DNA of 32,599 nucleotides from Candidatus Manganitrophaceae bacterium (lineage in GTDB: Bacteria; Nitrospirota; Nitrospiria; SBBL01; JAADHI01). The DNA lies in contig JAADHI010000146.1 in the NCBI GenBank assembly GCA_013151935.1, forward strand, positions 1-32,599. Reading direction: 5' to 3'. The notes under the pieces are model-generated. The model saw only the letters and a list, made by a program, of their open reading frames with translations. It was not told the DNA's origin and made no database searches. Made by a program: the position numbers and the translations under genes. Positions 1-32,599 of this stretch are shown here, one piece after another (positions within the stretch are counted from its first letter, which is position 1; each line of letters opens with the position of its first letter).

Positions 1-10
1 TAAATTTGTT

Positions 11-86
11 GGGGCTGTAGCTCAGCTGGGAGAGCACAAGGCTGGCAGTCTTGGGGTCAGGGGTTCGATCCCCCTCAGCTCCACCA
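11..86 (+). tRNA. tRNA-Ala (anticodon GGC)
   Basis: A full cloverleaf can be drawn by eye. The acceptor stem pairs 11-17 with 76-82 and contains a G3:U70 wobble pair (G13 with T80), the classical identity element for alanyl-tRNA synthetase. The anticodon loop is 42-48 with GGC at 44-46. The T arm is 59-75 with a TTCGATC loop. The 3' CCA is encoded (84-86) and is followed by a run of T. The anticodon reads GCC and GCU alanine codons. Its promoter lies outside the window. Confidence 0.97.
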
Positions 87-98
87 TTTTTTTAAAGA

Positions 99-128
99 TT
101 GATACGATCCAAATTTTTATTCTAGAAT
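99..128 (+). promoter_or_regulatory. Predicted sigma-70-type promoter for the exported nuclease-fold gene
   Basis: TTGATA at 99-104 (5 of 6 match to TTGACA) and TAGAAT at 123-128 (5 of 6 match to TATAAT) are separated by 18 bases. Transcription would start near 135, just after the tRNA and ahead of the gene at 217. This is pattern matching only. Confidence 0.5.
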
Positions 129-216
129 ACTTTCCCTTGAAATCGTTTATAGACACCTACACTCTCAATTTACGCCCCGGATGGGCTTCAAAAACCGTCT
201 ATTATTCAGAATCACC

Positions 217-1029
217 ATGAAAACATTCTCCTGGGCCTTCATCTTTTTGCTCTTTTTTTGTTTTAAGAGCACCGCACAAGCAGATGAATTAAAACCAAAA
301 TTCCTCAAAAAAGAATACCGGGGTTTTACGCTGTGGCTCGATTGTAAAACCCAGCATGGTGCAATCGCATTTCATTATAAGATTGGAAAAGATAAAAATA
401 ACATACGCAATAAAAATACCAGTTACGACTTTGATAGAAAAGTTTCCGTCTCCTGTCAACCACAAACCTGGCGTTCATATAGAACAAATACAGTCGATCC
501 CTTGCAAGGGGAATGGCGAAGAGGCACACTCGTTCCGAGCAATCATATGGACAGTAGCCTTGCAAAAATAAAGGAGACCTATTACCTCACAAATACTCTG
601 CCACAAAATGCCATCCTGTCTCGCAGCATCGGGGCCTGGTACTATAGCGAAATGATTACAGAATGTTATCGAGACCTCAGCCCTTTAGAGGTTTGGGGTG
701 GGGTGATTTGGGGCGATAACCCAGAGAACGATTTTTTCACAGTCACGCATGGAATCAAGACCCCTGATTTCTGGTGGAAACTCATTTATCGCACTGACAA
801 AAAAACCTATCTCGCCTGGATCTTTCCCAATCACTGGTCAGCCAAAGCCTCCAAAATGGATAGTTTCTTGGTTTCAATCGAAACCCTCGAAAACACCGTC
901 GAATTCATGCCCGACATCGGGACACTGCGAAGCTCAGCACAAGCCAAGCTTCCACCAACAAACACTTGGCCTCTTGTCATTTCAAAAGACAAACTGGAAT
1001 GTGAAGGAAAAGAAACCTCACGTGATTGA
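217..1029 (+). CDS. Exported DNA/RNA non-specific endonuclease (NUC1) family protein with degenerate active site
   Basis: The protein has an N-terminal signal peptide (MKTFSWAF, a hydrophobic core, then AQA-DE), so it should act in the periplasm or outside the cell. The body follows the NUC1 (EndoG/NucA/Serratia nuclease) family, including the TNTLPQ segment, a GAW segment and VWGGVIWG. Family members cut DNA and RNA with a DRGH motif plus a Mg-binding Asn. Counting from an in-frame ATG at 181, the DRGH site reads RRGT at residues 113-116, so the general-base His is Thr. The usual Asn of NxGAW is Ser149. I infer that it is catalytically dead or much altered. I prefer the ATG at 217 because it gives a standard signal peptide; 181 would add 12 residues. 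Neither start has a good ribosome site. It overlaps the next gene by 8 bases, which suggests an operon. Confidence 0.75.
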   Translation: MKTFSWAFIFLLFFCFKSTAQADELKPKFLKKEYRGFTLWLDCKTQHGAIAFHYKIGKDKNNIRNKNTSYDFDRKVSVSCQPQTWRSYRTNTVDPLQGEWRRGTLVPSNHMDSSLAKIKETYYLTNTLPQNAILSRSIGAWYYSEMITECYRDLSPLEVWGGVIWGDNPENDFFTVTHGIKTPDFWWKLIYRTDKKTYLAWIFPNHWSAKASKMDSFLVSIETLENTVEFMPDIGTLRSSAQAKLPPTNTWPLVISKDKLECEGKETSRD

Positions 1030-2044
1030 AAATATCGCTGAGACTCCGAACACATTGGACGCCCGGAAAAATATACGAGACATCCTGCACCACATCTTTG
1101 CCTACAGCCCTCCACAAAAAGCTTTAATTATCTACGACATGCAATCGGAGCTATCTCGTCTACTCACAAGTGCCTATCGCGCACAACTGCCCGAAAGCAC
1201 CTGCCTCGATTTTGAAGAATGTCCTCCCGAAACGATTTTGGAAGCGCTAAACAAGCTAAAAGCTTCTGACCTTGCAATCCTCATTCAATCCACCAGCTTT
1301 CGTTTGAGTAAATTTCGGATTCGTATTGAATTGTTTCAACGTAAAATAAAGGTCATCGAACATCCACATTTAGGCCGAATGCAAAAAATAGAATTGCAGA
1401 CCTACATTGATTCTCTCGCCTACGATCCCAACTACTATCGTCGTCTGGGCCCAAAACTGAAACAACAAATTGGCAGCGCATCAGAAATTAAACTCATCGG
1501 TGATAAAACGCTTCTCCGATACAAAGGCCCCTTTTTGACACCAAAACTCAATATCGGGGACTACAGGGAAATGAAAAACATCGGGGGGCAATTTCCCATT
1601 GGCGAGGTCTTTACCGAACCCGAAAATCTCGAAACCCTGAATGGGAGTCTCACCCTCTTTGCCTTCGGGAACACACAGTTTGGCGTCCATGTGCCCGAAC
1701 AAGCCTTTACGGCCATCATCGAAAAGGGCATCCTGGTGGATAGCCCTAATGCCCCTAAAGACTTTTTGACCGTCCTAAATGAAATCAGAGAAAAAGAGGA
1801 AGTTGTTTGGGTCCGCGAGTTGGGTTTTGGACTCAACCGCGCCTTTTCACAAAAGCGGCGTGTGAGTGACATCGGGACTTATGAGCGCATGTGCGGGATA
1901 CATCTCTCCTTGGGCTCTAAACATTTACAATACAAAAAAGAGCGCTTTCGCAAAAAAGGAGGCTTCCATGTCGATGTCTTCGCCAAAACAAAACGTGTTG
2001 AGATTGATGGTTTACCGATTTACAAAAACGGGGCCTATCTCTAA
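1022..2044 (+). CDS. M29-like (AmpS/AmpT-type) metallo-aminopeptidase
   Basis: The protein is about 340 residues long. The N-terminal third resembles the Rossmann-like domain of M29 aminopeptidases (ALIIYD and following). The C-terminal part carries what appear to be all five metal ligands of that family: Glu195 in GEVFTEP, Glu266 in RELGFGLN, His294 in GIHLSLG, and His316 and Asp318 in FHVDVF. Their spacing resembles that of AmpS. Known M29 enzymes remove N-terminal residues using Co or Zn. No signal peptide is seen, so it is probably cytoplasmic. The start is uncertain. GTG at 1022 has AAGGA 13 bases upstream and overlaps the preceding stop; GTG at 1001 is an alternative. Reading further upstream only gives the nuclease gene out of frame. 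Some M29-fold proteins are ring-cleaving dioxygenases (NicX-like), so the substrate is open. Confidence 0.75.
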   Translation: MIENIAETPNTLDARKNIRDILHHIFAYSPPQKALIIYDMQSELSRLLTSAYRAQLPESTCLDFEECPPETILEALNKLKASDLAILIQSTSFRLSKFRIRIELFQRKIKVIEHPHLGRMQKIELQTYIDSLAYDPNYYRRLGPKLKQQIGSASEIKLIGDKTLLRYKGPFLTPKLNIGDYREMKNIGGQFPIGEVFTEPENLETLNGSLTLFAFGNTQFGVHVPEQAFTAIIEKGILVDSPNAPKDFLTVLNEIREKEEVVWVRELGFGLNRAFSQKRRVSDIGTYERMCGIHLSLGSKHLQYKKERFRKKGGFHVDVFAKTKRVEIDGLPIYKNGAYL

Positions 2045-2066
2045 AAAAAACCATCAGGGAAGCCAC

Positions 2067-2095
2067 TTGACCATTCAAGATCCCAGAGTCATAAT
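2067..2095 (+). promoter_or_regulatory. Predicted promoter for the exported protein at 2124
   Basis: TTGACC (2067-2072) and CATAAT (2090-2095) each match the sigma-70 consensus at 5 of 6 positions, with a 17-base spacer. The site lies in the gap after the aminopeptidase gene and about 30 bases ahead of the next start. Confidence 0.5.
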
Positions 2096-2123
2096 GTAGA
2101 TATAATCTAGGGAGGATATTCCG

Positions 2124-2648
2124 ATGATGCATCGCATAATAATTGGGCTTTGGATATTGGCTTTTTCCTTATTTCCCCTTCAAGCGGTTCAGGTCCTGGC
2201 CGATGAATACGGTCGCACAGGCAGCCTCGTTGCCTTTATTGAATCGGACAAACGTAAATACGACGTGGGCGAACCCATTTACATCACTGTTTCGCTCACA
2301 AATCATACGACAGTGTCCCTCATCATCAATAAACGTCTCAATCCCCTGCTTGATCTCCAATGGGATCTTTTTTATGAAACCCTGGGCGGAAATTTATCAA
2401 TGAAAGAAAGTCCCCCGATCGACTTAAACACAGATGACTTTATGCGGCTAGAAGTCAATGAGGAACTCGGAAAACGCTTCGAGGATCTAAGCGTCATGGT
2501 TGATGCCCCCTTACCCTTAAAACCAGGACGTTATGCCATCCGTCTGACCTACAAAAACAAAGAAAAACCCAAAGGAGATGAAACCTGGGCGGGCTTAACC
2601 GTCACCAATCTACTCTGGATTGAAATCAAACCCAGCAAAAAGATTTAA
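2124..2648 (+). CDS. Exported protein of unknown function, probable beta-sandwich domain
   Basis: The protein has 174 residues. The start is ATG at 2124 with GGAGG at 2111-2115, eight bases upstream. A signal peptide (MMHRIIIGLWILAFSLFPL, probably cut after VLA) is followed by alternating hydrophobic strands. The pattern 'D..KYDVGEPIYITVSLTNHT' is typical of Ig-like or BsuPI-type beta-sandwich domains, in which a VGEPI turn precedes a strand and a 'LTN' motif. No catalytic residues stand out, and there is one domain only. It has its own likely promoter and converges on lipA with an 18-base gap. I do not recognise a named family, so function is unknown. Residence in the periplasm is inferred from the leader. 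Confidence 0.75.
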   Translation: MMHRIIIGLWILAFSLFPLQAVQVLADEYGRTGSLVAFIESDKRKYDVGEPIYITVSLTNHTTVSLIINKRLNPLLDLQWDLFYETLGGNLSMKESPPIDLNTDDFMRLEVNEELGKRFEDLSVMVDAPLPLKPGRYAIRLTYKNKEKPKGDETWAGLTVTNLLWIEIKPSKKI

Positions 2649-2666
2649 GACCGAATTTAATACGCT

Positions 2667-3611
2667 TCACCCCCCCTGGTTTAACACCACAAGCGGGTTT
2701 TGGTTTTTACCTGGATTCAGGCCTTTGACTTGACTTGCGGCATGATAAGAGCTTCTGACCAATGGGCCGGATTCCACGTGAATCAGCCCCATTTTTTCTC
2801 CCCGTGTTTTTAAGGCAAGAAATTCCTCCGGCGTAGCAAATCGCGCAATGGGCAGGTGTTTGGCTGTCGGTTGCAGGTATTGTCCTAAGGTAAGAATATC
2901 ACAGCCAATTTCCACAAGATCCTGCATCACCGCTTCCACTTCCTCAATAGATTCCCCCAATCCCAACATCAGCCCTGTTTTTGTTTTCAGCCCGCAAGCT
3001 TTTGCGCATTTTAAGACTTCGAGTGAGCGACTATAAGCCGCTTGTGGACGCACGAGGGCATGCAGACGTGGTACGGTTTCAATATTGTGTGCGAGCACAT
3101 CCGGACCTTCAGAAAAGACCGTCTGAAGTGCCAGCTTTTTGCCTTGAAAGTCAGGAATCAAGACTTCAACACTGCAATCCGTCATTTGCCTGATTTTTTT
3201 TATTGTTTCGGCAAAATGTTCTGCCCCGCCGTTTTTTAATTCATCCCGGTTAACCGAGGTGATCACCACATGTTTTAGATTCAAGCGTGCAACCGCTTCA
3301 GCCACATGTGCAGGTTCTTTAGGGTCAAGTGCTTTGGGTTGTCCAAAACCAACATTGCAAAAACCACAGCTCCGGGTGCAAATCTCACCTAAAATCATAA
3401 ACGTCGCCGTGCCGACATTCCAACATTCCCAAATATTCGGGCACCGTGCTTCTTCACAAACGGTATTCAAATCGAGGTTTTTTACAAGATGACGAATTTT
3501 GAGGTAGTCTTCACCCGTCTGAGCTTTGACTTTAAACCAGGGAGGGAGACGCATCGTGCGTCGTTTTTCCGGGGTTTTAAAATTACGTTTCGGTATTTTT
3601 TCACCGTTCAA
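2667..3611 (-). CDS. lipA: Lipoyl synthase
   Basis: LipA is a radical-SAM enzyme that inserts two sulfur atoms into octanoyl groups bound to lipoyl domains. Both [4Fe-4S] sites are visible. The auxiliary cluster uses Cys52, Cys57 and Cys63 (CEEARCPNIWEC). The radical-SAM cluster uses Cys78, Cys82 and Cys85 (CTRSCGFC). The conserved RSSYHA near the C-terminus is present, and its serine ligates the auxiliary cluster in known LipA. The 314-residue length is normal. The start taken is TTG at 3611, which overlaps the lpdA stop (TTGA) and has GAGG about 10 bases upstream. ATG at 3554 is an alternative that keeps all known motifs. Overlap with lpdA indicates translational coupling. No lipB or lplA is present in the window. 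Confidence 0.97.
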   Translation of the reverse strand: MNGEKIPKRNFKTPEKRRTMRLPPWFKVKAQTGEDYLKIRHLVKNLDLNTVCEEARCPNIWECWNVGTATFMILGEICTRSCGFCNVGFGQPKALDPKEPAHVAEAVARLNLKHVVITSVNRDELKNGGAEHFAETIKKIRQMTDCSVEVLIPDFQGKKLALQTVFSEGPDVLAHNIETVPRLHALVRPQAAYSRSLEVLKCAKACGLKTKTGLMLGLGESIEEVEAVMQDLVEIGCDILTLGQYLQPTAKHLPIARFATPEEFLALKTRGEKMGLIHVESGPLVRSSYHAASQVKGLNPGKNQNPLVVLNQGG

Positions 3612-5008
3612 AAGTGAATGGCCTCGTCAAAAATTGCACCACCGGCTTCCATCACCGCCTCGGAAAGCGTCGGATGGGGATGAATGGCCTGATTCAAGTC
3701 AGAAGCCGTGGCTTCCAAGGTTTTTGCCAGTACAAATTCACCAATCAGTTCAGTCGCTTCCGCACCAATAATGTGCGCCCCTAAAATTTCGCCGTGTTTT
3801 TCATCGGCAATGATTTTGACAAAACCTTCCGTTTCCCCAAGGGCAATGGCTTTCCCATTGGCACTCAGAGGGAATTTGGCGACTTTAATGGCAAGCCCCG
3901 CTTTACGCGCTCTAGCCTCGGTCAGACCGACGGAAGCAACTTGGGGGTGACAATAAACTGCGCTGGGAATGGCATCTGAATCAATGGGGATCCGGGTCAT
4001 GCCTGCAATCGTTTCCGCCACAAAAACACCTTGTGCCATTGCACCGTGGGCCAGCGCAGGACGTGTACTGACATCCCCAATCGCAAAAATACCTTCACAA
4101 TTTGTAAGCATATTTTCATCGACCTGGATCAATCCGCTACCTTCTTCTTGTGAAATACCTAGTGTTTCGAGTCCAATCTTATCTACATTGGCCGCACGTC
4201 CCACGGCCACCAAAATGACTTCGGCAGAGATATCTTCTGTTTCACCCGTCTCATCTTCAAGAGAAACAGCATAAACACCGTCTTCGTCCCGAATCCTTCC
4301 CACACGTTTTCCCGTTTTGACCGCAATTTTTCGCTTTTTAAAGCTGCGCGCGAGCAGGGTCGAAACCTCGTGATCCTCGGTCGGCAATAAAACAGGACAC
4401 ATCTCCACAATCGTAACTTGTACCCCATAAACCGAATAAATATAGGCAAATTCAACCCCGATTGCGCCACCGCCCACAATAAGCACAGACTGGGGCAATT
4501 GACGTCGCAGCAAGGCCTCATTACTCGTAATAATACGTGTACCGTTGATCGGAAGATGGGGAAGACTTTTGACCCGGCTGCCCGTTGCAATGATGATATT
4601 TTTTCCCTGAATGATTTGTGTGTCTTCAGCACCCTCAATCTCAATTTGTCCGGGAGCAATGATTTTGCCAAACCCCTCAAAAATATCCACATGATGCTTT
4701 TTCATTAAATGCAGGACGCCACGATAAAGCTTTTGCAAGACCTTGTGGCTACGATCAACCGCCACGCCAAAATCAGCAGAAACCTTCGCCACGGTAATGC
4801 CAAATTTATCTGCATTTTGAATCAGAGACAGGATTTCGGCACTGCGAATAATTGCTTTTGAAGGAATGCAACCGTGATGCAAACACGTCCCGCCAATGGC
4901 TTCTTTTTCAATGACGGCGACTTTCAGACCCAATTGTCCCGCACGAATCGCACTCACATAGCCCCCCGGGCCACCCCCGAGAATCAAAAGGTCATACTTT
5001 TCCTGCAT
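3608..5008 (-). CDS. lpdA: Dihydrolipoyl dehydrogenase (E3)
   Basis: This flavoprotein reoxidises dihydrolipoyl groups of 2-oxoacid dehydrogenases or the glycine cleavage system, passing electrons to NAD+. The sequence shows the FAD-binding GGGPGGYVSA near residue 11 and the redox disulfide Cys42/Cys47 in GGTCLHHGCIPSK. The family more often has NVGC where this has HHGC. There is a second Rossmann motif VGGGAIGVEF, an AIGD FAD motif, and the C-terminal HPHPTLSE with the catalytic His-Glu pair. The ATG at 5008 is chosen because AAGGA sits at 5020-5016; an in-frame TTG at 5014 is less likely. It is the first gene of an lpdA-lipA operon. No E1 or E2 gene is nearby, so the partner complex cannot be named. 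Confidence 0.97.
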   Translation of the reverse strand: MQEKYDLLILGGGPGGYVSAIRAGQLGLKVAVIEKEAIGGTCLHHGCIPSKAIIRSAEILSLIQNADKFGITVAKVSADFGVAVDRSHKVLQKLYRGVLHLMKKHHVDIFEGFGKIIAPGQIEIEGAEDTQIIQGKNIIIATGSRVKSLPHLPINGTRIITSNEALLRRQLPQSVLIVGGGAIGVEFAYIYSVYGVQVTIVEMCPVLLPTEDHEVSTLLARSFKKRKIAVKTGKRVGRIRDEDGVYAVSLEDETGETEDISAEVILVAVGRAANVDKIGLETLGISQEEGSGLIQVDENMLTNCEGIFAIGDVSTRPALAHGAMAQGVFVAETIAGMTRIPIDSDAIPSAVYCHPQVASVGLTEARARKAGLAIKVAKFPLSANGKAIALGETEGFVKIIADEKHGEILGAHIIGAEATELIGEFVLAKTLEATASDLNQAIHPHPTLSEAVMEAGGAIFDEAIHF

Positions 5009-5032
5009 GATCAAATCCTTATTTCATTCAAG

Positions 5033-5067
5033 TACTGGATCCCCGCTGAAATCATTCGGGAATGACG
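5033..5067. repeat. Short intergenic repeat-like palindrome
   Basis: The segment from CTGGATCCCCG through CGGGAATGACG has CCCG and CGGG arms around an 11-base centre. It resembles the many 'ATCCCCG...CGGGAATGAC' dispersed repeats seen between genes in diverse bacteria, such as Neisseria dRS3-like units. Only one copy lies in this window, so its repeat status is recalled from general experience and not shown here. Confidence 0.35.
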
Positions 5068-5119
5068 ATCAAGAAGTTCAGCATTTAGCCATGACTAAAT
5101 ACTCTGAAGACTTTTAAAA

Positions 5120-5148
5120 AGTGTAACAGTGCTGTGGGAAAATCGCAA
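5120..5148 (-). promoter_or_regulatory. Predicted promoter of the lpdA-lipA operon
   Basis: On the minus strand, TTGCGA (5148-5143) and TACACT (5125-5120) each match the consensus at 4 of 6 positions. The spacer is 17 bases. The site lies in the 183-base gap between ychF and lpdA. The repeat-like palindrome at 5033-5067 would fall within the 5' leader of the transcript. Confidence 0.4.
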
Positions 5149-5191
5149 AAAAATAGGATGTTAGGATACTTTGGAAAGCTGCCTAGAAATT

Positions 5192-6286
5192 TTAGACATT
5201 AAAACGGAAATACATGCAATCGCCATCTTGAACTAAGTACTCTTTTCCTTCCAGACGCAAAAGCCCTTTTTCCTTGATGCCCTGTGCATCCCCCTGGGTC
5301 ACAAGATCTTGATAATGAAAGACTTCCGCACGAATAAAACCGCGTGAGATGTCTGAATGGATTTTACCGGCGGCCTCAACGGCGGGGGTGTTTTTGTGAA
5401 TCGTCCAACCCTTGACCTCGTCTTCGCCAACAGTGAAAAAGGTCATCAGCCCCAACAATTTATAAGCAGCCCGAATCAGACGTGCCAAACCCGTCTCTTT
5501 CATACCCAGTTCTTCCAAAAACATCGCGCCCTCTTCATCATCTAAAGCGGCGATTTCAGATTCAATTTTTCCGCTGATGATAATACATTCGGCACCTTCT
5601 TCTTGAGCCAGAGCCATCAGTATATCGGAGTCGCTGTTGCCTTTTACGATATCGTCTTCCGGCACATTGCCCACATACAGCATGGGCTTTCGTGTCAAAA
5701 GACTTAATTCTTTGATCAGGGGTGCTTCTTTTTCGTTTACGGAAATGGTACGCGCGCATTGTCCATCGGAAAGGGTGTCTTTTAAACGCAGCATCAAGTC
5801 CTGTTCAATTTTTGCATCTTTGTCTCCTGAACGGGCTTTTTTACCGGATTTAAAAAGACGCTTTTCGACAGTATCCAGGTCTTTTAAAATGAGTTCGGTG
5901 GTGATGAGTTCGGCATCGTCTTTCGGATTCACCTCTCCGTTGACATGGATAATTTCGGGGTCATCAAAACAACGGACCACATGAATTAAGGCATCTACAG
6001 CACGGATATGACCTAAAAATTGGTTCCCAAGCCCTTCTCCTTTGCTGGCCCCCGCAACCAATCCAGCGATATCAACAAATTCCATGTGGCTTGCACTGGT
6101 CTTTTTGGGTTTGTAGAGCGCTGTGAGAAAGTCGATGCGTTCATCGGGAACCATTACAATCCCCGTATTGGGATCAACAGTACAGAAAGGATAGTTGGCC
6201 GTTTCCGCTTCAGCGCGGGTTAGGGCGTTAAAAAGAGTCGATTTTCCGACATTCGGCAGTCCGATAATGCCACACTGTGTTGCCAT
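5192..6286 (-). CDS. ychF: Redox-regulated ATPase YchF (Obg family)
   Basis: YchF is a ribosome-associated P-loop protein of the TRAFAC class that prefers ATP over GTP. The P-loop GLPNVGKST spans residues 9-17, and the G3 segment starts at Asp72 (DIAGLVAGASKGEGLGNQFL). The G4 position reads NVPE instead of NKxD, which is the known reason for ATP preference in this family. The C-terminal TGS domain is intact (TFFTVGEDEVKGWTI onward). The 364-residue length matches the family. ATG at 6286 has AAGGA nine bases upstream. It is the last gene of the translation block and begins 11 bases after pth. Confidence 0.97.
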   Translation of the reverse strand: MATQCGIIGLPNVGKSTLFNALTRAEAETANYPFCTVDPNTGIVMVPDERIDFLTALYKPKKTSASHMEFVDIAGLVAGASKGEGLGNQFLGHIRAVDALIHVVRCFDDPEIIHVNGEVNPKDDAELITTELILKDLDTVEKRLFKSGKKARSGDKDAKIEQDLMLRLKDTLSDGQCARTISVNEKEAPLIKELSLLTRKPMLYVGNVPEDDIVKGNSDSDILMALAQEEGAECIIISGKIESEIAALDDEEGAMFLEELGMKETGLARLIRAAYKLLGLMTFFTVGEDEVKGWTIHKNTPAVEAAGKIHSDISRGFIRAEVFHYQDLVTQGDAQGIKEKGLLRLEGKEYLVQDGDCMYFRFNV

Positions 6287-6297
6287 TGAAATATTCC

Positions 6298-6870
6298 TTA
6301 TGCTGCGTTAAAACGATTCATGGCCTCTAGCACCTTGTCGTCCAATAACAAGGGCAGAGCCTCTAAGGTATCTTCAAGCGCTCCAAGCACCTTTTTTTTG
6401 TCTGCAGAGCGAAAACGCGAAAGCACATAATCGGCGGTTTCTACTCTAGGATCGCGCCCGATTCCAATTTTAAGACGAAGAAAGTCTTTTGAAGCGACAT
6501 GCTCAATCACAGAGGCCACACCCCGGTGCCCCCCGGCCCCACCCTGCTTCTTGATACGCAGGCGACCGGGTTCCAAATCAAGGTCGTCGTAGATAAGAAT
6601 GAGATTGGAAAGCGGAATTTTGTAATAGTGCAGCAACGCCGAAACAGCACGCCCCGACAGATTCATAAAGGTCTGAGGCTTGACCAGAAAAAAATCAATA
6701 CTGCCATCGGGTCCATCACAAATACCACGACAAACCTGAGCCTGCCTTTTGTCCGCCGAAAAATTGAGTTGGTGCTGTTGCGCAAAGGCATCAAGCACCC
6801 AAAAACCGACATTATGCTTTGTTTCCGCGTAGGCTGAACCGGGGTTGCCCAAACCGACAACAAGCTTCAA
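6298..6870 (-). CDS. pth: Peptidyl-tRNA hydrolase
   Basis: Pth cleaves the ester bond of peptidyl-tRNAs released from stalled ribosomes. The family signature is complete: VGLGNPG at the N-terminus, the catalytic His19 in KHNVGF, KPQTFMN, and YDDLDLEPG. The glycine-rich GGAGGHRG segment follows. At 190 residues it is of standard length. The start codon is TTG at 6870, and it is convincing because CGGAGG lies six bases upstream and the family begins MKLVVGLGNPG. The gene order rplY-pth-ychF is widely conserved in bacteria. The gap from rplY is 32 bases. Confidence 0.97.
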   Translation of the reverse strand: MKLVVGLGNPGSAYAETKHNVGFWVLDAFAQQHQLNFSADKRQAQVCRGICDGPDGSIDFFLVKPQTFMNLSGRAVSALLHYYKIPLSNLILIYDDLDLEPGRLRIKKQGGAGGHRGVASVIEHVASKDFLRLKIGIGRDPRVETADYVLSRFRSADKKKVLGALEDTLEALPLLLDDKVLEAMNRFNAA

Positions 6871-6902
6871 GTATATCCTCCGAAAAAGCGGAAGCCGTCG
6901 GC

Positions 6903-7568
6903 CTAACTATCTTCGGCCTTGGGCTCCTCGTCTTCCGAAGCGGCGACAGGTTCTGCATCCGTATCCGCAGGTGTCGTCAAGAGCGCATCTAATTGTTCAT
7001 CAGACATCGTGGAGGCCACGGAGACCACAGCCTGAGTGGCCTGCCCCAGCGCTTCAATTCCTTCATCCAGTGAAAGATCTCCGATATGAATGGTTTCGCC
7101 AAGCGCCAACTGCGACACGTCAACCTGGATGTGATCTGGAATATTCGTGGGAAGAACGCGAACTTCAAGTTCGCGCAAGTGGGTTCTAAGAACACCGCCA
7201 TCTCTTTTCACACCAATGGGGGTTCCCCCGGTAATCTCAATAACGACCTTGACTTCAAGCGGCTCAGTCATTGAAAGCTCAAAAAGATCGGCATGCAACA
7301 AGGCACCATTGAGAGGATCTTTTTGGTAATCCCGTAAAATCGCAACGTGCTGGCCTTTTTCGTCGCCCGTCATATCAAGGGTAATAAGGGTATTCACTCC
7401 TGAAACCGAGTGTAATACATCAGAAACCTCTTTCGGGTTTAAAGTGAGGGGCTTAGAAACCCCCTTGCTGTAAAGCACGGCCGGAATCTTCCCTCGCATT
7501 CTGAGCTGACGGGCAACACCCTTTCCTGCGGTTTTTCTGTATTCACCTTGAATTGTAATTTTTTGCAT
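6903..7568 (-). CDS. rplY: 50S ribosomal protein L25, long (TL5/CTC) form
   Basis: The N-terminal domain (about residues 1-95) binds 5S rRNA and has the family pattern KGVARQLRMRGKIPAVLYSKG. A second beta-rich domain (about 100-185) marks the long TL5/CTC form. The C-terminal tail from about 200 is acidic and low in complexity, as often seen in this group. ATG at 7568 has GAGGAGA upstream. The gene sits between prs and pth, its usual place. In some bacteria CTC is a general stress protein; nothing here shows stress control. Confidence 0.95.
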   Translation of the reverse strand: MQKITIQGEYRKTAGKGVARQLRMRGKIPAVLYSKGVSKPLTLNPKEVSDVLHSVSGVNTLITLDMTGDEKGQHVAILRDYQKDPLNGALLHADLFELSMTEPLEVKVVIEITGGTPIGVKRDGGVLRTHLRELEVRVLPTNIPDHIQVDVSQLALGETIHIGDLSLDEGIEALGQATQAVVSVASTMSDEQLDALLTTPADTDAEPVAASEDEEPKAEDS

Positions 7569-7607
7569 GGGATTTCTCCTCGAATGATATCAATACAGGC
7601 TTCGGGC

Positions 7608-8546
7608 TCAATTAAATAATGAGCTCACCGATAACTCTTCGTTAATCCGTTTAATGGCTTCTCCCAAAAGAGGGGCCACAGACAAAACGGTAATTTTTTT
7701 ACAAACCAACTCTTTCCCTCTTAGAGGAATCGTATTGGTCACGACAATTTCTTCAATGGGAGCTTCATTCAGACGCTCAATGGCTGGTCCTGAAAAAACG
7801 GGATGTGCGCAAGCCGCAAAAATACGCCTTGCCCCCTTGGCTTTGATCGCAGCCGCAGCTTGTGCGATGGTCCCCGCCGTATCAATCATGTCATCTAATA
7901 TGAGAACATCATGATTTGCGACTTCACCAATAATATTCATAATTTTTGTTCGATTCGGGCCTTCTCGGCGTTTGTCGATAATGGCCAAACCCACATTCAT
8001 TTTTTTTGCAAAGGCTCTGGCCCGCTCAACCCCCCCCGCATCAGGAGAAACGATAATCAAATCATCAAATTTCTTTTGTTGGAAATAATTAAGCAAAACG
8101 GGACTGGCGTAAAGGTGATCTACAGGGATATTGAAAAACCCCTGAATTTGCCCTGTATGCAAGTCAATCGTCAGCACACGATGTGCACCCACGGAACCAA
8201 TCAAATCGGCAACAAGCTTCGCCGTAATCGGGACACGAGGCTGATCCTTTCTATCCTGACGCGCGTAGCCATAATACGGGATCACAGCAGTGATTTCACG
8301 CGCAGAAGCCCGCTTGAGTGCATCAATCAGGATGAGCAATTCCATGATGTTGGTATTGACGGGGTCTGAGGCAGATTGTACGATAAAAACATCATTCCCT
8401 CGCACATTTTCTTCGATTTTGACGTAAATCTCGCCATCACTGAAGGTCGACACCGTAGATTTACCGAGAGAAATCCCAAGGGAATCCGCGATTTCCTTCG
8501 CAAGCACAGGGTTTGAATTCCCCGCAAAAAGCTTCATTTTTTTCAT
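7608..8546 (-). CDS. prs: Ribose-phosphate pyrophosphokinase
   Basis: Prs makes PRPP from ribose 5-phosphate and ATP for nucleotide, histidine, tryptophan and NAD synthesis. Visible motifs are FSDGEI (substrate region), the flexible loop around RQDRKDQPR (97-104), DLHTGQIQGFF, VSPDAGGVERA, and the PRPP-binding loop ILDDMIDTAGT (216-226). I place the start at ATG 8546, giving 312 residues, because AAGGAGAG lies eight bases upstream and the family begins MKLFAGN. A longer reading to 8585 adds 13 residues without homology. It precedes rplY, a common pairing. Confidence 0.97.
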   Translation of the reverse strand: MKKMKLFAGNSNPVLAKEIADSLGISLGKSTVSTFSDGEIYVKIEENVRGNDVFIVQSASDPVNTNIMELLILIDALKRASAREITAVIPYYGYARQDRKDQPRVPITAKLVADLIGSVGAHRVLTIDLHTGQIQGFFNIPVDHLYASPVLLNYFQQKKFDDLIIVSPDAGGVERARAFAKKMNVGLAIIDKRREGPNRTKIMNIIGEVANHDVLILDDMIDTAGTIAQAAAAIKAKGARRIFAACAHPVFSGPAIERLNEAPIEEIVVTNTIPLRGKELVCKKITVLSVAPLLGEAIKRINEELSVSSLFN

Positions 8547-8630
8547 AAATACGCTCTCCTTGCTTGAAACGGCGTCAAAAAACAACTTAAGGTCAATCAG
8601 ATACAGACGAAAACACCCTCAGTGGGGCTA

Positions 8631-8659
8631 AATCGTCACCTTATGTGATCATCTGTCAA
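8631..8659 (-). promoter_or_regulatory. Possible internal promoter ahead of prs
   Basis: A perfect TTGACA (8659-8654, minus strand) lies 17 bases from ACGATT (8636-8631), a weak -10. The site is in the 144-base gap between rplI and prs, so prs-rplY-pth-ychF may be transcribed independently of rplI. The -10 matches at only three positions, so this is tentative. Confidence 0.3.
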
Positions 8660-8690
8660 TTTGGGACTTAAGGTGGGAAACATCCTTCTC

Positions 8691-9152
8691 TTACGCTTCT
8701 GTATTTTCCGTACTAGCAACCACTTCAACCTTAACAGAAGCCGAGACATCATGATGGATTTTAACAGGGATTTGAAAGACACCCAGAGCCTTAATGGGCT
8801 TATCTAAGAGTATTTTGCGTTTATCAATTTCCATACCCGCAGCCAGCATGGCATCCGCAATGTCTTTGGAAACAACTGAACCAAAAAGCTTCCCTTCTTC
8901 ACCCACCTGAGCTGGAATGGAAAGAGAAAGAGCCGCAACTTTTTGCGCCACATCTTCGGCGGAAAGCCGTACTTTTTTTATCTTTGCGTCAATAATGCGT
9001 TTTTCGTGGGCCAGCATTTTAACATTTTTATTTGTTGCGAGTGCGGCCAAGGACTGAGGCAGCAGGAAATTCCTTGCGTAACCCGCCTTAACCTCCACAA
9101 GATCTCCCATGCGACCCAAGCGCTCTACATCTGATTTTAAGATGACTTTCAT
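8691..9152 (-). CDS. rplI: 50S ribosomal protein L9
   Basis: The N-terminal domain begins MKVILKSDVERLGRMGDLVEVKAGYARNF, the defining L9 signature with the GYARNFLLP rRNA-binding segment. A long helix (about 40-75) leads to the C-terminal domain, which has FGSV and the IKALGVF...VKIH pattern. The length of 153 is typical. ATG at 9152 has GGGAGA upstream. The usual partners rpsF and rpsR are absent. Instead the JAMM-motif membrane protein lies 54 bases upstream on the same strand. Confidence 0.97.
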   Translation of the reverse strand: MKVILKSDVERLGRMGDLVEVKAGYARNFLLPQSLAALATNKNVKMLAHEKRIIDAKIKKVRLSAEDVAQKVAALSLSIPAQVGEEGKLFGSVVSKDIADAMLAAGMEIDKRKILLDKPIKALGVFQIPVKIHHDVSASVKVEVVASTENTEA

Positions 9153-9206
9153 TAACTGCGTCTCCCTTGACTGCGAACTTACACCTATAATTTGAAAGCC
9201 GTTAGT

Positions 9207-10163
9207 CTATTGGAGGTGGAGTCGATTGTCAATCTTAATGTCCACCATTGCGAGGACTTCCTGGTTGACATCATATAAAGTCCAGCCAGACTCAGAAAAA
9301 GTAAAGACCAATTGTCGGTTGCGCTGGCTTTGCTGAATATCTACGGCAGAAGGAGGTTCATTCAAGCCGTTGTGAAAATGGAAAATCCCTACAAAACGCT
9401 CATCCAAAGGGATTCTGCCCAGACCTGCCTTGAATTGATAGGGAGACAGGATATAGCGTGATTCGGAAAGCGCCTCATACATCTCAAGAAAGTTTTGCAT
9501 CATGGTCCGACGTAAGGGTTCTGAAATACGATCACTTTGAATCAAGGTTCTTGTGCTTTCAATCCAGGGTTCTCTAATTCCCACACCATCCAAAATTTCA
9601 TGACTATAGTCCGCTTCGAGCAGGCCAATTAAGGATTCTGGCGTTTCGATGCTTTTACGGAGACGCGCAAGATAGATTTCATTCAGGGAAGAAATGGGGT
9701 AGATATTGAGATTAGGTTCCCCTGAGGCAGCATAGGAGATAGAAAGCAAGCCGCCAACTTCACTGTCGTGATGATCCCGTGAAGCAAGAAGACGCTGATA
9801 AAGGGCATTTTGCAACTCCGGTCGGGCCAAGGCGGTTTTAATGTCCTCATGTGGCACTTGAAAAAACCCGGATTGATAGGCCCCCCGGATACCCAATTCA
9901 TAAAAATGTCCCAACAAAGTAAAGGGAAAGTCGCGCGTCGCAATTTCATAGGCAATGGGGATCCCCTGTAAAAAAGCACGATTGCCTTTTTCGAGACGTT
10001 GCAGCGGAGAATCGGTGGGATAAATGACTTGAGTCGCCAATTGAAGGTAACAAATCATCAACGGAATGAGCCAATAATTATTTAAAAACCGACGAAAACG
10101 ATTGAAACCCGAAGCACTGCGTCGATCATCTTCTGAAAAAAAAGAGAGAACGTCCTCATTCAT
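9207..10163 (-). CDS. Membrane-anchored protein with JAMM/MPN-like metalloprotease motif, function unknown
   Basis: The protein has 318 residues and I recognise no named family. A polar, basic N-terminus (1-29) precedes one predicted membrane segment (about 30-48, WLIPLMICYLQL). A long soluble region follows. Near the C-terminus His262, His264, Ser272 and Asp275 fit the JAMM zinc signature H-x-H-x7-S-x2-D exactly (FHFHNG...PPSAVD). The strand after it (QLVFTFSESGWTLYDV) also suits that fold. The conserved upstream Glu cannot be assigned; Glu227 and Glu230 are candidates. JAMM proteins cleave isopeptide or peptide bonds. Whether this one is active is inference. ATG at 10163 has AAGGAG upstream. 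It lies directly upstream of rplI, where other lineages often have a different membrane protein (DUF2232/YybS-like). Confidence 0.7.
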   Translation of the reverse strand: MNEDVLSFFSEDDRRSASGFNRFRRFLNNYWLIPLMICYLQLATQVIYPTDSPLQRLEKGNRAFLQGIPIAYEIATRDFPFTLLGHFYELGIRGAYQSGFFQVPHEDIKTALARPELQNALYQRLLASRDHHDSEVGGLLSISYAASGEPNLNIYPISSLNEIYLARLRKSIETPESLIGLLEADYSHEILDGVGIREPWIESTRTLIQSDRISEPLRRTMMQNFLEMYEALSESRYILSPYQFKAGLGRIPLDERFVGIFHFHNGLNEPPSAVDIQQSQRNRQLVFTFSESGWTLYDVNQEVLAMVDIKIDNRLHLQ

Positions 10164-10244
10164 AAATTATTTCTCCTTACAAGCCATCTAAGACAGCCAA
10201 TCACTCAAGTCATCACTTTAATTGATCTCTTCAAGCAGGGTCAA

Positions 10245-10263
10245 TCCCCTCTTTCGAGGGGGA
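10245..10263. other. Hairpin in the divergent intergenic region
   Basis: CCCCTC (10246-10251) and GAGGGG (10256-10261) form a six-pair stem with a four-base loop. It lies between the divergent starts at 10163 and 10328. No T-run follows on either strand, so it is not an intrinsic terminator. It could be a protein-binding site or part of a leader. Confidence 0.4.
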
Positions 10264-10327
10264 TCAAGAAATACTCCATCACTGATTTAGCTTTAAACCT
10301 TTGCTTTATATAAAGAAATTAGAGAGA

Positions 10328-10954
10328 ATGCCTAACATGACTGGAAGAAATGTGCTTACAAAATGGGCGCTTCTGGGCACATTTTTCGCCCTACTGTTGC
10401 TGTTCACAGCGGAAATATCACAGGCTTTAGCGGACGAAACCCCCTCAATCCAGATCGAAAAGTTACGGTTTTTTGACTGGAAATCCGATGCGTCCTCTCA
10501 AAAAATCGCAAAAAAAGCCTGTCATCTCCAATTGACAGGCTTCAGCCGAGACCGTGTTTTTATCTCAATGCAGCTTTCAATGCTAAAGGCCTCCGCAGCC
10601 GCAGGCGCTCGCAATGCCCTCACCATCCTAAAAATATCGGCGACCCAAGTCTTTCAAGAAGACTTTTCGGATGCCATTTCTATCAGACTGTCGGAGGCTT
10701 GGCTTGAAACCAGTACAGTCACAACCCTGGGTCTTCTAGAAAAAGTCATTGATGAAGAAATGCACTTTATCGGAGGCATACCCGGAAATGGGCTATTCAT
10801 TACGCTACTACGTGGCATGAGAAAAGATGCTCTGATCTTAGGCTATCACCCAGAAACAGAACCTTTTGCCAGAATATTTGATCTTGGAACACCGCCGCCC
10901 CACCTTATTGAAGACCTCAAAATTTGCCTGGCCAAAGGTGCCGCGTTTTTTTAA
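10328..10954 (+). CDS. Exported protein of unknown function
   Basis: The protein has 208 residues from the ATG at 10328. AGAGAG just upstream is a weak ribosome site, and ATG at 10337 would also serve. The leader has basic residues, a long hydrophobic core (WALLGTFFALLLLFTAEI) and ALA-DE, a convincing signal peptide. The mature part has no motif I recognise and no repeats. A few aromatic and charged patterns (LRFFDW, GGIPGNGLFITLL) do not point to a family. It stands alone on the plus strand between the rplI block and the bactofilin gene. An intrinsic terminator for the opposite strand is embedded in its coding region at 10510-10541. Confidence 0.65.
   Translation: MPNMTGRNVLTKWALLGTFFALLLLFTAEISQALADETPSIQIEKLRFFDWKSDASSQKIAKKACHLQLTGFSRDRVFISMQLSMLKASAAAGARNALTILKISATQVFQEDFSDAISIRLSEAWLETSTVTTLGLLEKVIDEEMHFIGGIPGNGLFITLLRGMRKDALILGYHPETEPFARIFDLGTPPPHLIEDLKICLAKGAAFF
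10510..10541 (-). terminator. Intrinsic terminator on the antisense strand, inside a coding gene
   Basis: Read on the minus strand, AGCCTGTCA (10541-10533) pairs perfectly with TGACAGGCT (10524-10516), nine base pairs with an eight-base loop, followed by seven T (10516-10510). This has all the features of a Rho-independent terminator for transcripts moving leftward. It would stop RNA antisense to the exported-protein gene before it reaches the rplI block. Confidence 0.65.
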
Positions 10955-11058
10955 CTTCGGAAAAAGCATGGTAATCACACTTCTTTTATTGTAATAAAGT
11001 AATATTTCAAGATCTCCAGTAAACGACTGACGAATCTGCCAAACAAGGGTCCAATTTC

Positions 11059-11087
11059 TTGACAGCTTTTTCCCTTCGCGGTAGATT
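11059..11087 (+). promoter_or_regulatory. Predicted promoter of the first bactofilin gene
   Basis: A perfect TTGACA (11059-11064) lies 17 bases from TAGATT (11082-11087, 4 of 6). Transcription would start near 11094, leaving a short leader with AAGGAGGAG ahead of the ATG at 11125. Confidence 0.6.
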
Positions 11088-11124
11088 TATCCTACGGTGC
11101 TATATTTAATAAGGAGGAGACAGA

Positions 11125-11565
11125 ATGGCATTTGGACGTGAAGAAAGTCCCGCAAGGGAATCTGATGAACTGATCATTTTTATGGGAAAAAGTGTTGAGA
11201 TTAAAGGTGATATTCACTTTCAGGGCTCTGGACGACTGGACGGAAAGGTCACGGGAAAAATCAATGTGGACGGCACCCTCATTTTAGGTGAAGGGGCCAT
11301 GATTTCATCCGAGATAGAAGGGGATACCGTCATTGTTGGCGGCACGGTCAAGGGAAAAATCCTGGGACGTCAAAGTGTCCAGTTGCTGAAGACCTCCGTG
11401 GTAAATTGCGATATTACAACCCCCTCGCTGGTCATTGAGGAAGGGGCACAATTTAACGGCGGCGCAAAAATGGGCTCAAGCGCTGCTGTAGAAAAAATAC
11501 CGACCCCCTTCCCGCTCACAAATGAAGAAAATAAACGAAAATCAGTCGTGCAGGCCGTCAAATAA
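11125..11565 (+). CDS. Bactofilin (polymer-forming cytoskeletal protein)
   Basis: Bactofilins self-assemble without nucleotide into filaments and act in cell shape, stalk or pole organisation, and chromosome positioning. The 146-residue protein has the usual short charged N-terminal tail and a central beta-helix domain (about 18-115) built of repeating G-x-I/V-x-G-x-V turns, such as 'VEIKGDIHF' and 'GRLDGKVTG'. A proline- and charge-rich C-terminal tail follows. ATG at 11125 has GGAGGAG at 11113-11119. The gene has its own promoter and ends at a strong terminator shared with the tail of mnmA. A second, shorter bactofilin lies at 12792-13154. Confidence 0.93.
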   Translation: MAFGREESPARESDELIIFMGKSVEIKGDIHFQGSGRLDGKVTGKINVDGTLILGEGAMISSEIEGDTVIVGGTVKGKILGRQSVQLLKTSVVNCDITTPSLVIEEGAQFNGGAKMGSSAAVEKIPTPFPLTNEENKRKSVVQAVK

Positions 11566-11598
11566 TAAGGGCTTCAATCCCTTTGTTCTCATATATCT

Positions 11599-12780
11599 TT
11601 AAACCTGATCCAGTTTCAACTGGATCAGGTTTTTTTGGTCGTCCCCTTCAATTTCCTTATGTTTTGAAATCGTTCCTCCACCGATGACCTCATCCCCCTG
11701 GTAAAAGACAACGGACTGTCCCGGTGTCACCCCCCGCTCTGGCCGATGAAAACGCACATCAACATCAGAGAGCTCAGGATCTCCAGTTTCAAGGGGAATA
11801 ATGTCAGCAGCCACAGGTTCAGCACGGTGGCGGATGCGGGCTTGCACAGCGCACGCCGTTTTTAGAGGCCCCAATGCCCCCCAGACAAGATCTTTTGTGA
11901 TAAAGCTGTCGCAGAGGAGCTCGTCTTCAGTGCCAAGCACAACCTGATTTAAAGCGGGGACAAGCTTTGTGACATAGCGACGCTCCCCCATCGCAATGCC
12001 AAGCCCACGTCGTTGTCCTACCGTATAAAAAGAAAAACCCTCATGTTGTCCAAGCACCTCCCCCGAAGGACTCACGACCTCACCTGGACGCTTGGCTTCT
12101 GGGCGATTTTCACTTAAAAAAGCACGATAATCTTTCTGTGTCACAAAACAAACTTCCTGGCTTTCCAGAATTTCCTCATAAGGTAGACCCATCTCAGCCG
12201 CTTTTTTATACACATCCTCTTTGCACATCTCACCTAAGGGAAACAGGGTTGCGGCCAACTGCGCCTGGCTTAAACGGTACAGAAAATAACTCTGATCCTT
12301 ATTCAGATCGATGCCTTTGAGCAAAGCATAGCGTTTGGACTCTACATCGTACCTGATTCGGCTGTAATGCCCCGTGGCAAGATAATCGGCACCCAATTCA
12401 CGCGCCGACAAAAGCAGCTGCGTAAACTTAACCCGCGCGTTACAACGCACACAGGGATTTGGTGTTTCACCGATCAAATAAGTATCACAAAAATCATCAA
12501 TGACTTCAGCCTGAAAGACTTTTTGAATATCGACTTTATGATGCGGAATATCGAGTTCTTTCGCCACGTGGCGCGCTAAACCCACCTTGCAGCAAGAGCG
12601 GTCTTGCCAGGCTTTTTCGTCTTCATTTTCATCCTGCCAAAGCGTCAAAGTCACACCGATGACGTCATAACCCGCTTCTTTCAGTAAAGCCGCCGTCACT
12701 GCCGAATCAACACCGCCACTCATGCCAACAACCACCCGCTGGCCTGAGCCCGAACGGATTCTTTTTATGCCATCCAACAT
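11599..12780 (-). CDS. mnmA: tRNA-specific 2-thiouridylase
   Basis: MnmA uses ATP and relayed persulfide sulfur to make 2-thiouridine at tRNA position 34. The PP-loop SGGVDS is at residues 21-26. The nucleophilic Cys110 is in NPCVRCN and the persulfide-relay Cys210 is in EVCFV. TGHY and the C-terminal beta-barrel region (GQRRGLGI onward) are intact. At 393 residues it is slightly longer than the 360-370 typical of many homologues, from an extended tail. The last ten codons form one half of a 15-base-pair inverted repeat that doubles as a terminator. ATG at 12780 has AAGGG nine bases upstream. It follows the second bactofilin by 11 bases. Confidence 0.97.
   Translation of the reverse strand: MLDGIKRIRSGSGQRVVVGMSGGVDSAVTAALLKEAGYDVIGVTLTLWQDENEDEKAWQDRSCCKVGLARHVAKELDIPHHKVDIQKVFQAEVIDDFCDTYLIGETPNPCVRCNARVKFTQLLLSARELGADYLATGHYSRIRYDVESKRYALLKGIDLNKDQSYFLYRLSQAQLAATLFPLGEMCKEDVYKKAAEMGLPYEEILESQEVCFVTQKDYRAFLSENRPEAKRPGEVVSPSGEVLGQHEGFSFYTVGQRRGLGIAMGERRYVTKLVPALNQVVLGTEDELLCDSFITKDLVWGALGPLKTACAVQARIRHRAEPVAADIIPLETGDPELSDVDVRFHRPERGVTPGQSVVFYQGDEVIGGGTISKHKEIEGDDQKNLIQLKLDQV
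11601..11636 (+). terminator. Intrinsic terminator of the first bactofilin gene, overlapping the mnmA 3' end
   Basis: AAACCTGATCCAGTT (11601-11615) and AACTGGATCAGGTTT (11618-11632) are perfect inverted repeats, followed by T to 11636. On the plus strand this is a strong Rho-independent terminator. The same DNA encodes the last residues of MnmA plus part of its stop. On the minus strand the hairpin also forms, but its downstream T-run is weak (TTTAAAG). Confidence 0.85.
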
Positions 12781-12791
12781 ATCAGAGACCC

Positions 12792-13154
12792 TTAACTTGG
12801 ATCCGCTATATTTGGAGACGGGGTCTTCATTTCACAGTGCCCGTTGAAACTCACACCCTCGTCGATAATTAAACGCGGCGTATTGAGCGAACCACTGATT
12901 GTCGATTTTGAAAGGAGGTGTATTTTCTTTGAGGCCTGAAGGTCCCCGTTGATTTTGCCACCACAGATAATACTACCCACTGAAATCTTTGCATCGATAC
13001 TCGCTGACTCTCCGATCACCAAGTCACCCAGAGAAATAATCTCCCCCTCCATCTTGCCATCAATGCGAATTGCACCTTCATAAGTAATAACGCCTTTAAA
13101 AGTTGTTCCCTTACCTAAAAAAGCCACCATATCATCACTACTGTTACGCGCCAT
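12792..13154 (-). CDS. Bactofilin, second and shorter paralogue
   Basis: The 120-residue protein has the bactofilin beta-helix (about 10-105) with repeated glycine turns such as GVITYEGAIRIDG and GEIISLGDLVIGE. Its N- and C-terminal tails are short. Similarity to the bactofilin at 11125 is clear in pattern (LGKGTTFKGVI against MGKSVEIKGDI; SLNTPRLIIDEGVSFNG against DITTPSLVIEEGAQFNG). They are paralogues and not a recent duplication. ATG at 13154 has AGGAGG upstream. It follows parB on the same strand. Bactofilin-ParB links are known from Myxococcus, where bactofilin filaments position ParABS components, so a role in origin placement is plausible. Confidence 0.93.
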   Translation of the reverse strand: MARNSSDDMVAFLGKGTTFKGVITYEGAIRIDGKMEGEIISLGDLVIGESASIDAKISVGSIICGGKINGDLQASKKIHLLSKSTISGSLNTPRLIIDEGVSFNGHCEMKTPSPNIADPS

Positions 13155-13203
13155 GTTTCCTCCTAAAGATAGTGCTTCAGTTCTTTAAAATTGTTACCCT
13201 AAA

Positions 13204-13237
13204 CTTGAGGTCTCAATTAACGTGGAAGGCACCTAAG
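13204..13237. repeat. Hairpin repeat element, copy 1
   Basis: The 18-base core TCTCAATTAACGTGGAAG (13211-13228) recurs exactly at 32037-32054. It is flanked by CTTGAGGT (13204-13211) and ACCTAAG (13231-13237), which pair over seven positions with one bulged G. The copy at 32024 has a different but equally complementary stem. This copy lies between parB and the second bactofilin. It may be a REP/MITE-like element or the end of an insertion sequence. Confidence 0.65.
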
Positions 13238-13267
13238 ACCTTCTTTTTCGCCTTGACTGCCTTTAGG

Positions 13268-14131
13268 CTACGTCAATTTTTCCAAAATACGATCCAAGTC
13301 GCTCAGGGAATAATAAGTGATCCGAATCTCACCTGTATTTCCCTGCTGAGATAATTTCACTTTCGTGCCTAAACTGCGTCGCAGGCGATCTTCTAAGGCA
13401 CTTAAATCGGCACGCTCGCCCTGGCTTAAAGGTTTCACCACTCTTTTAAGCACGGGTTGTTTTTTGATTTGATGCACCGCAGCTTCTGCCTGACGCACCG
13501 AAAGACCGCGTGCTTCGATTTCCTCTGCAAGCTTCAATTGTTCAGACTTAGATTCAAGCGACAAGAGCGCCTTCGCATGCCCCATTGAAAGACGGCCCTC
13601 AGAAATTTCTTCCCAAAGTTCCTTTGGAAGATGAAGAAGACGCAGAAAGTTTGAAACAGAAGAACGATTGATTCCCATACGACTGGCGATGGCCTCTTGT
13701 GTCAGCGAAAACTCAGAAATGAGGTTTTCATAGGCCTTTGCCTTTTCAATCGGGTTAAGATCTTCACGCTGCAAATTTTCAAGCAGCGCCCATTCCATGA
13801 GCTCCTGATCCGCAACCTCTTTTAGGATCGCAGGAATTTTTGAGAGTCCAGCCCGTCTCGCGGCACGCCAACGCCGCTCTCCCGAAATGAGCTCATATCC
13901 ACCTGCTTCATCTTTACGAACCGTAATAGGTTGAATGAGGCCATGCTGTTTTAAAGACGCCGCTAAAGATTCGAGTGCCGCTTCATCAAAGATCTGCCTT
14001 GGCTGATAACGGTTTGCCTTGACCCGATCGACATCAAGATTCAAGAGACCGGGCAAATCTGCCTCCATCGTCGGAACCAAGGCCCCTAAGCCTTTCCCCT
14101 CAAACCCTTTCCCCAATGCCTTACGTGCCAT
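13268..14131 (-). CDS. parB: Chromosome-partitioning protein ParB (Spo0J/Noc family)
   Basis: ParB binds parS, loads as a CTP-dependent clamp and spreads along DNA to guide origin segregation. The 287-residue protein has an N-terminal KGLGALVP segment and the CTPase region with GLIQPI (64-69) and GERRWRAARR (84-93). It also has LLENLQREDLNPIEKAKAY and a helix-turn-helix near 142-163 (SLTQEAIASRMGINRSSVSNF). A C-terminal dimerisation region follows. ATG at 14131 has GAGGGG upstream. Its usual partner parA is not upstream; the next gene on that strand is a small lipoprotein. It appears to head an operon with a bactofilin and mnmA. Confidence 0.95.
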   Translation of the reverse strand: MARKALGKGFEGKGLGALVPTMEADLPGLLNLDVDRVKANRYQPRQIFDEAALESLAASLKQHGLIQPITVRKDEAGGYELISGERRWRAARRAGLSKIPAILKEVADQELMEWALLENLQREDLNPIEKAKAYENLISEFSLTQEAIASRMGINRSSVSNFLRLLHLPKELWEEISEGRLSMGHAKALLSLESKSEQLKLAEEIEARGLSVRQAEAAVHQIKKQPVLKRVVKPLSQGERADLSALEDRLRRSLGTKVKLSQQGNTGEIRITYYSLSDLDRILEKLT

Positions 14132-14175
14132 CTTAATCCCCTCTCAGATGAGATAAAACCCTACTCCAAAAGCAG

Positions 14176-14202
14176 GGTATAGCGCCATTTTACGATTGTC
14201 AA
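14176..14202 (-). promoter_or_regulatory. Possible promoter of the parB operon
   Basis: On the minus strand a perfect TTGACA (14202-14197) is followed by TATACC (14181-14176) after 15 bases, or by TACCCT after 17. Both -10 choices are imperfect. The position, about 45 bases ahead of the parB start, is sensible. Confidence 0.45.
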
Positions 14203-14258
14203 CATGTTATGTACAGGCCAGTGTCCTGATAGACTCCGACCCATTCACCAGGGTGGCA

Positions 14259-14504
14259 TCAAGGCAATTCTGCCTTCAAGGCCTCAAGACGTTTTTTTGC
14301 TTTACCCGCAAAGTCCGACTCAGGATACTTTTTCAAAATTTCTTCGTAGAGTTTTGTGGCGTGTTCTATATTAAATTGTTCTTCCTCAAATTGTGCTGTT
14401 TCATACAATTGAGCGCTTTTACCTTCAGGATTTGAACAGGCCGTAAGAGAAAATAACAACAGCAACCCCAGAAATATAAGGTGTATTTTTTTGAGCTGGG
14501 ACAT
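14259..14504 (-). CDS. Small lipoprotein with a helical-repeat-like tail
   Basis: The protein has 81 residues. The leader is basic then hydrophobic and ends in the lipobox LTAC with Cys23, so it should be lipidated and membrane-anchored. The mature part is helical, with a TPR-like pattern (AQFEEEQFNIEHATKLYEEILKKYPESDFAGKAKKRLEAL). It resembles half of a BamD/YbgF-type repeat unit, but with only about one and a half repeats. ATG at 14504 has GAGGAG upstream. It lies 50 bases after the esterase gene on the same strand, so the two may be cotranscribed. Function unknown. Confidence 0.75.
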   Translation of the reverse strand: MSQLKKIHLIFLGLLLLFSLTACSNPEGKSAQLYETAQFEEEQFNIEHATKLYEEILKKYPESDFAGKAKKRLEALKAELP

Positions 14505-14554
14505 TTTTACTTCTCCTCATAAACAGGACAAAACCAAAAGGCGCCTCTTGCTTT

Positions 14555-15199
14555 TCAAGGAAGCCCTAAGTGCGATTGCAGGTGTTCACGAATATGCACA
14601 ATTTCTTCAGGGACAATCTGATGCCCCATGTCATATTCCTGAAGTGCAACAGTATATCCTTCATCCATCAGTGTTTTGAGGGCCTCACGGGAACCATCCA
14701 CAGAAACCACTTCATCTTCCACCCCATGCGTAAGTAAGATCGGCACACTCAGGGATTCGAGTGATTTTTCTTTATTGAGTTTTTCCGGCGTAGCCAAAAA
14801 ACCACTCATCGCGATGAGTGCCCCGACTCTTTTTGAATAACGTAAGGCAACATCCAATGCCATGACCGCTCCCTGAGAGAAACCAAGTAAGGCGATATCT
14901 TCAGGCGGCACACCCTCCTCATCAATGAGATGATCCAATAAGTCAAAAAGTAATTTTCGACTGTTTAGGATGCCATTAGAATTGCCCGTTCGAGAACCGT
15001 ACCACATTAAACCACCGAGCAAATCAGGAAAGGGAAAGGGCGCGTCGGGAAAAATCCAACGCAAATTGGGTAAATCAATATCATTTGCAAGCGGCATCAA
15101 ATCTTCCCCACTCGTCCCGCGTCCGTGCAGCGTAATCACGCAACCTTTTTCGGAATCAGTGGGTGAAATTTCCTTCCAGTTGAGTTTATTCATTGTCAT
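14555..15199 (-). CDS. Phospholipase/carboxylesterase family alpha/beta hydrolase
   Basis: The 214-residue protein matches the small carboxylesterase (acyl-protein thioesterase-like) family. It begins with LHGRGTSGEDL (oxyanion region) and has the nucleophile Ser108 in GFSQG. Asp162 is in THGVEDEVV and His193 is in MGHQI, completing the triad. No signal peptide is present, so it is cytoplasmic. Family members hydrolyse short acyl esters or thioesters; the substrate here is unknown. I choose ATG at 15199, where GAGAGG lies eight bases upstream. GTG at 15202 and ATG at 15193 are alternatives. A good promoter lies just upstream, divergent from the iron-binding protein gene. Confidence 0.9.
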   Translation of the reverse strand: MTMNKLNWKEISPTDSEKGCVITLHGRGTSGEDLMPLANDIDLPNLRWIFPDAPFPFPDLLGGLMWYGSRTGNSNGILNSRKLLFDLLDHLIDEEGVPPEDIALLGFSQGAVMALDVALRYSKRVGALIAMSGFLATPEKLNKEKSLESLSVPILLTHGVEDEVVSVDGSREALKTLMDEGYTVALQEYDMGHQIVPEEIVHIREHLQSHLGLP

Positions 15200-15225
15200 C
15201 ACACAGGCCTCTCAAATAAAACAAG

Positions 15226-15255
15226 ATCATACGACAGTTGGACAATTTCTTTCAA
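15226..15255 (-). promoter_or_regulatory. Predicted promoter of the carboxylesterase gene
   Basis: On the minus strand TTGAAA (15255-15250) and TATGAT (15231-15226) each match at 5 of 6 positions, with an 18-base spacer. The start at 15199 follows closely. Confidence 0.55.
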
Positions 15256-15286
15256 GAACACAAACCCTGTATGCCTACCGACCCGA

Positions 15287-15306
15287 GTACCAGAACTTCC
15301 TGGTAC
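15287..15306. other. Perfect intergenic hairpin
   Basis: GTACCAG (15287-15293) and CTGGTAC (15300-15306) pair perfectly around a six-base loop. It sits between the two divergent promoters at 15226-15255 and 15363-15391. With no T-run it is unlikely to be a terminator and could be an operator. Confidence 0.45.
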
Positions 15307-15362
15307 ATCAACCGGGAAGCAAACAAAAGATAAAACAATTCTTAAGATCGCTTCTTAAAAAC

Positions 15363-15391
15363 TTGACAAGCTGTAGGGTGCTTGCTTTAAT
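15363..15391 (+). promoter_or_regulatory. Promoter of the ferric-iron binding protein gene
   Basis: A perfect TTGACA (15363-15368) and TTTAAT (15386-15391, 5 of 6) are separated by 17 bases. A Fur box begins four bases downstream and would cover the transcription start. Confidence 0.7.
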
Positions 15392-15394
15392 ATT

Positions 15395-15413
15395 GATACT
15401 GATTCTCATTAAT
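15395..15413 (+). promoter_or_regulatory. Fur box
   Basis: GATACTGATTCTCATTAAT matches 14 of 19 positions of the classical Fur consensus. It sits directly after the -10 element of the promoter at 15363-15391. Iron-loaded Fur bound here would block transcription, so the downstream gene should be induced by iron starvation. Confidence 0.75.
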
Positions 15414-15445
15414 AAAAGTCCTATCTTTAATTAAGGAGTAACCAC

Positions 15446-16474
15446 ATGTTTTTCATGGCACCCCCTCGTTTTTTTCAGTTCACCCTCTCCCTTCTGCTCA
15501 TGATCTTCTCTCTTGCAGCAAGCCCTGGGGTATTTGCAGCAGAAGAGTTGGTTGTCTATTCTGCACGTAAAGAACATTTAATCAAGCCTGTACTGGATCA
15601 CTACACAAAAAAAACCGGGGTAAAAATCAAGCTGCTCACTGATAAAGCAGCGTCTCTCTTGGTGAGACTAAAAACCGAAGGTGTTAATACACCAGCCGAT
15701 TTACTCATTACCGTTGATGTGGGCAATCTCTGGCAAGCCGTAGAACAAGACGTGCTTTTACAAATTAACTCAGAAGTATTGAAAGAAAATGTGCCCCATC
15801 ATTTGCGTGATCCGAAAGGGCGCTGGTTTGGGCTTTCGATTCGCGCACGCACAATCGTCTATAATACAGAAAAGGTACAAACCGCTGACTTGTCGACCTA
15901 TGAAGCCCTGGGGGAAGCCATCTGGAAGGGCCGGCTTTGCCTACGAACGAGTAAAAAAGTCTACAATCAATCTTTAGTCGCGATGATGATCGCCGAACTG
16001 GGCACAGAAAAAACGGAACAAGTCATCAAATCATGGGTCAATAATCTGGCTGCTCCCGTTTTTTCAAGTGACACCAAAGTCCTCGAAGCCATTGCTGCGG
16101 GACAATGTGATGTGGGTATTATCAATACCTATTATTACGGACGACTCATGCGGAAAAAACCAAGTCTTCCGTTGGCCCTGTTTTGGCCCAATCAAAAAGG
16201 ACGGGGCGTGCATGTGAACATTTCGGGCGCAGGCGTCACAAAACACAGCAAGAAACAAAAAGCCGCAAGCGCATTTTTAGAATGGCTTTCCTCAAAAGCA
16301 GCACAAAACCTTTTTGCAGACGGCAATATGGAATACCCCGTGAACCCCAAGGTCAAAACCGCCTCAGAAGTCGCTGCATGGGGTCGCTTCAAACAAGACG
16401 AAAGCAATCTTGCCAAAGCGGGCGAACTGCAAAAAGAGGCCATTCGATTGATGGATCGCGTGGGATATAAATAA
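15446..16474 (+). CDS. Fe(3+) ABC transporter substrate-binding protein (FbpA/FutA type)
   Basis: The protein has 342 residues with a signal peptide ending near VFA-AEE (about residue 31), so it is periplasmic. The mature protein begins LVVYSARKEH, the hallmark of the ferric-binding subfamily. The consecutive tyrosines 229-231 in NTYYYGRL match the iron-binding tyrosines of FutA/FbpA. RARTIVYN and AGAGVTKHSKK-type segments follow the family pattern. ATG at 15446 has AAGGAG at 15433-15438. It is preceded by a strong promoter overlapped by a Fur box. No permease or ATPase gene follows, so its partners must lie elsewhere. Confidence 0.95.
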   Translation: MFFMAPPRFFQFTLSLLLMIFSLAASPGVFAAEELVVYSARKEHLIKPVLDHYTKKTGVKIKLLTDKAASLLVRLKTEGVNTPADLLITVDVGNLWQAVEQDVLLQINSEVLKENVPHHLRDPKGRWFGLSIRARTIVYNTEKVQTADLSTYEALGEAIWKGRLCLRTSKKVYNQSLVAMMIAELGTEKTEQVIKSWVNNLAAPVFSSDTKVLEAIAAGQCDVGIINTYYYGRLMRKKPSLPLALFWPNQKGRGVHVNISGAGVTKHSKKQKAASAFLEWLSSKAAQNLFADGNMEYPVNPKVKTASEVAAWGRFKQDESNLAKAGELQKEAIRLMDRVGYK

Positions 16475-16558
16475 AGGAGGTCTTACAGGGCGAGAATCGA
16501 CTTGATTTACGAAGACGTATCATCGCATATCTCATTCTGAAAAAACTTGAACCCAGAC

Positions 16559-17419
16559 TTAATCAGAGCGTGCAAAACAAACCTCCTGCAAAACACAAAT
16601 ACGGCATTTTTTGGCTTCTTGTTTTACGGGACAGGCCCCAGAAATACCCAGATGACAAAGTGAAAAATCATAGCGCAGTGGATCAAGAGGGTCGCACTGC
16701 CGTAGGGCTGCTGTAATCTCTTTTGCCATTTTCCAATCGGGGCTTTTGCGTGTCGTCAATTGCAGGTACTGGGAGATACGGATAATGTGCGTATCTAAGG
16801 GGATGACAAGCTTTGCGGGCGGAATTGTTTTCCAAAGCCCAAAATCCAAACCATCTTTATTACGAATCATCCAACGTAAAAAAAGGTTCAGGCGTTTGCA
16901 TGCACTGCCTGATGCGGGAGAAGGCAATAAATAGGACAGACCCCGCGAAGGTTTCGATGGTAGCATCTCGCGTAAAACCGCAATAAAACGTGAAAGTGTC
17001 GGACCGATATCACAATCTTTTGATTGATACAGCTTCTGAAACAAAGTGCCAATGCTTTGATATTTTTTAACGATGCGGCTGATCAAAAACATCAAATCAA
17101 AGAGATCCTGCTCTGTATTAAAACGATAATAAATCCCTTCAAATCGCGGCCGTTCTCGTTTGACATTAAAAGACTCTAAATAGTTGTAAAGCCCACCCTC
17201 AGCAAGCGCCAGAATTTTATCGATGCAGGTCTTAAACAAATCAACACGACCATAAGCGAGCACTGCGGCAATAAACCCGGCAATTTCTATTTCCCTCGGG
17301 TCTTTATAACGGTGCGGAATTTCAATGGGGTCGGCAGCAATCCGGCTTCGCAGGGGCAAGTGCTTAAAAAGTCGCTCAAGCGCTTGCCGTCGTTTTTCAA
17401 ACCTTTCAGAGCCAGTCAT
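16559..17419 (-). CDS. TIGR02757 (DUF2400) family protein, HhH-glycosylase-like with Fe-S cluster
   Basis: The 286-residue protein has the family hallmarks DPIEIPHRY near residue 30, GFIAAVLAYGR (48-58), the middle segment LNLFLRWMIRNKDGLDFGLW, and PLDTHI (207-211). At the C-terminus Cys263, Cys272, Cys275 and Cys281 form a C-x8-C-x2-C-x5-C motif, like the [4Fe-4S] site of endonuclease III-type glycosylases. DNA repair is suggested by that resemblance but not shown. Its ATG overlaps the stop of the carrier gene (TAATG), so translation is coupled. No independent ribosome site is seen. Confidence 0.9.
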   Translation of the reverse strand: MTGSERFEKRRQALERLFKHLPLRSRIAADPIEIPHRYKDPREIEIAGFIAAVLAYGRVDLFKTCIDKILALAEGGLYNYLESFNVKRERPRFEGIYYRFNTEQDLFDLMFLISRIVKKYQSIGTLFQKLYQSKDCDIGPTLSRFIAVLREMLPSKPSRGLSYLLPSPASGSACKRLNLFLRWMIRNKDGLDFGLWKTIPPAKLVIPLDTHIIRISQYLQLTTRKSPDWKMAKEITAALRQCDPLDPLRYDFSLCHLGISGACPVKQEAKKCRICVLQEVCFARSD

Positions 17420-18876
17420 TAGGGCAATAATGTGCGAATCGCCAGCACAAGCAGCACGATCACAAAAGCCATGACGAAATTAAGCCGAATGCCCGCCCGC
17501 ATCATGGTCTGTATGGCAATACGATCTGAGGCAAACACGATGGCATTGGGTGGGGTCGCAACAGGTAACATAAACGCACAAGAAGCCGAAAGCGTGGCCG
17601 TCACCAAGAGCAGCGTCATGTCATGTCCACTCCCAATTGCCACTGCGGCCAAAATAGGGAGAATGACCTGTGTGGTCGCGGTATTACTCGTAATTTCAGT
17701 TAAAAAAGTCATGATCAAGGCAATACTTAAGAGCATAAAAAAAGGCCCGACATCCCCTAAAAAAGCCATCTGGTTTCCAATGACCGCAGAAAGCCCGGAG
17801 CCTTGCATGCCCATCGCCATTGCAAAGCCGCCACCAAATAAAAGTAAAATACGCCAAGGCAGACGGGTAAAGGCTTCTTTATCCAAAAGCGGTTTTTTAT
17901 CTTTTATCGGGATCACAAACAAAAGAAAGGCTGCAAACATCGCCACCGTACCATCATCCACACCGGGATAGGGTAACAAAGACGACCAACCGGGTATCGT
18001 AAACCGTTCACCATGAATGCCTTGACGTGTCATCCAGGCCAGGGCGGTCATACAAAGAACAGCACCCACATAGTATTCTTGCCGCGACATTTGTCCTAAA
18101 TCCGACACTTCATCTTTGATCGTGCCCAAGTTTGAGCCCGAATAATGCAGACATCGAAGCGTACGGCCCATAAAAAAGTAAAGCACGGCCAAACCCAAAA
18201 TAACCATGGGGACTCCGATCATCATCCATTGTAAAAAACTGGGGGTGCGATCCGGAGCAAGCGTTCTCATCGTTTCCATAAAAATGAGATTGGGTGGACT
18301 GCCGACTGGCGTCCCCATCCCGCCAATATTGGCCGAATAGGCAACACACAAGAGCAAGGTGCTGGCAAAAATTTTGAGGTCTTTTGGACTCAATTTCCCC
18401 TCAAGCCGAGAGATCACCGCCATTGAAATGGTCAGCATGAGCATTGTCGTGGCCGTATTTGATATCCACATCGAAAGAAAAGCCGTTGCACAGGAAAAAC
18501 CTGCGACGATTTGCAAGAGACTCGTATGCCATCGCGACAAAATAGACAACGCAATGCGACGATGTAATCCTGTCCTTTCCATCGCCTGTGCGATCAAAAA
18601 TCCACCCATAAACAAAAAGATTGTACTCGTCATATAACGCGGAGCCGTCACTTTTGCGGATGCAATACCGGTCAGCGGAAAAACAATCAGCGGAATAAGC
18701 GCGGTCACTGCAAGTGGCACACACTCCGTCATCCACCAAAGTGCCATCCAGAGTGCAATGCCCAACATAAAGCTTGCTTTAGGATGGTCTGCAATCGTGA
18801 CAAAAAGGGGAATTAAAAAGGCAAGTAAGGGACCCAGGACTAATGCTGTAGGCTTAATCTTGTCCTGAATCGGCAA
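17419..18876 (-). CDS. SLC13/DASS family anion (dicarboxylate or sulfate) sodium symporter
   Basis: The 485-residue inner-membrane carrier has about 11-12 hydrophobic segments. Two SNTATT motifs (139-144 and 396-401) are the paired substrate/sodium sites of the DASS family. GTPVGSPPN (near 187) and PVATPPNA (near the C-terminus) support this. Members move succinate, malate, citrate or sulfate with Na+; the substrate cannot be told here. The start is TTG at 18876, six bases after the preceding stop, without a visible ribosome site. Translational coupling is likely. It lies between an exported protein gene and a TIGR02757 gene in a four-gene set. Confidence 0.92.
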   Translation of the reverse strand: MPIQDKIKPTALVLGPLLAFLIPLFVTIADHPKASFMLGIALWMALWWMTECVPLAVTALIPLIVFPLTGIASAKVTAPRYMTSTIFLFMGGFLIAQAMERTGLHRRIALSILSRWHTSLLQIVAGFSCATAFLSMWISNTATTMLMLTISMAVISRLEGKLSPKDLKIFASTLLLCVAYSANIGGMGTPVGSPPNLIFMETMRTLAPDRTPSFLQWMMIGVPMVILGLAVLYFFMGRTLRCLHYSGSNLGTIKDEVSDLGQMSRQEYYVGAVLCMTALAWMTRQGIHGERFTIPGWSSLLPYPGVDDGTVAMFAAFLLFVIPIKDKKPLLDKEAFTRLPWRILLLFGGGFAMAMGMQGSGLSAVIGNQMAFLGDVGPFFMLLSIALIMTFLTEITSNTATTQVILPILAAVAIGSGHDMTLLLVTATLSASCAFMLPVATPPNAIVFASDRIAIQTMMRAGIRLNFVMAFVIVLLVLAIRTLLP

Positions 18877-18881
18877 ATGTT

Positions 18882-19520
18882 CTAGTTTTCTCTGTGGGGT
18901 CTTCGCATGGGTCGAAGCCGCTCGACATCAGGCATAAAGGGCTTTTCGGATTTTTCATTTTGAATTGTTTCCAAACGCGGTATGTCCCAATTCACAATGG
19001 CCAGGTGGTCTGAGGGAGAAGGATGTTTACGAGAAACGGTGTGGTAGGTTAACTCGATATAGGTTTCGCCAATCTCCCAAATCACCTTCGGACCACGGAG
19101 TTGGGCTTTGGGTTTTCCTAAACGGGCCGTCCATTTGGGCAGGAGTTTGTCTACAAATTTGGGATCATTTGCATCTTTAAACCGGGTATGCACAATCGCT
19201 AAGCCGTATTCTGGATGGATGCCAAAACTCACAGAACGGATATCCGCTTCCCCTAAGGCTTCTCCTGAAACTGTGAGTTCACCATCCGAAGGCCCTTTAA
19301 AGGCCCAGATGCCACCGGGGTCACGACGTTCCGGCATCTTCATCACAATACTGTAAGCGCCGATCACCTCTTCCAAGCTCATCCCCCAAGTCACTTTTCC
19401 AAAACCGGTTTTGAGCGAGGGAGCTTCTTTGGCCACTGCGGGACTCAAGGAAAAAAAACCGAACAATACAATCAAAACGATCCGTTTGAGTGATTTCGGG
19501 GATAGGGGCCTAAATTTCAT
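18882..19520 (-). CDS. Exported protein of unknown function
   Basis: The protein has 212 residues. A signal peptide (basic N-terminus, IVLIVLFGFFSL, probably cut after AVA) is followed by GFGKVTWGMSLEEVIGAY. This 'WGMS-x-EEV' opening is common in small secreted proteins of unknown function. The central part is beta-rich and the C-terminus is basic and proline-rich. The ATG at 19520 overlaps the hydrolase stop (ATGA), so translation is coupled. No enzyme motif is seen. Its place between a lipase-like hydrolase and a carrier does not define a role. Confidence 0.75.
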   Translation of the reverse strand: MKFRPLSPKSLKRIVLIVLFGFFSLSPAVAKEAPSLKTGFGKVTWGMSLEEVIGAYSIVMKMPERRDPGGIWAFKGPSDGELTVSGEALGEADIRSVSFGIHPEYGLAIVHTRFKDANDPKFVDKLLPKWTARLGKPKAQLRGPKVIWEIGETYIELTYHTVSRKHPSPSDHLAIVNWDIPRLETIQNEKSEKPFMPDVERLRPMRRPHREN

Positions 19521-20392
19521 TGAGAAGGAGACTCTCTCTGTTCCGCAGATATTTCGTCCAACCAGTGGATCAAGTCGACCACCACCTTGGTTCTTGCCAT
19601 CTCGTGAAAAACCTCATGATAATACCCCTCATACCAGATGAGCTTTTTTTTCGGATTTTCCAAACGCTCATACACGGCCCGCGCACCTTCGGGACAAACG
19701 GTAACATCATCTCCAGCTTGCATGATCAGTGTGGGTAAGTCAATGTGATCCACATATTGCTGACAATAATCCTTCATCTTTTTAAATTGTTGATAAAAAC
19801 GAGGTGTCGCCTTTTCAACAATCAGTGGATCTTTTGCCACGGCATTTGCAATTGATGGATCGTGACTACGTTTGCTATGTAGACCAGGGTAACTGACAGA
19901 AGCCGTAGGCATCAAGAAATAAAATAGGGTTGCCAGCATTTCCAAATAAAAGGGCAGGGGTCGAACTTCAAACGCAGGAGATGAAAGCACTAAAGCATCA
20001 ACGCTGCCCGGATGATCAATACAAAACGTCGCTGAAATCAAACCCCCTAAACTGTGGCCCAGCAAAAAAACAGCTTCATTCGGACATTCTTTGTGGATAA
20101 GATCTAGCATTGCTGCGATGTCATCATGATAGTCCTGATAGCGCGCCACATCTGTTCGTTTCCCTTCCGAGAGACCAAAACCCTGTAAGTCTAACGCAAA
20201 GCTGGTATAGCCCGCTTCGGCTAAATCGTCTTGAAGCAAGGCATAACGCCCCTTGTGATCGTTAATGCCATGCACAATCAGGAGAACGGCGCTTGATGTA
20301 TGAGGTGTTACGAGGGTATATGCAAGTGTGAACTCATCACGCGGAATCGTCCCGTCTCTTCGGGTCATCACATCGTCTGAGAGATATTCCAT
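19517..20392 (-). CDS. Monoacylglycerol-lipase-like alpha/beta hydrolase
   Basis: The protein has 291 residues of the Hydrolase_4 (monoglyceride lipase / serine aminopeptidase S33) type. It shows VHGINDHKGRY (oxyanion region), LDLQGFGLSEGKR, the nucleophile Ser114 in GHSLGG, an acidic residue at Asp227 or Asp228 (AGDD), and His258 in YYHEVFHE. The catalytic set is complete. It lacks a signal peptide. The likely substrates are monoglycerides or lysophospholipids. ATG at 20392 has only a distant AAGGAA; an ATG at 20405 is out of frame. It is first in the four-gene set down to 16559. Confidence 0.9.
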   Translation of the reverse strand: MEYLSDDVMTRRDGTIPRDEFTLAYTLVTPHTSSAVLLIVHGINDHKGRYALLQDDLAEAGYTSFALDLQGFGLSEGKRTDVARYQDYHDDIAAMLDLIHKECPNEAVFLLGHSLGGLISATFCIDHPGSVDALVLSSPAFEVRPLPFYLEMLATLFYFLMPTASVSYPGLHSKRSHDPSIANAVAKDPLIVEKATPRFYQQFKKMKDYCQQYVDHIDLPTLIMQAGDDVTVCPEGARAVYERLENPKKKLIWYEGYYHEVFHEMARTKVVVDLIHWLDEISAEQRESPSQ

Positions 20393-20507
20393 AAAAACAG
20401 TCCATTTTCCTTAAGTTCAAATAACACACATGGCGTAGCGGTTGACATGAATTCATAAAAAAAGAACTGATCAAAAGCATACCACTTTTATCAAGTTAAG
20501 GAAGGAA

Positions 20508-21857
20508 TCAGAACATCTCTAAAACGGGCATGCTGAGACTTTGGCTTTTTCCCAAAAGCGTTGCCGATGTGGCATCCGTGACCACGATGGGGATAATTGT
20601 TCCGAGAGGATGGGGGGTTTGGGGGAAAATAACGGTCATATTGCCTTCGGTTTTTCCGACTTGGAACCCAGGGCGTTTGTCAGATTCGCCTTCTAACATC
20701 ACATTCAGAGTACTCCCAATTTTAGTCCGGTTTTTCTCTAAAGCGATCTCGCGTTGTGTATCAAATAACGCAACGATACGAGAAGTCTTCAGGGCGGAAG
20801 AAACATCGTCCGGGAATTTTTTTGAGGCAATGGTGCCTTTACGTTCGGAGTATTTAAAGATATAAGCACTTTCAAAACCAACGGTTTTCAACAAAATCAG
20901 GGTTTTTTGATGGTCGGATTCTGTCTCTGTCGGAAACCCCACGATAATGTCTGTTGAAATGGAAACATTGGGGATGCTCCGGCGAATTTTTTGAGCCAAG
21001 GCCAAAAATTCAGCCCCCGTATAAGTCCGACTCATCAACTCAAGCACACGATCGCTGCCGGATTGAAGTGGCAAATGAATGTGTTTACAAATATTGGGAT
21101 GATTTGCAATCGCTTCAAGCAGGGCATCAGGAAAATCCTTGGGATGCGGCGAGGTAAAACGCACACGCGAAACCCCTGGCACATCGGCCACAGCGACGAT
21201 CAAATCCGCAAAACTGAGCCCTTCAGCCTGATATGAATTTACATTTTGTCCCAAGAGCGTGACTTGCGAAAAACCCTGTGCGACGAGACGGTGAACTTCG
21301 GCCAAGACATCCGACAAAGATCGACTACGCTCTCGACCACGCGTATAAGGCACCACACAAAAAGTACAGAAATTATCACAGCCCCGCATGATCGTAACCC
21401 AGGCATTGACCCCATCAAAACGCTTGGGGTCAATGCCTTGATAGGTTTCATACTCGGAGAGATCCGCATCAATTTCTGTTTGTTTTATTTGATCGCGCGC
21501 TGCCAGTTTTGCAATCAAATCCGGCAGCGCGCGATAATTATCGGGTCCGACCACCAGGTTTACAACGGGATGTTTAAACATGTCTTTCTTGAGGTTTTGC
21601 GCCATACACCCTAAAAGGCCGACAACAAAGTGACCTTTTTCTTTGATCATGCGTAAACGATGCGGACGCAAACGATCGAGGCGTCCATAAATTTTGCGAT
21701 AGGCATTTTCCCGAATCGCACAGGTGTTAATCAGCACGACTTCCGCTTCTTCAAGCGCCGGGGCAATCTCATGCCCTGCCGCCGCCAAAACAGAACAAAC
21801 GATCTCCGAATCTGAGACATTCATTTGGCAGCCGTATGTTTCTAAAAATATTTTCAT
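20508..21857 (-). CDS. miaB: tRNA-2-methylthio-N6-dimethylallyladenosine synthase
   Basis: MiaB is a radical-SAM methylthiotransferase that converts i6A37 to ms2i6A37. The N-terminal domain has Cys10 (YGCQMN), Cys46 (INTCAIRE) and Cys84 (LGCMAQ), ligands of the auxiliary cluster. The radical-SAM triad is Cys160, Cys164 and Cys167 (GCDNFCTFC). HLPLQSGSDRVL, VGFPTET and a C-terminal TRAM domain follow. The length of 449 is normal. It is the last gene of the set that begins with the MoeA-like protein and lies 11 bases after mtaB. No miaA is in the window. Confidence 0.97.
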   Translation of the reverse strand: MKIFLETYGCQMNVSDSEIVCSVLAAAGHEIAPALEEAEVVLINTCAIRENAYRKIYGRLDRLRPHRLRMIKEKGHFVVGLLGCMAQNLKKDMFKHPVVNLVVGPDNYRALPDLIAKLAARDQIKQTEIDADLSEYETYQGIDPKRFDGVNAWVTIMRGCDNFCTFCVVPYTRGRERSRSLSDVLAEVHRLVAQGFSQVTLLGQNVNSYQAEGLSFADLIVAVADVPGVSRVRFTSPHPKDFPDALLEAIANHPNICKHIHLPLQSGSDRVLELMSRTYTGAEFLALAQKIRRSIPNVSISTDIIVGFPTETESDHQKTLILLKTVGFESAYIFKYSERKGTIASKKFPDDVSSALKTSRIVALFDTQREIALEKNRTKIGSTLNVMLEGESDKRPGFQVGKTEGNMTVIFPQTPHPLGTIIPIVVTDATSATLLGKSQSLSMPVLEMF

Positions 21858-21868
21858 TTTGTAGTCAC

Positions 21869-23269
21869 CTAAGACGCTAACAATCTCCCGAGTGCCAAGC
21901 CTTCATTTTCCGTCTCAATCCGAACCGATTTTACAAAGCCCGAAAGATCTTCATTTGTTTCCACACCCACTCGGATATAGTTTTCTGTCAGACCTGTAAA
22001 CAAACCATCACGATTCTTGTTTTCAAAGAGCACAGAAACGGTTTTTCCAATACTGCTGCGATAAAAGGTACTGCGCAATCGATTAGAAAGATCACAGAGT
22101 ATTTTTGTCCGCTGCTTAATGACTGTCGGATGCACGGGCACAAGATTGCCCCGTGTCACACGGGTGCCCTTCCGACGGGAATAGGGAAAAACATGTAAAT
22201 ATGAAAAGGGCAAAGTCCGAATCAAAGAAACAGTTTCGTCAAAATCCGCTTCATCTTCTCCCGGAAAACCCACCATTACATCCGTCCCCAAACCTAAGTT
22301 GGGCACGGATATAATGGCCTCTTGCACAAAATCCATATAGGCTTGTCGAGAATAACGCCGATCCATGGCAGAGAGTATTGCATCGCTGCCACTCTGTAAA
22401 GGCAGATGCAAATAAGAACAAAGTTTTTTGGACGAGTGCATCAAATGTAATAATGCGGGTGAAACCGTCGTGGGCTCAATAGAGGAAATGCGAATACGCT
22501 GCAAGCCTTCAATGCCTTCAAGGGCCTGAATTAAATTCACCAAATTTTGGCCCTGAGATTCATACTCACCCAAATTCACACCCGTTAACACAATTTCACG
22601 ATGCCCGCGTGCAGCCCAAATAGATGCTTCTAAGATCACATCTTCAAAATTGCGACTGCGAGAACGTCCACGGGTGTAAGGGATAATGCAAAAGGTACAG
22701 AAAAAATCACAGCCATCCTGAATCTTGACGTTAGGCCGTGTCGTATGATCAAAAACCGACAAATTGGGAACGGTAAACTCACTACGGCTGATTTTTGGAT
22801 TGTGAAAAACCAGGGGCTTATCCCGTTTTTGAAGCGGTGCACCTGAGCCGGAATATCCTTGGATAATGCCTTGTACGAGTTGAGGCAAAGACATTTTATG
22901 ATCGGTTCCGGCGATGAGATCCACACCCGGCATCTGCCGAAGCACATCCACGCCGGATTGTGCATAACAGCCTGTCAATGCAATAAAGGTTTGAGGATTT
23001 TTTTTTAAGATACGCCGAATCAAGGCACGGCATTTTGATTCAGCCTGATTTGTAACGGAACAGGTATTGATCACACAAAGATCGGCGGGCACATTGGGCG
23101 CAAGCACCCGAAAACCCGCCGCATCGAATCCTCCGGACAAGGCCCCACTTTCACTTTGATTTAAACGACAGCCCAAGGCTTGAAAAGAAACGGTCAGTGC
23201 AGGGTTTTCTTTTGGGACAATTTGAATCAGTTTGAATGCCGCTTGTGCGGATTTTATCAGTACAGCCAT
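21869..23269 (-). CDS. mtaB: tRNA (N6-threonylcarbamoyladenosine(37)-C2)-methylthiotransferase MtaB
   Basis: The e-MTTase class converts t6A37 to ms2t6A37. Assignment to MtaB over MiaB or RimO rests on FQALGCRLNQSE at the N-terminus, VTNQAESKCR, and IIPYTRGRSRSR after the radical-SAM cysteines. Auxiliary cluster ligands are Cys34, Cys70 and Cys101; the radical-SAM triad is Cys187, Cys191 and Cys194. The C-terminal TRAM-like region is present. I take ATG at 23269 (466 residues), two bases after the ferredoxin stop, which implies coupling. A longer frame to 23311 only adds residues inside the ferredoxin gene. No ribosome site is visible. Confidence 0.95.
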   Translation of the reverse strand: MAVLIKSAQAAFKLIQIVPKENPALTVSFQALGCRLNQSESGALSGGFDAAGFRVLAPNVPADLCVINTCSVTNQAESKCRALIRRILKKNPQTFIALTGCYAQSGVDVLRQMPGVDLIAGTDHKMSLPQLVQGIIQGYSGSGAPLQKRDKPLVFHNPKISRSEFTVPNLSVFDHTTRPNVKIQDGCDFFCTFCIIPYTRGRSRSRNFEDVILEASIWAARGHREIVLTGVNLGEYESQGQNLVNLIQALEGIEGLQRIRISSIEPTTVSPALLHLMHSSKKLCSYLHLPLQSGSDAILSAMDRRYSRQAYMDFVQEAIISVPNLGLGTDVMVGFPGEDEADFDETVSLIRTLPFSYLHVFPYSRRKGTRVTRGNLVPVHPTVIKQRTKILCDLSNRLRSTFYRSSIGKTVSVLFENKNRDGLFTGLTENYIRVGVETNEDLSGFVKSVRIETENEGLALGRLLAS

Positions 23270-23271
23270 GT

Positions 23272-23625
23272 TTATTCGACGTGTTTGAGCGCATTTGAGG
23301 GACAGGCCCAAGACCGAGGAATCAACAAATGGGTGACGATTTCACCCTGCTCGACATGTTTTTCGATGACTTCAAGGGCATCGGCCTCAGAGCGCAAAGA
23401 ATACCAAGTGGCTTCGGGATAAACCACCACCGCGACACCAAAGGCACAGGCATCTAAACAACCTGCCTGATTTGCACGCACTTTGCCTTTGTGTCCTCGT
23501 GCGTAGAGTATTTTTTTGAAATAGTCTCGGATGATGGAGGCCCCTTTGTCCGCACAGCATCCGCGCTCATCCGTATCCGAACGTTTATTGGTGCAAATAA
23601 AAATATGTTGTTTGTATTTAGACAT
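23272..23625 (-). CDS. Thioredoxin-like [2Fe-2S] ferredoxin
   Basis: The 117-residue protein matches small ferredoxins of thioredoxin fold. Its four ligand positions are Cys11 (IFICTNKR), Cys23 or Cys24, Cys56 and Cys60 (GCLDACAFG). YPEATWY and the C-terminal helix suit the family, which is related to NuoE. Such proteins carry single electrons. Its position 2 bases ahead of mtaB and in one set with miaB suggests that it may supply electrons to the radical-SAM methylthiotransferases, but this is inference. ATG at 23625; the nearest AAGGA is rather far upstream, within the end of the FMN reductase gene. Confidence 0.9.
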   Translation of the reverse strand: MSKYKQHIFICTNKRSDTDERGCCADKGASIIRDYFKKILYARGHKGKVRANQAGCLDACAFGVAVVVYPEATWYSLRSEADALEVIEKHVEQGEIVTHLLIPRSWACPSNALKHVE

Positions 23626-23641
23626 GTTCAGACAATAGTCC

Positions 23642-24235
23642 TTAAAGATTTTTAGCGCGCACCATTGCGTCTAAGGGAACATTGGCACAGATAATTGTTT
23701 CAATGTACTCAAGGAGTTTTTGACCCAAGACCCGGATACGCGTCTCGACTTGCGCATCAAGACAGTGCCCTTCTTTATCAAAAACATCCTGCACCCCGGC
23801 AATAGAAACGGATCCCGGTAAAACAATTGAACCCACATGAGCGCAAATACTACGCAGGCTTTCGAGTGACTTAATCGCCCCAATCTGCCCTGCAGCCACA
23901 CCCAACAGCGCCACGGGCTTTCCAGATAAAGCTGAGGGAAAACCCAGGTTTTCGATCATCATCTTAATGACGCTGCTGTGACCCCCGTGATATTCAGGGG
24001 TCGAGAGCACAACGCCACTGGCCCTTGCAACGGCCGCCTTAAATTGAGCCGCATCGCCAGTATCTGAATTCTGCCCCGGAAAAGACAGGGTCATTTTTGC
24101 AGGATCAAAAACCTGCACCTGAACCCCTTCTCTTTTTCTCATTTCGTCCACGACAAGCGCGAGCGCCTTTCCCGTATAATTGCCAGGGCGCACACTACCC
24201 TGAATAGTAACAATTTCAATCTGTTTATTCGTCAA
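23642..24235 (-). CDS. NADPH-dependent FMN reductase family flavoprotein
   Basis: The 197-residue protein has the flavodoxin-like fold of the SsuE/ChrR/azobenzene reductase group. GSVRPGNYTGK (13-23) is the FMN phosphate loop and TPEYHGGHSSVIK contacts the isoalloxazine. LLGVAAGQIGAIKSLE follows as usual. The family reduces FMN or quinones with NAD(P)H. The start is TTG at 24235, supported by GGGGAG six bases upstream. It is followed by the ferredoxin gene with a 16-base gap, so an NADPH-to-ferredoxin electron path is possible but unproven. Confidence 0.9.
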   Translation of the reverse strand: MTNKQIEIVTIQGSVRPGNYTGKALALVVDEMRKREGVQVQVFDPAKMTLSFPGQNSDTGDAAQFKAAVARASGVVLSTPEYHGGHSSVIKMMIENLGFPSALSGKPVALLGVAAGQIGAIKSLESLRSICAHVGSIVLPGSVSIAGVQDVFDKEGHCLDAQVETRIRVLGQKLLEYIETIICANVPLDAMVRAKNL

Positions 24236-24293
24236 ATAAATCTCCCCATAATCGACAATGAACCGGGTTCAGGATGCACAGACAAAGTCCGAT

Positions 24294-24653
24294 TTATTGC
24301 TCAATCGGGAAACCTGCCTGCCGCCAAGCCCCAAAACCACCTTCCATGGATGCAACCGTCTTATAGCCCATATTTTTGAGCGATTGTGCAGCCAGTGCGC
24401 TACGCCCTCCACCGGCACAATAAATCACGATGCTTTTGTCCCGATCCTTAAAATGCCGCTCTACCGTCATTTCAAGGACACCTCGTGGAATAAAAACCGA
24501 CTCGGCAATGTGACCCTCCTGAAGTTCTTCGGCTTCGCGACAATCAATAAGCACAAAATCTTCTTTTTGATCTATTCTTGTTTTAAGATCTGCGACCTCA
24601 AGCAAAATAATTTCCTGCTTTGCTTCTGACATCATCTCTTTCCAGCTTTTCAT
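24294..24653 (-). CDS. Rhodanese-like sulfurtransferase
   Basis: A single rhodanese domain of 119 residues. The DCREAEELQEGHI segment and IPRGVLE are typical, and Cys79 heads the active-site loop CAGGGRS, which carries the persulfide in active rhodaneses. MEGGFGAWRQAGFP closes the domain. No signal peptide is present, so it acts in the cytoplasm. It may carry sulfane sulfur for nearby methylthiotransferases or for molybdenum cofactor chemistry; this rests on position only. ATG at 24653 has AAGGG upstream. The MoeA-like gene ends 10 bases before it. Confidence 0.92.
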   Translation of the reverse strand: MKSWKEMMSEAKQEIILLEVADLKTRIDQKEDFVLIDCREAEELQEGHIAESVFIPRGVLEMTVERHFKDRDKSIVIYCAGGGRSALAAQSLKNMGYKTVASMEGGFGAWRQAGFPIEQ

Positions 24654-24663
24654 TTATATACCC

Positions 24664-25668
24664 TTAATTTCCTTCTAAGACAGATGCACCCATCAACTGC
24701 GCAATGACCGCTTGCGCAAAAAGCCTAAACCCTCGCGCCGCTTCAGGGGGATGTCCCGCGACACAGACCACAGGTTTTCCATCCACAACCCCGAGCACAA
24801 TCGGTTTGCCCGAGCGCATGGGAATGCCATTAACCACCGTACCAGGTGTCCCTGCGGCATCAATCAGAGCGGCCGTGAAATCCTTACCCCCAATGGCCGT
24901 TCCACCCGAAATAACCGCCATATCTGTCGTCTGTAACGCAGTCTTTAAGCGGGCCGTAAAATCGGCCAAATCGTCTTTGGCAATGCCTTGAAACAGGGCT
25001 TCTGCTCCCGCTTCTTCAATCAGCGCTGAGAGCCCGTGGGCATTACAGTCCCAAATTGCCCCGACTCTGAACGGTTCTGAAGTGGGGATCACCTCGTCTC
25101 CCGAAGAAAAAAGGGCAACCTTCGGTTTGAAAGCGACAGAAACAGTCAAGATCCCCTGACTTGCCAACAAAAAGATATCATCCGCAGTAATACGATGGCC
25201 CTGAGAAAAGAGACTTTCGCCTTTTTTACGCAACTCCCCTTGAACCTCGATATTATCATGGGACTTTGCAGGTTTTGAAACCGAGATTTTATTGTCTGTA
25301 CGCTGAACATCCCAAGCCCGCACCACTGCATAGGGCCCTTCTGGAATAAAACTGCCCGTCGTGACTTGCAGGACTTGGCCGGGAGCAAGACCTTTGGCTT
25401 CGCATTGACCGACAAGGATACTGCCGGCCACCTCCAAGGAGATTGGATGGTTCTCCGAAGCGCCCTCGACATCCGCCGTACAAAGCACAAAACCTTCCAT
25501 AATCGAACGGCTGTAAGGCGGATCATCCAAAGCTGCCGAAAGATCTTTTGCTAAAATGCGGCCATTGGCGTCTCCAAGAGAAATCGTTTCAGAACCTTGT
25601 TTGGCTTTTGGAACAGCGTCCAAAAACCGTCTTCGCGCATCAGAAATGGGATCGTCTTTTTGTGCCAC
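24664..25668 (-). CDS. MoeA-like molybdopterin-binding protein lacking the C-terminal domain IV
   Basis: MoeA inserts molybdate into adenylylated molybdopterin. This 334-residue protein has the MoeA N-terminal part with PPYSRSIMEGF (50-60, where standard MoeA has a DNSAMDG-type motif), the beta-rich domain, and the MoCF_biosynth domain with SSGDE (188-192) and SGGTAIGGKD (254-263). The normal LPGNPVSA segment reads VAGHPPEAAR (303-312), and the protein ends soon after. It therefore lacks the roughly 80-residue domain IV of classical MoeA. GTG at 25668 is chosen because AAGGAGG lies four bases upstream; TTG at 25722 would add 18 unconserved residues. It is the first gene of the set running to miaB and diverges from a mog-type gene. 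Confidence 0.85.
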   Translation of the reverse strand: MAQKDDPISDARRRFLDAVPKAKQGSETISLGDANGRILAKDLSAALDDPPYSRSIMEGFVLCTADVEGASENHPISLEVAGSILVGQCEAKGLAPGQVLQVTTGSFIPEGPYAVVRAWDVQRTDNKISVSKPAKSHDNIEVQGELRKKGESLFSQGHRITADDIFLLASQGILTVSVAFKPKVALFSSGDEVIPTSEPFRVGAIWDCNAHGLSALIEEAGAEALFQGIAKDDLADFTARLKTALQTTDMAVISGGTAIGGKDFTAALIDAAGTPGTVVNGIPMRSGKPIVLGVVDGKPVVCVAGHPPEAARGFRLFAQAVIAQLMGASVLEGN

Positions 25669-25790
25669 CACGCCTCCTTCACTTGTTAAAGAATGAAACT
25701 TACTCGTTGCTTCGTCAATCAATTGGACAAATACATATCATGAACATGCACCCGATTCAAGATCATCTCACACCTCAAACGTCGAAGAGA

Positions 25791-25819
25791 TTGGATTTTA
25801 ATTGATTCTCGGTTATAGT
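25791..25819 (+). promoter_or_regulatory. Possible promoter of the MogA/MoaB-type gene
   Basis: TTGGAT (25791-25796) lies 17 bases from TATAGT (25814-25819, 5 of 6). The -35 is weak. GGGGA at 25843-25847 then provides the ribosome site for the ATG at 25854. Confidence 0.4.
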
Positions 25820-25853
25820 ACGCAAAGCATCTCACGACTTATGGGGACACAAC

Positions 25854-26327
25854 ATGCATTGGACCGTTGGCATTTTATCCGTCAAAGAAAAAGGCATCAT
25901 TCCCGGCGAAGACCGAGTCACAAACGAACTCACAAAGATGATTCATGATGCAGGGGGGACTGTCACTGTCACTGAAGTCATTGAGGCAGATCGTTCTAAA
26001 ATCGAGAAAAAACTGATCGCATGGTCAGATCACCTAAAAACAGATGTGATCCTAACAGCCGGCGGTTCAGGCTTGGGCAAGCAGGATTGCACCCCCGATG
26101 CGACACAAACCATCATTGAGCGTGAAGTGCCTGCAATTTCCGATGTGATGCGACTCGAAGTGTTTCGAAAGAGCACAAAAAAAGCAGTCATTTCACGTGC
26201 AATTTGTGGCATTCGAGAGGATACCCTCATCATCAATCTTCCAGGCAGCGCCGCACCCGCACGGGAAAATCTAGCAGTCATTCTCGATACCCTGTCACAT
26301 TTCGTACAGATGGTACGTACACCTTAG
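25854..26327 (+). CDS. MogA/MoaB family molybdopterin adenylyltransferase
   Basis: The protein has 157 residues of one MoCF_biosynth domain. The signature TAGGSGLGKQDCTPDAT (68-84) corresponds to the TGGTGxxxxDxTPEA loop that binds molybdopterin. SRAICGIREDTLIINLPGS follows as in MogA/MoaB proteins. It adenylylates molybdopterin before MoeA inserts the metal, if it is a true Mog. Divergence from the MoeA-like gene supports a shared pathway. No other cofactor genes (moaA, moaC, moaD, moaE) are in the window. A small zinc-ribbon gene follows 44 bases downstream. Confidence 0.9.
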   Translation: MHWTVGILSVKEKGIIPGEDRVTNELTKMIHDAGGTVTVTEVIEADRSKIEKKLIAWSDHLKTDVILTAGGSGLGKQDCTPDATQTIIEREVPAISDVMRLEVFRKSTKKAVISRAICGIREDTLIINLPGSAAPARENLAVILDTLSHFVQMVRTP

Positions 26328-26371
26328 AAACCTCTCTATCGTCAAGGGGTCTCAGAAACAAAGAGGACAAA

Positions 26372-26605
26372 ATGGGATCTGGCAGTCCAATTGCAGTTAT
26401 GTTGCTCTTTTCGTTACTGGCGCTTTGCGCGGTGCTTTTTGCTATTCCCGCTTTGCGTAGCCCCCCGCCGGGATTTTCTTCACAAAAATGTACAAAATGC
26501 AAGTTTCTCAATCACTACAACGCCAAAAGCTGTAAAAAATGTGGCGGCACAGTACAAGCACTCCACAACGAGACAGAGGAAGGAAGCGAAGATGATCAAA
26601 ATTAA
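26372..26605 (+). CDS. Small membrane-anchored zinc-ribbon protein
   Basis: The protein has 77 residues. One hydrophobic segment (about 6-28, IAVMLLFSLLALCAVLFAI) is followed by a zinc ribbon with two CxxC pairs (CTKC and CKKC, 13 residues apart) and an acidic tail. AGAGGA just upstream of the ATG at 26372 supports the start. The zinc ribbon most likely faces the cytoplasm, which would require an N-out orientation. It overlaps the next gene by 14 bases. No named family is recognised and function is unknown. Confidence 0.7.
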   Translation: MGSGSPIAVMLLFSLLALCAVLFAIPALRSPPPGFSSQKCTKCKFLNHYNAKSCKKCGGTVQALHNETEEGSEDDQN

Positions 26606-26999
26606 AGATATCGCATTCACAGGCTATCCCGTCACCGACTTGGCAAAAGCACGACATTTTTACGAAAATATACTCGGATTGACGGCCAAGGTTTATTCCG
26701 AAGAAGAGGCTTGCTCTGCGGGAGATGAAAAAGGCTGGATCGAATATGAATTACCCTCTGGAACCTTCGCGATTACCAATGTCGCCCCTGATTGGAAACC
26801 CTCAACGTCAGGACCTTCTATTGCCTTGGAGGTTGCGGATATCAATTCAGCATTGCAGGATCTCAAAAAAAATGATGTGCCCATCGCACTTGAACCTTTT
26901 GAAAGTCCGGTTTGTTTTTTCGCTGTCATTCTAGACCCAGATAAAAATTCCGTGATTCTCCATCAAAGAAAAACAACTCACCCAGACTACACAGGTTAA
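26592..26999 (+). CDS. VOC superfamily protein (glyoxalase/bleomycin-resistance fold)
   Basis: The 135-residue protein has one VOC unit pair. It opens with IAFTGYPVTDLAKARHFYENILGL, a common form in the superfamily, and ends with FFAVILDPDKNSVILHQR. The first position where many VOC enzymes hold a metal-binding His is not His here, so metal use is uncertain. The substrate is unknown. ATG at 26592 has GGAAGG eight bases upstream, within the end of the zinc-ribbon gene, so the two are probably coupled. Confidence 0.85.
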   Translation: MIKIKDIAFTGYPVTDLAKARHFYENILGLTAKVYSEEEACSAGDEKGWIEYELPSGTFAITNVAPDWKPSTSGPSIALEVADINSALQDLKKNDVPIALEPFESPVCFFAVILDPDKNSVILHQRKTTHPDYTG

Positions 27000-27030
27000 A
27001 TTCAGCGACAAAATATCGAAGGGAATCGCC

Positions 27031-27327
27031 ATGCTCAAACACATTGTCATCTGGCAGCTAAAAGAGGCGGTAGAGGATCGCTCTTACTCTGAAAATGCGC
27101 ACGTTTTAAGGGAAACACTCGAATCGCTTGTAGGGAAAATTCCAGGACTCTTAAAGATAGAGGTCGGTTTTGATGAAAACGCAAAAGACCCCGACGTGGT
27201 CTTATATTCGGAGCTTGAAAGCTGGGAGGCTTTAAGCGTGTATAAAGAACACCCTGACCATCAAGCCGTTATTCCCCTTGTGAAAACACTCTGTACGGCT
27301 CGGCGTGTCGTGGATTACGAAGTTTAA
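27031..27327 (+). CDS. Dabb (stress-responsive A/B barrel) domain protein
   Basis: The 98-residue protein consists of one Dabb domain. It starts MLKHIVIWQLKE, has a middle helix (LRETLESLVGKIPGLLKIEVGFD), then VVLYSELESWEALSVYKEHPDHQAV, which is the typical conserved end. Dabb proteins are dimeric ferredoxin-like folds; a few have known enzymatic roles and most do not. AAGGGA precedes the ATG at 27031. Its stop shares the TTAA sequence with the stop of the convergent VOC gene. Confidence 0.9.
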   Translation: MLKHIVIWQLKEAVEDRSYSENAHVLRETLESLVGKIPGLLKIEVGFDENAKDPDVVLYSELESWEALSVYKEHPDHQAVIPLVKTLCTARRVVDYEV

Positions 27328-27743
27328 TCCCCAACTTCAGAAAACTGCTGCTCCCCGAAGATGGCAGACTCGAAGGTGTAGTGTTTGAATTCCAAAAGAT
27401 TACGGGAGGGGTCTTCGAGAAAAAATGTCTCATGTTCGAGCGGCGTGTCTGGAAAGCGCCGACGTGGCTTTTGATAAAAATTCAGCCCGTTTTCCTCAGC
27501 ACGGCATGCGAGTTCTTCCCAATCTGACCGAGATAAAAAAACCAGACCGAAATGGCGTGGATAAACACCCTGTTGCCTGGGGCTTCCTGGATCTAAATGG
27601 GCAATGATTTGATGCCCCGCCAGGCCAAGGGTCATCGCCGAGGCGGAAGTCCTCCCCAAGTGGCAGCCCAGTCCCCTCACATAAAACTGTTTGGCGGCCT
27701 CAAGGTCATGCACCGGAAAAGCCAAGTGGAAGAGCACATTCAT
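27324..27743 (-). CDS. VOC superfamily protein, extradiol-dioxygenase-like
   Basis: The 139-residue protein has one VOC pair. His6 in LFHLAFPV and the C-terminal Glu in NLLEFKHY are at the expected metal-ligand positions. PRHFGLVF and HQIIAHL supply further histidines, so a metal site is plausible. The pattern is closer to small dioxygenase-like VOC proteins than to glyoxalase I. GAGG lies upstream of the ATG at 27743. It is a single minus-strand gene between plus-strand neighbours. Substrate unknown. Confidence 0.85.
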   Translation of the reverse strand: MNVLFHLAFPVHDLEAAKQFYVRGLGCHLGRTSASAMTLGLAGHQIIAHLDPGSPRQQGVYPRHFGLVFLSRSDWEELACRAEENGLNFYQKPRRRFPDTPLEHETFFLEDPSRNLLEFKHYTFESAIFGEQQFSEVGD

Positions 27744-27897
27744 TCAGAATACCTCAGTGAGACGCAAATCACTTGTTTTTGCAAATTTGCTGGTCTTTGT
27801 GTTGTAAAAAAAGATCATGCACGGACTATATCGTGATCAAATCCCCAATTCAACGAAAAATCGGCAACAGGTTCCGAGCAGGACCATTATACTTTTT

Positions 27898-27927
27898 TTG
27901 ACTTTGTTAAAGAAGAGCCCCTATAAT
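27898..27927 (+). promoter_or_regulatory. Promoter of the lipoprotein gene at 27949
   Basis: TTGACT (27898-27903, 5 of 6) and a perfect TATAAT (27922-27927) are separated by 18 bases. The transcription start would fall near 27934, giving a leader of about 15 bases with GGAGG. Confidence 0.7.
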
Positions 27928-27948
27928 CGGGCCACTTTTGGAGGTCTT

Positions 27949-28536
27949 ATGCTTAAAGTCATCTCGATTTTGGCCCTTTTTTTTGCCGGGTGTAGCACAT
28001 CCTCTCCGCTTTTGATGCCAACAGCCGAAGGGAAAAATGCGGGAGGCCGTGAAGCCATTCGGGTCATCGTCAAACCCATTACCACACACGGTCTTGGCTC
28101 TGAGGACGAGAAACGACTCGGGATTGATCTTTCCGAGCACTTTACGGCTTTTGCAGTGCTTCTCTCAAATCAAACCAAAGAAGCCATTTCCTATACGCTT
28201 TCCAGAACCTACCTCACCATTGAAACAGAACAAGAGCAATACCCCTTAAACGAAGCAGAGAGTATTCAATATTATCGTGAGGGAGATGATGCAAGCCGTA
28301 TCATTCTTTTTCCGAAATCAAAAAAGAAAATGGCAAAAGAAATAGAAAAAATTAAAGTCATTCGATTGAAAGATGGAGACATCTTACCGGGAGACCAGAG
28401 AAAAGGTTTGATTCTATTTAAGAAAGTGGGTCAGGACCATTGCAAAGACGTGGTCCTGACCCTAGAAGACATTATTGTTATAAAGACAGGCGAGAAAAAA
28501 CGCTTCTCATTCCCTTTTTCGTGCAAATCAAAATGA
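27949..28536 (+). CDS. Lipoprotein of unknown function
   Basis: The protein has 195 residues. The leader MLKVISILALFFAGC ends in a lipobox with Cys15, so it is lipidated. The mature part is probably a beta-sandwich: AFAVLLSNQTKEAISYTLSRTYLTIETEQEQYPL recalls secreted Ig-like proteins in which a polar 'SNxT' strand precedes a sentence of alternating hydrophobics. GGAGG at 27940-27944 and a strong promoter support the ATG at 27949. A 12-base perfect inverted repeat lies inside the coding region at 28428-28462. No family recognised. Confidence 0.75.
   Translation: MLKVISILALFFAGCSTSSPLLMPTAEGKNAGGREAIRVIVKPITTHGLGSEDEKRLGIDLSEHFTAFAVLLSNQTKEAISYTLSRTYLTIETEQEQYPLNEAESIQYYREGDDASRIILFPKSKKKMAKEIEKIKVIRLKDGDILPGDQRKGLILFKKVGQDHCKDVVLTLEDIIVIKTGEKKRFSFPFSCKSK
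28428..28462. repeat. Perfect inverted repeat within the lipoprotein gene
   Basis: GGGTCAGGACCA (28428-28439) and TGGTCCTGACCC (28451-28462) are perfectly complementary over 12 bases with an 11-base spacer. It is too GC-rich and too long to dismiss as chance, and no T-run follows. It resembles REP-like palindromes and is read through in frame by the lipoprotein gene. Only one copy is seen here. Confidence 0.6.
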
Positions 28537-28556
28537 TACAATAAACCAGGCAATGT

Positions 28557-28730
28557 TTACTGAGACGCCGTTTCTACTGCATCTAAAACAGCGAGACTTT
28601 TTCTTCGGTTATCCATGATTGTTTTATCCATGAGCGCACCGCAGTTAATACATTTCCAAACATTGAAGATTACAAAAAAATCCGAAAGCCGCTCCAAATA
28701 CATCAACCCACTACATTTTGGACATTTCAT
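28557..28730 (-). CDS. Small zinc-ribbon protein
   Basis: The protein has 57 residues, starting MKCPKCSGLMYLER and containing CPKC and CINC pairs that would bind one zinc. TAAGGAGG seven bases upstream of the ATG at 28730 is a strong ribosome site. An upstream in-frame extension to 28775 has no support. No membrane segment or catalytic motif is present. It faces the lipoprotein gene across a 20-base gap. Function unknown. Confidence 0.75.
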   Translation of the reverse strand: MKCPKCSGLMYLERLSDFFVIFNVWKCINCGALMDKTIMDNRRKSLAVLDAVETASQ

Positions 28731-28873
28731 CTTATTCCTCCTTATTTTAGTGAAAGCAAGACACTCGTATTCCAATGCAAAGGTTATGCCTAAGCTGTAT
28801 GTGGCTAAAGCCGACCCTTTTAAGGCCTTTGCTCGATATTCCAGGGAAACTTCGCCAATATATTGACGGTAGC

Positions 28874-28887
28874 GACAAAATTTTGTC
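28874..28887. promoter_or_regulatory. Perfect 14-base palindrome upstream of radC
   Basis: GACAAAATTTTGTC is a perfect palindrome, 48 bases ahead of the radC ATG, next to TTGACG at 28863-28868. It may be an operator for a dimeric regulator. It does not match the LexA consensus I know. No matching -10 element is clear. Confidence 0.4.
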
Positions 28888-28935
28888 TCCTTTTGAAGAC
28901 AGAATTTTCAATAAATGGATTCCGGATTGTAGAAA

Positions 28936-29667
28936 ATGCTAAAAATCAAGGACTGGCCCAAAGCAGAACGTCCACGAGAACGCTTATTAAAAAATGGTGC
29001 GGAGTCTCTTTCCGATGCCCAGCTTTTGGCCATCCTTCTGAGGACAGGTTCGGACAAGGGCGATGCCCTGCAACTTGCCATTTATCTGCTCAAAAAATTT
29101 TCCCCTTTGCCGCAATTTTTCCAGGCGACGGTTTCCGAACTTTGCGCCGTAAAAGGGGTAGGGCCTGCAAAAGCCGCCCAACTGAAGGCTGCATTGGAAT
29201 TAGGGCGACGGTCACTCAGCATTCCCTTATTTGAAGGTGCCATTTTTTCAAAAAGCCGTGATGTCTTTCAGTATTTTGCTCCCTTGTTTAGAAACGCAAA
29301 AAAAGAGTACTTCAAGATTCTTCTATTGGACCAAAAGAACAAACTCATACGAGATGTCACTATTTCTGAGGGGAGCCTGACCGCCACCGTCGTTCATCCG
29401 CGAGAAGTTTTTCGACCTGCGATTCGGGATTCGGCAGCCGCTGTCATTTTTATTCACAATCATCCCAGCGGAAACCCGAGTCCGAGCACTGAAGATAAAA
29501 ATATCACCACACGTTTGAGCAAAGTGGGCGAAGTGATGGGAATTCCCGTCTTAGATCATCTTATTATTGGTGATCGGGACTATTTTAGCTTTGCTGATGC
29601 CGGATATATTCAGCATCAGCAACAAGGAATCTCAGTCGCAGGTCAAAACGAAGTGGTTTACAGATGA
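28936..29667 (+). CDS. radC: RadC family JAB/JAMM-domain protein
   Basis: The 243-residue protein has an N-terminal helix-hairpin-helix region (VKGVGPAKAAQLKAALELG, about 72-90) and a C-terminal RadC JAMM domain. The metal signature His174, His176, Ser184 and Asp187 (HNHPSGNPSPSTED) is intact and fits H-x-H-x7-S-x2-D. The original link to DNA repair is now doubted, so its biochemical role is not settled. No strong ribosome site precedes ATG 28936. It provides an in-window reference for the same motif in the membrane protein at 9207-10163. Confidence 0.95.
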   Translation: MLKIKDWPKAERPRERLLKNGAESLSDAQLLAILLRTGSDKGDALQLAIYLLKKFSPLPQFFQATVSELCAVKGVGPAKAAQLKAALELGRRSLSIPLFEGAIFSKSRDVFQYFAPLFRNAKKEYFKILLLDQKNKLIRDVTISEGSLTATVVHPREVFRPAIRDSAAAVIFIHNHPSGNPSPSTEDKNITTRLSKVGEVMGIPVLDHLIIGDRDYFSFADAGYIQHQQQGISVAGQNEVVYR

Positions 29668-29715
29668 AGAAGTGTATATACTGCGGTCTCACTATCAATT
29701 TCAAGGGAGTTAAAT

Positions 29716-29919
29716 GTGAAGCCACTGATCACTTTATGGTTTTTTGTGCTGGGAAGCACCGTCCTTTTGTCCGGTTTTTTTTACTTGGCTGAAAATTATC
29801 CCCACATCATCGGAAACTTTTACTTTTTGGCAGGCATAGCGCTGGGCGCTTACCTCATCATGGTTTTTATGAAATGGTGGTCCTACAAAAATAAGAAAAA
29901 AAACTTGAGCAAAGATTAA
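29716..29919 (+). CDS. Small two-helix membrane protein
   Basis: The protein has 67 residues with two hydrophobic segments (about 4-23 and 34-52) and a strongly basic C-terminus (KWWSYKNKKKNLSKD) that should stay in the cytoplasm. The GTG start at 29716 has AAGGGAG six bases upstream. It lies 48 bases after radC on the same strand. No family or function is recognised. Confidence 0.65.
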   Translation: MKPLITLWFFVLGSTVLLSGFFYLAENYPHIIGNFYFLAGIALGAYLIMVFMKWWSYKNKKKNLSKD

Positions 29920-30004
29920 AAAAACCTGTTTTTTCTATTTTATTTTCTCGCTTTTTCCAACATAAAACCCCTTCCAAAACAAGCCCAGAATACCCCTCGA
30001 TTTC

Positions 30005-30033
30005 TTGACACATTCCGGCTTCTATGATACCCA
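30005..30033 (+). promoter_or_regulatory. Possible promoter of the TPR gene
   Basis: A perfect TTGACA lies at 30005-30010. The -10 is unclear: GATACC after 15 bases or TACCCA after 17. The parB promoter shows a very similar arrangement (TTGACA, then TATACC or TACCCT). The TPR start is about 30 bases downstream. Confidence 0.3.
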
Positions 30034-30063
30034 TTTTAAAGGCAACTATAAGGAGGGACCCTT

Positions 30064-31983
30064 TTGTCTTTAAGCAAAAGTGCAATCATCGAAAAGGCAC
30101 AAAAGCTTGTTTTAAAAGGAAAAATAAAGCAAGCCATTACCGAGTGGAAAAAACTTGCCGCCGAAAATCCAAACGACGGCAATACCTACAACGCCATCGG
30201 GGACCTTTATCTCAAAGCAAACGACAAAACAAATGCAACCGGAGCTTTTATCAAAGCGGCTGATGCATTTCAAGCGGCAGCCTTTGAACTTAAAAGCATC
30301 GCCCTCTATAAAAAAGCCCTGAAGGTTGACCCTTCCAAAATTGAAATTCACGAGAAACTCGCCGTCGTTTATGCCGAACGTGGACTCATCGGAAATGCCA
30401 TTGATGACTACCTCAAGGTTGCAAAACACTATTATAAAAATGGGAATTTTCGAGGCGCCCTTGCTGTTTACCGAAAACTTTCTGGCCTCGACCCAGAAAA
30501 CCTTAATATTCGCCTTGAAATCGCTGAAATGTGCGAAAAACAAGATGTCATTGAAGAAGCGATCGAAGAGTACAAAAAACTGGTCGCTCGCTATGACGAA
30601 AAAAATATGCCTGATGAGGCCGCTAAGATTCGCAAAAAAATCAACACACTAGATCCGACATACGCGTCACAACAAAAATCAACAGAAGAAAAGATACCCG
30701 AAGTTCCGCTTAAAAAGCCACCAGCCCCCAAGCACTCTGAAACAGAAGTTGAAAATTCAATTGAAGAAAGAAATTTTGGTGACAGAGAACCCTCAGAAAG
30801 TGCACAGGGATTTTTGGCCCCTGAGGCGGAACCCCTACTTCAAGAACAGACCATCTTCCCTTCAGAAGAAAGCCTTTTAAGTAAGCCCGCGATAGCAGGC
30901 CAGTCGAAGGAAAGCTCAGACCTAGCTCAGCTCGAAAATGCAATGACCGAAGCAGAGGTTTATGTGCAATACGGTCTCATCGACAAAGCCATTGCCCAGC
31001 TCAAATCGCTTACAACATCATTCCCTTCAGCATTGAAACCCCACTTAAAATTAAAAGAAATTTATACACAACAAGGCATGACACAGGAAGCCATCACCAC
31101 ATGTCATTATCTTGTCGAACACTACACTTCGATCGGAGATGAAAAGGCAAAAAATGCGATTCTGGAAGCATTAAAATCATTTGAAAACCAAGATGACAAG
31201 GGCGCTGTGCTTTCGACTACAGCACAGAAAGTCGAAACCAATACCTCCTATTTTGACGATGAAGCAGGCTTGGAAAAACGAGATTATGAGGCCGAATCTT
31301 TTGGGGAAGCCATATTAAACGCAGACTCACTCTCCGATCAGCATTCTGAAGCACCCACACTTACGGCCATTGGGGAGGATGTTCCCGACAAGCTGGCGAC
31401 CGCCAAAAACACATCCCAGGATACAGGACCAGCAGAAGACGGGGAGTTTGTCGATCTCAATACAATCCTTTCTGAGGGATTTGAAGGCGAGGAGGACGAA
31501 ATTGAGGGTTCTCTCGAAAAATCCTTTCGGAACCTTCAGGAAAGTCATGAGGGTCATGACACTGAGGAGGCTGAGACACAATACGACCTGGGAATCGCCT
31601 ATAAAGAAATGGGCATGCTTTCGGAAGCCATGAAGGCCTTTGAGTTGGGGGCCTTGGGCGAGGAACGTTTTGAAGACGCAAACATCATGCTTGCAACATG
31701 TTACAGAGAAGAAGGCTCAACACCAAAAGCCGTTCAAGTCATTGAAAAGGCACTCACCAGCAGAGGAAATGAGACAGGCCAATTCATCGCCCTAAAATAT
31801 GAACTGGCCTTGCTTTACGAAAAACTCGGTGATAAACAGTTCAAAACACTCTATCAAGAAATTTTTGATGCGGACCCCTCGTTTCGTGATATTGCACTGA
31901 AATACCGTAATTCGACTTCCAAAGACCATGCACAAAAAAAATCGGCTTCCAAGAAAACAAAGGATCAGGTTTCGCACCTCTAG
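30064..31983 (+). CDS. Large cytoplasmic tetratricopeptide-repeat protein with acidic linkers
   Basis: The protein has 639 residues with neither signal peptide nor membrane segment. It has an N-terminal TPR block (about 1-200, with KGKIKQAITEWKKLAAENPND and later repeats). A proline- and glutamate-rich linker (200-285), a short TPR pair (285-370) and a long acidic linker (370-500) follow. It ends with a C-terminal TPR block (505-615) starting AETQYDLGIAYKEMGML and a lysine-rich tail. Proteins of this layout act as scaffolds; a partner cannot be named. The TTG start at 30064 is firm because AAGGAGGG lies seven bases upstream. It ends 40 bases before the hairpin repeat copy 2. Confidence 0.85.
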   Translation: MSLSKSAIIEKAQKLVLKGKIKQAITEWKKLAAENPNDGNTYNAIGDLYLKANDKTNATGAFIKAADAFQAAAFELKSIALYKKALKVDPSKIEIHEKLAVVYAERGLIGNAIDDYLKVAKHYYKNGNFRGALAVYRKLSGLDPENLNIRLEIAEMCEKQDVIEEAIEEYKKLVARYDEKNMPDEAAKIRKKINTLDPTYASQQKSTEEKIPEVPLKKPPAPKHSETEVENSIEERNFGDREPSESAQGFLAPEAEPLLQEQTIFPSEESLLSKPAIAGQSKESSDLAQLENAMTEAEVYVQYGLIDKAIAQLKSLTTSFPSALKPHLKLKEIYTQQGMTQEAITTCHYLVEHYTSIGDEKAKNAILEALKSFENQDDKGAVLSTTAQKVETNTSYFDDEAGLEKRDYEAESFGEAILNADSLSDQHSEAPTLTAIGEDVPDKLATAKNTSQDTGPAEDGEFVDLNTILSEGFEGEEDEIEGSLEKSFRNLQESHEGHDTEEAETQYDLGIAYKEMGMLSEAMKAFELGALGEERFEDANIMLATCYREEGSTPKAVQVIEKALTSRGNETGQFIALKYELALLYEKLGDKQFKTLYQEIFDADPSFRDIALKYRNSTSKDHAQKKSASKKTKDQVSHL

Positions 31984-32023
31984 GGGATGAACACCTTCTT
32001 AAATTTGATGCGACCCGACAAAT

Positions 32024-32063
32024 ACTTAGGGGGCGTTCTCAATTAACGTGGAAGTCCCCTAGT
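32024..32063. repeat. Hairpin repeat element, copy 2
   Basis: The 18-base core TCTCAATTAACGTGGAAG (32037-32054) is identical to copy 1 at 13211-13228. The flanks ACTTAGGGG (32024-32032) and CCCCTAGT (32056-32063) pair over eight positions with one bulged T. The stem differs in sequence from copy 1 but keeps pairing. It lies in a 248-base gap between the TPR gene and the methyltransferase gene; I see no gene there. Confidence 0.65.
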
Positions 32064-32231
32064 GAGATATAAAAAAATCCTTCCAGTACCACCAATCTTC
32101 TTCCCAAAGAATACAAGGGTTCAAACGCAAATTGTTTTTGAACATAGGCCTCACCTTTAGAAGACTTTCTGAATTAAGGCTCTAATCGGTAACCATTAGC
32201 TCTCGTATGGAAAATATTATATGCTGTGCTA

Positions 32232-32599
32232 ATGATAAATGAGGAAGCAGAAAACAGGCAAATGACCGAGCGCAGCCATGATATGGCATCCCGCTGGCCT
32301 CTTCCAGCAAAGGATTATTGGTCAACGCCCTTTGCTGAGGCTTTGTTGAAACATTTGCATCTCTTCGAAGGAGCCACTATCTTAGATATTGCTTGTGGTC
32401 ATGGCATTCCCGCCTTCTACCTGGCTGAGCAGGTCGGCGAGACAGGGGCGGTATTTGCGATAGATGTAAACGAACATCAGATATCACGGGCTCGAATGAT
32501 TCAAGGACAGCAGCTTCCATGGCTTCGTTTCGAGTGCATGGATCTGCGTGCGATCTCAAAAATGATCCCGACCTTTGATCGAATTACCGGCAATCTTTC
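32232..32599 (+). CDS. Class I SAM-dependent methyltransferase (partial, cut by the window end)
   Basis: An open frame runs from ATG at 32232 to the end of the window (122 codons, no stop). Motif I reads ILDIACGHGIPAFYLA, the SAM-binding loop, and is followed by AVFAIDVNEHQISRAR with an acidic residue at the end of beta-2. This is the UbiE/Methyltransf_11-like pattern. Only the N-terminal half is seen, so the substrate is unknown. The start is uncertain: no ribosome site precedes 32232, and ATG at 32262 is an alternative with a nearby AGG. Confidence 0.75.
   Translation, partial: MINEEAENRQMTERSHDMASRWPLPAKDYWSTPFAEALLKHLHLFEGATILDIACGHGIPAFYLAEQVGETGAVFAIDVNEHQISRARMIQGQQLPWLRFECMDLRAISKMIPTFDRITGNL

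Follow-up and report, generated by a model that had tools for sequence, protein, structure and literature searches.

The gene at positions 9207–10163 of the reverse strand of the window (the whole stretch of DNA analysed here, 32,599 nucleotides) encodes a 318-residue membrane-anchored protein that belongs to the MPN+ (JAMM) family by homology, predicted fold and a complete active site. Computation shows its homology, its fold, the complete conservation of its active site and a single membrane helix. JAMM proteins are relatives of ubiquitin-removing enzymes, and a periplasmic location is unusual for the family. We consider it probable that this protein is a zinc metallopeptidase that a signal anchor ties to the inner membrane, with a periplasmic catalytic domain that would cut amide bonds on the envelope side. 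Full-text searches, subscription literature aside, found no described periplasmic or membrane JAMM enzyme; if this reading is true, a membrane-tethered, periplasm-facing JAMM enzyme would constitute a new class of envelope protease.

The open reading frame starts with an ATG preceded by an AAGGAG ribosome site and ends with a stop codon at 9207–9209. The gene is present in a single copy in its genome, and comparison with its nearest relative gives a dN of 0.12 and a dS of 1.8, a ratio far below 1. Promoter and terminator scans of the intergenic DNA within 8500–10400 scored no better than shuffled sequences. The initial annotation had reported an exact H-x-H-x7-S-x2-D signature at His262, His264, Ser272 and Asp275, with the same spacing as in RadC (28936–29667), and both observations are correct. 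Among the window proteins the pattern occurs exactly twice, as H262-F-H264-x7-S272-x2-D275 (9339–9380, reverse strand), which would supply the zinc ligands and the catalytic Ser, and at residue 174 of RadC (29455–29496, forward strand), a separate JAMM family. Shuffled proteins yield 0.0175 matches per window, and the motif alone is weak evidence for JAMM identity.

Stronger evidence comes from an alignment of 25 family members, 24 of them sharing 29–80% identity with the window protein. Every one of the 25 has E135, H262, H264, S272 and D275, in an alignment with only 34 invariant columns in all (among them also G137, G138, S159, N161, N265 and P271), and this conservation argues that the motif is not a chance match; the four residues on which the JAMM assignment had been based are thus kept in every homologue. 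The catalytic Glu, which had not been located, is predicted to be E135 (9759–9761, reverse strand); it is part of S/T-E-x-G-G, opens the first MPN strand of the AF2 model and matches, by eye, the E of the ECCGLL motif in Prok-JAB proteins. Because E135 supplies the missing Glu, the protein can be assigned to the MPN+ (JAMM) superfamily (MEROPS M67) with all of its active-site residues. Between the two histidines, 23 of the 25 members have Phe and the other two Val. In AfJAMM-type enzymes a Ser, Thr or Asn at this position braces the Glu (PMC300881); it is not a zinc ligand. Phe or Val here is a real departure from known JAMM proteins, and we treat Ser/Thr/Asn between the histidines as a variable, not a defining, feature.

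Profile comparisons place the protein with the JAB/MPN families. The best Pfam match of the window protein is Prok-JAB (PF14464; 16.4 bits, E=0.0087, residues 249–283), which falls below the gathering cut-off of 25 bits; the same model matches 15 of the 25 family members at E≤1. The NCBIfam desampylase model matches ten members (best E 0.0067), with no NCBIfam match for the window protein itself, and ten members also match the PHROG tail-protein family phrog_5556 (best E 9e-4). Neither Pfam nor NCBIfam yet has a curated model for the family. Using hhalign, the JAMM family aligns with a Prok-JAB profile built from Prok-JAB proteins of the window's order at P=1.3e-6 (probability 90.7), pairing RYILSPYQFKAGLG...FVGIFHFHNGLNEPPSAVDIQQS with RYVMDPKEQ...IYHSHx...YPSATDVRLAF. 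Ten of the 25 members match PADLOC JAB models, one of them with the best E of 3e-5; a defence-system reading of the gene was set aside, as the models matched are generic JAB models only and none matches the window protein.

Structure prediction bears out the MPN fold, albeit with modest confidence. The AF2 runs used only five family sequences of the 25 known members, and because only these were usable the pLDDT values are in the range of 60–67 (59.5 for the whole protein, 67.3 for residues 97–318). The model has strands at 136–144 and 150–158, followed by helices, a strand at 256–262 with the first His in it, a helix at about D275 and further strands, a predicted order that is that of MPN domains. 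In Foldseek searches of the PDB the 18 best matches of the soluble domain are all JAMM proteins (best E 8.8e-4), as are the 28 best matches of the whole chain (best E 0.02); these include the bacterial protein DSY2949, PfJAMM1, Cap3, Rpn11, Csn5 and BRCC36. Residues 162–235 (9459–9680, reverse strand) form a mainly helical segment between the Glu and the His pair, with AF2 helices reaching a pLDDT of about 90. The distance from the E to the RY is 101 residues in the window protein compared to 40 in L053, so that about 60 mainly helical residues are inserted between E135 and R236 relative to Prok-JAB proteins.

Of the known JAMM groups, Prok-JAB proteins such as DSY2949 (2kks) and SRU_2040 (2kcq) rank first by profile and among the nearest by structure, sharing the E...RYxxxP...HxHx7SxxD layout as well as the predicted MPN fold. 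The window protein differs from them in scoring below the Pfam cut-off, in its approximately 60 extra residues between Glu and His, in its membrane anchor and in having H-F-H in place of H-S/T-H. It resembles AfJAMM, Pyrococcus furiosus JAMM1 and the haloarchaeal desampylase in its complete JAMM active site and in structure and profile matches, although the substrates of PfJAMM1 and desampylase are ubiquitin-like proteins, for which no counterpart is known here. The MPN+ fold is shared with CBASS Cap3 (9ild is the third structure match), although no defence-type neighbours were seen and the nearest flanking genes examined are of housekeeping or envelope types. The likeness to phage tail-tip JAB proteins of the lambda gpK type is a weak profile match to phrog_5556; the gene described here is chromosomal, and its product has no NlpC/P60 domain. 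RadC (UPF0758) has identical motif spacing but carries an N-terminal HhH region and no such membrane anchor. RadC combines its JAB domain (PF04002) with a UPF0758 N-terminal domain; the 9207–10163 frame has no RadC match, and RadC was rejected as a close relative, with an hhalign probability of 0.2 and no meaningful similarity beyond the motif.

The single N-terminal membrane helix that had been proposed is present in every member of the family. The hydrophobic segment spans residues 30–48 or thereabouts (10020–10076, reverse strand), overlaps a low-confidence AF2 helix at 19–47, and is the hydropathy maximum in nearly every member. The values of about 1.3–1.6 in the window's order, compared to 1.7–2.2 in other lineages, make the helix weakly hydrophobic there, which counts against its being an anchor. 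It is preceded by an Arg-rich tail, residues 1–29 (10077–10163, reverse strand), that is predicted to be cytoplasmic. The tail carries a conserved RR..(5)..N-R-x-R-R-x-x-N-x-Y-W-L pattern in which R14, R15, R24, R25, N28, W31 and P34 are invariant in the 25 members. Five to 11 Lys or Arg residues precede the helix, and the 25 residues that follow it have two to four (six in one member). The family members share no evident signal-peptidase site, and residues 30–48 are probably an uncleaved signal anchor in an N-in/C-out orientation.

We assigned the topology by simple rules, namely hydropathy, the positive-inside distribution of charge and Cys content. With an Arg-rich stretch before the helix and few charges after it, an N-in/C-out protein is predicted to have its catalytic domain in the periplasm. 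Beyond residue 60, Cys makes up 0.07% of residues in the JAMM family compared to 0.5–1.2% in flanking open reading frames; since rplI and parB of the window, which both encode cytoplasmic proteins, also have no Cys, the low content is suggestive of export and is not proof of it. Together, the charge pattern and the near absence of Cys suggest a periplasmic catalytic domain. Tat export was considered and rejected, in that the RR-F-L-N-N of the protein misfits, by eye, the S-R-R-x-F-L-K pattern.

In the window the gene lies in the order JAMM-rplI-prs-rplY-pth-ychF (pth and ychF being named by gene order and size), 54 bp upstream of rplI, the gene for ribosomal protein L9 (8691–9152, reverse strand; Pfam Ribosomal_L9_N/C), with which it is probably co-transcribed. 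It is divergent from a secreted-looking open reading frame and a bactofilin gene. The former (10301–10954, forward strand, 217 aa) has no Pfam or NCBIfam match, is kept at that place in four related genomes at 27–60% identity, and is a possible partner of the JAMM protein. Bactofilin genes at 11125–11565 (forward strand) and 12792–13154 (reverse strand) flank mnmA (11599–12780, reverse strand), which is 1.4 kb from the JAMM gene, and parB is at 13268–14131 (reverse strand). In f2 the order is QueC-like-JAMM-rplI-NfeD-SPFH, and the QueC-family gene overlaps the JAMM gene. In f22 a LysM-SLT transglycosylase gene is divergent from a JAMM-M16-M16-LarE run, an arrangement kept in six genomes (L043:6858-13038, and also L037-L039, L041 and L044), and in f15 the neighbours differ from those of the other lineages. 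Where there is any recurring theme it is one of proteases and envelope genes, and the two M16 peptidases and LysM transglycosylase of f22 and the NfeD/SPFH genes of f2 are suggestive only. No gene for a ubiquitin-like protein, an E1 or an E2 is found among the annotated neighbours.

The position upstream of rplI had led to the proposal of a new protease linked to translation or membrane insertion, and the adjacency does hold in the window's order (f1/f2), where rplI is the next gene downstream in 12 of 13 members. It is absent elsewhere, in that none of the 11 testable members of two other lineages has rplI downstream (one further f22 copy is too near a contig edge to count) and other genes flank the JAMM gene. 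Even within the same family as the window, G007 (L048:2425-4868) lacks rplI after the JAMM gene, unlike its congener G006; the G007 gene adjoins an IS21 transposase gene. Thus, rplI looks like a neighbour of the JAMM gene and not a conserved partner; a functional link was rejected because the two genes adjoin in one order only, and a translation-linked protease is not supported. A housekeeping role tied to L9 is very improbable, as G001, again of the same family, has no JAMM gene at all and the enzyme, to judge by its helix, is most likely periplasmic and so separated from ribosomes, a point that the initial annotation missed. A related alternative, which we regard as unlikely, is that the JAMM domain is cytoplasmic (N-out) and acts on substrates there, such as a sulfur-carrier or ubiquitin-like protein or membrane proteins still being made on the ribosome. 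The nearby genes for PP-loop enzymes (the overlapping QueC-family gene in f2, LarE in f22 and mnmA in the window) and rplI next downstream in one order would fit such a role. However, the Arg-rich segment before the helix with few positive charges after it in all members, the scarcity of Cys beyond the helix, and the lack of conserved neighbours, with M16 peptidases and a cell-wall transglycosylase among those present, all argue for the opposite orientation.

A different alternative concerns the chemistry and not the location. A nuclease function has been put forward for RadC and for toxin JAB domains (PMC3482391), and with Phe or Val in place of Ser/Thr between its histidines the present domain could likewise be nuclease-like, or non-catalytic, and not a peptidase. 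We consider this quite unlikely, in that the family has no close relation to RadC, its nearest profiles and structures are peptidase-type JAB proteins, and all five catalytic residues are strictly conserved, which is not expected of a dead domain.

Our preferred explanation is a periplasm-facing metallopeptidase. The one N-terminal signal-anchor helix would hold the protein in the inner membrane with the catalytic domain facing the periplasm, and we infer zinc binding and peptidase activity by analogy with AfJAMM and Csn5: H262, H264 and D275 would hold the zinc, E135 would activate the zinc-held water, and S272 would stabilise the tetrahedral intermediate. The enzyme would then cut amide bonds, peptide or isopeptide, in substrates on the outer side of the membrane, and the extra helical segment probably serves as a lid or docking surface and so determines specificity, although this role is a guess. 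Our guess for the substrate class is envelope proteins or peptides. A narrower version, in which a periplasmic isopeptidase cuts isopeptide-type bonds of the envelope (peptide cross-links of peptidoglycan, or protein-peptidoglycan links) or takes off an exported modifier, is doubtful. If the periplasm-facing metallopeptidase is real, it raises the question of which amide bond is cut where no ubiquitin-like pathway is known. The family occurs in a few lineages of Nitrospirota, most of them uncultivated, and the compactness of its catalytic domain would permit direct tests.

Of the 18 genomes of the window's order, 13 carry the JAMM gene. Across a sample of 396 genomes from the phylum it is also present in members of two families outside the class, f22 and f15, but in none of the listed genomes of f6, a family of the same class. 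Because G001 is 95% complete and has no copy, the gene can probably be dispensed with. By named records the family belongs to Nitrospirota, and a pattern scan of GTDB contigs, run with a single sequence, matched in Nitrospirota only. In the family tree a single branch sets off each of the four groups, with the f1 grouping weakly supported, and this agrees with mostly vertical inheritance together with loss or sparse gain. Nothing supports an origin from a phage or plasmid, as no relative was found in the viral contigs and plasmids searched. We note that several genomes of the order also encode a second JAB group of about 210–310 aa (E-T-A-A-W..., HSHG; L069-L071, L073-L075 and L064), which is far from canonical Prok-JAB.
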